From: Aquirufa ecclesiirivi
GTDB lineage: Bacteria > Bacteroidota > Bacteroidia > Cytophagales > Spirosomataceae
Direction of reading: 5' to 3'
Length of the DNA: 64,000 bases
Assembly: GCF_011250515.1 (NCBI RefSeq)
Contig: NZ_JAANOP010000006.1
Location: 124,001-188,000 of the forward strand
Part shown: one piece after another, positions 1 to 64,000 of the stretch
How positions within the stretch are numbered: position 1 is the stretch's first letter
How the letters are laid out: every line of letters starts with the position of its first letter
The notes under the pieces: generated by a model
Database searches by the model: none
Told to the model about the DNA's origin: nothing
What the model saw: only the letters and a program-made list of their open reading frames with translations
Translations under genes and position numbers: made by a program

Positions 1-291
1 GGAGGCATGGTGGTTAGTTGGGAAGGAGGAAAACTGGGAGGGGATAATTTGACGCACGTGGTTCAATTTAGTAATGCTGAAAACCAACATGAAGGACTTT
101 CCGATATGGAGTACGGTCAAATATCTGGAGAAGCTGAATTTGATATTCGCCATCCGTTGATTCAAAAACTAAATCCTAGTATAGATCAATTAGCCCTTGT
201 GAAACCTTATGTACCTTCCAAATCAGAAGGTCAATCCATGGGTAAGCATATTACTAAATCTCAGATGCCCAAGATAAAGAAAAAGCATTAA
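1..291 (+). CDS. C-terminal part of an unidentified protein (cut by window edge)
   Basis: The reading frame is open from the first base of the window, with no stop before the in-frame ATG at position 7, so this is probably the last ~96 residues of a longer protein rather than a small gene. The visible part is soluble-looking, with no membrane segment, and ends in a lysine-rich tail. I do not recognise the family. It runs convergently into the hydroxyacid dehydrogenase on the other strand and overlaps its stop by four bases. Confidence 0.6.
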   Translation, partial: GGMVVSWEGGKLGGDNLTHVVQFSNAENQHEGLSDMEYGQISGEAEFDIRHPLIQKLNPSIDQLALVKPYVPSKSEGQSMGKHITKSQMPKIKKKH

Positions 292-1232
292 TTGACCTGA
301 TTGATTGCTTTTCCTGCTAAAAATCCAGCCAGCGTAGTGATGAGGCTTTGAATAATGCGTGTTCTTGCCTCAAAGCTCAACCAGGCATTATGCGGTGTGA
401 TGTAGGCATGATTAATTCCTAGTAAAGGATGATGTATATTGGGTGGTTCTTGATCTAATACATCCAATAAAGCCGCGGCAATTTGTTTTTCTTGTAGGGC
501 TTTGGCCAATGCCAAAGAATCGACCAATCCACCTCGGGAGCTATTGATTAATATCGCATGCGATGGCATCCAAGCTAAAAATTCAGCATTGATGAGTTGA
601 TCTGTTTGTGGGTTTAATGGGCAATGTAAACTGATCACATCACAGGTTTGAGCTAATTCCTTTTTAGATAAATAAGTCCTGTTTTTAAGTTGTAAATCAC
701 GTGTATGGTGATAATATACTTGCATTCCCAGGCTTTCGGCCATATTGGCAAAACATTGTCCAATGTTCCCCATACCAATAATACCTAGTTTCTTGTCAGC
801 TAATTCGGTCAAAGGACTTAATGAATAGGACCAATCGTTTTTACTCCATTCTCCAGCTTGTACGGATTGATTGTGTAGTTCCACTCGATTACACCAAGCC
901 AATAAGAGGGCCAAGGTATGCTGAGCCACCGAATAAGTGCCATAGGCAGGGACATTGGATACTTGAATTCCTCTTTCTTTACATGCTTGAATGTCGACGG
1001 AATTATACCCCGTGGCTGCTACTAGGACTAATTTCAATTGCGTGAAATGAGACAACGCTTTTTCATTGACCAGGCATTTATTCGTGACTAATACGGCTGC
1101 GTTCGGGTCTCGTAAGTTAATATCAGCTTCATTGGTTTTTTCGTAGAAATCAACTTCTCCATAAGCACTCAATGAAGTTCTTGAAATATCTTGTTGAAAT
1201 AAGGCTAAGCCATCTAAAATTACAATTTTCAT
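288..1232 (-). CDS. D-2-hydroxyacid dehydrogenase, glycerate dehydrogenase-like
   Basis: This 314-residue protein has the two-domain layout of NAD-dependent D-2-hydroxyacid dehydrogenases. The Rossmann motif GMGNIG lies at residues 153-158. The catalytic triad of the family is in place: Arg233 in NSSRGG, Glu262 in LDQEPP and His281 in ITPHNAW. The family reduces 2-oxoacids such as hydroxypyruvate or glyoxylate to the D-hydroxyacid in the cytoplasm. Length is normal. It is the last gene of a minus-strand run and its start overlaps the stop of the MazG-like gene by four bases, suggesting translational coupling. The exact substrate cannot be read from sequence; a hydroxypyruvate or glyoxylate reductase is the most likely assignment. 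Confidence 0.85.
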   Translation of the reverse strand: MKIVILDGLALFQQDISRTSLSAYGEVDFYEKTNEADINLRDPNAAVLVTNKCLVNEKALSHFTQLKLVLVAATGYNSVDIQACKERGIQVSNVPAYGTYSVAQHTLALLLAWCNRVELHNQSVQAGEWSKNDWSYSLSPLTELADKKLGIIGMGNIGQCFANMAESLGMQVYYHHTRDLQLKNRTYLSKKELAQTCDVISLHCPLNPQTDQLINAEFLAWMPSHAILINSSRGGLVDSLALAKALQEKQIAAALLDVLDQEPPNIHHPLLGINHAYITPHNAWLSFEARTRIIQSLITTLAGFLAGKAINQVN

Positions 1233-1558
1233 GCTTTTAGTTTCGGATTATTGTGATGCCGATCTTGGTCTCTGAACGATTTTTTAGCTAAATTTTGCTC
1301 AAGGGCTTTTTCTAAATCGATGCCCGTTTGGTTTGCTAAACAAATTAGAACAAACAACACATCGGCCATTTCATCCCCCAAATCTTTTTGTTTGTCGGAC
1401 TCCTTTTCTGATTGTTCCCCATACCTTCTGGCGATAATACGTGCCACTTCTCCCACTTCTTCCGTGAGCATGGCCATGTTAGTCAGTTCATTAAAATAAC
1501 GGACACCTACGGTTTTAATCCATTGGTCAACTTGTTTTTGTGCTTCTTGTATCGTCAT
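1229..1558 (-). CDS. MazG-like nucleotide pyrophosphohydrolase
   Basis: This is a single-domain all-alpha NTP pyrophosphohydrolase of 109 residues. It has the family's metal-binding pattern: EEVGE at about residues 33-37 and DEMADVLF at about 62-69. The family hydrolyses (d)NTPs to the monophosphate and pyrophosphate, often for housecleaning of non-canonical nucleotides. It overlaps the dtd stop by one base and the next dehydrogenase start by four, so it sits in a tightly packed operon. The preferred nucleotide is unknown. It is half the length of E. coli MazG, as is usual for these short forms. Confidence 0.85.
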   Translation of the reverse strand: MTIQEAQKQVDQWIKTVGVRYFNELTNMAMLTEEVGEVARIIARRYGEQSEKESDKQKDLGDEMADVLFVLICLANQTGIDLEKALEQNLAKKSFRDQDRHHNNPKLKA

Positions 1559-2010
1559 TAGTTTGGGTGTTGAGAATCTATGATGATGGTTACTGGGCCG
1601 TCATTGACTAGGCTAACTTGCATGTCGGCTCCAAATTTGCCTGTTTGTATAGGGAATCCTAGCTTGTTTTCTAATTGATCTATGAGGTGATGGTACAAAG
1701 GAATGGCATGTTCGGGTCTTGCCGCTTCGATAAAACTGGGTCTATTTCCCTTTTTTGTTTGGGCATGTAACGTGAATTGGCTCACCAAAATGATTTGGCC
1801 CTGAATGGCTTTGATATCCAAATTCATTTTGCCTTCAGCATCTGAAAAAACTCGAAGGGCACTGATTTTATTGGCTAAATAAAGGCTGTCTGCCTCGGTA
1901 TCTTGCTGATGTATCCCGACTAATATTAAAAAGCCTTGTTGTATTTGGGCATTGATTTGACCATCAATTTCAACTTTAGCTTCCGAAACACGTTGAATGA
2001 CCGCCAGCAT
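1558..2010 (-). CDS. dtd: D-aminoacyl-tRNA deacylase
   Basis: This is a full-length (150 residues) DTD protein. It frees tRNA from D-amino acids and mischarged glycine, keeping D-residues out of proteins. The two family signature regions are visible: SQFTLHA at about residues 77-83 and the C-terminal NDGPVTIIID stretch containing the cross-subunit Gly-Pro region. The N-terminus MLAVIQRVSEAKV matches the family start. It follows mgtE with a one-base gap and overlaps the MazG-like gene, so it is probably co-transcribed with both. Confidence 0.95.
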   Translation of the reverse strand: MLAVIQRVSEAKVEIDGQINAQIQQGFLILVGIHQQDTEADSLYLANKISALRVFSDAEGKMNLDIKAIQGQIILVSQFTLHAQTKKGNRPSFIEAARPEHAIPLYHHLIDQLENKLGFPIQTGKFGADMQVSLVNDGPVTIIIDSQHPN

Positions 2011-2011
2011 G

Positions 2012-3388
2012 TTAGAGCAATAAATAGACGATTAGGAAGTAAACCCCATAACCCAGAATGTCATTGGTTGTCGTTATGAATGGTCCACTGGCTACCGCAG
2101 GATTGATGTTTAATTGATTCAATACCAAAGGTGTAATGGTTCCCATCAGCGAGGCTAACATAACTACGGCGAACAAAGAAATTGAAACTGTTACCGAGAG
2201 CATGATTTCACCATGATCCACTAACATGGAGCATCCAAATGCAAATGCGGCTGCAATTAGTGCATTGATCAAGGCCACAATCAATACTTTTTGAAGACGT
2301 TTCCAAAGTGTAGTATCCAAGCCACTTTTATCCGCTAAACTTTGTACGATCAGCGAAGAAGATTGAATTCCTACATTGCCTCCCGTGGAACCAATTAAGG
2401 GGATAAAAGCTGAAATAGCCGGCATGATGGAAATAGAACTATCAAAACGGTCAATGATTTTAGCGGCTAAAAAGCTACCAACCATACCTCCGATTAACCA
2501 GGGTAAACGGGAACGTACTAATAACCAAATGGAGTCATCTTCCTCTACGTCTTCCGAAATACCGGCCATGACCTGAATATCTTCTTGTGCGGATTCGGTG
2601 ATGAAATCGACCATGTCATCGATGGTAATTCTGCCTAATAAACGTCCTTGTATATTAACGACAGGAATCGCTTCTAGGTCATATTTTTGCATTAAATCGG
2701 CTACTTCTTCTCCAGAAATATAGGTTTGAACCGAAACGATTCCATCGGCATCAAATACATCTTGGATTTTGGAACCTCTTTTGGCTAAAATGATTTTTTT
2801 CAAGGAAACAGTTCCCATCAATAAACCATCGTCATCAACTACGTATACGGCATATACTTTTTCAACATCCTCGGCTTGTCGACGAATCTCTTCTACACAC
2901 TCGGTGACCGTTTGTTTGACATTGATTTTGATTAACTCTTTTTGCATTAAACCACCGGCACAATCTTCATCGTAATGCATTAAATCAATGATGAAACGGG
3001 CTTGCTCCCGGTCTTTTAATAGGGCAATTACCTCCTCGCGTACGCGTACAGGTTGCTCATTTAATATATCCACTGCATCATCGGAATCGATGACATTGAT
3101 GTAACTAGCAATTTCTTTGGAATTGAAATTTTTCAGAAACTTTTTACGGTCATCTGAGTCCAAGGTTGAAATAATTTCAGCGGCTAATTTAGTATCGAGT
3201 AATAGAACAATGTATTTGGCTTCTTCACCACTTAATTCATCCAAAATACTGGTAATATCCGCTGCAAATAGATCTTCAATTTTGGCCAGTATAGCCTCGT
3301 TGGATTGCTCAGCGATAAGTAATTTGATTTCCTCTAAAAACTCTTTGGTGAGTTCAAACGGAAGGTGTTGTGGGTTGACTACTTCCAT
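2012..3388 (-). CDS. mgtE: Magnesium transporter MgtE
   Basis: This is a 458-residue inner-membrane Mg2+ channel. The N-terminal superhelical MgtE_N domain covers about residues 30-130. A CBS pair follows at about 140-260, and five hydrophobic segments at about 285-458 form the pore. The pore region holds the family's conserved patterns around PLIGSTGGNVG and the TNDILGYG segment near the end. In this family the cytoplasmic domains bind Mg2+ and close the channel when Mg2+ is high, so control is mainly post-translational. It lies 60 bases downstream of rsmA on the same strand. Confidence 0.95.
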   Translation of the reverse strand: MEVVNPQHLPFELTKEFLEEIKLLIAEQSNEAILAKIEDLFAADITSILDELSGEEAKYIVLLLDTKLAAEIISTLDSDDRKKFLKNFNSKEIASYINVIDSDDAVDILNEQPVRVREEVIALLKDREQARFIIDLMHYDEDCAGGLMQKELIKINVKQTVTECVEEIRRQAEDVEKVYAVYVVDDDGLLMGTVSLKKIILAKRGSKIQDVFDADGIVSVQTYISGEEVADLMQKYDLEAIPVVNIQGRLLGRITIDDMVDFITESAQEDIQVMAGISEDVEEDDSIWLLVRSRLPWLIGGMVGSFLAAKIIDRFDSSISIMPAISAFIPLIGSTGGNVGIQSSSLIVQSLADKSGLDTTLWKRLQKVLIVALINALIAAAFAFGCSMLVDHGEIMLSVTVSISLFAVVMLASLMGTITPLVLNQLNINPAVASGPFITTTNDILGYGVYFLIVYLLL

Positions 3389-3448
3389 GGATTTCGCTGA
3401 GGTTTGAAAATTTCGTATCTAAATTAAGAAATATTTGCTGGATTTCGG

Positions 3449-4231
3449 CTATGCGCCTACATAACCATTGGCTTTCCACAATTCGGTCAGTTCGGAAAAT
3501 TCAGCTACACCTAATTGCTCTGCTCGTTTGCTTAATAAAGGGTGATCGGGCAACTGCATCGCTCTAAGTGCATTTCTTAATGTTTTCCGGCGTTGGTTGA
3601 AGGCCATTTTGACCACTTGTTTGAATTTTTGGGGATCACACTCTAATTTTTTGTCCCAATTTCTCACGACCCGAATAACACCAGAATTTACTTTTGGTGG
3701 AGGAGTGAATACCTCCGGCCCAAGGGTAAATAAGTATTCCACATCAAAATAGGCTTGAAGCAAAACACTTAGAATGCCATAATCTTTATTCCCGGGTTTA
3801 GCGGCTAGCCGCTCGGCTACTTCTTTTTGCAGCATTCCAACCACTTCCACGCATTGATCCTTGTACTCTAGGATTCTAAAAAATATTTGGGTCGAGATGA
3901 AATAGGGGAAATTGCCCACAACGGCGAATTTTTCATCCCCAAAGATGTTTTCAAGTGGGTATCTCAAAAAGTCCCCATCGATTAAACGAGGTCCGGTAAA
4001 TTCTAAATAATTCTTTCTTAAATAAGCCACAGACTCTTGGTCAATCTCAATGAGGTAGGTTTCATATTCTTTCTTTTTGACTAAATATTGAGTCAAAACA
4101 CCCATTCCAGGCCCAATCTCCAATACCTTTTGATAGGCGCCTTGCGGATTCAGTCCATTGACTATACGCTGGGCGGCGTCTAAATCCTTTAAAAAATGTT
4201 GTCCTAAACTCTTTTTTGCTCTTACTTGCAC
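3449..4231 (-). CDS. rsmA: 16S rRNA dimethyladenosine transferase
   Basis: RsmA/KsgA dimethylates two adjacent adenosines in the 3'-terminal hairpin of 16S rRNA during 30S maturation. The 260-residue protein begins with the typical KKSLGQHFLKD segment. It has the SAM-binding motif LEIGPGMGVLT (about residues 38-48) and the catalytic motif NFPYFIS, where Phe replaces the more usual Leu of NLPY; this is seen in some family members. Length is normal. It is the first gene of the minus-strand run and is divergent from the hybrid kinase. Confidence 0.95.
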   Translation of the reverse strand: MQVRAKKSLGQHFLKDLDAAQRIVNGLNPQGAYQKVLEIGPGMGVLTQYLVKKKEYETYLIEIDQESVAYLRKNYLEFTGPRLIDGDFLRYPLENIFGDEKFAVVGNFPYFISTQIFFRILEYKDQCVEVVGMLQKEVAERLAAKPGNKDYGILSVLLQAYFDVEYLFTLGPEVFTPPPKVNSGVIRVVRNWDKKLECDPQKFKQVVKMAFNQRRKTLRNALRAMQLPDHPLLSKRAEQLGVAEFSELTELWKANGYVGA

Positions 4232-4303
4232 GTGCTGATGGGGCTTTAAGAAGTAAAATTACGCCCTTTTTTGTACATTGTAAGCAAAATTTTGAATAAA
4301 GCC

Positions 4304-7300
4304 ATGGCAGGTTGGGCACAGAAATCCAAAGACGAATTAATTCAGGAAATTAGACAACTAAAAAATCAGTTGGATGTAATCGAAATGACAGAATCATCCT
4401 TTACCGGAACTTCTGCCAAAGAGAATCTCATTCGGACTTTAGAGAGTTTAAAGCTTTTTGGAATCATCATGGCCTTGGATGGAACCATCACCCATGCCAA
4501 TGTCTACACGCATAAATTGTTAGGTTATGAGCCCAATGAGTTAAATGGTAAAGATTTTTTTACTACTTTATTGCCTATCGAAGAAAGGCAGGGTCGTCGC
4601 TCAGCTTTTAATCAAGCTATAGCCAATGGTGGATTATTTGAAGAACGCGAAAGAATCTATGTAACGAAATCAGGGGATACTAAGTGGGTGGAAGTAAATT
4701 CCACCATAGTTAGTGAGCTAGATGAGCAGACCTATTTAAGTATCATTGGTGAAGATATCAGTGAACGGAAAAAAGTTAGTGAAGCATTAAGTCGATCCAA
4801 TGCGCAGTTGCAGGATTTGATTAATAATACGACCGACTTAATCCAAATTACGGGAATTACAGGGCGTTTTCTCTTTGTCAACCGAGCTTGGTTAGAAACC
4901 ATGGGTTATACAGAAGATGAAGCGAGAGATTTGAAGTTACAGGATGTATTGCACCCAGAATTTGCTTCCAATACCTTAAATCAGTTGGATTTATTAAGTA
5001 AAGGAAACGAGATTCCCGAATTTACCGCGGTATTTAGAAGAAAGGACGGTCGCCGCTTATACGTCAGTGGTTCAGCCACGTGTCGGTTTGAAAAAGGTGT
5101 ACCCACGGCTTTCCGATGTATTTTACATAACTCCACTGCCAAAGTCCGTGCCGAACGGGCCAGTAAATTATACTCCTCCATTGCTCAGGTGACGATTAAT
5201 TCGTCCAATTTGGATGATCTATATTCCAATATCCACAAGCAATTAGGGGAAGTGATTGATGTGAAGAATTTCTTCATCGCTCAATATGACCCTGCCAAAA
5301 GCTTCTTGTATTTTCCTTATTACGTGGATGAATACTTTAATTCTAGGGTTCATTTTACCAAAAGGAAATTGGGGAATGGTTTGACGGAATATGCCATCAT
5401 GGCCAATAAGCCTTTGATATTACACGATGATGATATTCATCAATTAGCCAATGAAAAGAAAATTTACTTATATGGGGTTGTTCCTAAGGTGATGCTTTGT
5501 GTGCCGCTTCGTATTGGTGACCGGGTGACGGGAATTATCGGAGTGAAATCCTATGAGCGTTCCAATAAATACGAAAACCGAGATTTGGAGCTATTGGACT
5601 TTATATCGGGTCAGGTGGCTTTGGCCATTGCAAGAAAACAGGCAGAAGAGGCTTTAGCGCGTGAAACGGCTCGACTGAATGCCATTTTTGAAGGTAGTTC
5701 CCACTTAATGTGGTCGGTGAATAAACGCTTGTTTTTGACCAGCTTTAATCACGAATATTCGGATTTATTGGTTGAGCAAATTAGTATTAGTCCTCAGATT
5801 AATATCAGTGCCGAAAAAATGGGCTTTCAGCTCTTAGCTCCACCCGAGCGCAGAAGGATGGAAGAAGGTTATAAAATGGCTTTTAGGGGGCAAAAACAGC
5901 ATTTTGAATTGGAACTTTTAACCAAAAATGGGGAGGAGAAATGGCTGGAAATTTATTTGAATCCTATCTTTTTGGAGCATGGGACAATCGAAGAAGTATC
6001 GGGTATTGCCCGTGATATTACGGATTTAAAGAAGTATCAACATGCCTTGGTGGAAGCTCGTGAACAGGCAGAACGCTCTTTAAAAGTGAAGGAACAATTT
6101 CTGGCCAATATGAGTCATGAGATTCGTACGCCTATGAATGGGGTAATTGGCATGGTGGATTTATTGAGCGATACCCCTTTGAATGAAGATCAGGTTGATT
6201 ATGTGCAAACGATTAAAAAATCATCCGAGACCTTACTGCATATTTTAAATGATATTTTGGATTTAGCCAAAATAGAAGCGGGTAAGATGGTCTTGCACCC
6301 AAGTGATTTAGTCTTGGATGATGTGCTAGATCGTTTGATGGCCTTGTTTTCCCAAGTGGCTTGTCAAAAAGGAAATACGTTGGAATATCACTTGTCCAAA
6401 GACTTACCCGAAGTGGTGGTCGCAGATGAGACACGATTGTTACAAATTCTATCCAATTTGACCTCCAATGCCTTGAAATTCACAGAACATGGGAAAGTGA
6501 GCATTGATGTATCAGGAGAAAATATCACCCAAGAATCATTGGATTTAGTCGTGAAAGTACAGGATACTGGTATTGGTATCAGTGCTGAAAATTTAAAAAT
6601 ATTGTTTAGTGCTTTTCAACAACTAGATAATTCTACCTCTAAAGTCTATGGTGGAACAGGTTTAGGATTAGCCATTTCTCGCGAATTCTGTAAAATGATG
6701 CAAGGGGATATTGGCGTAGAATCCACTTTGGGTAAGGGAAGTACATTTTGGTTTAAAGTCCATTTGAAAGTAGGAAAACAAGAATTGGTTCAAAGAAATA
6801 AAGACGCAGATAAGTTTGTCATTCAAGGAAAATTAGAAGATATACAGCCTCATATTTTGTTGGTTGATGATAATTCGACCAATCGAAAAGTGGCCTCTCA
6901 AATATTAGCTAAGGCCGGATGTATCGTTCAAACAGCCTCTAGTGGGAAGGATGCTATTGGTTTATTGAGTAAAAGCCATGAGTTTGATTTGATCTTGATG
7001 GATATTCAAATGCCTGAAATGGATGGTATGCAGACTACCCAACATTTGAAACAATTGGGCTTAGTTAGTTTGCCGCCCATCGTAGCTATGACGGCCTATG
7101 CCATGAAGGAAGATCGCGAGCGTTTTTTAGCTGTGGGAATGGATGATTATTTGGCGAAACCGATTCGCGCTCAACAGTTAATTCAAATGGTAAACCATTG
7201 GGTAACCAAGGGGGAGAGAACGCATGTGAAACAAGAGGCCATCAGTAAAGAGCATTCGGTCAATCCCATTGATCAAGAGGCATTGGATTCCTTATTAGAA

Positions 7301-7603
7301 GCCACAGGTGGGGATATGGATTTTGTGAAAAGTATGTTGTGTGATTTTATTCAAGAGGCCAAACAGCAAATACAGGATGCCGAAAGTTCTTATCAGAAGA
7401 ATGATTGCAAGGGTGTACAATCGGAATTACATACGTTAAAAGGTAATTCAGGAACCTTGGGTGCTGCCGAGGTGTATACGATTTGTCGGAAAATAGAGGG
7501 CAAGGCAAAGCTCTGTGATTTCAAAGAATTTGAATTAGAAATCGAATTATTGAAACAGGCCTTGCACCGTTTTGAAGAGGCGGTTCAAGTACAATATGCC
7601 TGA
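4304..7603 (+). CDS. Hybrid sensor histidine kinase (PAS-PAS-GAF-PAS-HK-REC-HPt)
   Basis: A large multidomain phosphorelay protein of 1,099 residues if the ATG at 4304 is used. An upstream in-frame TTG at 4271 is less likely. Domains in order: PAS at about 40-155, PAS 170-285, GAF 300-455, PAS 470-590, HisKA with phospho-acceptor His605 in SHEIRTPMNG, HATPase at about 715-840 with DTGIGI and GGTGLGL, receiver with Asp900 in LMDIQMPEMDG and the conserved Lys of AKPIR, and a C-terminal HPt with His1043 in LHTLKGNSG. No transmembrane helix is visible, so it should be a cytoplasmic sensor. Phosphate would pass His-Asp-His to an unknown partner; no response-regulator gene is adjacent. The signal is unknown. 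Confidence 0.92.
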   Translation: MAGWAQKSKDELIQEIRQLKNQLDVIEMTESSFTGTSAKENLIRTLESLKLFGIIMALDGTITHANVYTHKLLGYEPNELNGKDFFTTLLPIEERQGRRSAFNQAIANGGLFEERERIYVTKSGDTKWVEVNSTIVSELDEQTYLSIIGEDISERKKVSEALSRSNAQLQDLINNTTDLIQITGITGRFLFVNRAWLETMGYTEDEARDLKLQDVLHPEFASNTLNQLDLLSKGNEIPEFTAVFRRKDGRRLYVSGSATCRFEKGVPTAFRCILHNSTAKVRAERASKLYSSIAQVTINSSNLDDLYSNIHKQLGEVIDVKNFFIAQYDPAKSFLYFPYYVDEYFNSRVHFTKRKLGNGLTEYAIMANKPLILHDDDIHQLANEKKIYLYGVVPKVMLCVPLRIGDRVTGIIGVKSYERSNKYENRDLELLDFISGQVALAIARKQAEEALARETARLNAIFEGSSHLMWSVNKRLFLTSFNHEYSDLLVEQISISPQINISAEKMGFQLLAPPERRRMEEGYKMAFRGQKQHFELELLTKNGEEKWLEIYLNPIFLEHGTIEEVSGIARDITDLKKYQHALVEAREQAERSLKVKEQFLANMSHEIRTPMNGVIGMVDLLSDTPLNEDQVDYVQTIKKSSETLLHILNDILDLAKIEAGKMVLHPSDLVLDDVLDRLMALFSQVACQKGNTLEYHLSKDLPEVVVADETRLLQILSNLTSNALKFTEHGKVSIDVSGENITQESLDLVVKVQDTGIGISAENLKILFSAFQQLDNSTSKVYGGTGLGLAISREFCKMMQGDIGVESTLGKGSTFWFKVHLKVGKQELVQRNKDADKFVIQGKLEDIQPHILLVDDNSTNRKVASQILAKAGCIVQTASSGKDAIGLLSKSHEFDLILMDIQMPEMDGMQTTQHLKQLGLVSLPPIVAMTAYAMKEDRERFLAVGMDDYLAKPIRAQQLIQMVNHWVTKGERTHVKQEAISKEHSVNPIDQEALDSLLEATGGDMDFVKSMLCDFIQEAKQQIQDAESSYQKNDCKGVQSELHTLKGNSGTLGAAEVYTICRKIEGKAKLCDFKEFELEIELLKQALHRFEEAVQVQYA

Positions 7604-7717
7604 TTTTCGGACAAAATGGCTTATTTTGAAATTTAAATAAAAGACAAATAGGTCATTTTTTCCGATTTTTTACACTGGATTCAAATTTGAAAGGGAGATG
7701 TCAAATTGAAAAAACAG

Positions 7718-10321
7718 ATGAATCCTAAAAATTACACTTCCCAAGCGAGTATTGTGATTCAAAATTCAGTGGAATTGGCTACCAATGCGGGCCAGCAAGC
7801 CATTGAAACGGGTCACTTGTTGGCCGCAATCTTGCAAGATGATACCCAAACGGTTTCATTTTTGCTGAAAAAGTTGGGAGTATCATCCCAACAAATTCAA
7901 GAAAAGTTAAGTAAAATTATTAGTTCTTATCCTAAGGTTTCCGGAGAGCCCTTTTTGAGTAATGGATTGCAACAATCCCTTCAAAAGGCAGAAAAATGGA
8001 AAGAAACCATGGGGGATTCGTACATCAGCGTGGAAGTATTATTTATTTCTTTGCTGGATGGGAATGACGCCGTTTCGGATGCCTTGAAATCCTTAGGCCT
8101 CAGTACCACTTCATTAAAAAATGCCATTGTAGAACTTAGAGGAAATAGAAAAGTGAACGATCCACATGCAGAGGGTACTTACCAATCCTTAGAAAAATAC
8201 GGTAAGAATTTGAATGATTTGGCCAAGGCTGGGAAAATTGATCCCGTGATTGGTCGAGATGAGGAGATTCGACGTGTCTTGCAGATTTTATCGCGTAGAA
8301 CTAAGAATAACCCTATCTTATTAGGGGAACCTGGTGTTGGTAAAACAGCCATTGTAGAAGGTTTGGCTCAAAGAATTGTATCGGGTGATGTGCCAGAAAA
8401 CTTAAAATCCAAGATTGTGATGTCCTTGGATATGGGTTTATTGGTTGCAGGAGCTAAATACAAAGGAGAGTTTGAGGAGCGATTAAAAGCGGTCATCAAA
8501 GAAGTAACAGATTCCAATGGGGAGATTGTTTTGTTCATTGATGAGATACATACCTTAATTGGTGCAGGTGGAGGAGGAGAGGGAGCAATGGATGCGGCTA
8601 ATTTATTGAAACCAGCTTTGGCTCGTGGAGAATTGCATGCCATAGGTGCTACCACCCTGAAAGAATATCAAAAGTATATTGAAAAAGATAAGGCTCTGGA
8701 GCGTCGTTTTCAGGCAGTTATGGTGGAAGAACCCGATGTGGCTGATGCGATTTCTATATTACGTGGTATTAAAGATAAATATGAGTTACACCACGGGGTA
8801 AGAATCCAGGACGATGCCGTAATTGCAGCTGTTGAATTATCCAATCGCTATATTTCAGATCGCTTTTTGCCAGATAAGGCCATTGACTTGATCGATGAGG
8901 CTGCTGCAAAAATGCGCTTGGAGATAGATTCTGTGCCAGAGGAAATTGATGATATCCAACGCAAAATCATGCAATTGGAGATTGAACGAGAAGCGATTCG
9001 CCGGGAGAATAATAAGGAAAAAGAAACGATTTTATCCAGAGATTTAGCTGATTTATCTGAAAAAAGAGATGGCCTAAAGGCCCGTTGGCAAGCAGAAAAG
9101 TCTGTTTTAGATACGATTCGTTCCGAGAAAGAGAAAATTGATAAGTTGAAATTAGAGGCTGAACAAGCGGAACGCCAAGGTGATTATGGCAAAGTAGCGG
9201 AGATTCGTTACGGCCGTTTAGTGGAGTCGGAACAAAAGTTGAAAGATTTGCAATCAGCCTCTGCAGGAGAGAATACCATGTTGCAAGAAGAGGTAACCGC
9301 CGAGAATGTAGCAGAGGTAGTAGCTAAGTGGACAGGTATTCCGGTAAGTAAAATGTTACAAACTGAGATAGACAAATTGTTGCACTTAGAGGATGAGTTG
9401 CACAAACGTGTAGCAGGGCAAGATCAAGCCATTGAATTGGTTTCTGATGCGGTTCGTCGCTCCCGTGCAGGTTTACAAGACCCTCGTCGCCCGATTGGAT
9501 CCTTTATATTTTTAGGTACTACAGGCGTAGGCAAAACGGAATTAGCGAAGTCGCTGGCCGCCTATTTATTCAATGACGAGAATGCGATTGTTCGTATTGA
9601 TATGTCGGAATACCAAGAGCGTCACGCGGTAAGTCGCTTGATTGGAGCGCCTCCAGGATATGTGGGATATGATGAGGGAGGACAATTGACAGAGGCGGTG
9701 CGGAGAAAACCTTATTCCGTGGTATTGTTGGATGAGATAGAAAAGGCCCATCCAGATGTTTGGAATATCTTATTACAAGTACTCGATGAGGGTCGATTGA
9801 CGGATAATAAAGGTAGAACAGCCAATTTCAAAAATACCATTATCATCATGACCTCCAATATTGGTAGTCATTTGATTCAGGAAAAAATGGGACACATGGA
9901 GGGTTGGAATAATCAAATTATCTTGGATGAGACCAAAGAAGAGGTAATGACTTTATTGAAGCAGGTGGTTCGTCCGGAGTTTTTGAATCGTGTGGATGAA
10001 GTGGTATTATTTGAACCTTTATCTGAAGAACATGCTCGTAAGATTTTGGGTATTCAGTTCAAAGAAATCCAACGTCGATTAGCTGAACAGCAAATTACCT
10101 TAGAAGCTACGGACGAGGCTTTAGCTAAATTGGCCAAGGATGGCTATGATCCTAATTATGGAGGTAGACCGATGAAACGAGTACTTCAACGAGCTGTTTT
10201 GAATGAATTATCGAAAGAGATTTTATCAGGAAACGTGAAAAAGGATTCAGCTGTTTTGATGGATTTAGATGCGGAAGGAAATGTGATTTTTGATAATGTT
10301 CCGAATCCAGAAATAGTATAA
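7718..10321 (+). CDS. clpB: ATP-dependent disaggregase ClpB
   Basis: ClpB is a hexameric AAA+ chaperone that, with DnaK, pulls proteins out of aggregates after heat stress. The N-terminal Clp repeat domain is at about residues 1-145. The first AAA domain has Walker A GEPGVGKT and Walker B LFIDEIH. A coiled-coil middle domain lies at about 395-520, and the second AAA domain has GTTGVGKT. The middle domain separates ClpB from ClpA/ClpC. I chose the ATG at 7718 (867 residues), which gives the family's usual N-terminus; an in-frame TTG at 7706 would add four residues. A 12-bp palindrome at 7680-7691 (TTCAAATTTGAA) lies 26 bases upstream of the start and could be regulatory, but it does not match a heat-shock operator I know. 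Confidence 0.95.
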
Positions 10322-10337
10322 ATTGGGGTAATTTAGG

Positions 10338-10432
10338 AAAAGCCTGAGGAATATTTCTCAGGCTTTTTTTTGTAACGTTGTCAAGGTTTGGAACCTTGCC
10401 AACGTTGGAAAATCGGGTTTATTGTATCAGTT
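10338..10432 (+). repeat. Direct repeat copy 1 (terminator plus second hairpin)
   Basis: A 95-bp segment made of the clpB terminator, then a second long hairpin (arms 10374-10388 and 10392-10406, 15 bp with one mismatch, loop TGG), then a short tail. It recurs almost unchanged at 11046-11140. The differences are one T in the T-run and a few bases after the second hairpin. The two copies flank the yefM-yoeB module exactly. Confidence 0.92.
10339..10371 (+). terminator. Rho-independent terminator after clpB
   Basis: A 10-bp perfect stem (AAAGCCTGAG / CTCAGGCTTT) with an 8-nt loop is followed by a run of T's. It lies 17 bases after the clpB stop and is the first part of a 95-bp repeat that recurs after yoeB. 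Confidence 0.9.
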
Positions 10433-10490
10433 TATTGATTATAGATATTCATTGAAATTGATAAAAATAAATCAATTGTTTTTTTATTTA

Positions 10491-10520
10491 TGTACATAAT
10501 ATTGTACTTATATTTGTACA
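10491..10520 (+). promoter_or_regulatory. yefM-yoeB promoter -7 element and triple TGTAC operator
   Basis: TGTAC occurs at 10491, 10503 and 10515, exactly 12 bp apart; the first and third are full TGTACA palindromes. A perfect Bacteroidetes -7 element, TATATTTG (10509-10516), lies among them, so bound repressor would cover it. No good -33 element is visible. The E. coli yefM-yoeB operator is known to use paired TGTACA-core palindromes about 12 bp apart, so this is probably the autoregulatory operator. Confidence 0.75.
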
Positions 10521-10533
10521 AAATTATTTTACT

Positions 10534-10788
10534 ATGCTGACAACTTCCATCTCCGATTTCAGAAAAGATATCAAACGGTACTTAGACCAAGTAACGGGTA
10601 ATTTTGAAACGTTGATTATAAATCGAGGAAAAGATAATGGGGTGGTAATCATGTCATTGTCAGAGTATAATTCCCTTTGCGCCACTCAGCATGAGTTGTC
10701 ATCAAAGGAGAATATAAAAAGGCTGGATGCTGCCATTGGAAAATTGAGGTCAGGTGATGTTTTAAGTAAAAGCCTAATGGAAGAATGA
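10534..10788 (+). CDS. yefM: Antitoxin of the YefM/Phd family
   Basis: This 84-residue protein has the Phd/YefM N-terminal DNA-binding fold: ISDFRKDIKRYLDQV, then a beta strand, then GVVIMSLSEYNSL. A short acidic/helical C-terminus in this family wraps round the toxin. It neutralises YoeB and represses its own promoter, more strongly together with the toxin. The stop overlaps the toxin start by four bases (ATGA), giving coupled translation. The operator upstream fits this role. Confidence 0.92.
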   Translation: MLTTSISDFRKDIKRYLDQVTGNFETLIINRGKDNGVVIMSLSEYNSLCATQHELSSKENIKRLDAAIGKLRSGDVLSKSLMEE

Positions 10789-11045
10789 AATACATCTTTG
10801 TAGATGAATCTTGGGAAGATTATGTGTATTGGCAACAGACTGACAAAAAGAAACTAAAGCGAATTAATGATTTATTGAAAGATATTTCGCGAAATCCATT
10901 TGATGGTATTGGTAAACCTGAGCCATTAAAATTTAAATATGCAGGATTTTGGTCCAGAAGAATCGACGAGGAACATCGTTTGATCTATCAATTTCGAGAT
11001 GGTGAAATCTTAATTGTTAAATGTCGATTTCATTATGATGAATAG
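10785..11045 (+). CDS. yoeB: mRNA interferase toxin YoeB
   Basis: YoeB is a ribosome-dependent endoribonuclease of the RelE superfamily that cuts mRNA in the ribosomal A site and stops translation. The 86-residue protein has the family pattern throughout, including GKPEPLK and FWSRRIDEEHRL. The catalytic residues known for E. coli YoeB are all at the same positions: Glu46, Arg65, His83 and Tyr84. The toxin therefore looks intact. It is co-transcribed with yefM, and its stop is immediately followed by the second copy of the 95-bp terminator repeat. Confidence 0.95.
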   Translation: MKYIFVDESWEDYVYWQQTDKKKLKRINDLLKDISRNPFDGIGKPEPLKFKYAGFWSRRIDEEHRLIYQFRDGEILIVKCRFHYDE

Positions 11046-11140
11046 AAAAGCCTGAGGAATATTTCTCAGGCTTTTTTTGTAACGTTGTCAAGGTTTGGAA
11101 CCTTGCCAACGTTGGGAATATTGGGTTTATTGTATCAGTT
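11046..11140 (+). repeat. Direct repeat copy 2 (terminator plus second hairpin)
   Basis: The second copy of the repeat at 10338-10432 begins directly after the yoeB stop codon. Its last bases run into the stop codon of the aldehyde dehydrogenase on the other strand. It contains a terminator stem (11047-11056 with 11065-11074, followed by T's) and the 15-bp hairpin (arms 11081-11095 and 11099-11113). Confidence 0.92.
11047..11078 (+). terminator. Rho-independent terminator after yoeB
   Basis: The stem and loop are the same as the clpB terminator (AAAGCCTGAG / CTCAGGCTTT), followed by seven T's. It is positioned to end yefM-yoeB transcription before the convergent aldehyde dehydrogenase. Confidence 0.9.
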
Positions 11141-12629
11141 AACTGATTAACTCTGCGGGGAAGTTTTGGTAGCAAATTGGACGAGTAAAACGGTATATGG
11201 CTTGAGTGCCTACCGATGTTCCTCTGGAATCACTCGTGGCAGGGAATGGTCCTCCGTGAACCATCGCTGGAGATACTTCTACACCAGTAGGGAAACCGTT
11301 CAACAAAATCCGGCCTACGCGTAAACTTAAAGCTTCAATAAGTTCGGGAAATGCTTTGATCTCATCGATGGTTCCATGAATGGTACCCGTTAATTGACCG
11401 GGTAATGACTCAATAAATGCAATCATTTCCGCTTGATCTTCCGCTACCACCGCCAAGGTACTTGGCCCAAAAACTTCTTCTAATATTTGTTGATCTTTCA
11501 TAGCAGCCTGAGCTGAAGTGACGAACAAGCTTGGTGAAGGAATGGCTTGGGTGGTGAATCGCTTTACAGCAGGATGTTGGTCTAATTTTTCGCAACCTTT
11601 GGTAAATGCTTGCGCAATCCCTTGTGTTAAAAACGCATTCAACGACATCGTGTCCAATTGAGTAGCTAAATCCTGAAGAAATGCTTCATCCGATTTTTGA
11701 ATAACAATTAACCCTGGGTTAGTACAGAATTGTCCTTGGCCTAAACAAACCGACTGACTGAAATTAGCCGCAAGACTAGCTCCATGGGCGGCAAGTCCTT
11801 CCGATAAGATTACCACCGGGTTAATACTTCCCATTTCAGCATACACAGGGATTGGTATAGGACGTCTAACAGCTAAATCATACAAGGCTTTTCCTCCTCG
11901 GTAAGATCCTGTAAATGCCACGGCTTGTATATCGGGGTGCTGCACTAAATAGCCTCCTATTTCATGGGAAGTAGTATGTACCATGGAAAAAATACCTTCT
12001 GGCATCTCTGTTCTTTTTGCTGCTTTTTGGATAGCTCTTCCAACCATTTCACAGGTATTCGGATGGGCAGGGTGAGCTTTGAAAACGACGGGGCAACCGG
12101 CAGCTAAAGCTGCCATGGTATCCCCACCAGCCACAGAAAATGCCAAAGGGAAGTTACTCGCTCCAAATACAGCCACAGGTCCTAATGGAATCTGTTTTTG
12201 GAATAAACTGGGTTTAGGTAAGGGTTGACGATCAGGCATAGCTGGATCATCAATGGGATTAACCCATGTTTTGTTTTTAATGAAATTAGCAAAGGCCAAA
12301 ACCTGTCCTGTGGTACGTCCACGCTCTCCTTGAATTCGAGCTGTTGGAAGTCCTGCCTCTAAACAAGCCATTTCAATTAATGGATCACCAATAGCCATGA
12401 TTTCTTCTGCAATGGCTTCTAAAAACAAGACTCTTTTTTCATCGGATGTTTTTCTTAAGCTTGCAAATGCCGTTTTCGCTTTAGCAATAGCTAAGTCTAC
12501 TTCTGCGGTTGTTGCTTCATAAAATGGCGTAGAAATGGCAATGCCTGAATCTGCTTGCATGCCTTGAAAAGTACTTGTACCTAGTTTGGAAAATGAATTT
12601 CCTATGATTTGTTCACCTGTAAGGTTCAT
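11139..12629 (-). CDS. 2-oxoglutarate semialdehyde (2,5-dioxovalerate) dehydrogenase-like
   Basis: A 496-residue aldehyde dehydrogenase of the KGSADH type. It has the family's GxxxFP-type segment (FGASNFPLAFS), the conserved glutamate in YAEMGSINPV and the nucleophilic cysteine in GQGQFCTNPGL. The type oxidises 2,5-dioxopentanoate to 2-oxoglutarate with NAD(P)+, the last step of oxidative pentose or hexarate breakdown. It overlaps the stop of the upstream FAH-family gene by one base. FAH-family proteins include the 2-keto-3-deoxy-pentonate dehydratases that supply this substrate, which supports the assignment. A broader aldehyde range is possible. Confidence 0.85.
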   Translation of the reverse strand: MNLTGEQIIGNSFSKLGTSTFQGMQADSGIAISTPFYEATTAEVDLAIAKAKTAFASLRKTSDEKRVLFLEAIAEEIMAIGDPLIEMACLEAGLPTARIQGERGRTTGQVLAFANFIKNKTWVNPIDDPAMPDRQPLPKPSLFQKQIPLGPVAVFGASNFPLAFSVAGGDTMAALAAGCPVVFKAHPAHPNTCEMVGRAIQKAAKRTEMPEGIFSMVHTTSHEIGGYLVQHPDIQAVAFTGSYRGGKALYDLAVRRPIPIPVYAEMGSINPVVILSEGLAAHGASLAANFSQSVCLGQGQFCTNPGLIVIQKSDEAFLQDLATQLDTMSLNAFLTQGIAQAFTKGCEKLDQHPAVKRFTTQAIPSPSLFVTSAQAAMKDQQILEEVFGPSTLAVVAEDQAEMIAFIESLPGQLTGTIHGTIDEIKAFPELIEALSLRVGRILLNGFPTGVEVSPAMVHGGPFPATSDSRGTSVGTQAIYRFTRPICYQNFPAELIS

Positions 12630-13468
12630 TATGCTACAATTTGAATTAAAGTTCCAATGGGTTCAATTTGAATTTCGATGCGATCGCCTGATTGCAAGGT
12701 AAAAGGATGATCTGGTACCACGCAGGTGCCTGTCATAAGGAATGTACCTTTAGAAAAGGTCATTTCACGAGTCAGGTATTCCACCAATTCAGCGTGAGTT
12801 CTCTTCATTTGAGATATTTGAGTATCTCCTTGGAAAACTTCATTCCCGTCACGGAAGATACGCATGTCAATCACCGTTTCTGGTGCCAAAGGTTTGTCTG
12901 TCACCAATAAACAAGGTCCAATTCCCGCAGCTCCATCATATACTTTGGCCTGAGGTAAATACAATGGATTTTCTCCTTCAATATCCCTTGAACTCATGTC
13001 ATTGCCAATGGTATAACCCGCTAATTGACCTTGAGCATTCACGAAAAGGGTTAATTCAGGTTCTGGGACATTCCAGGCTGAATCTTTACGAATTCTCACT
13101 TGGCCACCTTGCCCAACGGCTCTGTGGCTATTTCCTTTATAAAAAATTTCTGGTCTAGGTGCCGAATATACTTTGTCGTAAAATGTATCTCCTCCCGACT
13201 CCTTGGATTCTTCCATTCTTGCCACTTTGCTGCGCAAATAAGTCACACCTGCCGCCCAAATCTCTTGTTGGTCTACTGGATGCAACAAATGGATATCCCC
13301 AAAATTCACTTCTGTACCGTGTGCAAAGGCGCTGGCACAAGCTTCAAATAAATTTTCTTGATTGATGAAATCATCCCAAGAAGTTGCTTGATGAAAAATG
13401 GATTTGTCCGATTGACTGGATTGAATGACATGTCCGTGAGGGGTACGGTACAGCTTAAAATAGTTCAT
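12629..13468 (-). CDS. Fumarylacetoacetase-family protein, probable 2-keto-3-deoxy-pentonate dehydratase
   Basis: This 279-residue protein has the C-terminal catalytic fold of the FAH family, including the metal-binding acidic residues in VPEPELTL and YTIGNDMSSRDIEGENPLY. FAH-fold enzymes act as hydrolases, decarboxylases or 2-keto-3-deoxy-pentonate dehydratases. The dehydratase role is inferred here from the one-base overlap with the 2-oxoglutarate semialdehyde dehydrogenase, since the two steps are consecutive in the oxidative D-arabinonate/D-xylonate routes. No sugar dehydrogenase or sugar-acid dehydratase is adjacent, so the full pathway cannot be shown from this window. Confidence 0.75.
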   Translation of the reverse strand: MNYFKLYRTPHGHVIQSSQSDKSIFHQATSWDDFINQENLFEACASAFAHGTEVNFGDIHLLHPVDQQEIWAAGVTYLRSKVARMEESKESGGDTFYDKVYSAPRPEIFYKGNSHRAVGQGGQVRIRKDSAWNVPEPELTLFVNAQGQLAGYTIGNDMSSRDIEGENPLYLPQAKVYDGAAGIGPCLLVTDKPLAPETVIDMRIFRDGNEVFQGDTQISQMKRTHAELVEYLTREMTFSKGTFLMTGTCVVPDHPFTLQSGDRIEIQIEPIGTLIQIVA

Positions 13469-13486
13469 TTGAAATAGGTTTATGTA

Positions 13487-14077
13487 TTAATGTCGGCTAA
13501 TCTTCTCCAATGCTTTCATTACTTCTGTTGCATTTCTTTGTGTAAATGAAAGATTGAAAGTACAAAGATTGTCAATTTTTTGATTTAGTATTCGAATTGG
13601 TAATTTTTTGCAGATTTTCATGACTTCATTCAGCTCTGAATAAGGGAAGTGGAGTTCTTCTTCCACCAAAGGTTCATATTCAATGATTTCTGCCTGAGTC
13701 AAAGCATCTAAACTCGCTTCTTTGTAAGCATGAATTAATCCTGGAACACCCAACAAGGTACCACCAAAATATCGAATGACTGCAATGAACACATAATGCA
13801 ATTGCTGTGATAAAATGGTATTCAAAATCGGTTTACCCGCACTTCCTGAAGGCTCTCCATGGTCATTGGAGCGGGCTTCTTCCGGACTAAAACCCAATCG
13901 GTAGGCATAACAAATATGTCGGGCTTTGGGATGTAATAGGGCTAACTCTTGAAGTCGACTTTTAATTTCTTCCAGATCTTTCACCGGATAGGCCATGCCG
14001 ATGAACTTACTTCCTTTATCTTTGTACAGACCTTCCGAAGGTGAAGCAATGGTTAAATATGAATCTTGCTTGGACAT
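13487..14077 (-). CDS. YigZ/IMPACT family protein
   Basis: This 196-residue protein has the UPF0029/IMPACT N-terminal domain, with the family's HICYAYRLG and SNDHGEPSGSAGKPIL segments, followed by the smaller ferredoxin-like C-terminal domain. Eukaryotic IMPACT affects translational control through GCN1. The role of the bacterial proteins is not settled. It is a separate gene between the FAH-family protein and the divergent NFACT gene. Confidence 0.88.
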   Translation of the reverse strand: MSKQDSYLTIASPSEGLYKDKGSKFIGMAYPVKDLEEIKSRLQELALLHPKARHICYAYRLGFSPEEARSNDHGEPSGSAGKPILNTILSQQLHYVFIAVIRYFGGTLLGVPGLIHAYKEASLDALTQAEIIEYEPLVEEELHFPYSELNEVMKICKKLPIRILNQKIDNLCTFNLSFTQRNATEVMKALEKISRH

Positions 14078-14103
14078 GAAGAGAATTAAATTCCCCGCAA
14101 TTT

Positions 14104-15657
14104 ATGCACAATAATTATTATTTCTTGCGAGTACTTGCTTCAACCTTACGTCAAAAATTGATGTATGCTCGTTTGAAGCAATGTTTTTCTCAGGAAAAGG
14201 ATGAATTAGTCTTGGGTTTTGAGCGACAAAATGGAGATGAGTTTTGGATGAAGTGCTGTTTGGGACCTCAATTTTCTTGTTTGCAATTTCCCGACAACTT
14301 TCATCGGGCAGGGAGGAATTCTGTGGACTTGTTTTCTGATGTCCTGTTGGCAGAGGTTCAAGAAGTAGAAATGTATGAAAATGAACGCGCCTTTAGCCTT
14401 CATTTTTTAGGGGACTTTGTGCTACTTTTCAAAATGTATGGCAATAGAGCCAACATCATTTTGTTTCGTGATGGGGAGTTTCAAAGTCTTTTTCAGTCTA
14501 GATTAAAGAAGGATGCCGAAATTTCTCTTTCCCAATTACATCGATCTTTAGATCAAAGTTGGGAGGCGTTCCAAGCGAATGACGGGAATTATTCTGCCTT
14601 ATTTCCCACCTTTGGCAAAGAGATAAAAGCTCATCTGTTCAATTTAGGGTATGAAAATGCCCATTTGAAAGGTCGGTGGGAGATACTTCAAGCATTAAAA
14701 AAAGAGATAGAAAATCCTACATTTTATGTTTACCATCGAGAAGATGGAGTATATCTGAGTTTATTAAAATCCGAGGGAGAAGCTTTGTATGTAGGACATG
14801 ATCCATTAGAAGCATTAAATGCATTATATAAGTATCATTATTCCATTGGGGAGTTTCTCAAAGAGAAAAATCAGTTATTGAACTTTTTTCAAAGAGCTCA
14901 AGACAAGACTCGTCTTTATCTTCAAGACTTATTGAATCAAGGGAACAAGCGAGGAGCTAGTGTACCTTATGAAGAGATCGCCAATATCATCATGGCACAT
15001 TTGCATTTGATTCCAGCCAATGTTACTTCCATAGAACTGCCTGATTTTTATCGTGATAGCACGATCAAAGTCAAGCTGAATGCCAGTTTAAGTGCGACTC
15101 AAAATGCAGAAAATTTTTACCGCAAGTCGAAAAATTATGCCAAAGAACTAGCCCATTGGCAAGAGCAAGTGGATCGTAAGAAGGAAGAAATCAAGGTATG
15201 GGAACGGTGGGAGCAAGTAAATCAAGCCACCAATAGAAAGCAGTTGAAAGCATTTATTCCGCTATTAACGAAAGATACTTCTCAAAAAGCCGTAGAAGAA
15301 ATACCATTTAAGGTATTTGATGTACAAGGTTGGACAGTTTGGGTAGGTCGAAATGCCAAAAACAATGATTTATTGACCATGAAATATACCAAACGCCACG
15401 ATGTTTGGTTGCATGCTCGAGATGTGGCGGGTTCTCATGTTGTAATTCGAAATCCTCAGCAAAAAGTAGTACCCAAGCAGGTCATTGAGGAGGCCGCAGG
15501 CTTGGCGGCACATTTTTCCAAAAGGCAGCATGAAAGTTTATGTCCGGTGATCATCAGTTCAAAAAAGTACATTAGAAAGACGAAAGATTTATTAGCCGGT
15601 CAGGTGATTGTAGACCGCGAAGAAGTGATCCTTGTGCCACCGGCAAGAATGGATTAA
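14104..15657 (+). CDS. NFACT family protein (RqcH-like)
   Basis: A 517-residue protein with an NFACT-N fold at about residues 1-250, a helical and partly coiled middle at about 290-380, and an NFACT-R domain at about 395-500. NFACT-R has the family's DVWLHARDVAGSHVVIR signature. NFACT proteins such as RqcH bind stalled 50S subunits with peptidyl-tRNA and add C-terminal alanine tails. The NFACT-R DxR-type residues lie within the signature. MutS2, also implicated in stalled ribosome rescue, is encoded elsewhere in the window. The start ATG at 14104 gives a plausible N-terminus. Confidence 0.85.
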   Translation: MHNNYYFLRVLASTLRQKLMYARLKQCFSQEKDELVLGFERQNGDEFWMKCCLGPQFSCLQFPDNFHRAGRNSVDLFSDVLLAEVQEVEMYENERAFSLHFLGDFVLLFKMYGNRANIILFRDGEFQSLFQSRLKKDAEISLSQLHRSLDQSWEAFQANDGNYSALFPTFGKEIKAHLFNLGYENAHLKGRWEILQALKKEIENPTFYVYHREDGVYLSLLKSEGEALYVGHDPLEALNALYKYHYSIGEFLKEKNQLLNFFQRAQDKTRLYLQDLLNQGNKRGASVPYEEIANIIMAHLHLIPANVTSIELPDFYRDSTIKVKLNASLSATQNAENFYRKSKNYAKELAHWQEQVDRKKEEIKVWERWEQVNQATNRKQLKAFIPLLTKDTSQKAVEEIPFKVFDVQGWTVWVGRNAKNNDLLTMKYTKRHDVWLHARDVAGSHVVIRNPQQKVVPKQVIEEAAGLAAHFSKRQHESLCPVIISSKKYIRKTKDLLAGQVIVDREEVILVPPARMD

Positions 15658-15700
15658 ATCACATTTTGTCTAACTATTCTGCAATAATTTTTTATTTTCC

Positions 15701-15730
15701 TTTGGATTCCTCTAAATTAGTAAACTTTTG
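15701..15730 (+). promoter_or_regulatory. Possible promoter of the sodium:solute symporter gene
   Basis: TTTG at 15701-15704 and AACTTTTG at 15723-15730, 18 bp apart, resemble the Bacteroidetes TTTG / TAnnTTTG promoter with one mismatch. They lie 25 bases upstream of the start. Confidence 0.35.
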
Positions 15731-15754
15731 ACCCATTCACTTTTATAAAAAACT

Positions 15755-17428
15755 ATGCAATCTCAAGGTTTACAATTACTCGATTACCTCGTGTTCCTCT
15801 TTTATTTTATTGTTGTTTCCGGATATGGTTACTGGATTTACAAACAAAGACAATCTAAAATTTCTAACTCCAACGACTTCTTTTTAGCAGAAGGTTCATT
15901 GACATGGTGGGCTATTGGAGCTTCATTAATCGCCTCTAATATCTCGGCAGAGCAGTTTATTGGTACTTCGGGTGATGGTTTTAGATTAGGTTTAGCCATT
16001 GCTACCTATGAGTGGATGGCAGCAGCTACCTTGTTAATTGTGGCTATTTTCTTCATGCCGATTTATTTGAAGAATAAGATATTTACCATGCCTCAGTTCT
16101 TGACTCAGCGCTACAGTCCTACGGTGAGTTTGATCATGGCGGTATTCTGGTTGATGTTGTACATTACCGTTAACTTAACATCTATTTTGTATTTAGGGGC
16201 TTTGGCCGTTACAACGATCTCAGGTGTCGACTTTACCGTATGTATGATAGGTATGTCGGTATTTGCTATTTTCATCACCTTAGGTGGTATGAAAGTGATT
16301 GGATATACGGACGTAATTCAAGTGGTGTTCTTAGTGTTAGGAGGTTTAGCTACTTCTTATTTGGCTTTGAATATGGTGACGGATCGTTTTGGCGGTTCAG
16401 GAGTAATTGACGGAGTGAATCACTTATTAACCAAGGCTCCAGAGCATTTCCACATGATTTTGCAAAAAGGAAATCCTAATTATCCAAGTTTACCAGGTTT
16501 AGCTGTGTTAGTTGGGGGTATGTGGATTATCAATTTGAACTATTGGGGATGTAATCAATACATCACTCAACGAGCTTTAGGAGCAGATTTAAAAACAGCT
16601 AGAAATGGTATTTTATTTGCCGCTTTCTTGAAGTTGATGATGCCGATTATTGTGGTTTTGCCAGGTATTGCAGCCTATTTATTGTACAAAGATGGCATGT
16701 TTCAAACAGAGATGTTGAAAGATGGTGTATTGAACAAAGATAATGCCTATCCTGTATTATTGAATTTATTGCCAACAGGTTTGAAAGGACTTTCATTTGC
16801 GGCTTTAACCGCAGCCGTTGTAGCTTCTATGGCAGGAAAAGCCAATTCCATTTCAACCATTTTTACGCTCGATATTTACAAGAAATACATCAACCCGAAC
16901 GCTTCTGAAAAGAAATTGGTGAATGTGGGTCGTTTTGCCGTGGTAGGAGCCATGGTTACTTCTGTGATTGTTGCCCCGATGATGGGTATAGATAAAAAAG
17001 GAGGATTTGAGTTTATCCAAGAGTACACAGGTTATGTTTCTCCGGGTATTTTTGCCTTGTTTACCTTAGGTTTCTTCTGGAAAAGAGCTACTTCCAAAGC
17101 TGCTTTAGTGGCTTTATTGGGCGGGGTAACCTTTTCGATTATGACCAAATACATTCCTACTTGGACAGGAGTAACTGAATGTATGTTTTACTCTTCTTTC
17201 CCAGATGAAACAGGCCGCATGATGATTCCATTTATGGATCGTATGGCTTGGGTATTTATTTTCTGTGTGACATGTATGGTGGTTATTTCATTGGCTGATC
17301 CAGAAAGCAAAAACAATCCTAAGGGATTAGAAATTGACGCAAGTATGTTCAAAATGTCCCCTTCATTCATTGTTGGTTCGGTGGTGATATGTACCATTTT
17401 GACTTTCTTATATACCTATTTCTGGTAA
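15755..17428 (+). CDS. Sodium:solute symporter (SSS/SGLT family)
   Basis: A 557-residue inner-membrane transporter with about 14 hydrophobic segments and the SSS core fold. The family features are seen: FFLAEGSLTWWAIGASLIASNISAEQFIGTSG split over two segments near the N-terminus, and the NYWGCNQYITQRALGA region typical of SGLT-type sugar carriers. It should import a sugar or related solute with Na+; the substrate cannot be told from sequence. A small membrane-protein gene follows after nine bases, possibly in one transcript. Confidence 0.9.
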   Translation: MQSQGLQLLDYLVFLFYFIVVSGYGYWIYKQRQSKISNSNDFFLAEGSLTWWAIGASLIASNISAEQFIGTSGDGFRLGLAIATYEWMAAATLLIVAIFFMPIYLKNKIFTMPQFLTQRYSPTVSLIMAVFWLMLYITVNLTSILYLGALAVTTISGVDFTVCMIGMSVFAIFITLGGMKVIGYTDVIQVVFLVLGGLATSYLALNMVTDRFGGSGVIDGVNHLLTKAPEHFHMILQKGNPNYPSLPGLAVLVGGMWIINLNYWGCNQYITQRALGADLKTARNGILFAAFLKLMMPIIVVLPGIAAYLLYKDGMFQTEMLKDGVLNKDNAYPVLLNLLPTGLKGLSFAALTAAVVASMAGKANSISTIFTLDIYKKYINPNASEKKLVNVGRFAVVGAMVTSVIVAPMMGIDKKGGFEFIQEYTGYVSPGIFALFTLGFFWKRATSKAALVALLGGVTFSIMTKYIPTWTGVTECMFYSSFPDETGRMMIPFMDRMAWVFIFCVTCMVVISLADPESKNNPKGLEIDASMFKMSPSFIVGSVVICTILTFLYTYFW

Positions 17429-17437
17429 TCTCGAAAC

Positions 17438-18088
17438 ATGAAAGAAGTCTTTTTTATTCTTTTATGTTTACATATTGCGGGAGGAGGCCTAGGCTTATTG
17501 GTGGGGACTTTGATACTTTTTTTACGAAAAGGGGATAGCAACCATCGAAAACTAGGCCTTCTTTTTTATGGGGGCATGTGCCTGGCTGGAGTCACTTCCT
17601 TGGTGATGGCTATCTTGCACCCCAATTACTTTTTGTTCATTGTCGGGATTTTTACTTTGTACATGAATCTGAGTGCCAAACGCTACCTTCGATTTAAGAA
17701 AAATGGTCAGGAGGCGCTAGCAATAGATTACGTGATTTCAATATTCATGTTGGTCTTTGGAATTATTTTCATCGCTTTTGGAATCTACCTGCTTATTCAA
17801 GCTAAGAATTTTGGTATCGTATTTTTGGTCTTTGGAGGTATCGGACTTCGATTTGTTTGGCAGGATTATCAATTTCAGCAGTCGGGTTACAGTATCCGTT
17901 TGGCTTGGCTTTCCAATCATATTCAACGCATGATGGGGACCTATATAGCCTCATTAACAGCATTTTTAGTGGTCAATAGTTCCATTTTCCCTCAATTTAT
18001 TCCTTCCTTTGTTTTTTGGTTATTACCTGGCTTCATTGTAGGTCCATTGATTGGACGCTTTGTCAAGAAATATACCCGAAAAACCTAA
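17438..18088 (+). CDS. Small multi-pass membrane protein (DUF2306-like)
   Basis: A 216-residue protein that is almost entirely hydrophobic, with about six or seven membrane segments. The SNHRKLGLLFYGGM loop after the first hairpin resembles the HRxxG pattern of DUF2306-type predicted membrane proteins. No catalytic motif is visible. It lies between the symporter and miaA, four bases before the miaA start, so it probably belongs to the same transcription unit. The function is unknown. Confidence 0.7.
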   Translation: MKEVFFILLCLHIAGGGLGLLVGTLILFLRKGDSNHRKLGLLFYGGMCLAGVTSLVMAILHPNYFLFIVGIFTLYMNLSAKRYLRFKKNGQEALAIDYVISIFMLVFGIIFIAFGIYLLIQAKNFGIVFLVFGGIGLRFVWQDYQFQQSGYSIRLAWLSNHIQRMMGTYIASLTAFLVVNSSIFPQFIPSFVFWLLPGFIVGPLIGRFVKKYTRKT

Positions 18089-18092
18089 ATTC

Positions 18093-19001
18093 ATGAAGGA
18101 AAAATTACCCACTTTATTGGTCATTGCTGGTCCCACAGCGGTGGGAAAAACCGCTCTTTGTGTTGAACTGGCCCAAAAGCTACATACAGAGATTATTTCG
18201 GCTGATTCCCGACAGTTTTATCGAGAATTGTCGATTGGTACCGCCAAGCCTACTCAAGAGGAGCAAGGGGGCATCAAACATCATTTCATTGATTCTCATA
18301 CCATTCAAGAATATTTCTCGCCGGGGGATTTTGAGCGAGAAGCTTTAATTCTTTTAGAGAAGCTATTCCAACAGCATGAAGTGGTCATTTTAACGGGTGG
18401 TTCTGGACTATATATCAAAGCCTTATTGGAAGGTTTGGATGAAATGCCCGAAGTGGATTTGACGTTGCGTGAGCAATTGATGCAACAATTGTCAAGCGAT
18501 GGAATTGCGCCTTTGTGGGAGCAATTGCAGCGATTGGATCCAGCTTATGCTGCTCAGGTAGATCAACAGAATCCTCAGCGTATTGTGAGAGCCTTGGAAG
18601 TATGTTTATCTACCGGTAAGCCTTATTCCGATTTTAGAAAAAAACAATCTGCAGACCGACCCTTCCAATCCATTAAAATCTGCTTGGATCGACCTAGGGA
18701 AGAATTGTATGCACGTATTGATCAACGCATGGATCAGATGTTAGCCCAAGGGCTAGTACAAGAAGCTATCCAATACCAAGATTTCCAGCATTTATATGCT
18801 CTAAAAACCCTTGGCTACAAGGAAGTTTATGGACATTTGAGGGGAGAATATGATGAAGCAGAAATGATTCGCTTATTGAAGCGAAATAGTCGGCATTATG
18901 CCAAAAAACAATTGACCTGGTTTAGGCATCAGGGAGAGTTTAAGTTTATGCATCCTGATGAGGCTAAGAATCAGTTATTAGGGATTAGTCGTTCAATGTA
19001 G
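18093..19001 (+). CDS. miaA: tRNA dimethylallyltransferase MiaA
   Basis: MiaA adds a dimethylallyl group to A37 of tRNAs reading UNN codons. The protein has the P-loop GPTAVGKT near residue 10, the SADSRQFYRELSIGTAKP segment that holds the catalytic Asp/Arg and prenyl-binding positions, and the TGGSGLYIKALLEG motif. Using the ATG at 18093 gives 302 residues, normal for the family; an in-frame TTG at 18051 lies inside the previous gene. The TAG stop is the first triplet of a TAGAATG heptamer array. Confidence 0.95.
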   Translation: MKEKLPTLLVIAGPTAVGKTALCVELAQKLHTEIISADSRQFYRELSIGTAKPTQEEQGGIKHHFIDSHTIQEYFSPGDFEREALILLEKLFQQHEVVILTGGSGLYIKALLEGLDEMPEVDLTLREQLMQQLSSDGIAPLWEQLQRLDPAYAAQVDQQNPQRIVRALEVCLSTGKPYSDFRKKQSADRPFQSIKICLDRPREELYARIDQRMDQMLAQGLVQEAIQYQDFQHLYALKTLGYKEVYGHLRGEYDEAEMIRLLKRNSRHYAKKQLTWFRHQGEFKFMHPDEAKNQLLGISRSM

Positions 19002-19019
19002 AATGAAGAATGTAGAATG
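18999..19019 (+). repeat. TAGAATG heptamer array at the miaA stop
   Basis: Three consecutive heptamers (TAGAATG, AAGAATG, TAGAATG) begin with the miaA stop codon itself. Related arrays occur at 19126-19146, 20093-20134, 30662-30703, 30841-30861, 43634-43647 and 43696-43772. Confidence 0.85.
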
Positions 19020-19073
19020 AGCCACCACCATTTATATGTTATAATTCATCATTTATAAATTCCTTTCCGCCTG

Positions 19074-19547
19074 CCGCTTCGCTCATGCTGCGTTCCAATC
19101 TTTCGTTGGGATTAACCGTTTAATGTAAAATGAATAATGTAGAATTTTGATAGAAAACTCCGTCGTGCAGTCCTGCGAAATGTGATGAACGCAGCGGTAG
19201 ACGAGGTTTTGACCTCAGCATGGGCGATGCGCGTTGGCGTCAAAAATATAGGCGATAGCGAAGTGAATCACGGTTCCGCAAAGCGGAATTCGCCTTGGCT
19301 GAACGACAAAAAAAGAAGTTTTTTTGTTTCTTTTTTTTCAAAAAAAGAAAATCCATGTGAAATAATGAAACGATAAGTGTCTGATTTTAAATGAAAAGCA
19401 TTTTAAAATCTTTTGAATTCATCAATTTTCAGAAGCTTAACCTTCTTTGACATTTCTTTTTTTTCATAAAAAAAGAAACAAAAAAAACGAGGAAATACGG
19501 TTAATCCTAAGACGAATTCCGCTGCGCGGAACCGATTGTCACTCCGC
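19074..19547 (+). repeat. Tandem repeat element, copy A (~475 bp)
   Basis: This 474-bp segment recurs at 19608-20082 with only a few differences. It contains a large imperfect palindrome: 35-bp arms at 19258-19292 and 19513-19547 match at 28 of 35 positions. Inside them are A/T-run segments (19308-19351 and 19450-19491) that are also inverted copies of each other. The centre of about 100 bp is A+T-rich. A 64-codon open frame (19182-19376) crosses the left arm, but its end is encoded by the A/T run, and I do not consider it a gene. No transposase is present. It resembles a non-autonomous, MITE-like or structured-RNA repeat. Confidence 0.85.
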
Positions 19548-19607
19548 ATACGGCTTTAATCTTTGACGCTTAGCTTTAGCCTACGCACGAGGTCAAAGAT
19601 GCGCCTT

Positions 19608-20082
19608 CCGCTTCGCTCATGCTGCGTTCCAATCTTTCGTTGGGATTAACCGTTTAATGTAAAATGAATAATGTAGAATTTTGATAGAAAACTCCGTCGT
19701 GCAGTCCTGCGAAATGTGATGAACGCAGCGGTAGACGAGGTTTTGACCTCAGCATGGGCGATGCGCGTCGGCGTCAAAAATATAGGCGATAGCGAAGTGA
19801 ATCACGGTTCCGCAAAGCGGAATTCGCCTTGGCTGAACGACAAAAAAAGAAGTTTTTTTGTTTCTTTTTTTTCAAAAAAAGAAAATCCATGTGAAATAAT
19901 GAAACGATAAGTGTCTGATTTTAAATGAAAAGCATTTTAAAATCTTTTGAATTCATCAATTTTCAGAAGCTTAACTTTCTTTGGCATTTCTTTTTTTTCA
20001 TAAAAAAAGAAACAAAAAAAACAGGAGAAATACGGTTAATCCTAAGACGAATTCCGCTGCGCGGAACCGATTGTCACTCCGC
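19608..20082 (+). repeat. Tandem repeat element, copy B (~475 bp)
   Basis: A near-identical copy of 19074-19547, offset by 534 bp. The few differences include single substitutions near 19769, 19976 and 19984 and an indel near 20023. A 60-bp linker (19548-19607) separates the copies. The palindrome arms here are at 19792-19826 and 20048-20082. A heptamer array follows at 20093-20134. The near identity points to a recent duplication. Confidence 0.85.
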
Positions 20083-20092
20083 TTAGTACTGT

Positions 20093-20134
20093 TAGAATGT
20101 AGAATGTAAAATGAAGAATATATAATGTAGAATG
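20093..20134 (+). repeat. TAGAATG heptamer array after the tandem element
   Basis: Six consecutive heptamers of the TAGAATG type (TAGAATG x2, TAAAATG, AAGAATA, TATAATG, TAGAATG) follow directly after repeat copy B. The bases after the array (AGCCA) match those after the miaA array. Confidence 0.8.
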
Positions 20135-20280
20135 AGCCATTACTTGGCCTTTCTTTAGAAAATCACCTTGTTTTTTCCTTAAGGAATTCTTGAAAATCAT
20201 AACATCAGCGCCGTTGGTGGCGATACACAGTCGTTTGTCGAATATAAAATACGATTTTCCATTTAAATCAAAAATGGAAA

Positions 20281-20288
20281 TACATTTG
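20281..20288 (+). promoter_or_regulatory. Possible -7 element for the LytS/LytTR operon
   Basis: TACATTTG matches the Bacteroidetes -7 consensus TAnnTTTG, 25 bases before the sensor kinase start. No good -33 element was seen at the usual distance. Confidence 0.4.
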
Positions 20289-20313
20289 TACCGATTAATC
20301 AACTTGTTATTCC

Positions 20314-21345
20314 ATGAACGCCAAAAATTATAGTATCAAATTTAGTTTAATATTTTGGCTCAGTTACTTTACTTATGAGTTCCTGACAGCAGGTACATTT
20401 TCAAATCATTATTTTGCTGCTTTTATAAAAGCCTGTGTTAATGTTCCCATCGCATTTTTGATTTCTTATGTTTCACTTCATATCCTTTTTGAAAAATTTT
20501 ATTTAAACAACAAGAAAGTAATTTTTAGTATTGGAATTATCGTATTGGCCATCGTTGCTATCACATTAAAACGAGCTATCTACTTTTATTATATTTATCC
20601 TTACCTAGAGCCACATCCATTTCCTACACCCTTTTTCTTTTTTCCCAAGTTTGTATATGAGTTTTTCAACTTATACTTTATCGTATTTCTCTATGGAATG
20701 TTTTATTTCATACGCGTGTGGAATTCTCAGCAGCAATTACTTAAGGACCTCAAACAAGAAAAGACCCATGCTGAATTAGAGCTTCTTAAATCACAGGTAC
20801 AACCCCATTTTATTTTCAATACTTTAAACGGTATTTATGCTGAAGCATTTAAGAAAACGCCCAAAGTTGCGAATCAAATTATTAAACTTTCTGATTTGTT
20901 AGAATACACGCTTTATGATTCGAAAAAAGAAAATGTAGCCTTAATAGACGAGCTGAAATACATCCAAAACTATTTAGATCTTCAAAAAATCAGATTTGGA
21001 GATAAGGTAGACATTTCAATTAACGTCTATGATGACATAAGTCATATTCAAATACCCCCTTTATTAATATTACCCATTATTGAAAATTGTTTCAAACATG
21101 GTATTAATAATTCGATTAAAAACTCTTGGATGAGAATAGATATTTCAACCAAAACCAATGAACTTACAATAAAGGTGGAAAACAGCATAGAGGAAGGAAG
21201 TGAAGATGTAAAACGCTCTAACGGCGGCTTAGGGCTTGAAAATGTAATACGTCGCTTAGCTTTGATATACCCCAATAAGCACGAAATCAATATGTATAAA
21301 GAAGCGCATAGTTTCTTGGTGGTATTAAAAATAATAACTGAATAA
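20314..21345 (+). CDS. LytS/YehU-type sensor histidine kinase
   Basis: A 343-residue inner-membrane sensor. Four hydrophobic segments lie in residues 1-135, then a short coiled linker, then a His_kinase domain with phospho-acceptor His165 in QVQPHFIFNTLN, and a C-terminal ATPase domain with PIIENCFKHG (N box) and GGLGLENV (G box). This class pairs with LytTR response regulators. The stop overlaps the start of just such a regulator by one base. There is no extracellular sensory domain, so the signal may be sensed in the membrane. Confidence 0.92.
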   Translation: MNAKNYSIKFSLIFWLSYFTYEFLTAGTFSNHYFAAFIKACVNVPIAFLISYVSLHILFEKFYLNNKKVIFSIGIIVLAIVAITLKRAIYFYYIYPYLEPHPFPTPFFFFPKFVYEFFNLYFIVFLYGMFYFIRVWNSQQQLLKDLKQEKTHAELELLKSQVQPHFIFNTLNGIYAEAFKKTPKVANQIIKLSDLLEYTLYDSKKENVALIDELKYIQNYLDLQKIRFGDKVDISINVYDDISHIQIPPLLILPIIENCFKHGINNSIKNSWMRIDISTKTNELTIKVENSIEEGSEDVKRSNGGLGLENVIRRLALIYPNKHEINMYKEAHSFLVVLKIITE

Positions 21346-22064
21346 TGGCCTACCGTTGTATTATTATTGATGATGAACGCCCTGCCCGAGATTTAATCAA
21401 GGCTTACCTTGATGTCTTGCCAGATTTTGAGGTGCTTGCTCAGTTCGATAATGCCATTGAGGGTTTTGTTTACTTACAGAATAATGAAGTGGATTTAATG
21501 TTACTGGATATTCAAATGCCGCGTATGTCGGGCTTTGAGCTATTGAAATCCTTACAAATAAAACCCAAAGTTATTATGACCACAGCTTTTCGTGAGTATG
21601 CTGCTGAGGCTTTTGATTTTGATGTATTTGATTATTTAGTGAAACCCATCAGTCAAGAACGATTCTTAAAGGCTATTTCAAAATTTTTGCACTTTCAGGA
21701 TATCATTAAGCCAAGTTTGGCTGATCCTTATTCTGTCAACAATGCCTATTTGTTTTTGAAAGTAGATAAAGAACAAGTCAAAGTGTATTTAAACAATATC
21801 TTATACATCGAAGGCCTCAAAGATTATATGAAGATCTATACAGAGACCGAAATGTATATTGCTTATGAAAGGCTTGGGTTTATGGAAGCTAAATTACCCG
21901 AATCAAAATTTGTTCGGGTTCATAAGTCTTACATTATCTCCATCGAAAAAATTGTCACCTATAATCACGATTCTATCAAAATTCATCAATCCGAGATTCC
22001 CATTGGTAGAACATATAAGCAAAGTTTTTTGCAAAAAATAGAAGCAGAAAAAGGATATAATTAG
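21345..22064 (+). CDS. LytTR-family response regulator
   Basis: A 239-residue regulator with a receiver domain in the first ~120 residues and a LytTR DNA-binding domain at about 140-235. The receiver has acidic pocket DDE at residues 9-11, phospho-acceptor Asp55 in LLDIQMP, and the conserved Lys in VKPIS. The LytTR domain has the FVRVHKSYIIS and PIGRTYK motifs. It overlaps the sensor kinase by one base. The sugar dehydrogenase gene 43 bases downstream on the same strand is a plausible target, but this is inference. Confidence 0.93.
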   Translation: MAYRCIIIDDERPARDLIKAYLDVLPDFEVLAQFDNAIEGFVYLQNNEVDLMLLDIQMPRMSGFELLKSLQIKPKVIMTTAFREYAAEAFDFDVFDYLVKPISQERFLKAISKFLHFQDIIKPSLADPYSVNNAYLFLKVDKEQVKVYLNNILYIEGLKDYMKIYTETEMYIAYERLGFMEAKLPESKFVRVHKSYIISIEKIVTYNHDSIKIHQSEIPIGRTYKQSFLQKIEAEKGYN

Positions 22065-22107
22065 CGTTTGGAAATTTTTAGAATTTAAACTTTTAGAAAA
22101 TAATTGA

Positions 22108-23415
22108 ATGAAAAATCCATCGAACAAGACATGTTTCATTTTATTCTTGGTGATTAGTTCTATGGTACTAGTCTCCTGCAAAAAACTGCCCGAAGGTATA
22201 CCCAGCAATTCGACAGGTATAAGTCCAGGAGGAAACACGGATAGTAATAGCGGCAAGACAGATGGCACAGTGGGAACTTTACCACCTGTAGAAACACTAC
22301 CTAAGAATGCCCCAAACTATTTGCCTGCTTTTGCTGGACAAACCAGGGTTATTGGACTTAAAACGGCTAAAGCTTTTCAATCCACTATCTTAACCTCCGA
22401 ACTTAGGGCTCCTTGGGGCATTGTAAGCCTTCCCGATGGGCGTTTTCTAGTTACTGAAAAAGCTGCGGGAATGATGCGTATCGTTAGCCCTACTGGTACA
22501 GTAAGCGCCGCTATAATGGGCATTCCAACAGTGAATTCAGGAAATCAAGGTGGTTTATTAGGACTTTGTATTGACCCTCAATTTGCAGCGAATAGAATGG
22601 TTTATTGGGTATTTTCTGAAAATGTAACGGGAGGTACAACTACCTCGGTTGCTAAGGGAAGACTTGCCAATAACGAAACGAGTTTAGAAAATGTAAGCAT
22701 CATTTATCGAGCAAGCCCCAGTTCCAATAGCAGCGGACATTATGGAGGACGTATTATATTTGATGCCACAGGCAACCTATTGGTAAGTATTGGCGAACGT
22801 TTAAATGGCAATACACGACAAATGGCTCAATCTGTAACTGCTTCTTTAGGTAAAGTGATCAGAATTACCACCCAAGGTGAACCTAGTCCTGGTAATCCAA
22901 AATTTACTGGCAATGGGGCATTACCAGAACTATACAGCATGGGTCATCGGAATCCCCAGGGATTAGCGCTTCATCCAATTTCAGGCGATGTTTGGCTAGG
23001 GGAATTTGGTCCACGTGGCGGTGATGAAATAAATAGGATTCAGGCCGCTCACAATTATGGCTGGCCGACAATAACCTACGGATTGGAGTATAGCGGTCAA
23101 CCCGTTGGAGCGGGAATTCAACAACAAGTAGGTTTGGAGCAGCCGGTTTATTATTGGGATCCAGTGGTTTCTCCAAGCGGCATGACTTTTTATACTGGAG
23201 ATTTAATCCCAGAATGGAAAAACAATCTTTTTGTTGCTTGCCTGAGTGGTATGCACCTAGTAAGGTTGGTCATTGAGAATAATAAAGTTATAGGAGAAGA
23301 ACGCCTTCTTGCCAACCAAAATCAACGATTTCGTGATTTAACAGTTGGAAGGGATGGAGCTTTGTATACTATCACTGACCAAGGAAGATTATATAAAATA
23401 GGTTTAAACAATTAA
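22108..23415 (+). CDS. PQQ-type glucose/sorbosone dehydrogenase, lipoprotein
   Basis: A 435-residue protein with a lipoprotein signal peptide ending in LVSC (Cys at about residue 24), a low-complexity Gly/Ser/Thr linker, and the six-bladed propeller of the GSDH family. The propeller has APWGIVSLPDGRFLVTEKAG, GHRNPQGLALHP and GEFGPRGGDEINRI, the regions that contain the catalytic His and the PQQ/Ca2+-binding residues in this family. It would oxidise aldoses outside the inner membrane using PQQ. No PQQ biosynthesis genes are in the window. The genes for a molybdenum oxidoreductase follow within a few bases. Confidence 0.88.
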   Translation: MKNPSNKTCFILFLVISSMVLVSCKKLPEGIPSNSTGISPGGNTDSNSGKTDGTVGTLPPVETLPKNAPNYLPAFAGQTRVIGLKTAKAFQSTILTSELRAPWGIVSLPDGRFLVTEKAAGMMRIVSPTGTVSAAIMGIPTVNSGNQGGLLGLCIDPQFAANRMVYWVFSENVTGGTTTSVAKGRLANNETSLENVSIIYRASPSSNSSGHYGGRIIFDATGNLLVSIGERLNGNTRQMAQSVTASLGKVIRITTQGEPSPGNPKFTGNGALPELYSMGHRNPQGLALHPISGDVWLGEFGPRGGDEINRIQAAHNYGWPTITYGLEYSGQPVGAGIQQQVGLEQPVYYWDPVVSPSGMTFYTGDLIPEWKNNLFVACLSGMHLVRLVIENNKVIGEERLLANQNQRFRDLTVGRDGALYTITDQGRLYKIGLNN

Positions 23416-23421
23416 CACATT

Positions 23422-23886
23422 ATGGCAAAATACGCGCTTTCAATCAACGGTAAAACGATGTCGGTAGAAGCCGATGCCGATACCCCTCTTTTATGGGTTC
23501 TTCGAGATAACCTAAATTTAGTTGGCACGAAATTTGGCTGCGGCATAGCACAATGTGGTGCGTGTACGGTACATCTCAATGGAGAGGCCATCCGCTCCTG
23601 TGTGTTACCGATTTCTGCCGTTGGTACTGGCAAAGTGCTAACCATAGAAGGACTTAGTGAAAAGGGTAATCACCCACTCCAAAAAGCGTGGGAAGAACTG
23701 GATGTTTCACAATGTGGCTACTGTCAAGCCGGGCAAATTATGGCCGCTTCTGCTTTACTCAAAAGCAATCCTAAGCCTACTGACCAGCAAATTGACGAAT
23801 CGATCACCAATATCTGTCGATGTGGTACACAAGTGAGGATTCGTAAAGCCATTCATTTGGCAGCTAAACAATCAAAATCTAACTAG
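23422..23886 (+). CDS. 2Fe-2S subunit of an isoquinoline-1-oxidoreductase-like dehydrogenase
   Basis: This small 154-residue subunit carries the two iron-sulphur clusters of xanthine-oxidase-family enzymes. The plant-type ferredoxin cluster cysteines are in [13 protein letters not shown] and the following RSC. The second cluster cysteines are in [10 protein letters not shown] and ICRCGT. Electrons pass from the molybdenum site in the partner subunit through these clusters. Its stop is three bases before the large subunit start. Length is that of IorA-type subunits. The real substrate is unknown, since this two-subunit type acts on various N-heterocycles and aldehydes. Confidence 0.93.
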
Positions 23887-23888
23887 TT

Positions 23889-25991
23889 ATGAAATCCATC
23901 AATTCTCGTCGAGATTTTCTAAAAGTATCAGCCATTTCAGGAGGAGGAATACTTTTCGGTATGGTATTACCCCAGGTTAAATCAAATGCTACACCAACTG
24001 CAGCGGCTGATTTCATGCCCAATATTTACATCAAAATAAAACCTGATGGCAGCATTATTCTATTAGCACCCAATCCAGAAATTGGTCAAGGAGTGAAAAC
24101 TTCTCTTCCCATGATTATTGCAGAAGAATTAGGGCTTGATTGGAAGAAAATACAAGTGGAGTTTGCACCTTTGGATGTTAGGTATGGCAGGCAGGCAGCA
24201 GGTGGTAGTGGTTCTATTCGAGGGCGATTTGCTGAATTACGTAAAATGGGTGCTGCTGCTCGTGAAATGTTTGTCAACGCAGCCGCCCAAACTTGGAATG
24301 TCCCAGCGGAATCATGTACAGTGGAAGACGGAATGGTCATTCATACAAGTAGTGGAAAAAAGCTAAGCTTTGGTGAATTGTCCACGAAAGCTGCCAGCAT
24401 GGAAGTGCCAGCCAACCCCACTTTAAAGGATCCTAAAGATTTTAAATACATAGGCTCTCGTATGACCGATGTGGATGCACACCTTATAACGACAGGCAAG
24501 CCACTTTTTGGCATTGATACGCGTAGAGATGGAATGCTCTATGCTATGGTGGCACGTTCTCCGGCTTATGGTAAAACATTGCAAAGTGTTGATGATTCAG
24601 CAGCTAGAAAAGTGAATGGCGTTAAAAATGTCATCCAACTACAAAATTCGGTTGCTGTATTAGCAACTTCCACATGGGCTGCGAAAAAGGGAAGAGAAGC
24701 TCTTATTATTCAATGGAAAGCTTCAGAAAAATTAGAAAACTCATCGGAGCATTTTGCTGGTTTCAAAGAAATTTTGGAAAAAGGACCAAGTGCCAGAGGT
24801 AGAAATGATGGAGATATAGATAGCGTAAAACAACAAGCAAGCAAAAATCTGGATGTATATTATGAAGTACCCACGCTTTCTCATGGGCAAATGGAACCCC
24901 TTAATTATTTTGCTGACGTACAAGAAGGCAAAGTAGAGTTGTTTGGCCCTACCCAAGTTCCTGATCAATTGAGGAATGATGTGGCGCAAAAATTGGGTAT
25001 TAGTAAAGATATTATTACGGTGGGATTACCCAGACAAGGTGGTGGTTTTGGGCGCAAATTGATGACAGACAATGGGGTAGAAGCAGCCTTGATTTCAGCT
25101 GCTGCCAAAAGCCCTGTACAAGTGCAATGGACGCGTGAAGATGATATGCAAAATGATTTTTATCGTCCTGCTGAAATGTATCGCTATCAGGCAGCACTTA
25201 GTTCAAACGAACTTTTAGCCTGGCATCAATCAGCAGTGGGTATTGGACGGGGTATTCGAGGAGATAGTTATGTGGCGGGTGCATTATCAAATTACCGCTC
25301 TGATAGTCAAGGATTTACTAGTAATACACCTACAGGTTGGTGGCGGGCTCCTGGTGCTTGTACCATGGCTTTTGTCGCGGAAAGTTTTTTTGATGAAGTT
25401 TGTTCTGAATTGAAGAAAGATCCTGTAGCGTATCGATTGGATTTTTTCAAAAAGGCAAAAGAAGCACCCATTGGACGATTAGGATATGACCCAGCGAAAT
25501 ATCAAGCCGTAGTAGAACTGGTAGCAAAGATGAGTAACTGGGGAACAACACCTCCGGGGGTGTATCGGGGCTTTGCCACTTGGTTTTCTTTTGGCTCTTA
25601 TGCGGCTCAAGTCGTTGAAGTAAGATTGGAAGCTGGAAAACCCAGAGTAAGCAAAGTATTTTGTGCAGTGCATTGTGGTAGGGTGATTAACCTAAGTGGT
25701 GCAGAAAATCAAATTCAAGGAGCCATTGTGGATGGAATCAATCACTCCATGTTTCCTAAAGTTACTTTTGTCGATGGTGCTGTACAAGAAACCAATTTTA
25801 ATTCCTACCGCTTCCTTCGTATGGAAAATGCTCCATTAGACATTGAAGTGAAATTTGTGGAATCAGATGAAGCTCCAACAGGACTAGGCGAACCAGCATT
25901 ACCTCCAGTAGCTGCTGCCGTGGGAAATGCTATTTTTGCAGCCACGGGCAAACGCTTAAGAAAATTGCCATTTGTAGAACAACTGGGCTAA
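23889..25991 (+). CDS. Molybdopterin-binding subunit, isoquinoline-1-oxidoreductase-like
   Basis: A 700-residue catalytic subunit of the xanthine oxidase family in its two-subunit (IorB-like) form. A twin-arginine signal is seen at the start (NSRRDFLKVSA), so the folded complex should be exported by Tat. Family regions include GRQAAGGSGSIRG, the GRQGGGFGRK segment that contacts the cofactor, and the C-terminal PTGLGEPALPPVAAAVGNA with the conserved catalytic glutamate. No XdhC-like maturation factor gene is adjacent. The subunit is about 700 residues, as in the family. Confidence 0.92.
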   Translation: MKSINSRRDFLKVSAISGGGILFGMVLPQVKSNATPTAAADFMPNIYIKIKPDGSIILLAPNPEIGQGVKTSLPMIIAEELGLDWKKIQVEFAPLDVRYGRQAAGGSGSIRGRFAELRKMGAAAREMFVNAAAQTWNVPAESCTVEDGMVIHTSSGKKLSFGELSTKAASMEVPANPTLKDPKDFKYIGSRMTDVDAHLITTGKPLFGIDTRRDGMLYAMVARSPAYGKTLQSVDDSAARKVNGVKNVIQLQNSVAVLATSTWAAKKGREALIIQWKASEKLENSSEHFAGFKEILEKGPSARGRNDGDIDSVKQQASKNLDVYYEVPTLSHGQMEPLNYFADVQEGKVELFGPTQVPDQLRNDVAQKLGISKDIITVGLPRQGGGFGRKLMTDNGVEAALISAAAKSPVQVQWTREDDMQNDFYRPAEMYRYQAALSSNELLAWHQSAVGIGRGIRGDSYVAGALSNYRSDSQGFTSNTPTGWWRAPGACTMAFVAESFFDEVCSELKKDPVAYRLDFFKKAKEAPIGRLGYDPAKYQAVVELVAKMSNWGTTPPGVYRGFATWFSFGSYAAQVVEVRLEAGKPRVSKVFCAVHCGRVINLSGAENQIQGAIVDGINHSMFPKVTFVDGAVQETNFNSYRFLRMENAPLDIEVKFVESDEAPTGLGEPALPPVAAAVGNAIFAATGKRLRKLPFVEQLG

Positions 25992-26061
25992 AATTTCGGG
26001 AAATTGGATCGAGAAGATTATTTTGAAAGCGTAAATTGATGTTGGATAAGCTATAAAATAA

Positions 26062-26637
26062 ATGACGACCAAGATAAATGAAGAGCATGAATTTTTAGAA
26101 AATAAACCTCACCAAGGTATTTTATTCCAAGGTGACCCGAAATTTTCTGAAATATTTGAGCAAGTAAATCGGACAAAAAAGCTTTCAGTCGCTCTTAATT
26201 CAGCGACTGACCCCGACGAAATTCGGGAAATGATGGGTCAAATAATAGGTAAAACAGTGGACAACTCAACCACTGTTTTTACACCATTTAATACTAATTA
26301 CGGAAGAAATATCACCTTAGGAAAAAACGTATTTATCAATCATGCATGTTCATTTTTAGATTTGGGTGGTATCACGATCGAAGACGATGTACTGATTGGT
26401 CCCAATGTTCAATTAATTACGGAAAACCACCCTTTGAATCCTGAAGAACGCAAATCACTTGTGTTAGAGGCGATTCTCATTAGAGAAAATGCATGGATTG
26501 GTGCAGGGGCAATAATTTTGCCAGGAGTTACAATAGGTAAAAACTCTGTGGTTGCAGCTGGAGCTGTGGTTAACAAAGATGTTCCTGAAAATACGGTTGT
26601 GGCAGGAGTTCCTGCTAAAATTGTCAAGCAATTATAA
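26062..26637 (+). CDS. Hexapeptide-repeat acetyltransferase, MAA/LacA-like
   Basis: A 191-residue left-handed beta-helix protein. After a short helical N-terminus typical of maltose acetyltransferases come hexapeptide coils at about residues 75-190: GRNITLGKNVFINHAC, GPNVQLITENHPL with the catalytic His, and VVAAGAVVNKDVPENTVVAGVPAKIV. It transfers acetyl from acetyl-CoA to a sugar or similar acceptor. It lies 70 bases after the molybdoenzyme gene. Confidence 0.9.
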   Translation: MTTKINEEHEFLENKPHQGILFQGDPKFSEIFEQVNRTKKLSVALNSATDPDEIREMMGQIIGKTVDNSTTVFTPFNTNYGRNITLGKNVFINHACSFLDLGGITIEDDVLIGPNVQLITENHPLNPEERKSLVLEAILIRENAWIGAGAIILPGVTIGKNSVVAAGAVVNKDVPENTVVAGVPAKIVKQL

Positions 26638-26648
26638 CATAAATCATA

Positions 26649-27122
26649 ATGAAATTAGATAAAATAGTTGTCTTAAGCATGATACTTTTACCCCTGTTAT
26701 TTAGTGCTGCATCTTGGAAAATGGTACCTTTAAATAAAGAAAATAAGCCTAAATACACAGAATCTAAAACAGCTGGTAAATTGAACATTAGGATAGGAGA
26801 GAAGAGTTATCAAGCTACCCTTGTTAATAATAAAACAACAGAGGCATTCCAAGCTATGCTGCCGCTCACTTTAGATATGACGGATTATAATAGCAATGAA
26901 AAGAAATTTGACCTTTCGGTCAACCTCCCGACTCAAGTGGAAGATATTGGGACCATTCATGAAGGAGATATTTTGCTTTGGGGTAATCATACCATCGTGC
27001 TTTTTTATAAAAGCTTTAAAACGCAATATCGGTACACTAAAATTGGGAAATTGGATGATGCCCAAGGACTGGCATCCGTATTGGGTAAATCGGATGTAAA
27101 AGTTCGATTTGAAATGGAATGA
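26649..27122 (+). CDS. Cyclophilin-like fold protein, secreted
   Basis: A 157-residue protein with a hydrophobic N-terminal signal (residues 4-22). The ~120-residue domain begins INIRIGEKSY-like (here LNIRIGEKSYQATLVNN) and includes the conserved GDILLWGNHTIVLFYKSF stretch, typical of the 'cyclophilin-like fold' family known from many bacterial oxidoreductase clusters. The proline isomerase active site is not evident. It follows the acetyltransferase by 11 bases and precedes two carboxymuconolactone/cupin genes, a commonly seen combination. Function is unknown. Confidence 0.75.
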   Translation: MKLDKIVVLSMILLPLLFSAASWKMVPLNKENKPKYTESKTAGKLNIRIGEKSYQATLVNNKTTEAFQAMLPLTLDMTDYNSNEKKFDLSVNLPTQVEDIGTIHEGDILLWGNHTIVLFYKSFKTQYRYTKIGKLDDAQGLASVLGKSDVKVRFEME

Positions 27123-27156
27123 GTTGATTAAAATTTAAATTAAACCAAAAAAGAAA

Positions 27157-27873
27157 ATGATGAATATGATGAAAAAATCAGTTCTGTTGTTTTTTCTTAT
27201 ACTATTTTCGCTAAATATGAATGCACAAAATAACGAAAGTCAAACTTTGAATGCTCAACAGCAGAGTATTGTCAATATAGCAGCTTTAACAGCTGTTGGC
27301 AATTTATCCAGCCTAAAAACACAACTACATGCCGGGCTTGATGGAGGGCTTACGGTCAATGAAATAAAAGAAATACTTGTTCAGATGTATGCCTACTGCG
27401 GATTCCCTCGCTGCCTGAATGGCATCAATACCTTTATGAGTGTGATAGATGAAAGGAAAGCGAAAGGAATCGTGGATGTTGAGGGAAAAGAAGCATCACC
27501 TATCGTAGATACCCAAAGCAAATATGAAACTGGGAAACAAACCTTACAGCAACTGACAGGAATAGAAGAAAAAGGGCCTAAAATGGGAGCGAATGCCTTT
27601 GCGCCTATCATTGATACTTTTTTGAAAGAACACCTTTTTGCCGATATATTCAGTCGAGATGTACTTAGCTACCAGCAGCGAGAATTAGCTACTATATCTG
27701 TACTTTCCGCGTTGGAGGGAGTTGCTCCGCAATTACAATTTCATTTGGGTGTAGGTTTGAACATTGGCATTACAAAAGGTCAGTTGATGCAGCTTTTTTC
27801 AATTATTCAAGCACAAATCGGCGAGAAACAAGCAGAAGTAGCTAAAAATGAATTAGAGAAAATTAAAAAATAA
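27157..27873 (+). CDS. Carboxymuconolactone decarboxylase-family protein, secreted
   Basis: A 238-residue protein with a clear signal peptide (residues 5-23, ending in MNAQ) and two AhpD/CMD-like helical domains. The first has ALTAVGNLSSLKTQLHAGLDGGLTVNEIKEIL and a YCGFPRCLNG segment. Two cysteines (at about residues 81 and 86) are separated as C-x4-C rather than the redox C-x2-C of AhpD. The second has LSALEGVAPQLQFHLGVGLN. The family includes decarboxylases and thiol peroxidase partners; the activity here is not clear. The cupin gene follows with one base between. Confidence 0.85.
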   Translation: MMNMMKKSVLLFFLILFSLNMNAQNNESQTLNAQQQSIVNIAALTAVGNLSSLKTQLHAGLDGGLTVNEIKEILVQMYAYCGFPRCLNGINTFMSVIDERKAKGIVDVEGKEASPIVDTQSKYETGKQTLQQLTGIEEKGPKMGANAFAPIIDTFLKEHLFADIFSRDVLSYQQRELATISVLSALEGVAPQLQFHLGVGLNIGITKGQLMQLFSIIQAQIGEKQAEVAKNELEKIKK

Positions 27874-27874
27874 C

Positions 27875-28282
27875 ATGGAAATGACGGAAATATTCCCGAA
27901 AGGTCAACAATTACCGAATGAATGGTTTAGTGGACAAGCCTTTCTTACACCTTTACAAGCTAAAGACCATAACCACGAATTTTCGACCGGTTGTGTGACT
28001 TTTGAGCCAAAAGCACGTACGGTTTGGCATACCCATCCCAAAGGGCAAGTTTTACTGGTGATTGATGGAGTCGGTTTTTATCAGGAAAAAGGTAAAGCTG
28101 CTCAGCTTATTCGTAAAGGCGATGTTGTTAATATTCCAGAAGAAACGGAACATTGGCATGGAGCTACCGCTACGACCCCAATGGTGCATATTTCCATCAC
28201 GAATTATAAGGACGACGTTCAGGTTACTTGGTTAGATCCTGTATCTGACGAGGAATATGAAGCAGCGCATCATGATTCATAG
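27875..28282 (+). CDS. Cupin domain protein
   Basis: A 135-residue single-domain cupin. The metal-binding motif 1 is seen as TVWHTHPKGQVLLVIDG (about residues 46-62) and motif 2 as NIPEETEHWHGA (about 86-97), with the histidines that bind a metal in the family. It immediately follows the CMD-family gene. CMD plus cupin pairs are common in Bacteroidota and Proteobacteria, and are thought to work together, but the reaction is unknown. A second ATG lies at 27881. Confidence 0.88.
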   Translation: MEMTEIFPKGQQLPNEWFSGQAFLTPLQAKDHNHEFSTGCVTFEPKARTVWHTHPKGQVLLVIDGVGFYQEKGKAAQLIRKGDVVNIPEETEHWHGATATTPMVHISITNYKDDVQVTWLDPVSDEEYEAAHHDS

Positions 28283-28443
28283 ATTTCGGGTGAAAATGAT
28301 TTCAATGAAATTCTGATTCCACGACTAAGAGTTTATCTATGTGTATAATGAGCATTTGTATTGATTCATTAAAATGGCATTTTTCAGTTCAGCGTATAGT
28401 AGGTTTTATGTAAGAACATATATTTTAACCCATAATAAACAAC

Positions 28444-29361
28444 ATGAATAAATTAAGCATTATCCTGCTGGTACTTTTCACCTCGGCATTTAGTTATGCC
28501 CAACCACCGTCACCCAGTCAAATTCAAGGCCGTTTACCCAAGGGGACAATCATCCATGGCAATATTCCTTACCATAATGATACCCTCAAGAAACATTTAT
28601 TGGATATTTACCAGCCTGCCCAGATTCAAGGAAAGACGCCATTGGGCGGCAATCCCTTGGTGGTATTTATTCATGGTGGAGGATGGATTGGAAATGATAA
28701 ATATGCCGATATGGGCTACATGACTGAAACCATCAACGCTATGTTGGAGCAAGGTTTTACGATTGCATCGATTGATTACCGTTTTGCCCAACATGCTGTT
28801 TTTCCAGGCATTTTACAAGATTGTAATAAGGCGGTATCATTTCTTTATGACAATGCCGACAAGTACCATCTGGATAAAACCAAAATTGCTTTAATGGGCT
28901 TCTCTGCGGGTGGTCATTTGGCCGCTTTAATGGGTACTTCTCATAATAATAAATTGTCAAATTTATATTCTCCTAATGCGTATCGACCGTTTCGATACAA
29001 GGCTGTTGTGGATTATTATGGTCCAACAGATCTGACCATTTTTCCAGGTGCAGAAGATCCAAAATCGCCAGAAAGTATTTTGATAGGAGCCACGCCGGTG
29101 GATCGGCCCGACTTGGCAAAGGCCGCAAGTCCATTAACGTATATTGATAAAAGCGACCCTCCATTTCTGATTTTCCATGGCGAAAAAGACAATTTGGTTT
29201 CTACCAGAAATTCGAAGCTATTAAGTTCTTGGTTAAATCAATATGGCGTGAAAAATGAGCTAACCATTGTGAAAGATGCCCCGCATTTTGGTAAGATGTA
29301 TGATGTGGAGGAGCTAAGAAAAAAGGTGATTGATTTTCTAAGCAGCGAGTTTAAAAAATGA
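28444..29361 (+). CDS. Secreted alpha/beta hydrolase (esterase/lipase)
   Basis: A 305-residue protein with a signal peptide (residues 1-19, ending in SYAQ) and an alpha/beta hydrolase of the HSL/BD-FAE-like type. The oxyanion-hole motif FIHGGGWIG, the nucleophile elbow GFSAGGH, the catalytic Asp in the FHGEKDNLV region and the His in DAPHFGKM are all present. It should cleave ester bonds in the periplasm or outside. The 160-bp gap upstream shows no strong promoter, and no gene follows closely. Confidence 0.9.
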   Translation: MNKLSIILLVLFTSAFSYAQPPSPSQIQGRLPKGTIIHGNIPYHNDTLKKHLLDIYQPAQIQGKTPLGGNPLVVFIHGGGWIGNDKYADMGYMTETINAMLEQGFTIASIDYRFAQHAVFPGILQDCNKAVSFLYDNADKYHLDKTKIALMGFSAGGHLAALMGTSHNNKLSNLYSPNAYRPFRYKAVVDYYGPTDLTIFPGAEDPKSPESILIGATPVDRPDLAKAASPLTYIDKSDPPFLIFHGEKDNLVSTRNSKLLSSWLNQYGVKNELTIVKDAPHFGKMYDVEELRKKVIDFLSSEFKK

Positions 29362-29468
29362 TCACATTGATTCGCTTTTATCGGGGACATAATCATTGAC
29401 CAAACAAGATCGAATAGGGAATGATAAACCCAATCATTTTATCCCCATAAATTCTAGTATTTTCTAAC

Positions 29469-29513
29469 TATCGCCAGAGCATCTAAGAAAATGGTGTTTT
29501 GGCGATATTTTTT
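29469..29513 (+). terminator. Possible terminator after the esterase
   Basis: An 8-bp stem (TATCGCCA / TGGCGATA) with a 23-nt loop is followed by six T's. It lies about 107 bases after the esterase stop and before the convergent antitoxin gene. The loop is long, so this is only moderately supported. Confidence 0.5.
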
Positions 29514-29576
29514 AGGATGGTAGGTGGGTTAGTTTAAGTAATTGAATATTGGGGAAGCTATTGGTCAGTAGGGTAT

Positions 29577-29888
29577 TTATTCAATTGTAAAAGTGATTTT
29601 TCGTCCTAGTCCCACTTCTAAAAGTTTGTACAAAGTTGAAAGTTGAATGTCACTATGGCCATTTTCTATTCTGGATATAAAGCTTTTTTTCGTCCCCGTT
29701 TTTTCTGCTAGTTGTTCCTGGGTCATGGAACGCAAACGTCGTTCTTCTTTGATTACTTCACCAATCGCAAAAGCTTTGGCTTTGATATCGAAATTTATTC
29801 TTTTTACAGATCCTAATTTGCCATAGCGATTTTCAAGATGTTCTTCAAATGTCGTGATGGTCTTATTTTTCTCATTTATAGCTTTCAT
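29577..29888 (-). CDS. HigA-like XRE antitoxin
   Basis: A 103-residue protein with a helix-turn-helix domain in its C-terminal half (MTQEQLAEKTGTKKSFISRIENGHSDIQLSTL). It follows a RelE-family toxin on the same strand and overlaps it by four bases, giving the toxin-first order typical of HigBA. The antitoxin would bind both the toxin and the operon's operator. No name beyond HigA-like is safe. Confidence 0.87.
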   Translation of the reverse strand: MKAINEKNKTITTFEEHLENRYGKLGSVKRINFDIKAKAFAIGEVIKEERRLRSMTQEQLAEKTGTKKSFISRIENGHSDIQLSTLYKLLEVGLGRKITFTIE

Positions 29889-30238
29889 CTTAATTTTTGA
29901 TTTTTTTCTTCAACATATTCGGCTTTAATCTTTAAAGCTCTGTCAATTTCTCCTTGAGGCGTTTTTTGAGATTTTTTCTGGAAGCCATTGAATAGAACAA
30001 CCACTTTCCCTTCGTCAAAACAGCAAAATATTCTAAAAATATTACTTTGGAATTCAACACGGACCTCATAAAGTCCATCTGTTCCTTCCAAGTGCTCAAA
30101 AAATTTATTTGGTACTCTTTCTGTAACTGTGATAACATATAAAACGTAATCGATTTTTTCTTTTACTTTTTCTGTTTGGTCATTAAAAAAGTCAAGGAAG
30201 TAATCTTTGTAAAAGATGATTTGTCTTACAGTTTCCAT
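29885..30238 (-). CDS. HigB-like RelE-superfamily toxin
   Basis: A 117-residue protein of the RelE/HigB (phage Gp49-like) group. It contains the segment FFEHLEGTDGLYEVRVEFQSNIFRIF with the GLYE and R-x-FR pattern, and FNGFQKKSQKTPQGEI, where the family has a conserved Lys/Thr-Pro motif before a final helix. Members cut mRNA on the ribosome. Translation overlaps the antitoxin by four bases. The module is adjacent to a degraded repeat element. Confidence 0.87.
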   Translation of the reverse strand: METVRQIIFYKDYFLDFFNDQTEKVKEKIDYVLYVITVTERVPNKFFEHLEGTDGLYEVRVEFQSNIFRIFCCFDEGKVVVLFNGFQKKSQKTPQGEIDRALKIKAEYVEEKNQKLR

Positions 30239-30257
30239 TAAAAATTTAGAACACTTA

Positions 30258-30265
30258 CAAAGTTA
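30258..30265 (-). promoter_or_regulatory. Possible -7 element for the HigBA-like module
   Basis: On the minus strand TAACTTTG matches TAnnTTTG and lies about 20 bases upstream of the toxin start. No -33 element at the usual spacing was seen. Transcription would give a very short leader. Confidence 0.45.
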
Positions 30266-30545
30266 ACTAATAATGGAACAAATTTCCAAGCGATGGCAGT
30301 GTCTTGATCTATCAATAGCTTGATATTTTTAACTGATATGCAAATCCCTTTTATCTTTCTTTGATATGTGACTAGGGGACTTAGAAGTAGAAATGAGAAA
30401 ACTATAATACGGCAGTAAATGTAAAAAATTGCCGATAATTAGAAATAGTAAAAAGGATAGAGAATGTCAAAACTAACACTAACTAGCTATTCGAAATGAC
30501 CCTTCGGAACATGTCGAATTTCCTATAATAATAACTTGACTTAGC

Positions 30546-30861
30546 ATAGAATACTAAGGCATTTCTTTTTTTATAAAAAAGAAAAAAAACTGAAAAAAAT
30601 ACAGTTAATCCTATGACGAATTTCGCTATGCGGAACTGATTGCCTCTCCGCTTAGTCCTGTTAGAATGTAGAATGTAGAATGGAAAATGGAAAATGTAGA
30701 ATTTCGAATCCCAAAATTGATAGAAAGATCAAAGTCATTCAAGCATTCATAAGTTATAATTCATCATTTACAATTTCCTTCTCGCTTGCCGCTTCGCTCA
30801 AGCTTCGTTCCAATCTTTCTTTGGGATTAACCTTTCAATGTAGCGTGTAGAATGAAGAATG
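30546..30861 (+). repeat. Degraded, permuted copy of the 19-20 kb repeat element
   Basis: 30558-30660 matches the right end of the tandem element at 19608-20082 (the CATTTCTTTTTT...AGAAA run, then TTAATCCTATGACGAA..., then CTCCGCTTAGTCCTGTTAGAATG), with many substitutions. After a heptamer array (30662-30703), 30749-30840 matches the left end of the element (TTATAATTCATCATTTA...CCGCTTCGCTCAAG...GGGATTAACC). The central part is missing. The rest of the 30240-30998 gap shows no gene: 30266-30545 is A+T-rich with only weak short hairpins. Confidence 0.75.
30662..30703 (+). repeat. TAGAATG heptamer array inside the degraded element
   Basis: Six heptamers (TAGAATG x3, GAAAATG x2, TAGAATT) lie directly after the right-end part of the degraded element. 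The order, repeat end then array, is the same as at 20083-20134. A shorter array of three units is at 30841-30861. Confidence 0.8.
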
Positions 30862-30998
30862 TCTTATACTGAAAATGGAATGATGTATGCATTATTTTTC
30901 TGAATAACATTCCTATCAGTCTTCAAGAGTGAAAATTACTAGATGCTCAAGAAAATAAACTAGTAAAATCTTAATCCCTATTAACTAATCCCTAATCC

Positions 30999-31280
30999 CT
31001 AAACCCCCAAATACGCCTCCAATCCCCCTTCCAGGTTCTGACATGCTATGCCTTTCGCCAATAGCAATCGACAAGCGATGTAGCTTTGGGTACCATTATA
31101 ACAAAGGACGGTGATGGGTTGAGGGATCTGTTGGACTTCTTCGATACGATCCAATAATTGATCGAGGGCAATATGAACACCTCCCAGATTAAAGTCGTCC
31201 CATTCGCGAGGCGTACGTATATCTAGGAGGTGTAAGTGGCTGATTTGTTCTTTGAAAGAAACAGCCGAAATGGATTGCAT
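30999..31280 (-). CDS. Single-domain rhodanese-like protein
   Basis: A 93-residue rhodanese fold with LLDIRTPREWDDFNLGGVHIALDQL near the start and an active-site loop LCYNGTQS containing the catalytic Cys at about residue 59. These proteins transfer sulphane sulphur or detoxify thiosulphate, or act as carriers. It follows the other rhodanese by one base, so they are co-transcribed. The active-site loop differs from the more usual CxxGxRS, which suggests a different acceptor. Confidence 0.88.
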   Translation of the reverse strand: MQSISAVSFKEQISHLHLLDIRTPREWDDFNLGGVHIALDQLLDRIEEVQQIPQPITVLCYNGTQSYIACRLLLAKGIACQNLEGGLEAYLGV

Positions 31281-31281
31281 C

Positions 31282-31581
31282 TTAATAGCCAGCAGCCTGC
31301 CAAGCGAGCATGCCGCCTACTAGATTACGGACATTGCCGTAGCCTTCACTGCTCAAATACTGTTGCGCACGGCCAGAACGTGCTCCTGAGCGACAATGCA
31401 CGATGATTTCCGCATCTTTATCTGCTTTAATCTCATCCAATCTTTCAGGTAATTCTCCCAAAGGAATTAATTGAGCTCCAATGTTGAACTCTTCATATTC
31501 ATTTTCTTCACGGACGTCAATGATGTACAATGCCTCATTGTTATCCATTCTTTCTTTTAATTCTTCTACTGTAATATCCAT
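31282..31581 (-). CDS. Single-domain rhodanese-like protein
   Basis: A rhodanese of 99 residues when the ATG at 31581 is used. This start avoids a 17-base overlap with the PASTA gene; the longer frame begins at 31602. It has IIDVREENEYEEFNI and the classic active-site loop HCRSGARSGRA with the catalytic Cys. It sits between the PASTA-domain gene (four-base gap) and another rhodanese (one-base gap). Sulphur transfer in the cytoplasm is the likely role; the acceptor is unknown. Confidence 0.88.
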   Translation of the reverse strand: MDITVEELKERMDNNEALYIIDVREENEYEEFNIGAQLIPLGELPERLDEIKADKDAEIIVHCRSGARSGRAQQYLSSEGYGNVRNLVGGMLAWQAAGY

Positions 31582-31585
31582 GTGA

Positions 31586-32356
31586 TTATTGATTTTCTCC
31601 ACCGCCTACTACCCAAAGATCAATCGTATCTCCTGGGTGTATGCTTGTTCCTGTGCATGTGGCACAAACTTGTTTAAATACGACTCCCGGTTGGTAGGCA
31701 TCATTGGCTTCGTAATAAATTTTACCTACGGTCAGGTTCATCCCAGCCAAAATAATGTTAACCTCATCCAAGGGTTTACCCACTAAATCCGGTAATTCCA
31801 TTTCCACATTCGCCGTTCCATTACCAATGAATAAATCCACCATGGTTCCTTTGGGAATTGTAGCTCCTGCCTCAATCTTCCGTCCATTCACTTGCATTTC
31901 AATCACCTCCTTCACTCTTGGGTCATTGATTTCATGCACAATTCCCTTTCTCAATCCAGAAATCAACAGTTGTTGCTCGGCACTTCGCACCGATAAGCCT
32001 ATCAAGCCGGGCATTTTGATGGTAGGAGGGGTTTCCGAATTGATGGTGATGTAAATTTTTCTTCCCGACTTCACCAAGGCATTAGGTAAAGGGTATTGAG
32101 AAAGTATGGTCAAAGGAGGTTTATCCGCGGTAAAAGTGCAATCAGAAATTTCATAGGTGAGGTCATTGGATTCGACCAATTCCTCCATTTTCTCCATGCT
32201 CATTCCCTTCAAATTAGGCACTTTGATGGTTTCCCCATGATGGGTGCTCCAAGGCAAATACACAAAAAAGAACCCGAAAAATAAAACCAGAAATAAGGAG
32301 ATCAGAATCGCGATGTGCGTGTATAGATCTTTTTTGGTTTGGGTAGGGATTTTCAT
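31586..32356 (-). CDS. PASTA-domain membrane protein
   Basis: A protein of 256 residues if the ATG at 32356 is used. Longer starts add an unlikely N-terminus. It has one membrane anchor at about residues 12-32 (IAILISLFLVLFFGFFFVYLP), then three PASTA domains that should lie outside the inner membrane, each with a P-x-L-x-G-type core (KVPNLKGMS, KMPGLIGLS, ELPDLVGKP). PASTA domains bind peptidoglycan fragments or beta-lactams in Firmicutes and Actinobacteria kinases and PBPs. No kinase domain is present here. The two rhodanese genes follow directly. Confidence 0.85.
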   Translation of the reverse strand: MKIPTQTKKDLYTHIAILISLFLVLFFGFFFVYLPWSTHHGETIKVPNLKGMSMEKMEELVESNDLTYEISDCTFTADKPPLTILSQYPLPNALVKSGRKIYITINSETPPTIKMPGLIGLSVRSAEQQLLISGLRKGIVHEINDPRVKEVIEMQVNGRKIEAGATIPKGTMVDLFIGNGTANVEMELPDLVGKPLDEVNIILAGMNLTVGKIYYEANDAYQPGVVFKQVCATCTGTSIHPGDTIDLWVVGGGENQ

Positions 32357-32448
32357 CATGAGGGATGCGTTCAAATATTGGATGCAAGTTAGGGAATTGT
32401 CGGGAAAACAAAAACCCATTTTGTCAACCGATTCCTTTGTTTGGACAT

Positions 32449-32480
32449 AAAAAAACCGGGTAGTCTTTCAACCACCCGGT
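32449..32480 (-). terminator. Terminator of the Gfo/Idh/MocA-DUF1080 operon
   Basis: On the minus strand the sequence forms a stem (ACCGGGTGG with CTACCCGGT) with a loop of about seven bases, followed by a run of T's. It lies 20 bases after the Gfo/Idh/MocA stop. Confidence 0.85.
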
Positions 32481-32499
32481 CCATATACTCAGCTGATTC

Positions 32500-33834
32500 T
32501 TAGTATTTGAATACTTTTGAACCGGCCATTACTTCTTGTGTTTTCTCGTTGAAAGTAACTCGCTCTCCTGTACGATACGCGGCATTCGCCATGATCGTTG
32601 CAATGGAGTGTTGGTAACCTGCTTCAATCGGAGCATTGGGAGTTTTGCGTGAACGTACGCATTGCATCCAGTTTTTGATGTGCTCAAATGTTAAGCTATC
32701 ACCACCCGTGTTAGATCCTGTCTCTACTTTAGGACCTTCAATTTTCAAGGTTGGCAATAAGTTTGCCTGCATGCCCATACCCCTTGCATCTCCTTCACTT
32801 AATCCTCCGTTAGGAGAAATCATGTTGGTATCTAAGTTCAATTCACCACCATTGGAGTAGTAAATTTCTTTCGTGCCACCTGCTCCATTGGAGAAACGTG
32901 AGGTAAAGCTTACTTGGAAACCTTTGTTCGGTTGATCCGCTGGGCCATAATCAAATACCGTAGTCATGGTATCTGCATTTTTACGTCCATCGTTCCATTG
33001 ATAAATACCTCCATTGGAAACGGCAGAACGTGGATGCGCTAAGCCAGAGAACCAGTGCACGGTATCAATTTGGTGCGACATCCATTGACCTGGAATTCCA
33101 GAAGAATAAGGCCAGAATAAACGGTATTCTAAATATTTACGAGGATCAAAGGAGTCTTTTGGACGGTTCATCAAGAAACGGTTCCAATCGATATCCGATT
33201 CCTTTAAGTCTTTGCAAAGGTTGACTCTTCTCCAGCGACCAGGTTGGTTGACGTTCCACATCAATTCCACCATTTTGATATCACCGAACTTGCCCGACTT
33301 GATGAACTCATCAGCTGCCCAGTAGTTGGCACCACTACGACGCTGAGATCCGATCTGAACAATTTTACTGGATTCCTTTACGGCTTTTAATACAGCACGA
33401 GCATCTTCCATGGTTTCAGCCAATGGCTTTTCTGCATACACGTCACAACCCGCTTTCACGGCTTCAATCGTGTGCAATGCATGTTGGAAATCGGCTGTTG
33501 AGATAAATACAGCATCTACGCCTTTGGCGGCATATAACTCGTCGTTGTTACGGTATGTCGTGATTTTGCTTCCTAATTGGGATTCCAAATAAGCCTTTCC
33601 TTCTTCGCGTCTACGGTTCCAAAGGTCAGAAACTCCCACCATTTCAAAATTCATTTCTTTTTGTAAAACTTTGAATGGAGGAACGTGTGAAGAACGGTGA
33701 CGGTCAGAAAAACCTACACAGGCTACACGAACACGGTCATTTGCTCCAATAATCTTGCTATAAGATTTAGGACTGAAGGCAAATGTTCCTAGGGAGGCAA
33801 CAGCGCTCTTTTGGATGAAATCTCTTCTTTTCAT
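32500..33834 (-). CDS. Gfo/Idh/MocA-family oxidoreductase, Tat-exported
   Basis: A 444-residue protein with a twin-arginine signal (MKRRDFIQKSAVASLG), then a Rossmann NAD(P) domain (about residues 30-160) with the family EKPLAETMEDARAV motif, where the Lys is catalytic. A C-terminal alpha/beta domain with a GIPGQWMSHQIDTVHW motif follows. Family members oxidise or reduce sugars and sugar derivatives. It follows the DUF1080 gene with a 29-base gap and ends in a strong terminator. DUF1080 and Gfo/Idh/MocA genes are often neighbours in Bacteroidota, where recent work links them to glycoside 3-oxidation, but the substrate here is not known. Confidence 0.9.
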   Translation of the reverse strand: MKRRDFIQKSAVASLGTFAFSPKSYSKIIGANDRVRVACVGFSDRHRSSHVPPFKVLQKEMNFEMVGVSDLWNRRREEGKAYLESQLGSKITTYRNNDELYAAKGVDAVFISTADFQHALHTIEAVKAGCDVYAEKPLAETMEDARAVLKAVKESSKIVQIGSQRRSGANYWAADEFIKSGKFGDIKMVELMWNVNQPGRWRRVNLCKDLKESDIDWNRFLMNRPKDSFDPRKYLEYRLFWPYSSGIPGQWMSHQIDTVHWFSGLAHPRSAVSNGGIYQWNDGRKNADTMTTVFDYGPADQPNKGFQVSFTSRFSNGAGGTKEIYYSNGGELNLDTNMISPNGGLSEGDARGMGMQANLLPTLKIEGPKVETGSNTGGDSLTFEHIKNWMQCVRSRKTPNAPIEAGYQHSIATIMANAAYRTGERVTFNEKTQEVMAGSKVFKY

Positions 33835-33863
33835 GTTAAAATTATTTTTTGAGGTATCGGTTA

Positions 33864-35225
33864 TTAGTTAATTTCTCTGATTTTGATGTTTTTATAAAAA
33901 ACAGAATCTCCATGTTCTTGCAACAAGATAGGTCCTTTCGCTTTCATACCAAAACCAGGCCATTTACTGTATTTACTATGAGCTACTAAAACTTTGTAAA
34001 TATTGCTTCCACGAACATATTCGATCACTTTGAAGCCATTTAGCCAGTGCTGAACCACGTTGTTAGGATAAACCACCACACGACCACGATTCCAATCACC
34101 AATCTTTTTGATAGCACGTTTGTCTTTGTCGGAAGGAATCAAATCATACAAACTAGACAAAGTTCTATTGCCGACTGTTCCTAATTTAGCATCTGGGTGC
34201 TTATCGTCATCCAATACTTGGAACTCTAAACCGATGGCCGACATGCCTGAGTTATAGGATTCATCCACAAAGTATTTCACACCCGAATTAGCTCCTTCGG
34301 TTAATTTGAAATCAAAAACCAATTCAAAAGCACCGAATTGATCATTAGTTAAAATATCACCACCATTTCCTGACTCTTTACCACCTTTACTATTTACGTG
34401 TAAAGTACCATCAGATTCTACTGTCCAAACCGACGGAGGTGCCGTGGTTTTGAAAGCCGAACGCCAGCCGCTTAAATCTTTACCATTAAACAATAATTTA
34501 TAACCTTGTGCTTCTTCTTGTGGCGAAAGGGTATTTAAGGTATAATTTTCAACAGGTGTCGTTTTGTCCAAAGGACGAGGACGCATTTGGCTTCCTGTCT
34601 GAATCTTGATGTTTTTCCACATCACCTGTGTACCTTCTTTTTGATCTTTACCAATGGCATGAACTTGGAAAGCAATGAATCCTTTGGCCGTCATATCATC
34701 CACCAAATAAGTAACCGGAATGTTATTCACCCAAGTACGGATGGTCGTTCCGATAGCCTCTATACGATAGTGATTCCACTCGCCTTTTTTGAAAGCTTTT
34801 TTGGCAGCTACATTTTTTTCAACCGGATATATCCAGCCACGACGAGCCTCATCGTATAGTCCACCTGACCAAGCACGGTCCGAGGGATCAATTTCCACTT
34901 GATATCCATGAACACGTCCATTCATAACGTCTGGAGAGGAAAGGCTGCGGATTTGGATACCTGAGTTCATGGAGTTATCCACTTTCAAATCCACTTCTAA
35001 GATAAAATCACCATATTCCTTTTCGGTTGCCATGAATGAATTGGGCGTATTGGCTACGGTAGTACCTACCATGACACCATTTTTCACTTCGTATTTGGCT
35101 TGTCCGTTGAGTTGTTTGAATCCTTTGAACGTTTTACCATCGAAAAGATTGGTCCATTGTTCATTTTGTGCCAGAGCAGGCAACAATACCCCTAAACTAA
35201 GGAGTAGGGTAAATAATTTTTTCAT
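33864..35225 (-). CDS. Double DUF1080 (3-keto-disaccharide hydrolase-type) protein, secreted
   Basis: A 453-residue protein with a signal peptide (residues 1-19, ending in ALAQ) and two concanavalin-like DUF1080 domains (about residues 20-205 and 235-450). Each has the repeated opening pattern WTNLFDGKTFKGFK / KLLFNGKDLSGWR. DUF1080 proteins are predicted or shown to act on 3-keto-glycosides. The neighbour is a Tat-exported Gfo/Idh/MocA oxidoreductase, which would suit oxidation then cleavage of a glycoside. Single-domain forms are more common than a tandem. Confidence 0.9.
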   Translation of the reverse strand: MKKLFTLLLSLGVLLPALAQNEQWTNLFDGKTFKGFKQLNGQAKYEVKNGVMVGTTVANTPNSFMATEKEYGDFILEVDLKVDNSMNSGIQIRSLSSPDVMNGRVHGYQVEIDPSDRAWSGGLYDEARRGWIYPVEKNVAAKKAFKKGEWNHYRIEAIGTTIRTWVNNIPVTYLVDDMTAKGFIAFQVHAIGKDQKEGTQVMWKNIKIQTGSQMRPRPLDKTTPVENYTLNTLSPQEEAQGYKLLFNGKDLSGWRSAFKTTAPPSVWTVESDGTLHVNSKGGKESGNGGDILTNDQFGAFELVFDFKLTEGANSGVKYFVDESYNSGMSAIGLEFQVLDDDKHPDAKLGTVGNRTLSSLYDLIPSDKDKRAIKKIGDWNRGRVVVYPNNVVQHWLNGFKVIEYVRGSNIYKVLVAHSKYSKWPGFGMKAKGPILLQEHGDSVFYKNIKIREIN

Positions 35226-35380
35226 AGTTTCTTTTAAATGTATTAATTACTCGTAAAAGTCCTAAAAAGAATTGATTTACTCAAATTCTCCTGATTAATC
35301 CTCGAATTTTTCTATAGGGTCTTGACCTTATTTTAAAATGGATGAATTGGGCAAGGAATCCATTCAGCTGAAATATTAAA

Positions 35381-35410
35381 TTTGATTTTCGGGCTATTCC
35401 ATTAAATTTG
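35381..35410 (+). promoter_or_regulatory. Promoter of metZ-nuoH
   Basis: TTTG (35381-35384) and TAAATTTG (35403-35410) are separated by 18 bp and match the Bacteroidetes TTTG / TAnnTTTG promoter. They lie 21 bases upstream of the metZ start. A second TAAATTTG at 35377-35384 overlaps the -33 element. Confidence 0.65.
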
Positions 35411-35430
35411 TAGATTAAATTTTCGCCTAT

Positions 35431-36594
35431 ATGAAGAAACAAACCCAAGCTATCCGAATTCAAGCCAAGCGATCACATAACCGTGAGCACTCCGTGCCTT
35501 TGTACCTTACTTCAAGTTTTACCTTTGAGGATTCAGAGCAGGGAAGGGCTATTTTTGCGGAAGAGATTCCTGGTAATATCTATTCTCGTTACCAAAATCC
35601 CAACGTAGATGAGTTTGTAGAGAAGATGTGTATGTTGGAAAATGCAGAGGCGGGTTTAGCTTTTTCAACCGGGATGGCGGCTATTTTTTCTTCCATAGCT
35701 GGTTTATTGAAGCAAGGAGATCATGTGGTAGCCTCTAATGCGCTATTTGGATCTGCAATTCAAATCTTAACAAAAATTACCGCAAAATGGGGCATAGAGT
35801 GCACTTTTGTGGATGGTCACGACATCAAAGCTTGGGAAGCAGCGATCAAGGACAATACCAAATTCTTTTTCTGTGAAAGTCCTTCCAATCCGGGTTTGGA
35901 TTTAATTGATATTGCTGAATTAGCTGCGTTAAAACAAGGGAAGGATATCATATTAGCGGTCGACAACTGTTTTGCTACGCCTATTTTGCAAACACCTTTG
36001 GATCTGGGAGCTGATTTAGTCATTCACTCGGCTACGAAATACATTGATGGACAGGGACGTGTGCTAGGAGGGGTTGTTTGTGGAAAAGCTGAATACATCA
36101 CTGAAATTCGTTTTTTTGCTCGTCATACAGGTCCATCTTTATCTCCTTTCAATGCTTGGGTATTGTCGAAAAGCTTAGAATTATTGGATTTACGCATGCA
36201 GAAACACTCGGAAAATGCTATGGCATTAGCAGAGGCTTTACAAGGTCATCCTGCCATAGAAGCAGTTAAATATCCTTTCTTAGCGAGTCATCCCCAGTTT
36301 GAGCTAGCGAAAAAGCAAATGAAATACGGAGGAGGAATTCTGACTTTGGACATCAAAGGTGGTTTTGCTCAAGTACAAAAATTAAGTCAATTGCTTCAAA
36401 TCGTTTCTATTTCACCCAATTTGGGAGATACCCGTACTATATTAACGCACCCTGCATCAACCACCCACTCGAAATTATCAGTAGAAGATCGTGCGGCGGT
36501 GGGAATTACGGATGGACTAGTGCGTGTAGCGGTAGGTTTGGAAGCGATTGAGGATTTGAAAGAAGATTTCTTAAACGCGTTAAATCAACTCTAA
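35431..36594 (+). CDS. metZ: O-succinylhomoserine sulfhydrylase, trans-sulfuration family
   Basis: A 387-residue PLP-dependent Cys/Met metabolism enzyme. The PLP lysine lies in VIHSATKYIDGQGRVLGG, with the other family segments SRYQNPNVDEFVEKM and ESPSNPG. MetZ joins sulphide to an activated homoserine to make homocysteine. The DGQGRVLGG stretch after the lysine is typical of MetZ rather than of cystathionine beta-lyase. An O-acetylhomoserine-using or gamma-synthase role is also possible. The nuoH gene starts three bases after its stop. Confidence 0.88.
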   Translation: MKKQTQAIRIQAKRSHNREHSVPLYLTSSFTFEDSEQGRAIFAEEIPGNIYSRYQNPNVDEFVEKMCMLENAEAGLAFSTGMAAIFSSIAGLLKQGDHVVASNALFGSAIQILTKITAKWGIECTFVDGHDIKAWEAAIKDNTKFFFCESPSNPGLDLIDIAELAALKQGKDIILAVDNCFATPILQTPLDLGADLVIHSATKYIDGQGRVLGGVVCGKAEYITEIRFFARHTGPSLSPFNAWVLSKSLELLDLRMQKHSENAMALAEALQGHPAIEAVKYPFLASHPQFELAKKQMKYGGGILTLDIKGGFAQVQKLSQLLQIVSISPNLGDTRTILTHPASTTHSKLSVEDRAAVGITDGLVRVAVGLEAIEDLKEDFLNALNQL

Positions 36595-36597
36595 TCC

Positions 36598-37686
36598 ATG
36601 TGGATAGCCCTAGTGGTCTGTTTGGCTTTATTGACGATCAATGTGGTGGTGGGTGTTTACGTGGAGCGTAAATTATCTGCCTTCATGCAGGATCGTCTGG
36701 GACCAATGGAAGTTGGTAAATGGGGCTTACTTCAAGTTTTTGCTGATTTATTGAAATTGTTCCAAAAGGAAGATATTGTTCCCGCATCGGCTCAAAAGCA
36801 GTTGTTTTTATTTGCTCCTTGGATTATATTTTTAGCTGTCTTTGGTTCTTTTTCTGTGATTCCATTGAGCTCGGGTAATTTTCTACAAGGTAGCCAAACC
36901 GAAATGGGCATCATGTTACTCATGGGAATCGTGTCCTTGGACTCCTTGGGGATTTTATTGGCAGGATGGACTTCCAATAATAAATATTCCCTTTTAGGGG
37001 CTATCCGATCTGCAGCACAGCTGATTTCGTATGAGATTCCCATGGGATTAAGCATACTTTGTGTGGTATTAATCTCCTCTAGCTTAAATTTACAAGAGAT
37101 TGCATTGCAGCAAGGTATCTTCAGTCAAAAGACCAACTACCTTTTTGGTTTGTCTTTTTTGAATTGGGATGTAACACAGGTAGGAGGGATATTGACCTGG
37201 AATGTGGTTCGTGTACCTTTCTTTTTCTTCTTGTTCATTTTGTTTTTTATCACCAGTTTGGCAGAAGCCAATCGAGCGCCATTTGATATACCTGAAGCAG
37301 AATCTGAATTGGTAGGAGGTTTTCATACCGAATATGCTGGTATGCGCTGGGCCTTATTGTTCTTGTCGGAGTACGGCATGATGCTCTTGGTCAGTGTATT
37401 AGGTGTCATACTTTTCTGGGGGGCTTGGTATTCGCCCTTTCCTAATATAGGAAGTTTACGCCTAGCAGATTGGACCAATGGTACGCCTGGAACCATTACG
37501 GCCACCATCTTGGGATTTATCTGGTTGATGTTAAAGACCTATGTATTGATTGCCATTCAAATGTGGGTTCGTTGGACTTTACCTCGTTTACGAGTGGACC
37601 AATTGATGTATTTATGCTGGAAAGTATTAACTCCAGCCGCTTTGGCTTTCGTCGCAATATCTTCGATTTGGTCGATGTTCATGTAA
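36598..37686 (+). CDS. nuoH: NADH-quinone oxidoreductase subunit H (stand-alone)
   Basis: NuoH is the membrane subunit at the quinone-binding end of complex I. This 362-residue protein has eight or nine hydrophobic segments, the VERKLSAFMQDRLGPMEVGKWGLLQVFADLLKL N-terminal region split by a loop, and ANRAPFDIPEAESELVGGFHTEY, with the acidic residues lining the quinone chamber. Length is normal. It is preceded by metZ and followed by a TonB-dependent receptor, so no other nuo genes lie in the window; in most genomes nuoH is inside the nuoA-N operon. Confidence 0.93.
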   Translation: MWIALVVCLALLTINVVVGVYVERKLSAFMQDRLGPMEVGKWGLLQVFADLLKLFQKEDIVPASAQKQLFLFAPWIIFLAVFGSFSVIPLSSGNFLQGSQTEMGIMLLMGIVSLDSLGILLAGWTSNNKYSLLGAIRSAAQLISYEIPMGLSILCVVLISSSLNLQEIALQQGIFSQKTNYLFGLSFLNWDVTQVGGILTWNVVRVPFFFFLFILFFITSLAEANRAPFDIPEAESELVGGFHTEYAGMRWALLFLSEYGMMLLVSVLGVILFWGAWYSPFPNIGSLRLADWTNGTPGTITATILGFIWLMLKTYVLIAIQMWVRWTLPRLRVDQLMYLCWKVLTPAALAFVAISSIWSMFM

Positions 37687-37746
37687 TTTCATTTCTACTT
37701 ATCAGGTATTATACGTATCATTGGTTTTATTACCTCAAACCAAAGT

Positions 37747-40158
37747 ATGATAAAACTCTTTACTAGAGTCTTTTGTGTCTTATGTTGTCTTTTCATCTTT
37801 CACAAAAGCTATTCACAATCCACCACTACCACCTTACCTTATTTAGAAGGAAAAGTTACTGATGCTCAAACAGGGGAACCGCTTCGTGGGGCGGATATTT
37901 CTGTTGATTTTAAGAAATCAGGAACAACAACGGACTCCTTAGGTCAATACCGTATTTACTTACCATATGGTGAATTTGTGGTTAAAATTAGCCATGTAGG
38001 ATATAATCCATTTAGGGCAAAGATATACATCAAAACGAATACCACACTTCATGCCCAATTAAACGATGTCACAAAGCAGTTAGAAGAAGTGATAGTTTCT
38101 AGTGCGGCGACCAAGCGGGATATTCAAACTCCTTCTTTGGGAGTTACTGTCCTGAGTTTAAAAGGAATTAAAAAGCTTCCTACCATGATGGGGGAGGTTG
38201 ATGTGATTCGAAGTTTACAAACACTCCCTGGGGTTTCTTCTGTGGGTGAAGGAGCGAATGGTTTAAATATTCGTGGTTCCAATGTGGATCAAAACCTGAT
38301 TTTCATTGATAATACGCCCATTTTCAACCCAACTCACATGTTTGGCTTGTTTTCGGTGTTTGCCTCAGATGCCATTAGGGATTTAGAATTATATAAAGGA
38401 GGCGTTCCTTCCCGTTTTGGAGGAAGAACGGCGGCGGTTTTGGACATCAAAATGATCGAACCCAATACGGATAAGTTTAAAATGCAGGGAGGAATTGGTT
38501 TGGTTTCCAACCGTGTGATGGCAGAGATTCCTATCATCAAGGAGAAATTATCCATATTAGTTGCTGGTCGACTTTCTGTCAATGATTTTATGTTCAAATG
38601 GTTTGCACCAACGGAATTAAAGAATATCCGGGCCAATTTCATGGATGTGGCGACTAAAGTTTTTTATCGCCCTAACAATAAAAATACGATTTCCATTTCC
38701 AATTATTTAAGTCAAGATTTCTATCGGGTAGATTCTTTATTTAGTATCGAAAACGTTATTGCTAAAAGGACATCCTTTGATTATGGACATAATAACGTAG
38801 CCATACATTGGAATCATTATTTTTCAGATAAACTGAATATGATGTTAAGTGCTACTAGCACTTTATATAAAACGAAAACCTATTCTCCTGATACAGTCAA
38901 TACCATCGATTTACTTAGCTCCATTGATTACAAAAATGTACACATGAGCTTTGATTACCAGCCTAGAGAAAGTCATAAAATGAATTTTGGGGCCATGGCT
39001 ACGCGCTATTATGTGAAGCCCGGATCTTTGAATGATGGGGTGGTTTCTCGTGTAGCTAGAGTGGTTTTACCTGATGAACAGTCTGTTGAAGCAGCTATTT
39101 ATGCAGATGATGAATGGACTGTTAGTCCTAAGTTTACCATTCAAGCTGGATTACGATATGCTCAATATTGGCGTTTAGGTGCAGGTATTGTCAATGAATA
39201 CGCTCCAGGTAGGATGCCATCTACTAATTCCATCATTGGAAAAAAAGTATATGGTGATGGGGAAGTGATGGCTTCTTATGGTGGCTTAGAGCCCCGTTTG
39301 ACCATGAAGTATTCCTTAGCGGAGAACACCACTATGAAATTTGGCTATAATCGTATGCAGCAATTCTTCCAATTGCTCTCCAATAATACGACACCATTAC
39401 CTACTTCTCGTTGGAAAACGGCTGATTCATTCATCAAGCCACAGCAATCGGATTTTTATTCCTTAGGATTTTTTAAAACCTATAATGAGAATGTGTACGA
39501 AGCATCCTTGGAAACCTATTACCGAGATGTTAGAAACACACTTGATTTTGTTTCTGGAGCTAATTTGCAATTGAATCCAACGATAGAAACTCAATTGATT
39601 ACTGGGAAAAGCAAGGCTTATGGGGTCGAGTTAATGGTTCAAAAGAAGAAAGGGGAAGTTTCAGGCTGGGTAAGTTATACCTATGCTCGTGCTTTCAATC
39701 AAATGATTGGGGATTTTCCAGAGATTCAAGCGATCAATGGTGGGGAATGGTTTGCTACCAATTATGACAAGCCTCATACCTTTAATATGATGTTGAATAT
39801 TCAACCAACCACACACCATAGTTTCTCGTTTACATTTGCTTACAATACGGGTCGTCCATTCTCTTCTCCATCAGGAAGTTATGAGATAGGAGGAAAGCGA
39901 TATCCTGTTTTTGCTTCACGTAACAATGACCGAATTCGAGATTACCATCGTTTGGATTTTTCATGGACCATCAGTAACCCATCCATGGTAAAAAAGAGAT
40001 GGGAGGGAAGTTGGGTCTTTACCGTATATAATTTATATGGTAGACAAAACCCTTATTCGGTATTCTTTAAATCGAATAAGCAAGCACTACAAGCCTATGA
40101 GCTAAGTGTATTTGCAGCCCCATTTGTTTCTTTGACCTATAATTTTAAATTTTTATAG
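37747..40158 (+). CDS. TonB-dependent outer membrane receptor with CarboxypepD_reg-like domain
   Basis: An 803-residue outer membrane receptor. It has a signal peptide (residues 1-24), a carboxypeptidase-regulatory-like domain (about 28-110), a plug domain (about 120-225) with GLNIRGSNVDQNLIFIDNTPIFN split over a strand, and a beta-barrel to the C-terminus, which ends in Phe-x-Phe-Leu with an alternating last strand. Such receptors import substrates using energy from TonB. It is followed after two bases by a DUF4249 lipoprotein, the usual partner. The substrate is unknown; an iron-related role is possible because ferrochelatase follows. Confidence 0.93.
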   Translation: MIKLFTRVFCVLCCLFIFHKSYSQSTTTTLPYLEGKVTDAQTGEPLRGADISVDFKKSGTTTDSLGQYRIYLPYGEFVVKISHVGYNPFRAKIYIKTNTTLHAQLNDVTKQLEEVIVSSAATKRDIQTPSLGVTVLSLKGIKKLPTMMGEVDVIRSLQTLPGVSSVGEGANGLNIRGSNVDQNLIFIDNTPIFNPTHMFGLFSVFASDAIRDLELYKGGVPSRFGGRTAAVLDIKMIEPNTDKFKMQGGIGLVSNRVMAEIPIIKEKLSILVAGRLSVNDFMFKWFAPTELKNIRANFMDVATKVFYRPNNKNTISISNYLSQDFYRVDSLFSIENVIAKRTSFDYGHNNVAIHWNHYFSDKLNMMLSATSTLYKTKTYSPDTVNTIDLLSSIDYKNVHMSFDYQPRESHKMNFGAMATRYYVKPGSLNDGVVSRVARVVLPDEQSVEAAIYADDEWTVSPKFTIQAGLRYAQYWRLGAGIVNEYAPGRMPSTNSIIGKKVYGDGEVMASYGGLEPRLTMKYSLAENTTMKFGYNRMQQFFQLLSNNTTPLPTSRWKTADSFIKPQQSDFYSLGFFKTYNENVYEASLETYYRDVRNTLDFVSGANLQLNPTIETQLITGKSKAYGVELMVQKKKGEVSGWVSYTYARAFNQMIGDFPEIQAINGGEWFATNYDKPHTFNMMLNIQPTTHHSFSFTFAYNTGRPFSSPSGSYEIGGKRYPVFASRNNDRIRDYHRLDFSWTISNPSMVKKRWEGSWVFTVYNLYGRQNPYSVFFKSNKQALQAYELSVFAAPFVSLTYNFKFL

Positions 40159-40160
40159 AA

Positions 40161-41315
40161 ATGCCTACTAAGTTAACTAGCTATATTTTCTTGAGTTTTG
40201 CCTTGGTTTTTATGACTTGGGCCTGCATTAATCCCATCAAGGATTTTGCACAAATAGACTCGACTTCCTACATGACCATTGAGGCGGACATTGTTAATGA
40301 CCCAAGCCTTTGTAAAATTCGCTTGACCAGTTCAGCCAATAAAATCATGTCGGTACTTTCATTACCTGTGACGAAAGCCGATGTGTACATTGTTGATCAA
40401 GCAGGTATTAAAACTACCTTTAAAGAAGTGACGGGTGTTGCAGCAGGTACCTATTTGCCGCCAACAGGTTTTGCAGGTAAAGTGGGTTCTACCTATCAAT
40501 TATACATCAAAACCTTGGATGGACGTCAGTACCAAAGTAGTCCAGAAGAGATGAACCCTGTACCTGAGATTGAAAATATTGTTACTCAATTTGAAGTATT
40601 GGATCAATATTCCCAAGGGGATGTTCGTCGGGCTGGATATACCGTTTACCTTGATTTCAAAGACAGTCCCAAAGAAGGAGATTACTATATGTGGAATTGG
40701 AAACATTATGAGCCTATTTCCATATGCGCTTCCTGCGGAGGTGGTGGAACTTGGAATTTCAGACAAAATACGTGTATTACACCTGCAGTAGCTACGGATC
40801 AAATCTTGAACTATACCTGTGATGGTAAATGTTGGGATATTATGACCAATAATGATTTGAATGTATTTTCAGATGTTTTGACCAATGGTCAACGCATTGT
40901 AGGTCGTCAGGTAGCTCGTGCTCCCTTTGATAATTATACGCCTTATTACTTTCGTTTAGAGCAAAGGGGTATTTCCAAAAATGCGTTTACATTTTATCAA
41001 AGTTTGATCGCTCAAGTACAATCTAGCGGTTCCTTGTTTGATGTTCCTGCCGAAACTCGGTTTAGTGTCAATGTGAAATCGGTAACGAATCCTACGGAAA
41101 AGATTTTAGGAATCTTTAATGTTTTCTCTGTCAGTAAGAAAATCTTTTATATTGACAGAACTAAGGGTATTCCTCCAGGAGAAAAGGCATTTATTCCACA
41201 AGTTCCTGGTGAAATGTTTTTCTGTCCTGGAGTTTCTCCAGGTTGTCAAGACCGAGTTCCTTGCTTTGAAGGGCCAACAAGAACAAAGATTACACCAGAA
41301 GGGTGGACTTTATAA
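40161..41315 (+). CDS. DUF4249 lipoprotein
   Basis: A 384-residue protein with a lipoprotein signal peptide (cysteine at about residue 22 in WACINP) and the DUF4249 domain, a beta-rich fold with PEEMNPVPEIENI and several conserved cysteines (ICASCGGGG, CDGKC, PGCQDRVPC). DUF4249 proteins occur next to TonB receptors in Bacteroidota and probably act as surface partners. Its start is two bases after the receptor stop. Confidence 0.9.
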   Translation: MPTKLTSYIFLSFALVFMTWACINPIKDFAQIDSTSYMTIEADIVNDPSLCKIRLTSSANKIMSVLSLPVTKADVYIVDQAGIKTTFKEVTGVAAGTYLPPTGFAGKVGSTYQLYIKTLDGRQYQSSPEEMNPVPEIENIVTQFEVLDQYSQGDVRRAGYTVYLDFKDSPKEGDYYMWNWKHYEPISICASCGGGGTWNFRQNTCITPAVATDQILNYTCDGKCWDIMTNNDLNVFSDVLTNGQRIVGRQVARAPFDNYTPYYFRLEQRGISKNAFTFYQSLIAQVQSSGSLFDVPAETRFSVNVKSVTNPTEKILGIFNVFSVSKKIFYIDRTKGIPPGEKAFIPQVPGEMFFCPGVSPGCQDRVPCFEGPTRTKITPEGWTL

Positions 41316-41351
41316 GATTTTTGCATCATCTTTGCGGCAAATTAGGTATAT

Positions 41352-42362
41352 ATGATAGGAGTTTTATTGGTTAATTTAGGTACTCCGGATGCTCCGGATA
41401 CTGGTTCTGTACGTCGATATTTGCGAGAATTTTTAATGGATGGTAGGGTAATCGATATTCCATATCCATTTAGGTTTCTTTTGGTGAATGGCATCATAGC
41501 TCCCTTTCGTGCCCCTAAATCAGCTAAGATTTACCAGCAGTTATGGGAAGAACGAGGTTCCCCATTAAAGTTTTACGGAGAGGATGTACGGGATGAATTA
41601 CAAAAGAGTCTAGGTTCGGAATACGTGGTTAAATTAGCTATGCGCTATCAAAGCCCCGATTTACCTTCGGTTTTGAAGGAAATGGAAAAGATGCAATTAG
41701 ACAAACTGATCATCATTCCATTGTTTCCTCAGTATGCCTCTGCCACTACAGGTTCTGTGTATGAACGTGTGATGGAATTGATGAGTTCATGGCAAATCAT
41801 GCCCAATATTTCCTTGGTGAGTTATTTTTATCAACGCCCGGGTTTTGCTGCATATTTTGCTGAAAAAGCTAAGAAATACCAAGCTGAACATGACTTTGAT
41901 TATTACTTGTTTTCGTATCATGGGGTTCCTGAACGCCACATTCGAAATGGGGATATCACAAAAAATACCTGTGTATTTGGTACTTGTTGTGAACAAATCA
42001 CGGAGAAAAATCACGGATGTTATCGTGCCCAATGCTTTGAAACCACTCGTTTGATTGCTAAGGAGATGGGATTGAAAGATGGAACATTTGGAACGGCATT
42101 TCAAAGTCGATTAGGTAGAGACCCTTGGCTTCAGCCGTATACCGATGAGACCATTAAAAAATTAGTGAAAGAAGGGAATAAGAAGATATTGGCTTTTTCT
42201 CCAGCCTTTGTGGCTGATTGTTTAGAAACGACCATTGAGGTAGGGGAAGAATACAAGGAATTGTTTGAAGAAGCAGGAGGGGAGCATTGGCAATTGGTGG
42301 AAAGTTTGAATAATTCTCCTGAATGGGTAAGTTTCTTGAAGGATTTGGTGCAACAATCATAA
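41352..42362 (+). CDS. hemH: Ferrochelatase
   Basis: HemH inserts Fe2+ into protoporphyrin IX, the last step of protohaem synthesis. The 336-residue protein begins GVLLVNLGTPDAPD. It has the active-site SYHGVPERHIR, with the catalytic His, and the AFQSRLGRDPWLQPYT segment, plus a conserved Glu (VGEEYKELFEE) near the end. A C-x-x-x-x-C-C pattern (CVFGTCCEQI) lies in the middle. Length is normal. It is 36 bases after the DUF4249 gene and four before the transporter gene. Confidence 0.95.
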   Translation: MIGVLLVNLGTPDAPDTGSVRRYLREFLMDGRVIDIPYPFRFLLVNGIIAPFRAPKSAKIYQQLWEERGSPLKFYGEDVRDELQKSLGSEYVVKLAMRYQSPDLPSVLKEMEKMQLDKLIIIPLFPQYASATTGSVYERVMELMSSWQIMPNISLVSYFYQRPGFAAYFAEKAKKYQAEHDFDYYLFSYHGVPERHIRNGDITKNTCVFGTCCEQITEKNHGCYRAQCFETTRLIAKEMGLKDGTFGTAFQSRLGRDPWLQPYTDETIKKLVKEGNKKILAFSPAFVADCLETTIEVGEEYKELFEEAGGEHWQLVESLNNSPEWVSFLKDLVQQS

Positions 42363-42366
42363 GGTC

Positions 42367-43233
42367 ATGATATACTTTGTTTTAAGTGTTTTCTTTGCCA
42401 TTTTATTATTGGTTAATTTTCGGATGCATGCCAAATTTGGCGTGGATACTAGTTTGACCATACTTTTAAATTATCCCATTTGTTTTTTAACAGGCTGGGC
42501 AGTTCGGCCCAATGCCTTACCTTTTCATTGGCCTGATATGTCCTATTCCATGGGAATGTTGGCCCTAGGTTTGGGTTTTGTAGTGACTTTCTTACTAACA
42601 GGTTTTTCTACCCAGAAAAACGGGATGGCCACCACCTCACTGGCTAACAATATCTCTTTGGTTATACCTGTGCTATTTAATTTATTAATTTGGAATCGGG
42701 GAGGAGCTGATTGGACTTGGCAAATAATCGTTGGTTTACTTTTAGCTTTTGGGGCCATTTATTTTTGTAGTCCTCAAATAGATGGAAAGGGGCAAAATAA
42801 GTCTTTGACTGCCTTATTATTGGTTTTTGTTGGTTATGGGATTACCAATACTGCCTTTAATTTTTTGAATGCGGAGGTTGCGACTGAAGCAGGAGGAACC
42901 ATTCCTTTTATGCTGATGATCGTCGCTGGGGCGATTGGTGCATCGGTGTTAGAATTAATTCGAGGAACGATCCTCGGGAAATTTACTTGGAATAAAGCTT
43001 CTGTAATAGCGGCTTTGCCTCTAGGGTTGCCAAATTTCTTCTCCTTTTATTTTTTATTGAAAACCTTGGATTACTTTGGAAACAATGGGGCTATTGTTTT
43101 ACCCATTTTTAATATTGGTGTTATTGTTGGCTCCACGGCCGTTGCTTATTTGTTTTTTAAGGAGAAAATTAGCGGTCGACAGAGCATTGGAATTAGTTTA
43201 GGCTGCATCGCCATTGTGCTATTATTGCTTTAA
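42367..43233 (+). CDS. EamA/DMT-like transporter
   Basis: A 288-residue protein with about ten hydrophobic segments, in the two-times-five layout of the drug/metabolite transporter superfamily. Segments such as NGMATTSLANNISLVIPVL split across the third helix and PIFNIGVIVGSTAVAYLFFKEKISGRQSIGISLG near the C-terminus fit an EamA-type member. The substrate is unknown. It sits immediately after hemH. Confidence 0.8.
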   Translation: MIYFVLSVFFAILLLVNFRMHAKFGVDTSLTILLNYPICFLTGWAVRPNALPFHWPDMSYSMGMLALGLGFVVTFLLTGFSTQKNGMATTSLANNISLVIPVLFNLLIWNRGGADWTWQIIVGLLLAFGAIYFCSPQIDGKGQNKSLTALLLVFVGYGITNTAFNFLNAEVATEAGGTIPFMLMIVAGAIGASVLELIRGTILGKFTWNKASVIAALPLGLPNFFSFYFLLKTLDYFGNNGAIVLPIFNIGVIVGSTAVAYLFFKEKISGRQSIGISLGCIAIVLLLL

Positions 43234-43243
43234 AGAAATATAT

Positions 43244-43636
43244 ATGGAAGTAGAAATATTCACTTTGGCAGATTTTGCTGCCGACTATGGACAAGGTAAA
43301 TTGGTGATCAATGGCACCTTTGATAATATCACAGCCAAAGAGTTTCCTGCCATACATCCCTCTTGCGCCATTGTAGCACGTATTCGTATAGCGAATAAAG
43401 AGGCGGGATTGCATTATTTTCAAATAGATGCCTTAAATCCAGAGGGTGATAATTTCCATGAGCCTTTCAAAGGCGAGTTCACTGTAGTAAAGAATCCCAA
43501 TGCGGATCATACCACCTTGAATATCATTTGGAATTTAGTTCATTCCAAATTAGATATGCCCGGAAAATATGCTTTTGAATTTTACTATGACGGGGAATTC
43601 AGAACAGGTCTGAGCTTGACAGTAGGGGTAATGTAG
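43244..43636 (+). CDS. DUF6941-like conserved protein
   Basis: A 130-residue protein using the ATG at 43244; an upstream in-frame start at 43214 lies inside the previous gene. The segment MEVEIFTLADFAADYGQGKLVINGTFD and the final LSLTVGVM strand are those of a small beta-rich family I associate with DUF6941. No catalytic site is seen. Its TAG stop is the first triplet of a TAGAATG heptamer pair, and the gene converges on yicC. Confidence 0.65.
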   Translation: MEVEIFTLADFAADYGQGKLVINGTFDNITAKEFPAIHPSCAIVARIRIANKEAGLHYFQIDALNPEGDNFHEPFKGEFTVVKNPNADHTTLNIIWNLVHSKLDMPGKYAFEFYYDGEFRTGLSLTVGVM

Positions 43637-43772
43637 AATGTAGAATAATTGGTTAAGTTTTATATTTCTTTTCACTGTTTAGTAAGTGAAAATTTTACAT
43701 TATTCATTCTTAATTCTTCATTCTACATTCTTAATTCTTCATTCTTCATTCTACATTCTTCATTCTACATTT
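43634..43772. repeat. Inverted heptamer arrays between convergent genes
   Basis: Two TAGAATG-type units start at the stop codon of the DUF6941-like gene (43634-43647). About 50 bp further, 11 consecutive heptamers of the reverse complement (TACATTC, TTCATTC, TTAATTC types) fill 43696-43772 and overlap the yicC stop. The two arrays are inverted and could fold into a hairpin that ends transcription from both sides. Confidence 0.8.
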
Positions 43773-44661
43773 ATAAAACATTCGCTGTTTGCTCCTTGAT
43801 TTTTTCCAATTCGTCTTTCATGTTAACCACGATCCGTTGGATGTGCGAATCATTGGCTTTGGAACCAATGGTATTGATTTCTCGGCCAATTTCTTGAGCC
43901 ATGAAGTTTAATTTTTTACCATTTCCTTCTTTCAAAACTTCTAAGAAATACTCTAGGTGAGTCGCTAAGCGAACTTTTTCTTCTGATATATCGAATTTCT
44001 CGATGTAATAGACCACCTCTTGTTCGAAACGATTCTGATCAAAATCTTCGTTCAATCCTAAGTCTAATAAAGACTTTTTCATCCGTTCACGGATATTAGG
44101 CATACGGATCAAATCTTGCTCTTTTACGGCATCTAAGCCCAATTTAATAGCAGCGATGTACTCCTTGAACTTCTCCTCTACCACATTCCCTTCGCGTAAA
44201 CGAAAAGCTTTACATTCTTGTGTTGCTTCTTGTACGATCTCAAAGATGGATTGCCAAAGTGCTTCGACCTCTTCCTCCGTTTCTTGCGTTTGTTCTGCTT
44301 GAATGGTATTAGGCATGGATAAGGCATGTAAATACAAGGCGGTTTCATTGACAGACTCTACTCCAACTTGCTTCGCTACTCGCTTTAATTCACTGAATAG
44401 TTCTTCAATATGCTTTTCAGGCAATAAGCTGGTAGAAACCGTTTCCGAGGCTTTTTGCATAGTCAATGATAACTCTATTTTTCCTCGTTCTAATTGCTGA
44501 GTGAGGTAATTTCTTACTTCAATTTCTCTGGCAGAAAGCGATTTCGGTAAGCGACAAAATAAATCGGTGAACTTGGAATTCAAACTCTTGACCTCTACTT
44601 TGATTTGAAGATCTTGTATTTCTTTTTGGGCCTTCCCAAAACCGGTCATCGAATAAATCAT
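43771..44661 (-). CDS. yicC: YicC-family endoribonuclease
   Basis: YicC proteins are Mg2+/Mn2+-dependent endoribonucleases that affect RNA turnover. The 296-residue protein has the YicC_N start MIYSMTGFGKA and EVKSLNSKFTDLFCRLP, and the DUF1732 C-terminus with GKKLNFMAQEIGREINTIGSKA. It begins four bases after the YfhO-like gene, so it is the end of the mutS2-FKBP-YfhO run. Confidence 0.93.
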   Translation of the reverse strand: MIYSMTGFGKAQKEIQDLQIKVEVKSLNSKFTDLFCRLPKSLSAREIEVRNYLTQQLERGKIELSLTMQKASETVSTSLLPEKHIEELFSELKRVAKQVGVESVNETALYLHALSMPNTIQAEQTQETEEEVEALWQSIFEIVQEATQECKAFRLREGNVVEEKFKEYIAAIKLGLDAVKEQDLIRMPNIRERMKKSLLDLGLNEDFDQNRFEQEVVYYIEKFDISEEKVRLATHLEYFLEVLKEGNGKKLNFMAQEIGREINTIGSKANDSHIQRIVVNMKDELEKIKEQTANVL

Positions 44662-44665
44662 ATAC

Positions 44666-47540
<2,875 letters not shown>

Positions 47541-47623
47541 AATGTATTGTTAAGTGTAAAAAATCAGGGACAAAGGTCAGTATTTTTTTATTAATCGATG
47601 CATGAATGCAGGAAGATTTTCGG

Positions 47624-50065
47624 CTATTTCATCGTAATGACACTGATGCCAGCACCTCCACGGTCAGCATGCTCATCCTGAACCTGCTTAATTTGAGCGT
47701 AGCGTTTTAATTGTTCTCTGACCAAACTCCGTAAGATACCATCTCCCTTGCCATGCAATATGCGCACTTCGGGTGCTCCTAAAAGTAGCACATCATTGAT
47801 GTATTGATCCAAAGTTACCCAGACTTCCTCTCCTCTTTTACCTCGTAAATCCAGCGTTAAGCTAAATTGAGCCATCCTATCATTAATATCAATGCCTTTT
47901 AATGGAGAAGTTTTTGTTTTCTCCGATTTAGGCGCTTGTACTTTTTGTAAGCGCTTTAACTTGATTGTCGAGCTAATAGAGCCCAATGCCAGTAAAGCAT
48001 CTTTTCCTTTAATTTCCAATACTTGTCCTACGGTGGGGTCACTTCCTCCATCTTGAATCGCCACCCAATCACCTACGGTAATGGGACCGCTAATGACCTT
48101 GACTACAGGATTCGAAGAGGGTTTTGGTTTTACGGGGGCTTCAATCAGTGATTTTTGCGCAAAATCATCCAACTTCTCTCGAATTACTTTGGTTGCTTCC
48201 TTGCCTGCCGCCTTTTCTTTGATTTCTCGAATGGTTTGCTCAATGCGTTGATTGGCTTCTTTGACCAATTGCTTGGCTTCAGCTTTAGCCTTATTAATGA
48301 TGTTTTTTTGCTCATCTTGCAAATGATTTTTCAAGTGCTCATACTGTTGCTTGATGGCATCTACTTGTTCATTTTGAAGACTAAGGCTATTGTTTTTACT
48401 CTGCCAAATCTGCTTTTCAGTTTCTGTTTCTAATAATAATTTATCAAAATCGACCTGCTTTTTGCCCAATTTTTTCCGGGCATTTTCAATGATCCCTGCT
48501 GGTAAACCTATTTTTTGGGCAATTTCAAAGGCGAATGAACTACCCGGTTTTCCCATATCGAGTATAAACATGGGTTCCAAATGGGCGGTATCATAGCGCA
48601 TAGCGGCATTGAACAATCCTTCTTTTCGATCGGCTAAACTTTTCAAATTGCCAAAGTGGGTATTGATAGCCCCATAGCAACCTTTATCGGCTAATTTCTC
48701 TAGGATTGCTTCTGCAATAGCTCCACCCAAAGAGGGTTCGGTACCTGTTCCAAATTCATCCACCAGCACTAAGGTTTTGGCATTGGCATGTTGAAGGAAG
48801 TAGCGCATATTACTCAAGTGAGAACTATAGGTACTTAATTCATTTTCTAAATTCTGCTCATCCCCCATATCTAGGAAAATTTGCTGAAAGAAACCCATGC
48901 TAGAACCTTCTTCAATAGGAACCAAACAGCCCGATTGGAAGAGATATTGTAAAAGTCCAACCGTACTAAGTGTCACTGATTTACCTCCTGCATTAGGCCC
49001 TGAAACCACCATGAGGCGCTTTTTTTCGTCCAAATGAATCGACAATGGCTTGATTTTCTTGCCTATTTTCTCCAAAGATTTTTCCAACAAAGGATGACGG
49101 GCATTTCGCCAGTCTAAACTTGGGATCTCTTGTAGATGAGGTAAAATGGCACGGTGCTCTTGAGCCCATAGGGCTTTAGCACGTATAAAATCAATTAATC
49201 CTAACCACTGTAGCCATTGAGCCAGCATTGGGACCATGGGTCTAACTCGGTCCGACAAACGTGAAAGTATTTGAATGATCTCTCTTTTTTCAGCGGACTC
49301 CAATGATTTAATTTCATTATTGGCCGTTAGGGCATCGGCTGGTTCTAGAAAGACCGTTTTACCAGTGTCGGATTCATCTTGGACAAAGCCTTTAATTTTA
49401 CGTTTATGTTCGGCGGCTAAAGGAATCACCATCCGTCCATTCCGAAGCGTCAATGAGAAATCCTTAGAAATCCAGCCTTGTTGTTGCGCTTGATTCAATA
49501 AGCTATCCAACTTCTTTCTCAGGCCTTGCTCTTCCGCATTTTTTTTCCGTCGAATCTCACCCAATTCGGAAGAAGCATTTTCTTTAATTTGCCCATTGGC
49601 ATCAAAAACTCTCCCTAATTCCTGAAGTACAGGCAATAATTGCATGTAATCTTGATCGGATATTTCAGCAATTTTCTGGGAATATTGGCGGGTTAATTGA
49701 TGTAATTCTGGGTAGCTTTCTGCATCCAATAAATGAAAGAAGCGAATGCATTGATATAGTACTTCTAATCCTCTTTGCCAATCTCTCCATTGGTCAGCTG
49801 ATAAGTAATTGCCTTCCAATGTTAAGGGGGCGAGCCAAGGACGTAAATCATAGTAATCTACTTGTGGCCATTCACCTCCACGCTCAGCCATCAATTGCTT
49901 CATTTCATGCACTTGATTGACCCATTGTTTCACCAAAGGGAATCGGTTCGAAAAGCGCATTTTCTCCGCAAATTCTACTCCCATCTGGCTGAGACATGCC
50001 GCTTTGATATCGGCCTGAACATGGCTAAAGCCAATTTTGTCGGCTAATCCTTCTGGGTAATTCAT
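47624..50065 (-). CDS. mutS2: MutS2 endonuclease / ribosome-rescue ATPase
   Basis: An 813-residue MutS2: a core and lever region at about residues 1-290, an ATPase with Walker A GPNAGGKS at about 350-360 and DEFGTGTEPS near 430, a long coiled coil at about 520-640, a KOW-like region, and a C-terminal Smr domain with LDLRGKRGEEV and the HGKGDGILR nuclease loop. MutS2 suppresses recombination in some bacteria and recognises collided ribosomes in Bacillus. It overlaps the dehydrogenase upstream by four bases. Confidence 0.95.
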   Translation of the reverse strand: MNYPEGLADKIGFSHVQADIKAACLSQMGVEFAEKMRFSNRFPLVKQWVNQVHEMKQLMAERGGEWPQVDYYDLRPWLAPLTLEGNYLSADQWRDWQRGLEVLYQCIRFFHLLDAESYPELHQLTRQYSQKIAEISDQDYMQLLPVLQELGRVFDANGQIKENASSELGEIRRKKNAEEQGLRKKLDSLLNQAQQQGWISKDFSLTLRNGRMVIPLAAEHKRKIKGFVQDESDTGKTVFLEPADALTANNEIKSLESAEKREIIQILSRLSDRVRPMVPMLAQWLQWLGLIDFIRAKALWAQEHRAILPHLQEIPSLDWRNARHPLLEKSLEKIGKKIKPLSIHLDEKKRLMVVSGPNAGGKSVTLSTVGLLQYLFQSGCLVPIEEGSSMGFFQQIFLDMGDEQNLENELSTYSSHLSNMRYFLQHANAKTLVLVDEFGTGTEPSLGGAIAEAILEKLADKGCYGAINTHFGNLKSLADRKEGLFNAAMRYDTAHLEPMFILDMGKPGSSFAFEIAQKIGLPAGIIENARKKLGKKQVDFDKLLLETETEKQIWQSKNNSLSLQNEQVDAIKQQYEHLKNHLQDEQKNIINKAKAEAKQLVKEANQRIEQTIREIKEKAAGKEATKVIREKLDDFAQKSLIEAPVKPKPSSNPVVKVISGPITVGDWVAIQDGGSDPTVGQVLEIKGKDALLALGSISSTIKLKRLQKVQAPKSEKTKTSPLKGIDINDRMAQFSLTLDLRGKRGEEVWVTLDQYINDVLLLGAPEVRILHGKGDGILRSLVREQLKRYAQIKQVQDEHADRGGAGISVITMK

Positions 50066-50988
50066 GCAGTATAAAAGGCTTTAATTTTGGCAAGAAGTAC
50101 CTCGTTGATTTTGCGGTAACTTTCGTTTGTCCATCCAGCTACGTGTGGACTGAATAGGGTAGCAGGAAACGAACTGATTTTGTTGAAAAGTGCTTTTTCT
50201 TCTTCTGACCAAGTGTTAATTTTTTCATTGGGCAACACATCTAGGATCAATCCTTGAATTTGCCCCTTTTCTAATCCTATTAATAGGGCAGGTAATGGAC
50301 TAATTGCACCACGTGAACTATTAATCAAAACAATCGGCTTTTTGAATTGAGAAAGCCATTGTTCATTCACCATGCCACGCGTTTCATCGGTTAAAGGAAT
50401 ATGCAAAGAAACGATATCTGCCTGATTGAAAATATCCTGCATTTCGGCACTATATTGACTAACAGGCTGGTATTTGTCATAAGCTAAAATGGTTGATCCA
50501 AAGGAGCTCAATCGAAAGGCTACTGATTGCCCCATGTGGCCATAACCAATGATGCCAATGGTTTTACCTGAAATCTCCCAACCTCTATTTCCTTCTCTAT
50601 CCCAAATACCTTGTCGCACTTCTCGGTCAGATTTATGCAAACGATGAGCTAAGCTTAATAATTGACCAATGACATGTTCGGCCACAGCTTCTTTATTTCC
50701 TTCATTCGCGGCAAATACTTCGATATTTCTTTGACTCGCCGCTTCTAAATCAATCAAATCCAAACCTGCGCCAGCTCGGGCGATAAATCGAAGGGAATCG
50801 GCTTTTGCTAGAAATGAAGCATCTATTTTGAGTTTACTCCTTACCACCAAACCCTCAAATATTGGAATTTGATGGATGATTTCCTCTTTGCTCCAAGTAC
50901 TACCATCCACCACAGAAAATTGCATAGCCTCCAAGCCTTGGGCCATGGATTCATGTACTTCATCAATGATTAGGACTTGGGCGGGCAT
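50062..50988 (-). CDS. D-2-hydroxyacid dehydrogenase family protein
   Basis: A 308-residue NAD-dependent dehydrogenase with Rossmann motif GYGHMG at about residues 150-155, catalytic Arg in NSSRGA, Glu in DVLPNEKINT (about residue 250) and His in SPHVAGWT. The family includes phosphoglycerate dehydrogenase (SerA) and erythronate-4-phosphate dehydrogenase (PdxB). It starts one base after pdxA, which makes a role in vitamin B6 synthesis attractive. It lacks the C-terminal dimerisation domain of E. coli PdxB, so this is inference. It overlaps mutS2 by four bases. Confidence 0.85.
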   Translation of the reverse strand: MPAQVLIIDEVHESMAQGLEAMQFSVVDGSTWSKEEIIHQIPIFEGLVVRSKLKIDASFLAKADSLRFIARAGAGLDLIDLEAASQRNIEVFAANEGNKEAVAEHVIGQLLSLAHRLHKSDREVRQGIWDREGNRGWEISGKTIGIIGYGHMGQSVAFRLSSFGSTILAYDKYQPVSQYSAEMQDIFNQADIVSLHIPLTDETRGMVNEQWLSQFKKPIVLINSSRGAISPLPALLIGLEKGQIQGLILDVLPNEKINTWSEEEKALFNKISSFPATLFSPHVAGWTNESYRKINEVLLAKIKAFYTA

Positions 50989-50989
50989 C

Positions 50990-51997
50990 TTATGCTTGCA
51001 TTCTGTTTTTTACTAAATCGAGTGCCAAAAAGATGGCATGCATGAAAGAACTTGGGTCTGCTTCATTTTTACCAGCAATATCATAAGCAGTTCCATGATC
51101 TGGGGATGTTCTAATGATAGGAAGTCCCGCTGTGAAGTTGACACCTGTATCAAAAGCAATGTATTTAAATGGAATCAATCCTTGGTCATGATACATCCCT
51201 AAAACGCCGTCAAATTCTTTGAATTGTGCTTTACCAAAAAAACCATCTGCAGGATAGGGACCAAACACTAAATTTCCTTTGCTCCTAAACTCATCGATGA
51301 CAGGTTGAATGATTTCTAATTCCTCTTTTCCTAATAAGCCAGATTCACCAGCATGTGGGTTTAGTCCTAAAACAGCTAATTTGGGCTTATCGATGGAGAA
51401 ATCTTCCTTTAAACTCTTTAAAAACAAGTTGATTTTATCTTTCAGCAATGCAGCATTCAGGGCATTACTTACTTCTTGCAAAGGCATATGTCCCGTAGCA
51501 ACTCCCATGCGCAGGTTGTCACTCACCATCATCATCAAGGATGATTTAGCATCAAAACGTTCGGTTAAATATTCTGTATGTCCAGGGAAGGAGAATTCCT
51601 CCGATTGGATGTTGTGTTTGTTAATTGGTGCAGTGACCAAAGCCGACAACAAACCACGATCTAAATCTTTGATAGCCAATTCTAAACAATCAAAAGCCGC
51701 TTTTCCAGCTTCTGGAGTTACTTTGCCCGGTTCTACTACCGTGTCCTTATCGTCCCAAGCCTTCATTAAATAACTCTGACCCTCTTGAACCTGATTTAAA
51801 TTATCTATGATTTTAATGGACCAATCTTTCAGTTCTAATTTTTGACGATAAAAATCCAAGACCTTTTTGGAACCATAAATGACAGGCGTACACCATTTCA
51901 AAATTCTTGGGCTACCCAATGCTTTTAAAATGATCTCTGGGCCTATGCCATTGTAATCACCTAGGCTAATACCAATCAAAGGTTTATTTGTGTTCAT
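50990..51997 (-). CDS. pdxA: 4-hydroxythreonine-4-phosphate dehydrogenase
   Basis: PdxA oxidises 4-phosphohydroxythreonine in pyridoxal phosphate synthesis. The 335-residue protein has the metal-binding histidines in FPGHTEYLT, MYHDQGLIPFK and RTSPDHGTAYDIAG, and the family start IGISLGDYNGIGPE. Length is normal. It is the first gene of the minus-strand run and is divergent from pyruvate carboxylase. Confidence 0.95.
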   Translation of the reverse strand: MNTNKPLIGISLGDYNGIGPEIILKALGSPRILKWCTPVIYGSKKVLDFYRQKLELKDWSIKIIDNLNQVQEGQSYLMKAWDDKDTVVEPGKVTPEAGKAAFDCLELAIKDLDRGLLSALVTAPINKHNIQSEEFSFPGHTEYLTERFDAKSSLMMMVSDNLRMGVATGHMPLQEVSNALNAALLKDKINLFLKSLKEDFSIDKPKLAVLGLNPHAGESGLLGKEELEIIQPVIDEFRSKGNLVFGPYPADGFFGKAQFKEFDGVLGMYHDQGLIPFKYIAFDTGVNFTAGLPIIRTSPDHGTAYDIAGKNEADPSSFMHAIFLALDLVKNRMQA

Positions 51998-52159
51998 GCT
52001 TCAAAAATTCAGCCTGCAAGTTAAGAAATTTCGAGGGAAGAGAACTTGATTTTTTTTATGGTCCCTTTTTCAAAAAATAATGTACCGCCAAATTGGTAAC
52101 GAACCCTACAATTATTGTAAATTTTTAATATTTGGCAAATAAAATGGGTCAATAAATGC

Positions 52160-52186
52160 AAAAATGCCAATTATTTTAGCATTTTT
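52160..52186 (+). promoter_or_regulatory. Hairpin upstream of pyruvate carboxylase
   Basis: An 8-bp perfect stem (AAAAATGC / GCATTTTT) with an 11-nt loop lies 25 bases before the start. No consensus promoter was found in the 200-bp gap between pdxA and this gene. It could be an operator or a leader hairpin. Confidence 0.35.
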
Positions 52187-52210
52187 GTTAGAATGCAATA
52201 ATTGAAGATA

Positions 52211-55200
52211 ATGCCAAAGTCATACGTAAGAAAAATTTCTAGTCTCCTTATCGCCAATCGTGGTGAAATCGCTATTCGTATCATGCGTGCTGCTTCCGAG
52301 TTGGGGGTTCGGACCGTCGCTGTTTATACCTTTGAAGATCGGTATTCTCTACACCGTTATAAAGCGGATGAAGCTTATCAAATTGGTAAGGACGATGAGC
52401 CACTAAAACCCTATTTAGATTACGAAGGATTGATTGCCTTGTGTAAAAGCAAAAATATTGATGCGATACATCCGGGATATGGATTTTTATCAGAGAATGT
52501 CAATTTAGCTCGCAGATGTAGGGAAGAAGGAATTGTCTTTGTAGGGCCATCTCCAGAAGCCATGGATGCCTTAGGAGATAAGGTCGCAGCCAAAGTTGCA
52601 GCTATGAAGGCCAATGTTCCCATGATTCAAGATTCTAAAGGGGATTTAGCTGATTATTCTTTGGCTTTGTCCGAAGCCAAACGTATCGGATTTCCTGTGA
52701 TGGTGAAAGCAGCTGCTGGTGGAGGTGGACGTGGTATGCGGGTTGTACGTTTAGAAGAAGATTTAGAAAAAGCTTACAATGAAGCTCGAAATGAGGCAAA
52801 GAATGCTTTTGGAGATGAAACAATTTTCATTGAGAAATTCATTGATCAACCTAAACATATCGAGGTACAGTTACTAGGTGACCAACATGGGAATTTAGTA
52901 CACTTATATGAACGTGATTGCTCTGTACAGCGTCGATTCCAAAAAGTGGTTGAAATAGCTCCTTCTTTTGGTCTTAAAGATGAAACAAAAAAGAAATTAT
53001 ATCAATATGCTTTGTCGATTGGTAAAGCAGTTAATTACTACAATGCCGGGACGGTTGAGTTTTTAGTAGACCGTGATGAGAATATCTATTTCATTGAAGT
53101 TAACCCTCGTGTCCAAGTGGAGCACACGATTACAGAAGAGGTTACTGGAATAGACATTGTTCGTACTCAGATATTAATTGCCCAAAATTACAAACTGTCT
53201 GATCCAGGTATTTATATCCTGTCGCAGGAAGATATTCCATTAAGAGGATTTGCTATCCAGTGTCGTATTACAACTGAGGATCCAACGAATGGCTTCAAGC
53301 CCGACTTTGGTACTATCATTGCCTACCGTAATGCGGCAGGTTTTGGTATCCGTTTAGATGAAGGATCTTCTTATCCAGGAGTAAAAATTTCACCTTATTT
53401 TGATTCTATGTTGGTGAAGGTTTCTGCCAAAGGACGGACATTATTGGGTGCTGCCGAACGTTTAAATCGGGCATTAACAGAGTTTCGTATTCGTGGGGTG
53501 AAAACCAACATTCCTTTTTTAAGAAATGTGATTTCTCATCCAATCTTTCAAAATGGGCAGTGTACGGTTCAATTTATTGATTCGCATCCGGAATTATTTA
53601 AGTTTACCCCAACCAGAGACCGTTCTACCAAGGCCTTACGTTATTTAGGAGAGGTGATTGTCAATGGAAACCCTGACGTAAAGGTTAAACCTACGGCTAG
53701 TTTCAGGCCACCCATTATACCTTACTCGGATGCCTTGTCTGAATTTCCAAAAGGCAACAAGCAGTTGTTGATGGAATTGGGGCCCGAGAAATTTGCGAAG
53801 CATATTCGTGACACAAAACAGGTTTTGTTTACCGATACGACTTTCCGAGATGGACATCAGTCTTTATTAGCGACGCGTGTTCGAACACAAGATATGTTGG
53901 CCGTGGCATCTGGCTTTGCCAAATCTTTCCCTCAATTGTTTTCTATGGAAGTTTGGGGGGGAGCTACTTTCGACGTAGCTATGCGATTCTTACAAGAATC
54001 ACCTTGGAAGCGTTTGCAAGAATTCCGTCAGGCTATGCCAAACATGCTCCTTCAGATGTTGTTCCGCGGGTCTAATGCCGTAGGATATTCAGCTTATCCA
54101 GATAATTTGATTGAGAAGTTTGTGGAGAAATCCTCAGAAGCAGGTATCGATGTCTTTCGAATTTTTGATTCTTTGAACTGGGTGGAGGCAATGAAAGTGT
54201 CTATTCGTGCGGTGCGTGAAAGAACACCAGGTATTGCTGAGGCAGCTATTTGCTATACAGGTGATGTGTTCACCAACGAGAAGTATAATTTACAATATTA
54301 CCTGGATTTAGCTCGTCAGTTAGAAGATGAAGGAGCTCACATGTTGGCCATTAAAGATATGGCAGGTTTATTGAGACCTTTCCAAGCAGAGTTATTAGTT
54401 AAAGAACTTAAAAAAGCAGTGGATATTCCTATTCATTTGCACACGCATGATACGGCTTCCATTCAATCTGCTACTTATTTAAAAGCAATTGAAGCAGGAG
54501 TGGATGTGGTTGATGGAGCATTAGCTGCTATGTCGGGTCTTACTTCCCAGCCGAATTTAAATTCTTTGGTAGCAATGATGCAAGGTCAAGCCAACCAGGA
54601 TTTGCTTGATTTGGATGAGATGAATCAGTATTCCAATTATTGGGAAGCGGTAAGAACTTGGTATACTCCATTTGAATCTGAATTGAAAGCGGGTACTGCT
54701 GAGGTTTATGATAATGAGATTCCGGGTGGACAGTATACTAACTTACGTGGACAGGCTGTGGCTTTGGGTGTAGGAGATAAGTTTGAATTATTGAAAGATA
54801 ATTATACGGAAGCCAATAAGTTGTTTGGCGATATTGTTAAAGTTACACCTTCTTCCAAAGTAGTAGGAGATATGGCTATTTTTATGACAGCCAATTCGTT
54901 GACGGCAGAAGATGTGTATGCCAAAGGAGCTACACTTTCCTTCCCTGAGTCGGTGAAAGATTTCTTCAAAGGCGGATTAGGTCAGCCTTATCAAGGATTC
55001 CCTAAGCAATTGCAGGAAATCATTTTGAAAGGGGAGACCCCAATGGAAGGAAGGCCGAACGACCATTTGGCTCCCATTGACTTTGATAAGGATTTTGCGG
55101 CTTTTCAAGCGAAATTTCCAGATAATGAGGGTGGATTCTATGACTATTTGTCGTACATGATGTATCCGAAAGTATATGAGGATTACTACAAGAATCACCA

Positions 55201-56071
55201 AATTTTTGGCGATCTAACGGCCATGCCAACACCTGCTTTCTTCTATGGCTTAAAGCAAGATGAGGAAATCATGATTACCATTGAGCCGGGAAAAACGATC
55301 ATCGTGAAGTTCTTGCATATGTCAGAACCTGATGAATCTGGTTTGCGCAATGTGACTTTTGAATTGAATGGTCAAGCTCGTCGAATCAAGGTATTAGACA
55401 AAAACATAAAGGTAGAACGCCCACAACATGTGAAGGCTTCTCAAAAAGGAGATATTGGGGCGCCATTACAAGGTCGACTTAGCCGTATTTTGGTGAAACC
55501 AGGGGAAGAGGTGAAGAAAAATGCACCATTGTATGTGATTGAAGCCATGAAGATGGAATCCATTGTTTCGGCACCATTTGAAGGGATCATTGGTAATGTT
55601 GTATTGCATGAGGGAACCGTAGTAGAGCAAGAGGATTTAGTATTAACCTTAGAGGAGGCTAAATTACCAGAACCTAATGTGGAGGAATACTTATTTGTAT
55701 ATGGTACGCTTCGTCGTGATTGTGGTAATGACTTACATCGTTTATTGGCCAGAAATTCCGATTATGTGGGTATGGCAACGTATCAAGGTCGTATGTACCA
55801 AGTCGCGGATTATCCAGGTATTATAGCTTCTGATGATCAGAAAGATCAAGTAATCGGGGAGTTGTATTTATTATCTAATACCATTAAACTCCTGAGTGTC
55901 TTGGATGAGTATGAGGAATTTGATGCCGATAAGCCTGATAAGAGTTTGTTTGTTAGAACTAAAGTTCAGGTTCAATTGAATGGACAAGAGGTAGAAAGTT
56001 ATGCTTATTTGTACAACAGACCTACTCAAGCCAATACGGAAATTGTTTCAGGAGATTATTTAAAGAAGTAA
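52211..56071 (+). CDS. Pyruvate carboxylase with C-terminal gamma-glutamylcyclotransferase-like domain
   Basis: A 1,286-residue fusion starting at the ATG at 52211; an in-frame TTG lies at 52202. Residues 1 to about 460 are a biotin carboxylase with AAAGGGGRGMR. Residues about 535 to 1,070 are a carboxyltransferase with TDTTFRDGHQSLLATRVRT. A biotinyl domain follows with the biotin Lys1114 in EAMKMES. All the parts for ATP-dependent carboxylation of pyruvate to oxaloacetate are present. Standard proteins end at about 1,150, but this frame continues without a stop. Residues 1160-1286 are a GGCT/AIG2-like domain: YLFVYGTLRR, GMATYQGRMYQV and LDEYEEFD with the expected acidic residue (Glu1235). 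The role of the added domain is unknown. The next gene starts one base after the stop. Confidence 0.9.
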   Translation: MPKSYVRKISSLLIANRGEIAIRIMRAASELGVRTVAVYTFEDRYSLHRYKADEAYQIGKDDEPLKPYLDYEGLIALCKSKNIDAIHPGYGFLSENVNLARRCREEGIVFVGPSPEAMDALGDKVAAKVAAMKANVPMIQDSKGDLADYSLALSEAKRIGFPVMVKAAAGGGGRGMRVVRLEEDLEKAYNEARNEAKNAFGDETIFIEKFIDQPKHIEVQLLGDQHGNLVHLYERDCSVQRRFQKVVEIAPSFGLKDETKKKLYQYALSIGKAVNYYNAGTVEFLVDRDENIYFIEVNPRVQVEHTITEEVTGIDIVRTQILIAQNYKLSDPGIYILSQEDIPLRGFAIQCRITTEDPTNGFKPDFGTIIAYRNAAGFGIRLDEGSSYPGVKISPYFDSMLVKVSAKGRTLLGAAERLNRALTEFRIRGVKTNIPFLRNVISHPIFQNGQCTVQFIDSHPELFKFTPTRDRSTKALRYLGEVIVNGNPDVKVKPTASFRPPIIPYSDALSEFPKGNKQLLMELGPEKFAKHIRDTKQVLFTDTTFRDGHQSLLATRVRTQDMLAVASGFAKSFPQLFSMEVWGGATFDVAMRFLQESPWKRLQEFRQAMPNMLLQMLFRGSNAVGYSAYPDNLIEKFVEKSSEAGIDVFRIFDSLNWVEAMKVSIRAVRERTPGIAEAAICYTGDVFTNEKYNLQYYLDLARQLEDEGAHMLAIKDMAGLLRPFQAELLVKELKKAVDIPIHLHTHDTASIQSATYLKAIEAGVDVVDGALAAMSGLTSQPNLNSLVAMMQGQANQDLLDLDEMNQYSNYWEAVRTWYTPFESELKAGTAEVYDNEIPGGQYTNLRGQAVALGVGDKFELLKDNYTEANKLFGDIVKVTPSSKVVGDMAIFMTANSLTAEDVYAKGATLSFPESVKDFFKGGLGQPYQGFPKQLQEIILKGETPMEGRPNDHLAPIDFDKDFAAFQAKFPDNEGGFYDYLSYMMYPKVYEDYYKNHQIFGDLTAMPTPAFFYGLKQDEEIMITIEPGKTIIVKFLHMSEPDESGLRNVTFELNGQARRIKVLDKNIKVERPQHVKASQKGDIGAPLQGRLSRILVKPGEEVKKNAPLYVIEAMKMESIVSAPFEGIIGNVVLHEGTVVEQEDLVLTLEEAKLPEPNVEEYLFVYGTLRRDCGNDLHRLLARNSDYVGMATYQGRMYQVADYPGIIASDDQKDQVIGELYLLSNTIKLLSVLDEYEEFDADKPDKSLFVRTKVQVQLNGQEVESYAYLYNRPTQANTEIVSGDYLKK

Positions 56072-56072
56072 G

Positions 56073-56819
56073 ATGAAAGTATTCTTTGGTATTTTATTAT
56101 GCTTTGTTTCCTGTCATTTATGGGCACAAAAAGCCTTGCTGAAAGCACATGCTCACAATGATTATGAGCATTCAAAGCCTTTCTATGAAGCATTTAACTT
56201 AGGCTTTGGCTCCATCGAGGCAGATGTATATTCCATCAAAGGAGAATTGCTGGTAGCTCATGATGTGAAAGATGTGAAAGCAGATAGAACGTTAAAGACT
56301 TTGTACATTGATCCCATTGTAAAAGTTTTGTCGGAAAATAGACAAGGAAATTTTCATCAGTTTCTCATTGATTTTAAAACAAGTGCGGATTCTACTTTAC
56401 CCGTTTTGATAAAGGCCTTGGAACCTCATAAAGATTTGTTTATTCAAAGAGGACTAAGAATTGTGATATCAGGCAACCGGCCAGCGATTAAAAATTATGT
56501 CTTGTATCCCACTTGGATTACATTTGATGGTCGTTCTACAGAAATATATCCAGCAGGCTTAGGGAATCGTGTAGTTTTAGAAAGTGAATCTTTATACAAA
56601 TTTGGCGCATGGAGTGGTCAAGGTCCCATGAGTCCTGAATTGAAAGAGAAATTGAAAGCATATGTAGAAAGAGTACATGCCCAAGGCAGGAAATTACGCT
56701 TATGGGCTACACCTGATAGTTTGCTGGGTTATCAAACTTTGTATGATTTAGGAGTGGATTATATTGGAACTGACCATTTAAGTGAATTAGCCGATTTCTT
56801 GCGATTAGCTGTTAAGTAG
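56073..56819 (+). CDS. PI-PLC/glycerophosphodiester phosphodiesterase-like protein, secreted
   Basis: A 248-residue protein with a signal peptide (residues 1-18, ending LWAQ) and a TIM-barrel of the GDPD/PI-PLC type (AIM6-like). It has the catalytic-type residues KAHAHNDYEHSKPF and IEADVYSIKGELLVAHD. The C-terminal LRLWATPDSLLGYQTLYDLGVDYIGTDH matches GDPD proteins. It would cleave a phosphodiester outside the cytoplasm, but the substrate is unknown. Its start is one base after pyruvate carboxylase. Confidence 0.82.
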   Translation: MKVFFGILLCFVSCHLWAQKALLKAHAHNDYEHSKPFYEAFNLGFGSIEADVYSIKGELLVAHDVKDVKADRTLKTLYIDPIVKVLSENRQGNFHQFLIDFKTSADSTLPVLIKALEPHKDLFIQRGLRIVISGNRPAIKNYVLYPTWITFDGRSTEIYPAGLGNRVVLESESLYKFGAWSGQGPMSPELKEKLKAYVERVHAQGRKLRLWATPDSLLGYQTLYDLGVDYIGTDHLSELADFLRLAVK

Positions 56820-56859
56820 AATAAACAAAACCTTACCTTTACTTTATAAACCTACAACT

Positions 56860-57762
56860 ATGATTAAGCGTCGGGAGTTTCTCCAGCAAAGTTCTTTATT
56901 AGCCATCATGGCTTCTTTTCCTGCTTCAGCGGCAAGTTCGTCCTTCAAAATGGGTTATTCTGCCATTACTTGGGGAGGAAAAGATGATCAAGCCATTTTG
57001 GATATAGCTTCATTGGGATTCAAAGGGATTCAGTTGAGAGCCAATTCTTATACCAAATACAAAGATAATCCTCAGGAATTAAAGGCTTTATTGGATGCTT
57101 CTAAGCTTCAATTAGTGATGTTTTCTAGTGGAAATGTGGAGATAGATCCTGCTAAAGTTCCTGCTTCGATTGAACAACATGTAAATCATGCCAAGTTTGT
57201 CAAAGCTTTAGGTGGGGATTCTATACAGTTAACGAATAGTTTACGTAAGAAAGGCGAGGTCCCTAGTCAAGAGGATTTATTGAAATTAGCTGAAGTGATG
57301 AATGAAATTGGCCGAAGAACCCAAGAAGTGGGTGTTCAAGCGACTTACCATAATCATATGAATCAGTTTGGAGAGACGCCTGAAGAGGTAGACACTTTGG
57401 TTAAGCATATGAATCCAGCTTATTTACGTTTGTTATTAGATGTGGCTCATTATCATCAAGGTGGAGGCAAGCCAGCGGAGGCTGTTTTGAAATATAGGAA
57501 AATCATTCATTCGTTTCATATTAAGGATGTAGAGAGTCCGATTAAAGGACAAGAAACGAATCCAGCTTCATATAAATTTGTGGAACTTGGACAAGGTAAT
57601 GTGGATATGAAAGGTATTTTCAATAATATTAGAAAAATCAAGTTTAAAGGATGGGCCATTGTTGAATTGGATAGTGTCCCAGATAAAGCGAAAAGTCCAT
57701 TGCAATGCGGTACTATCAGTCGAGATTTTTTACGCGATACCATCAACTATAAGTTTGTGTAA
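56860..57762 (+). CDS. Sugar phosphate isomerase/epimerase-like TIM-barrel protein, Tat-exported
   Basis: A 300-residue AP-endonuclease-2-like TIM barrel. A twin-arginine-type signal (MIKRREFLQQSSLLAIM) is at the start. Metal-site residues in YHNHMNQFG, LLDVAHYHQGGG and SFHIKDV are those of xylose-isomerase-like barrels, and the C-terminal VELDS supplies the glutamate. It acts on a sugar or inositol-type substrate. It lies 20 bases before an MFS gene on the same strand. Confidence 0.85.
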   Translation: MIKRREFLQQSSLLAIMASFPASAASSSFKMGYSAITWGGKDDQAILDIASLGFKGIQLRANSYTKYKDNPQELKALLDASKLQLVMFSSGNVEIDPAKVPASIEQHVNHAKFVKALGGDSIQLTNSLRKKGEVPSQEDLLKLAEVMNEIGRRTQEVGVQATYHNHMNQFGETPEEVDTLVKHMNPAYLRLLLDVAHYHQGGGKPAEAVLKYRKIIHSFHIKDVESPIKGQETNPASYKFVELGQGNVDMKGIFNNIRKIKFKGWAIVELDSVPDKAKSPLQCGTISRDFLRDTINYKFV

Positions 57763-57781
57763 ATGCCTCAATTAGTATAAA

Positions 57782-59002
57782 ATGGCTCGTAAAAATGGTT
57801 CGGCAAGTATGTTATTCATTTTCATTACATTGGTTATCGATGTTTTGGGAATAGGCTTGATAGTGCCTATTATGCCAACCTTAATTTCAAGTTTTACAGG
57901 AGGAGATTTAAGTTCAGCTTCCCAATATTCGGGCTGGATGATGGCATCTTACGCTATCATGCAGTTTTTGTTTTCCCCAGTTTTGGGGGGGGTATCTGAC
58001 CAATTTGGACGTAGACCCATTATTTTAATTTCATTATTAGGCTTTAGTTTAAACTATTTAATTTCAGCCTTGGCACCTGATTTAATCTGGTTGTTTCTAG
58101 CCCGCATTTTTTCTGGAATAACAGGGGCAAGCTTTACTACAGCCCAAGCTTACATTGCTGATATTTCTAAGCCAGAGGATCGTGCCAAGAATTTCGGAAT
58201 GGTCGGAGCAGCCTTTGGTATAGGATTTATTATTGGACCTGCTGTAGGTGGCTTTTTAGGTAGTTATGGTGTGGCAGTACCCTTTTATGCTTCAGCTATA
58301 TTGACTTTGTTGAATGCCATGTACGGATATTTTGTTTTACCAGAGTCCTTGGCCAAAGAAAACCGTAGAAAATTTGATATTAGACGGGCAAATCCATTAG
58401 GTTCTTTGAAAATCTTTACGCGCTATCCCTTGATAACGGGATTAGTTGGGGGCTATTTCTGTTTACAATTAGCGGGTCAAGCTCATCCCAGTACTTGGTC
58501 TTATTTTACTATGAAAGTATTCTCTTGGACACCAACGGAAGTGGGGTATTCCTTGGCTTTTGTCGGTGCTATCGTCGCCATCGTTCAAGGGGGATTATCT
58601 CGTTTTATCATGCCAAAATTGGGGGATAAAAGAGCTATTTTATACGGATTAATGATGTATGGACTAGGTTTTTTCTTGTTTGCCTATGCATCAAAATCTT
58701 GGATGATGTATGTATTTATGGTTCCATTTGGATTAGGAGGAATAGCCGGGCCTGCCTTACAAAGTATGATTACTCAGCAAGTAGGTCCAGATGCACAAGG
58801 AGAGTTGCAGGGTGGATTAACAAGTTTACAATCCATCACGACCATTTTAGGACCCTTAGTGGCGTCTAATTTGTTTGCTTATTTTACTTCATCTGCCGCT
58901 CCAATTCAATTTCCTGGAGCAGCATTTTTCATTGCAGGAATTCTCGTATTTATCGGTTTGACTATTGTTTTGTCTTCCATTTCCTCCCGAAAAAGGATTT
59001 AA
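57782..59002 (+). CDS. MFS transporter, TCR/Tet-like
   Basis: A 406-residue inner-membrane transporter with 12 hydrophobic segments and the MFS motif [14 protein letters not shown] between helices 2 and 3. The QPSxxTWSYF-like segment (here [14 protein letters not shown]), the [13 protein letters not shown] start and the motif near helix 5 place it with TetA-like proton-driven exporters. Members of this group in Bacteroidota are often annotated as tetracycline-resistance-like, but the substrate cannot be told from sequence. Confidence 0.88.
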
Positions 59003-59086
59003 TTGATAATTGGTGGATTCTAGGGATGAATGATTTTTAAGTTCTGCCTATTTCCTATAATTTCGAATTCATATAAATCCCTAATC

Positions 59087-59827
59087 ATGAGAAAATTCGT
59101 TTATTTATTGGCTTTTATAGCTTTTAGTAGTAGTAGTTCATTTGTTTTAACAGCTCAAACTGTAGATGAAATTTTAGCCAAACACTTAGAGGCCATGGGT
59201 GGTGCCGAAAAGTGGAGTAAAGTTAAGTCGGTAGTTCAAAACACCAAGTTTACCATTCAAGGAATGGAGATACAATCCAAATCCTCCATTTTAGTCGGTA
59301 AGGCATTTCGTTCTGAAATTGAAGTTATGGGTAATAAAATGGTGCAAGTAGTGGAGGGTGAAAATGGCTGGTGGATTCGTCCACAAATGATGGGTGGTTC
59401 AGGTGAAGCTGAAGATATGCCTAAGGAAATGGTAAAAGTGAGTAAAAACCAAGAGTCTGTGGGTTCCTTATTATTGACAGCCAAAATGGAAGGTAGTAAA
59501 ATCGACTTGGTCAATAAAGAGAAATTGGATGGAGCCGATGTTTTTGTATGTCAAATTACTAAGAAGGATGGAGACGTAGGTACGGTTTATTTATCAGCAA
59601 GTACTTATTTAATTCTAAAATTTGCTGCCAAGGTGAATCTTGGAGGCCAAGCAGTCGATACGGAATTGAAATTTTCTAATTATAAAGCTGTAGATGGTTT
59701 GTATTTTCCATTTTCTATGGAAACAGCTAATCCAATGGGTGGGGGTACCATGCAGGTGGATACTACATCGATTGAAATTAACCCAGCTTTAGAAGCGGCT
59801 ATATTTGTTAAGCCGGTGAAAAAATAG
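59087..59827 (+). CDS. LolA-like outer membrane lipoprotein-sorting protein
   Basis: A 246-residue protein using the ATG at 59087; the longer frame starts at 59030 without a better leader. A signal peptide (residues 1-23, ending in TAQ) is followed by a LolA-like beta fold with DEILAKHLEAMGGAEKWSKVKSV and a GQAVDTELKFSNYKAVDGLYFPFSM region. Proteins like this may carry lipoproteins or bind hydrophobic ligands in the periplasm. It is followed by the palindrome array. Confidence 0.82.
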   Translation: MRKFVYLLAFIAFSSSSSFVLTAQTVDEILAKHLEAMGGAEKWSKVKSVVQNTKFTIQGMEIQSKSSILVGKAFRSEIEVMGNKMVQVVEGENGWWIRPQMMGGSGEAEDMPKEMVKVSKNQESVGSLLLTAKMEGSKIDLVNKEKLDGADVFVCQITKKDGDVGTVYLSASTYLILKFAAKVNLGGQAVDTELKFSNYKAVDGLYFPFSMETANPMGGGTMQVDTTSIEINPALEAAIFVKPVKK

Positions 59828-59857
59828 ATTTTGCTTTAAAATGAGTTAGAATGAAAC

Positions 59858-60229
59858 AGCCGAGGATTTAAATCCTCGGCTGTTTGTTTGAAAAACATGT
59901 CAACCAATAGATGGTTATTTCCGGTGTATGAGCCGAGGATTTAAATCCTCGGCTGTTTGTTTGAAAAACATGTCAACCAATAGAAGGTTATTTCTGGTGT
60001 ACGAGCCGAGGATTTAAATCCTCGGCTGTTTGTTTGAAAAACATGTCAACCAATAGATGGTTATTTACGGTGTACGAGCCGAGGATTTAAATCCTCGGCT
60101 CGTATTGTGTATTAAATCAAATTCATGGAATTTTTCCGAGGATTTAAATCCTCGGCTGTTTGTTTGAAAAACTTGTCAACCAATATATGGTTATTAACGG
60201 TGTACGAGCCGAGGATTTAAATCCTCGGC
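59858..60229 (+). repeat. Array of six palindromes, mostly at a 73-bp period
   Basis: A palindrome (core GAGGATTTAAATCCTC, 24 bp when complete) begins at 59858, 59931, 60004, 60077, about 60134 (shortened) and 60207. The first four and the last step are 73 bp apart. The 49-bp spacers are nearly identical and include GTTTGTTTGAAAAAC, CAACCAATA and GGTGTA. The fourth spacer is different and shorter (33-35 bp). Because the spacers are conserved, this is not a CRISPR array. It fills the 415-bp gap between two convergent genes and may end transcription from both. Confidence 0.93.
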
Positions 60230-60242
60230 ATCCTATTCTCCA

Positions 60243-61163
60243 TTAAGGTAAATACTGCTTAATGTGATTTCTCGCACTTAATATGGCCCTTTCAATATCC
60301 TCATCAGACCCCTCATAGGCCTTATCTTCCACTTCAATGACGATCGGTCCGCGATATCTTACATCATTCAAGGCAGAAATGAATTTGCCCCAATGGATAT
60401 CACCTAAACCTGGGATTTTAGGAGAATGATATTCCAATGGATTGGCCAATATTCCAACTCGATTCAATTTTTCGGGATAAACCTTGACATCCTTTAAGTG
60501 TACATGATGCAATTTTTCCGCATAATGATAGATAGGATAAGTATAATCCATCATCTGGAAGACCATGTGGGAAGGGTCATAATTTAATCCAAAGTTTTTA
60601 GATGGAATAATGCTAAATAATTGATCCCAAATTTTAGGTGTCGTCATGAGATTTTTTCCCCCAGGCCACTCATCATCTGTAAAGAACATGGGGCAGTTTT
60701 CGATACCAATTTTAATGTCCAATGAATCAGCCAAAGCAATTATCTCTGGCCATACTTCGGTAAACTTGCCCATGTTGTAGGCTACGTTTTTGGTATAATC
60801 TCGACCAACAAAGGTATTAACGTTACCTATTCCTAAGACGGCAGCTGCTTTGATAATTTTTTTGATATGTTCCCGATAATACAACGCCTGCTCTTCATTG
60901 GGATCCAAGGGGTTGGGATAATATCCCAAGGCTGAAATCTTAACGGGATGAAGCGCTAATTGTGCTTTAAGGGCCAATAAATCCTCGTATGAAAGCATGT
61001 CTACAGCGATATGACTTACACCCGCATATCGACGAGTATCTGCATTGCTCGTTGGCCAACACATGATTTCTACACAAGCAAATTGTTGTTGATGAGCGAA
61101 ATCCAAAACCTCCCACAAATTTTTATTGGGAAGAATAGCTGAAACGAATCCTAAATCAAGCAT
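60243..61163 (-). CDS. Sugar phosphate isomerase/epimerase-like TIM-barrel protein
   Basis: A 306-residue xylose-isomerase-like barrel with metal-site residues in GIENCPMFFTDDEWPGGKN, NYDPSHMVFQM, HVHLKDVKVY and a final VIEVEDKAYEG. It would isomerise or epimerise a sugar or inositol-type compound in the cytoplasm, since there is no signal peptide. It lies three bases after the TMEM220-like gene. Confidence 0.85.
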   Translation of the reverse strand: MLDLGFVSAILPNKNLWEVLDFAHQQQFACVEIMCWPTSNADTRRYAGVSHIAVDMLSYEDLLALKAQLALHPVKISALGYYPNPLDPNEEQALYYREHIKKIIKAAAVLGIGNVNTFVGRDYTKNVAYNMGKFTEVWPEIIALADSLDIKIGIENCPMFFTDDEWPGGKNLMTTPKIWDQLFSIIPSKNFGLNYDPSHMVFQMMDYTYPIYHYAEKLHHVHLKDVKVYPEKLNRVGILANPLEYHSPKIPGLGDIHWGKFISALNDVRYRGPIVIEVEDKAYEGSDEDIERAILSARNHIKQYLP

Positions 61164-61166
61164 GTG

Positions 61167-61529
61167 TTAATTGTATTTTTTATCAAGAAAATAAAATGTC
61201 GCAAACGAAAATGTGGTAATCCATAAACCAACTGCCTCACGGGCTAATTCTTGATTCATGGTTTTCATACTCAATCCATCGGTGATGAAACCTTCCCAAG
61301 CGGTCATTTCTACCCAAGTTTGAAGCCCAGCCACTCCTGAAAGTATAAATAGTACCACCATCAATTCGGAGTTTACTTTACCTGTTATTGCTCGCAATGC
61401 AGTATAGGCTGGAATCAAATAAACGGGTACCCATAAGATTGGATCAGGGTCATTCAATTGCCAATAGGCAAACAAGATGAAAATAATGGTAAATACGATG
61501 CCTGAAATTAGAAATGCTTTGTTCATCAT
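61167..61529 (-). CDS. TMEM220-family small membrane protein
   Basis: A 120-residue protein with four hydrophobic segments and the ILFAYWQLNDPDPILWVPVYL motif of the TMEM220 family. No catalytic function is known for this family. It lies between the TPR lipoprotein (15 bases) and the TIM-barrel gene (three bases), likely in one transcript. Confidence 0.85.
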   Translation of the reverse strand: MMNKAFLISGIVFTIIFILFAYWQLNDPDPILWVPVYLIPAYTALRAITGKVNSELMVVLFILSGVAGLQTWVEMTAWEGFITDGLSMKTMNQELAREAVGLWITTFSFATFYFLDKKYN

Positions 61530-61544
61530 GAAAAGGTTTAGGTG

Positions 61545-62261
61545 TTATTCACAAAGTTTATGGACAGCCTCTTTGGCTCCTGGATAATTTAATTTTTTTG
61601 CTTGCTGAAAGGCTAGGCAGGCTTTTTCACTCAATTTTTGTTGGTATAAGCTTAGACCCAAAGCATAATAACCTTTCCCAAAACTGGGATTAATTTCAAC
61701 CGTTTTTTCAAAGTCCTTGGCTGCCTCTGTTAGGTTTTCCCCTTGATAATAAATATTTCCGCGATTGTACAAAGCATTGATTTCCCGAGGGTTTTTAGTC
61801 AAGCAAGTCGTGAAATCAGCCAATGCAAGTTTCGGTTTAGCCAAAGCTGCCCAAACAATTCCTCTTTGTAAATATGCTGAAGCCGAATCTGGAGCATTTT
61901 TAATGGCAATTTCTAATGGAGCCAATGCTTTTTCCCATTCTGATTTCTCCATCCTTACAGCCGCTAAATTTAATTGGGCCTGGTATAAGGAGGGCTTTAA
62001 TTCCGTAGCCTTGAGATAATTACTTTCTGCTTCTACGAATTTTTTCTCTTGAAAATCAATTACCCCCAACATATTATATGCTTCGGCTGAACCTGGATTT
62101 TTCTCAATGGATTTTTTTAAAGCTTCTCGGGCAGATACTAATTCTCCCTTTTTTAAGCGCGTTTTAGCTTCTTCTAGCCAAGCATCAGATGAAGATGAAC
62201 ATGAAGATAATAGGGCTACGAGGAGACAGGCAACTAAGGGCCAGGTTTTTAGGATACGCAT
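61545..62261 (-). CDS. Tetratricopeptide-repeat lipoprotein
   Basis: A 238-residue protein when the ATG at 62261 is used; the longer frame starts at 62282 and would add seven residues before the signal. The lipoprotein signal ends LLSSC (Cys at about residue 21). It is followed by about five or six TPR units, with repeated AYNMLGVIDFQEKKFVEAE-like segments. The protein should bind partners at the membrane surface. The function is unknown. Confidence 0.85.
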   Translation of the reverse strand: MRILKTWPLVACLLVALLSSCSSSSDAWLEEAKTRLKKGELVSAREALKKSIEKNPGSAEAYNMLGVIDFQEKKFVEAESNYLKATELKPSLYQAQLNLAAVRMEKSEWEKALAPLEIAIKNAPDSASAYLQRGIVWAALAKPKLALADFTTCLTKNPREINALYNRGNIYYQGENLTEAAKDFEKTVEINPSFGKGYYALGLSLYQQKLSEKACLAFQQAKKLNYPGAKEAVHKLCE

Positions 62262-62316
62262 GTTAATTAATTGCATCATCAAAGTTAATGCCTAGCGCTA
62301 AAATATCGGTATGTAT

Positions 62317-62348
62317 TTTGAAAAAAGGGGCAATTTTTATTATATTTG
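62317..62348 (+). promoter_or_regulatory. Promoter of the SRP RNA gene
   Basis: TTTG at 62317-62320 and TATATTTG at 62341-62348, with a 20-bp spacer, match the Bacteroidetes promoter pattern. Transcription would start within a few bases of 62352, where the SRP RNA stem begins. Confidence 0.75.
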
Positions 62349-62350
62349 CA

Positions 62351-62438
62351 ATGGCAAATTACCAGCTCCCGCTGAATCCCCCAGGTCTTGATCGAAGCAA
62401 GGGTAAGTTGGTTGTAGCGGTGAATTTGCCATTTTTTT
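62351..62438 (+). ncRNA. ffs: Signal recognition particle RNA (small, 4.5S-like)
   Basis: A bacterial small SRP RNA of about 85 nt. The ends pair in a long stem (AATGGCAAATTACC with GGTGAATTTGCCATT). The apical part CAGGTCTTGATCGAAGCA aligns without gaps to the E. coli helix 8 segment CAGGTCCGGAAGGAAGCA that binds Ffh; the loop changes from GGAA to UGAU. It is followed by CATTTTTTT as a terminator. A strong promoter precedes it. The SRP RNA and Ffh deliver nascent membrane proteins to FtsY. Confidence 0.85.
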
Positions 62439-62457
62439 GTTTTAACCAATTCTACTC

Positions 62458-63117
62458 ATGAAATTTTTTATCGATACAGCCAATTTAGAACACATTAAAG
62501 AGGCACAAGATCTAGGTATTTTAGATGGTGTTACTACCAATCCATCCTTGATGGCCAAAGAAGGCATCAGTGGTAAAGATCAAGTTTTAAAGCATTATAA
62601 AGCTATATGTGATATCGTCGATGGAGATGTTTCCGCCGAAGTTATTGCTACTGACTACGCTGGAATGATTCGTGAGGGTGAAGAATTAGCAGATTTAGAT
62701 GATAAAATCGTAGTTAAAATACCAATCATTAAAGACGGTGTAAAAGCCCTTAAATATTTTTCTGATCGCGGTATCAAAACCAATTGTACTTTAGTATTTT
62801 CTGCTGGTCAAGCTTTGTTAGCTGCCAAAGCAGGTGCTACTTATGTGTCTCCATTCATTGGACGCTTGGATGATATCTCTTATGATGGAATTCAATTAAT
62901 CGAACAAATTCGATTAATTTATGATAATTATGAATTTGAAACGGAAATCTTAGCCGCTTCGGTTCGTCACCCGATGCACATCATTAATTGCGCCGAAGTT
63001 GGAGCAGATGTGATGACGGGCCCATTATCTGCTATTCTAGCTTTATTAAAACATCCTTTGACAGATAGCGGTTTAGCTACTTTCTTGGCTGATTACGAAA
63101 AAGCAAAGAATAAATAA
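62458..63117 (+). CDS. fsa: Fructose-6-phosphate aldolase / transaldolase-like protein
   Basis: A 219-residue TIM barrel of the transaldolase subfamily with the start [32 protein letters not shown] split by a turn, the Schiff-base lysine in [14 protein letters not shown] and the [11 protein letters not shown] segment. Proteins of this length are either FSA or short transaldolases (TalC-like). They cleave or transfer dihydroxyacetone units between sugar phosphates. It starts 20 bases after the SRP RNA. Confidence 0.9.
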
Positions 63118-63125
63118 GCAATCGT

Positions 63126-63797
63126 ATGGCCGTTCTATCTTTTGAAAATGTTACTATTTTGCAAGATGGTATTCCTACCTTGCAAAATATCAATTTGGAG
63201 ATGAATGAGGGAGATTTTGCCTATTTAATCGGCAAAACAGGAAGTGGGAAAAGTACACTTTTTCGCTCCATATACGCTGAATTACCCATTGAATTAGGCG
63301 TTGCCCAAGTGGCAGGCTATTCTTTGAACGATATTAAACAAAGCGATGTGCCTTTCCTCCGTCGCAAGCTAGGATTTGTATTTCAAGACTTTCAATTATT
63401 AACGGATCGTAATGTTGAAAAAAACCTTTCCTTTGTTTTAGAAGCTACCGGTCATTCCAATCCAGATGAAATTCGTTACCGTATTGAGCAAGTTTTAGCT
63501 CAAGTAGGTATGAGCAATGCGATTCAGAAACGGGTACATCGATTATCTGGAGGAGAGCAGCAACGTATCTGTATCGCGAGAGCCATATTGAATAATCCAG
63601 TTTTATTGTTAGCCGATGAGCCTACAGGGCATTTAGATCCTGAGGTTTCCCTAGAAATCATGCAATTGTTTAAGCAATTAAACCAACAAGGAACAGCTAT
63701 TTTGATGGCAAGTCATGATTACAATACCATGCGCCAAGTTCCCGGTAAATTCCTCAAATGCGAAGGCGGGAACATCTTTCCTGTGGATAGTATATAG
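63126..63797 (+). CDS. ftsE: Cell-division ATP-binding protein FtsE
   Basis: A 223-residue ABC ATPase: Walker A GKTGSGKST at about residues 37-45, signature LSGGEQQR at about 140-147, Walker B VLLLADEPT at about 160-168 and the switch His in ASHDYN. FtsE works with the membrane protein FtsX to switch on peptidoglycan hydrolases at the septum. Assignment is by length and by the FVFQDFQLLTDRNV and FLRRKLG segments. ftsX is not directly downstream in this window; a terminator follows. Confidence 0.88.
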   Translation: MAVLSFENVTILQDGIPTLQNINLEMNEGDFAYLIGKTGSGKSTLFRSIYAELPIELGVAQVAGYSLNDIKQSDVPFLRRKLGFVFQDFQLLTDRNVEKNLSFVLEATGHSNPDEIRYRIEQVLAQVGMSNAIQKRVHRLSGGEQQRICIARAILNNPVLLLADEPTGHLDPEVSLEIMQLFKQLNQQGTAILMASHDYNTMRQVPGKFLKCEGGNIFPVDSI

Positions 63798-63822
63798 AGC
63801 TGAAGCAGTGCTTCAGCTTTTC
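63798..63822 (+). terminator. Terminator after ftsE
   Basis: A 9-bp stem (AGCTGAAGC / GCTTCAGCT) with a three-base loop and a short T-run starts right after the ftsE stop. A related sequence, GCACTGCTTCAGCTTTA, recurs at 63845-63861 and overlaps the porX stop. Confidence 0.8.
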
Positions 63823-63858
63823 TTCTGCTTGCCCGTTTAGAGTAGCACTGCTTCAGCT

Positions 63859-64000
63859 TTACTTGCCTGTCAGATACACCACGGGTATGATACATTCCTC
63901 CAATGAAATTCCACCATGTTGGAAGGTATTTCGGTAATGATTCACATAGTGGTTGTAATTATTAGGATAGGCAAACATATAGTCCTCCTTGCTAAACACA
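63859..64000 (-). CDS. porX: PorX-like response regulator, C-terminus (cut by window edge)
   Basis: The last 46 residues of a protein on the minus strand: [18 protein letters not shown], then [17 protein letters not shown] and the stop TAA at 63859-63861. The [24 protein letters not shown] pattern is that of the PglZ-type C-terminal domain of PorX, a response regulator that controls type IX secretion and gliding motility in Bacteroidota. The receiver domain would lie to the right of the window. Other PglZ-domain proteins share this pattern, so the name is likely but not certain. Confidence 0.75.

Follow-up and report, generated by a model that had tools for sequence, protein, structure and literature searches.

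The window analysed here, a stretch of 64,000 nucleotides recorded as Aquirufa ecclesiirivi and belonging to a 3.1 Mb genome whose relatives are Aquirufa, carries on its forward strand a long reading frame (52202–56071), uninterrupted by stops, in which a sequence-complete pyruvate carboxylase (PYC) continues into a GGACT/AIG2-like domain (Table 1). Read mechanically, the open reading frame begins with an in-frame TTG at 52202; the ATG at 52211, from which residues are numbered throughout, is the likely start because homologues begin with M(P/A)xxYV, and the stop codon occupies 56069–56071. The biotin carboxylase (BC), HMGL-like carboxyltransferase (CT), PYC_OADA and biotinyl domains all lie in this single chain and score above the curated cut-offs of Pfam and NCBIfam, with 1682 and 1621 bits for the PYC body against NF009554 and TIGR01235 (cut-offs 965 and 1114). 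This domain set and the biotin-lysine motif (E)AMKM with K1114, the predicted site of biotinylation, mark the body as a pyruvate carboxylase, with ATP- and bicarbonate-dependent carboxylation of pyruvate as its predicted activity. The tail matches Pfam PF06094 (GGACT, AIG2-like) with an E-value of 9.8e-22 and 78.2 bits (gathering score 22.8), and no NCBIfam model matched it in the scan of the protein. An earlier interpretation, made from the letters of the window and hereafter called the sequence-only reading, had proposed just such a join in one frame and free of frameshift, and its tail of about 127 residues at 55680–56071 agrees closely with the domain as delimited here (residues 1160–1286).

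Table 1. Features of the fused gene in the window
Feature	Position	Strand	Basis or remark
Fused gene, pyruvate carboxylase + GGACT-like domain	52211..56071	+	1286 aa from ATG 52211
Biotin carboxylase part: Biotin_carb_N, CPSase_L_D2, Biotin_carb_C	52235..53581	+	Pfam
Carboxyltransferase part (HMGL-like) + conserved carboxylase domain PYC_OADA	53816..55309	+	Pfam; start 53816 is the bound chosen for the PYC identity comparison
Biotin carrier domain (Biotin_lipoyl)	55454..55651	+	Pfam
Biotin site EAMKMES, Lys1114	55550-55552	+	sequence numbering
12-residue linker EEAKLPEPNVEE, residues 1148-1159	55652..55687	+	alignment of fused sequences
GGACT/AIG2-like domain, residues 1160-1286	55688..56068	+	Pfam PF06094, AlphaFold2, Foldseek
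YGTL loop Y1164-L1167, family signature	55700..55711	+	53/53 fused sequences
Glu1235, putative catalytic glutamate in LDEYE	55913..55915	+	aligned with Glu of mouse GGACT 1vkb

The body of the protein, BC-CT-BCCP with its EAMKM biotin motif, is that of the bacterial single-chain pyruvate carboxylase (NF009554/TIGR01235), but here the chain goes on, after a linker of 12 residues, into a GGACT-like end of 127 residues, whereas ten aligned unfused relatives (eight of the wider family and two from outside it) stop at the biotin carrier domain (BCCP), at the equivalent of residue ~1147–1150. Across all 53 aligned fused sequences the linker is free of gaps and its LPEP does not vary. This points to a constrained geometry, though not in itself to a function. 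Upstream of the fused gene lies pdxA in divergent orientation, and the next ATG downstream, at 56073, is one base past the fused stop; the gene that begins there is followed on the same strand by a xylose-isomerase-like TIM barrel and an MFS transporter. Its product (56073–56819, 248 aa) has no Pfam match and, by eye, a signal-like start and a HAHNDYEH motif.

The tail domain: fold, signature residues and selection

For the tail, AlphaFold2 predicts a confident GGCT fold (block pLDDT 81–95), and Foldseek agrees, as the sequence-only reading had anticipated. The best PDB matches are YkqA (2qik), the mouse protein 1vkb, PH0828 (1v30) and human GGACT (3jub, 3jud, 3juc), with E-values of 2.3e-7 to 3.8e-6 over these six entries and of 2.3e-7 to 2.0e-6 for the subset 2qik, 1vkb, 1v30 and 3jub; c4763, an Arabidopsis protein and a part of a Paulinella transit peptide (9i09) rank lower. 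Members of PF06094 (human and mouse GGACT, B. subtilis YkqA, E. coli YtfP, P. horikoshii PH0828) have the fold, the YGTL loop, the glutamate of the LDxYE motif and the C-terminal SGD motif in common with the tail, but those with solved structures are free proteins of 121–161 aa (285 aa for YkqA), whereas here the domain is the tail of a carboxylase and has invariant residues of its own.

In a profile alignment LDEYEE of the tail falls on LDDFED of mouse GGACT (1vkb); the catalytic glutamate of human GGACT is E82, and an E82Q mutant is named in the PDB title of 3jud. The acidic catalytic residue to which the sequence-only reading had pointed is kept: Glu1235, putatively catalytic, like the YGTL loop, is found in 53 of 53 fused sequences, and among stand-alone relatives the equivalent glutamate and the Y, G and L of YGTL are present in 56 of 56, with T in 98% and the LDxYE motif common to both groups. 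F1162, Y1164, G1165, L1167, P1202, G1216, L1231, D1232, Y1234, E1235, R1249, Y1266 and G1281 are all invariant in the 53 fused sequences and kept in at least 96% of the 56 stand-alone ones, and by its signature residues and predicted fold the tail domain is apparently intact. Ten other residues (G1172, L1175, H1176, N1182, Q1192, L1218, E1233, E1236, S1245 and F1247) are invariant in the fused set and occur in fewer than 35% of the stand-alone sequences, several of them adjoining the YGTL loop and the catalytic glutamate in sequence. They may reflect mere descent, because the fused set is one clade, or an altered substrate, or contact with PYC, so that the substrate or role of the tail may have changed, with shared ancestry contributing too.

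The tail domain is under purifying selection, with dN/dS values of 0 to 0.14 across 18 pairs, in a comparison where several dS values exceed 1 and from which the PYC value of the pair L112/L113 (dN 0.43), apparently out of register, was excluded. The GGACT domain diverges faster than PYC: the lone comparable unfused pair has identities of 85.6% for PYC and 47.3% for GGCT, five fused pairs have 81–85% and 50–58%, and, on that one unfused pair, tail divergence relative to PYC appears to resemble that of stand-alone copies. ChaC (PF04752) was found in none of 18 genomes (11 fused, the window's included, and 7 non-fused) nor among the Pfam matches of the protein, and AIG2_2 (PF13772) likewise in none of 18 (11 fused, 7 non-fused); since both are also absent from the non-fused genomes, their absence is not special to the fusion.

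Distribution and single origin of the fusion

Other carboxylases with this tail, for which the sequence-only reading had suggested a search, do exist. Of 38 genomes of the genus Aquirufa, 37 contain a single PF06094 match, always inside the PYC frame; six of these frames are short because, in the matching loci, they run off a contig. The remaining genome, G036, is 89% complete and lacks both a GGACT and a PYC-carrier match. With the biotin-carrier region as query against 200 genomes of the GTDB family, the 51 closest PYCs (79–100% identity; frames of 1280–1341 aa in 46 and of 501–1092 aa in five) are all fused, the tail being matched in the PYC frame for 43 and assigned to the other eight because their frames are as long as the frames at loci L106 and L109–L115, which hold it. 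A more distant set of 71 PYCs (56–66% identity, frames of 993–1192 aa) was called unfused by frame length, and the count of 51 plus 71 excludes matches weaker than about 1e-16 and a partial match in G199. This last (G199:C34:580387-580599), a stretch of 69 residues with 55% identity to the PYC carrier and an internal stop, is possibly a PYC remnant in genus g32, which otherwise has no close PYC in the list. PF06094 itself occurs in 193 of the 200 family genomes, so the activity would be near-universal in the family, and the fused genomes have exactly one match each at E up to 0.001 (55 of 55, 37 of them Aquirufa and 18 others).

Further out, 74 of the 187 genomes of an order sample have a PYC match; two are Aquirufa with the tail, and the rest have frames of up to 1199 aa, too short for it (a verdict that leaves aside four frames of 290–623 aa), except G279, whose PYC of 1242 aa ends at the BCCP and has no tail. 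Fifteen of 198 genomes in a phylum sample have a match, and all except the window's own measure 1150–1204 aa, again too short. A profile of the tail run against 390 order genomes gave long frames in 11 rows among the matches listed, all of the window's family, and frames of 129–231 aa in the other 54, and ten records of a plasmid collection, each below 60% identity, are all annotated as gamma-glutamylcyclotransferase family protein. The sole search beyond the phylum was a scan of named genomes with two fused-type peptide patterns, which could miss distant fusions; the best 80 matches were kept and gave 79 loci, 52 of them with the tail inside a PYC frame and 27 being other GGACT genes with no PYC in frame.

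By record name the fused isolates belong to Aquirufa, Sandaracinomonas, Arcicella, Pseudarcicella and Flectobacillus, with a further one labelled Cellulophaga, and Flectobacillaceae, a family of freshwater bacteria, comprises at NCBI the same five genera only. No unfused PYC was met in the genomes sampled from Flectobacillaceae, which are not a census of every member, and the fusion would seem to be a derived trait that the family has in common. The record 'Cellulophaga sp. BC115SP' (L104) carries a Flectobacillus-type gene and falls with Flectobacillus in the tree, and six MAGs named 'Spirosoma fluviale' (L085, L088, L094, L096, L099 and L100) carry Aquirufa-type genes, L088 being placed by tree and the others by identity; these names look wrong.

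For an assembly or annotation artefact, in which a lost stop codon joins two adjacent genes, no support was found; a single MAG locus, L109, has a PYC frame that is broken upstream of the tail. Against it stand 52 loci, from isolate and MAG assemblies alike, with the tail in the PYC frame and a gap-free junction. Independent genomes carry the same junction, with no stop or frameshift near it, which settles a doubt that the sequence-only reading had itself raised; the independent fused loci in genus and family genomes rule out a frameshift or assembly error, and we give this explanation practically no credence. The fusion is a new domain architecture built of known parts. No relevant title on the PYC-GGACT combination was found in open-licence PMC text, and the architecture may be mentioned in other literature or visible in domain databases.

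The fusion has a single origin: a GGACT tree of 71 rows and 134 columns unites 18 fused domains in one clade (support 98/93), and the trait changes once in 99% of 200 bootstrap trees. Among stand-alone copies of the wider family the closest, with moderate support, are from genera g27, g21 and g19, and these copies and a group from Ignavibacteria/Kapaibacterium are the sister groups of the fused clade (81/88 and 96/81). Four stand-alone copies from three sister genera (L147, L148, L150 and L151) lie in a block queE/ispG/yjbR/ggct, with queE and yjbR named by eye, and in L147 and L148 a TPR protein precedes ggct. A yjbR relative occurs in seven of 16 genomes of the genus Aquirufa; in the three Aquirufa stretches read, neither ispG, queE nor ggct stands beside it, so that no empty donor site was seen. 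A ggct gene beside a separate pyc, as a fusion of neighbours would suggest, was not seen: no PYC match lies in the flanks (up to 1.5 kb) of 22 stand-alone loci (L031–L052).

Possible roles of the tail

We favour, with moderate confidence, the reading that one ancestral fusion produced a bifunctional protein, a PYC joined to the lineage's sole GGACT-type enzyme, in which the tail is still catalytic and its amount and place are fixed to those of PYC. The gene for the sole GGACT-type (YtfP/YkqA/AIG2-like) enzyme would have been fused once, in the ancestor of Flectobacillaceae, onto the C-terminus of PYC. The PYC half would convert pyruvate to oxaloacetate by way of the biotin carrier, and the tail, placed beside that carrier on a short conserved linker, would have kept its own catalysis, probably the intramolecular cyclisation of a gamma-glutamyl amide or amine to 5-oxoproline and a free amine with Glu1235 as the acid-base residue. 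It would thereby do the housekeeping job of the stand-alone copies in sister genera, and the tether would mainly set its amount and place, at one tail per PYC chain; a regulatory circuit is not proven by this. Catalytic activity of the tail is an inference, as are its gamma-glutamyl substrate class, taken from the family name and the biochemistry of GGACT, and a benefit of tethering it to PYC.

The chemistry of the product bears on this reading. Recycling of 5-oxoproline would need a 5-oxoprolinase, and a PxpA-type match (PF03746) occurs in one of 11 fused genomes versus five of seven non-fused ones, an OplAH-type match (PF02538, frames of 1259–1294 aa) in four of 11 versus two of seven, and one or the other in five of 11 versus all seven; two of the seven non-fused genomes (G063 and G084) have no close PYC. 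Neither family was found in the remaining six fused genomes, the window's among them, where a 5-oxoproline product would thus be hard to recycle, and this absence weakens a simple story of 5-oxoproline salvage. The cells may make little 5-oxoproline, excrete it or open it in another way, or else the tail may catalyse a different reaction. The suggestion of the sequence-only reading that the tail might act on glutamyl-derived compounds or sense them, and so link anaplerosis with glutathione-like or amino-acid chemistry, is at this point a conjecture.

That the tail is a structural or passive passenger, acquired by chance, stabilising the protein or adding an interaction surface, with its catalysis dispensable, is in our judgement rather unlikely. 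The Foldseek match to 9i09, a GGCT-fold appendage that is part 2 of the Paulinella chromatophore transit peptide, speaks for it and counts against the favoured reading, as the GGCT fold can evidently be appended for another purpose. A PYC body mostly little changed by the fusion also fits a passenger. In a comparison of 12 fused with eight unfused family PYCs, identities over BC, CT, PYC_OADA and BCCP are 78.0, 77.7, 65.7 and 67.8% between fused and unfused sequences versus 81.1, 81.0, 69.3 and 71.3% among unfused ones, a difference of 3–4 points, and outside residues 461–535 there is little sign that the body was remodelled to match the tail. However, the active-site signature is invariant in 53 of 53 sequences although the tail domains of the fused loci are 48–96% identical to the window's, and in a family whose genomes nearly all have PF06094 the fused ones have no copy other than the tail.

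A regulatory sensor is likewise unlikely: here the GGCT pocket would bind glutamate or a compound derived from it, such as a gamma-glutamyl amide or 5-oxoproline, and alter carrier movement or PYC activity, so that anaplerosis would track the nitrogen or glutamate state of the cell. Bacterial PYC is under feedback control by acidic amino acids, which counts for such a role, as do the position of the domain after the mobile biotin carrier on a linker of constant length with invariant LPEP, the fused-only invariant residues near the YGTL loop and catalytic glutamate in sequence, and the presence of the fusion in all five genera. In residues 461–535, a segment that we labelled linker/allosteric, identity is also lower from fused to unfused PYCs (51.1%) than within the unfused set (58.7%), a drop of 7.6 points. 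The rest of the PYC body, with little extra change, argues against a sensor, and the invariant catalytic glutamate points to an enzyme rather than a pure sensor. AlphaFold2 models of BCCP plus tail and of CT to tail give a confident tail, but pLDDT is below 50 for BCCP and for over half of the CT region, and the docking of tail and carrier cannot be read from them because the carrier has low confidence in both. Still more speculative, and improbable in our estimate, is the idea that in Flectobacillaceae the tail sets the anaplerotic flux, its GGACT pocket either sensing or consuming a metabolite derived from glutamate and in this way controlling carrier movement, or editing a wrongly acylated carrier lysine; epsilon-(gamma-glutamyl)lysine is chemically close to biocytin. 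If true, it would be a new coupling of carbon anaplerosis to nitrogen metabolism within one polypeptide.

Under the favoured bifunctional reading, too, the architecture is of wider interest. PYC is a central and much studied enzyme, and one bacterial family in which every PYC seen has an extra domain behind the moving carrier would permit a direct test of a connection between gamma-glutamyl chemistry and anaplerosis. To our knowledge, bacterial proteins of the YtfP/YkqA type have no assigned physiological role, and a fixed PYC partner could be a clue to the role of these widespread proteins. The fusion also offers a marker in a single gene, which to date matches the five genera of Flectobacillaceae.

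Comparable appendages and neighbouring loci

Two other architectures resemble the fused PYC in part. A locus in the Flavobacteriaceae MAG Jejuia sp. UBA6058 (L129:6001-8070) encodes a protein of 690 aa that likewise joins GGACT to an unrelated enzyme, but there the domain is N-terminal and its partner a pseudouridine synthase of the RluA type (PF00849); in the tree its GGACT domain falls outside the fused-PYC clade. In the second, part 2 of the chromatophore transit peptide of Paulinella (PDB 9i09), a GGCT-like fold is also appended to another protein, but as a eukaryotic targeting extension (a role taken from the title of the PDB entry) with 19% identity; no paper linking this transit peptide with the GGCT fold was found by title.

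At L155 (3988-7520) about 2 kb separate a stand-alone GGACT gene from an accC-like gene, which shares 44% identity with the BC part of the fused protein in the window, is not a PYC and has, by eye, a possible accB beside it. In two unfused relatives (L159:6954-8813 and L161:6823-8361) the gene after pyc resembles, by eye, a SulP-type anion transporter, which perhaps supplies bicarbonate.
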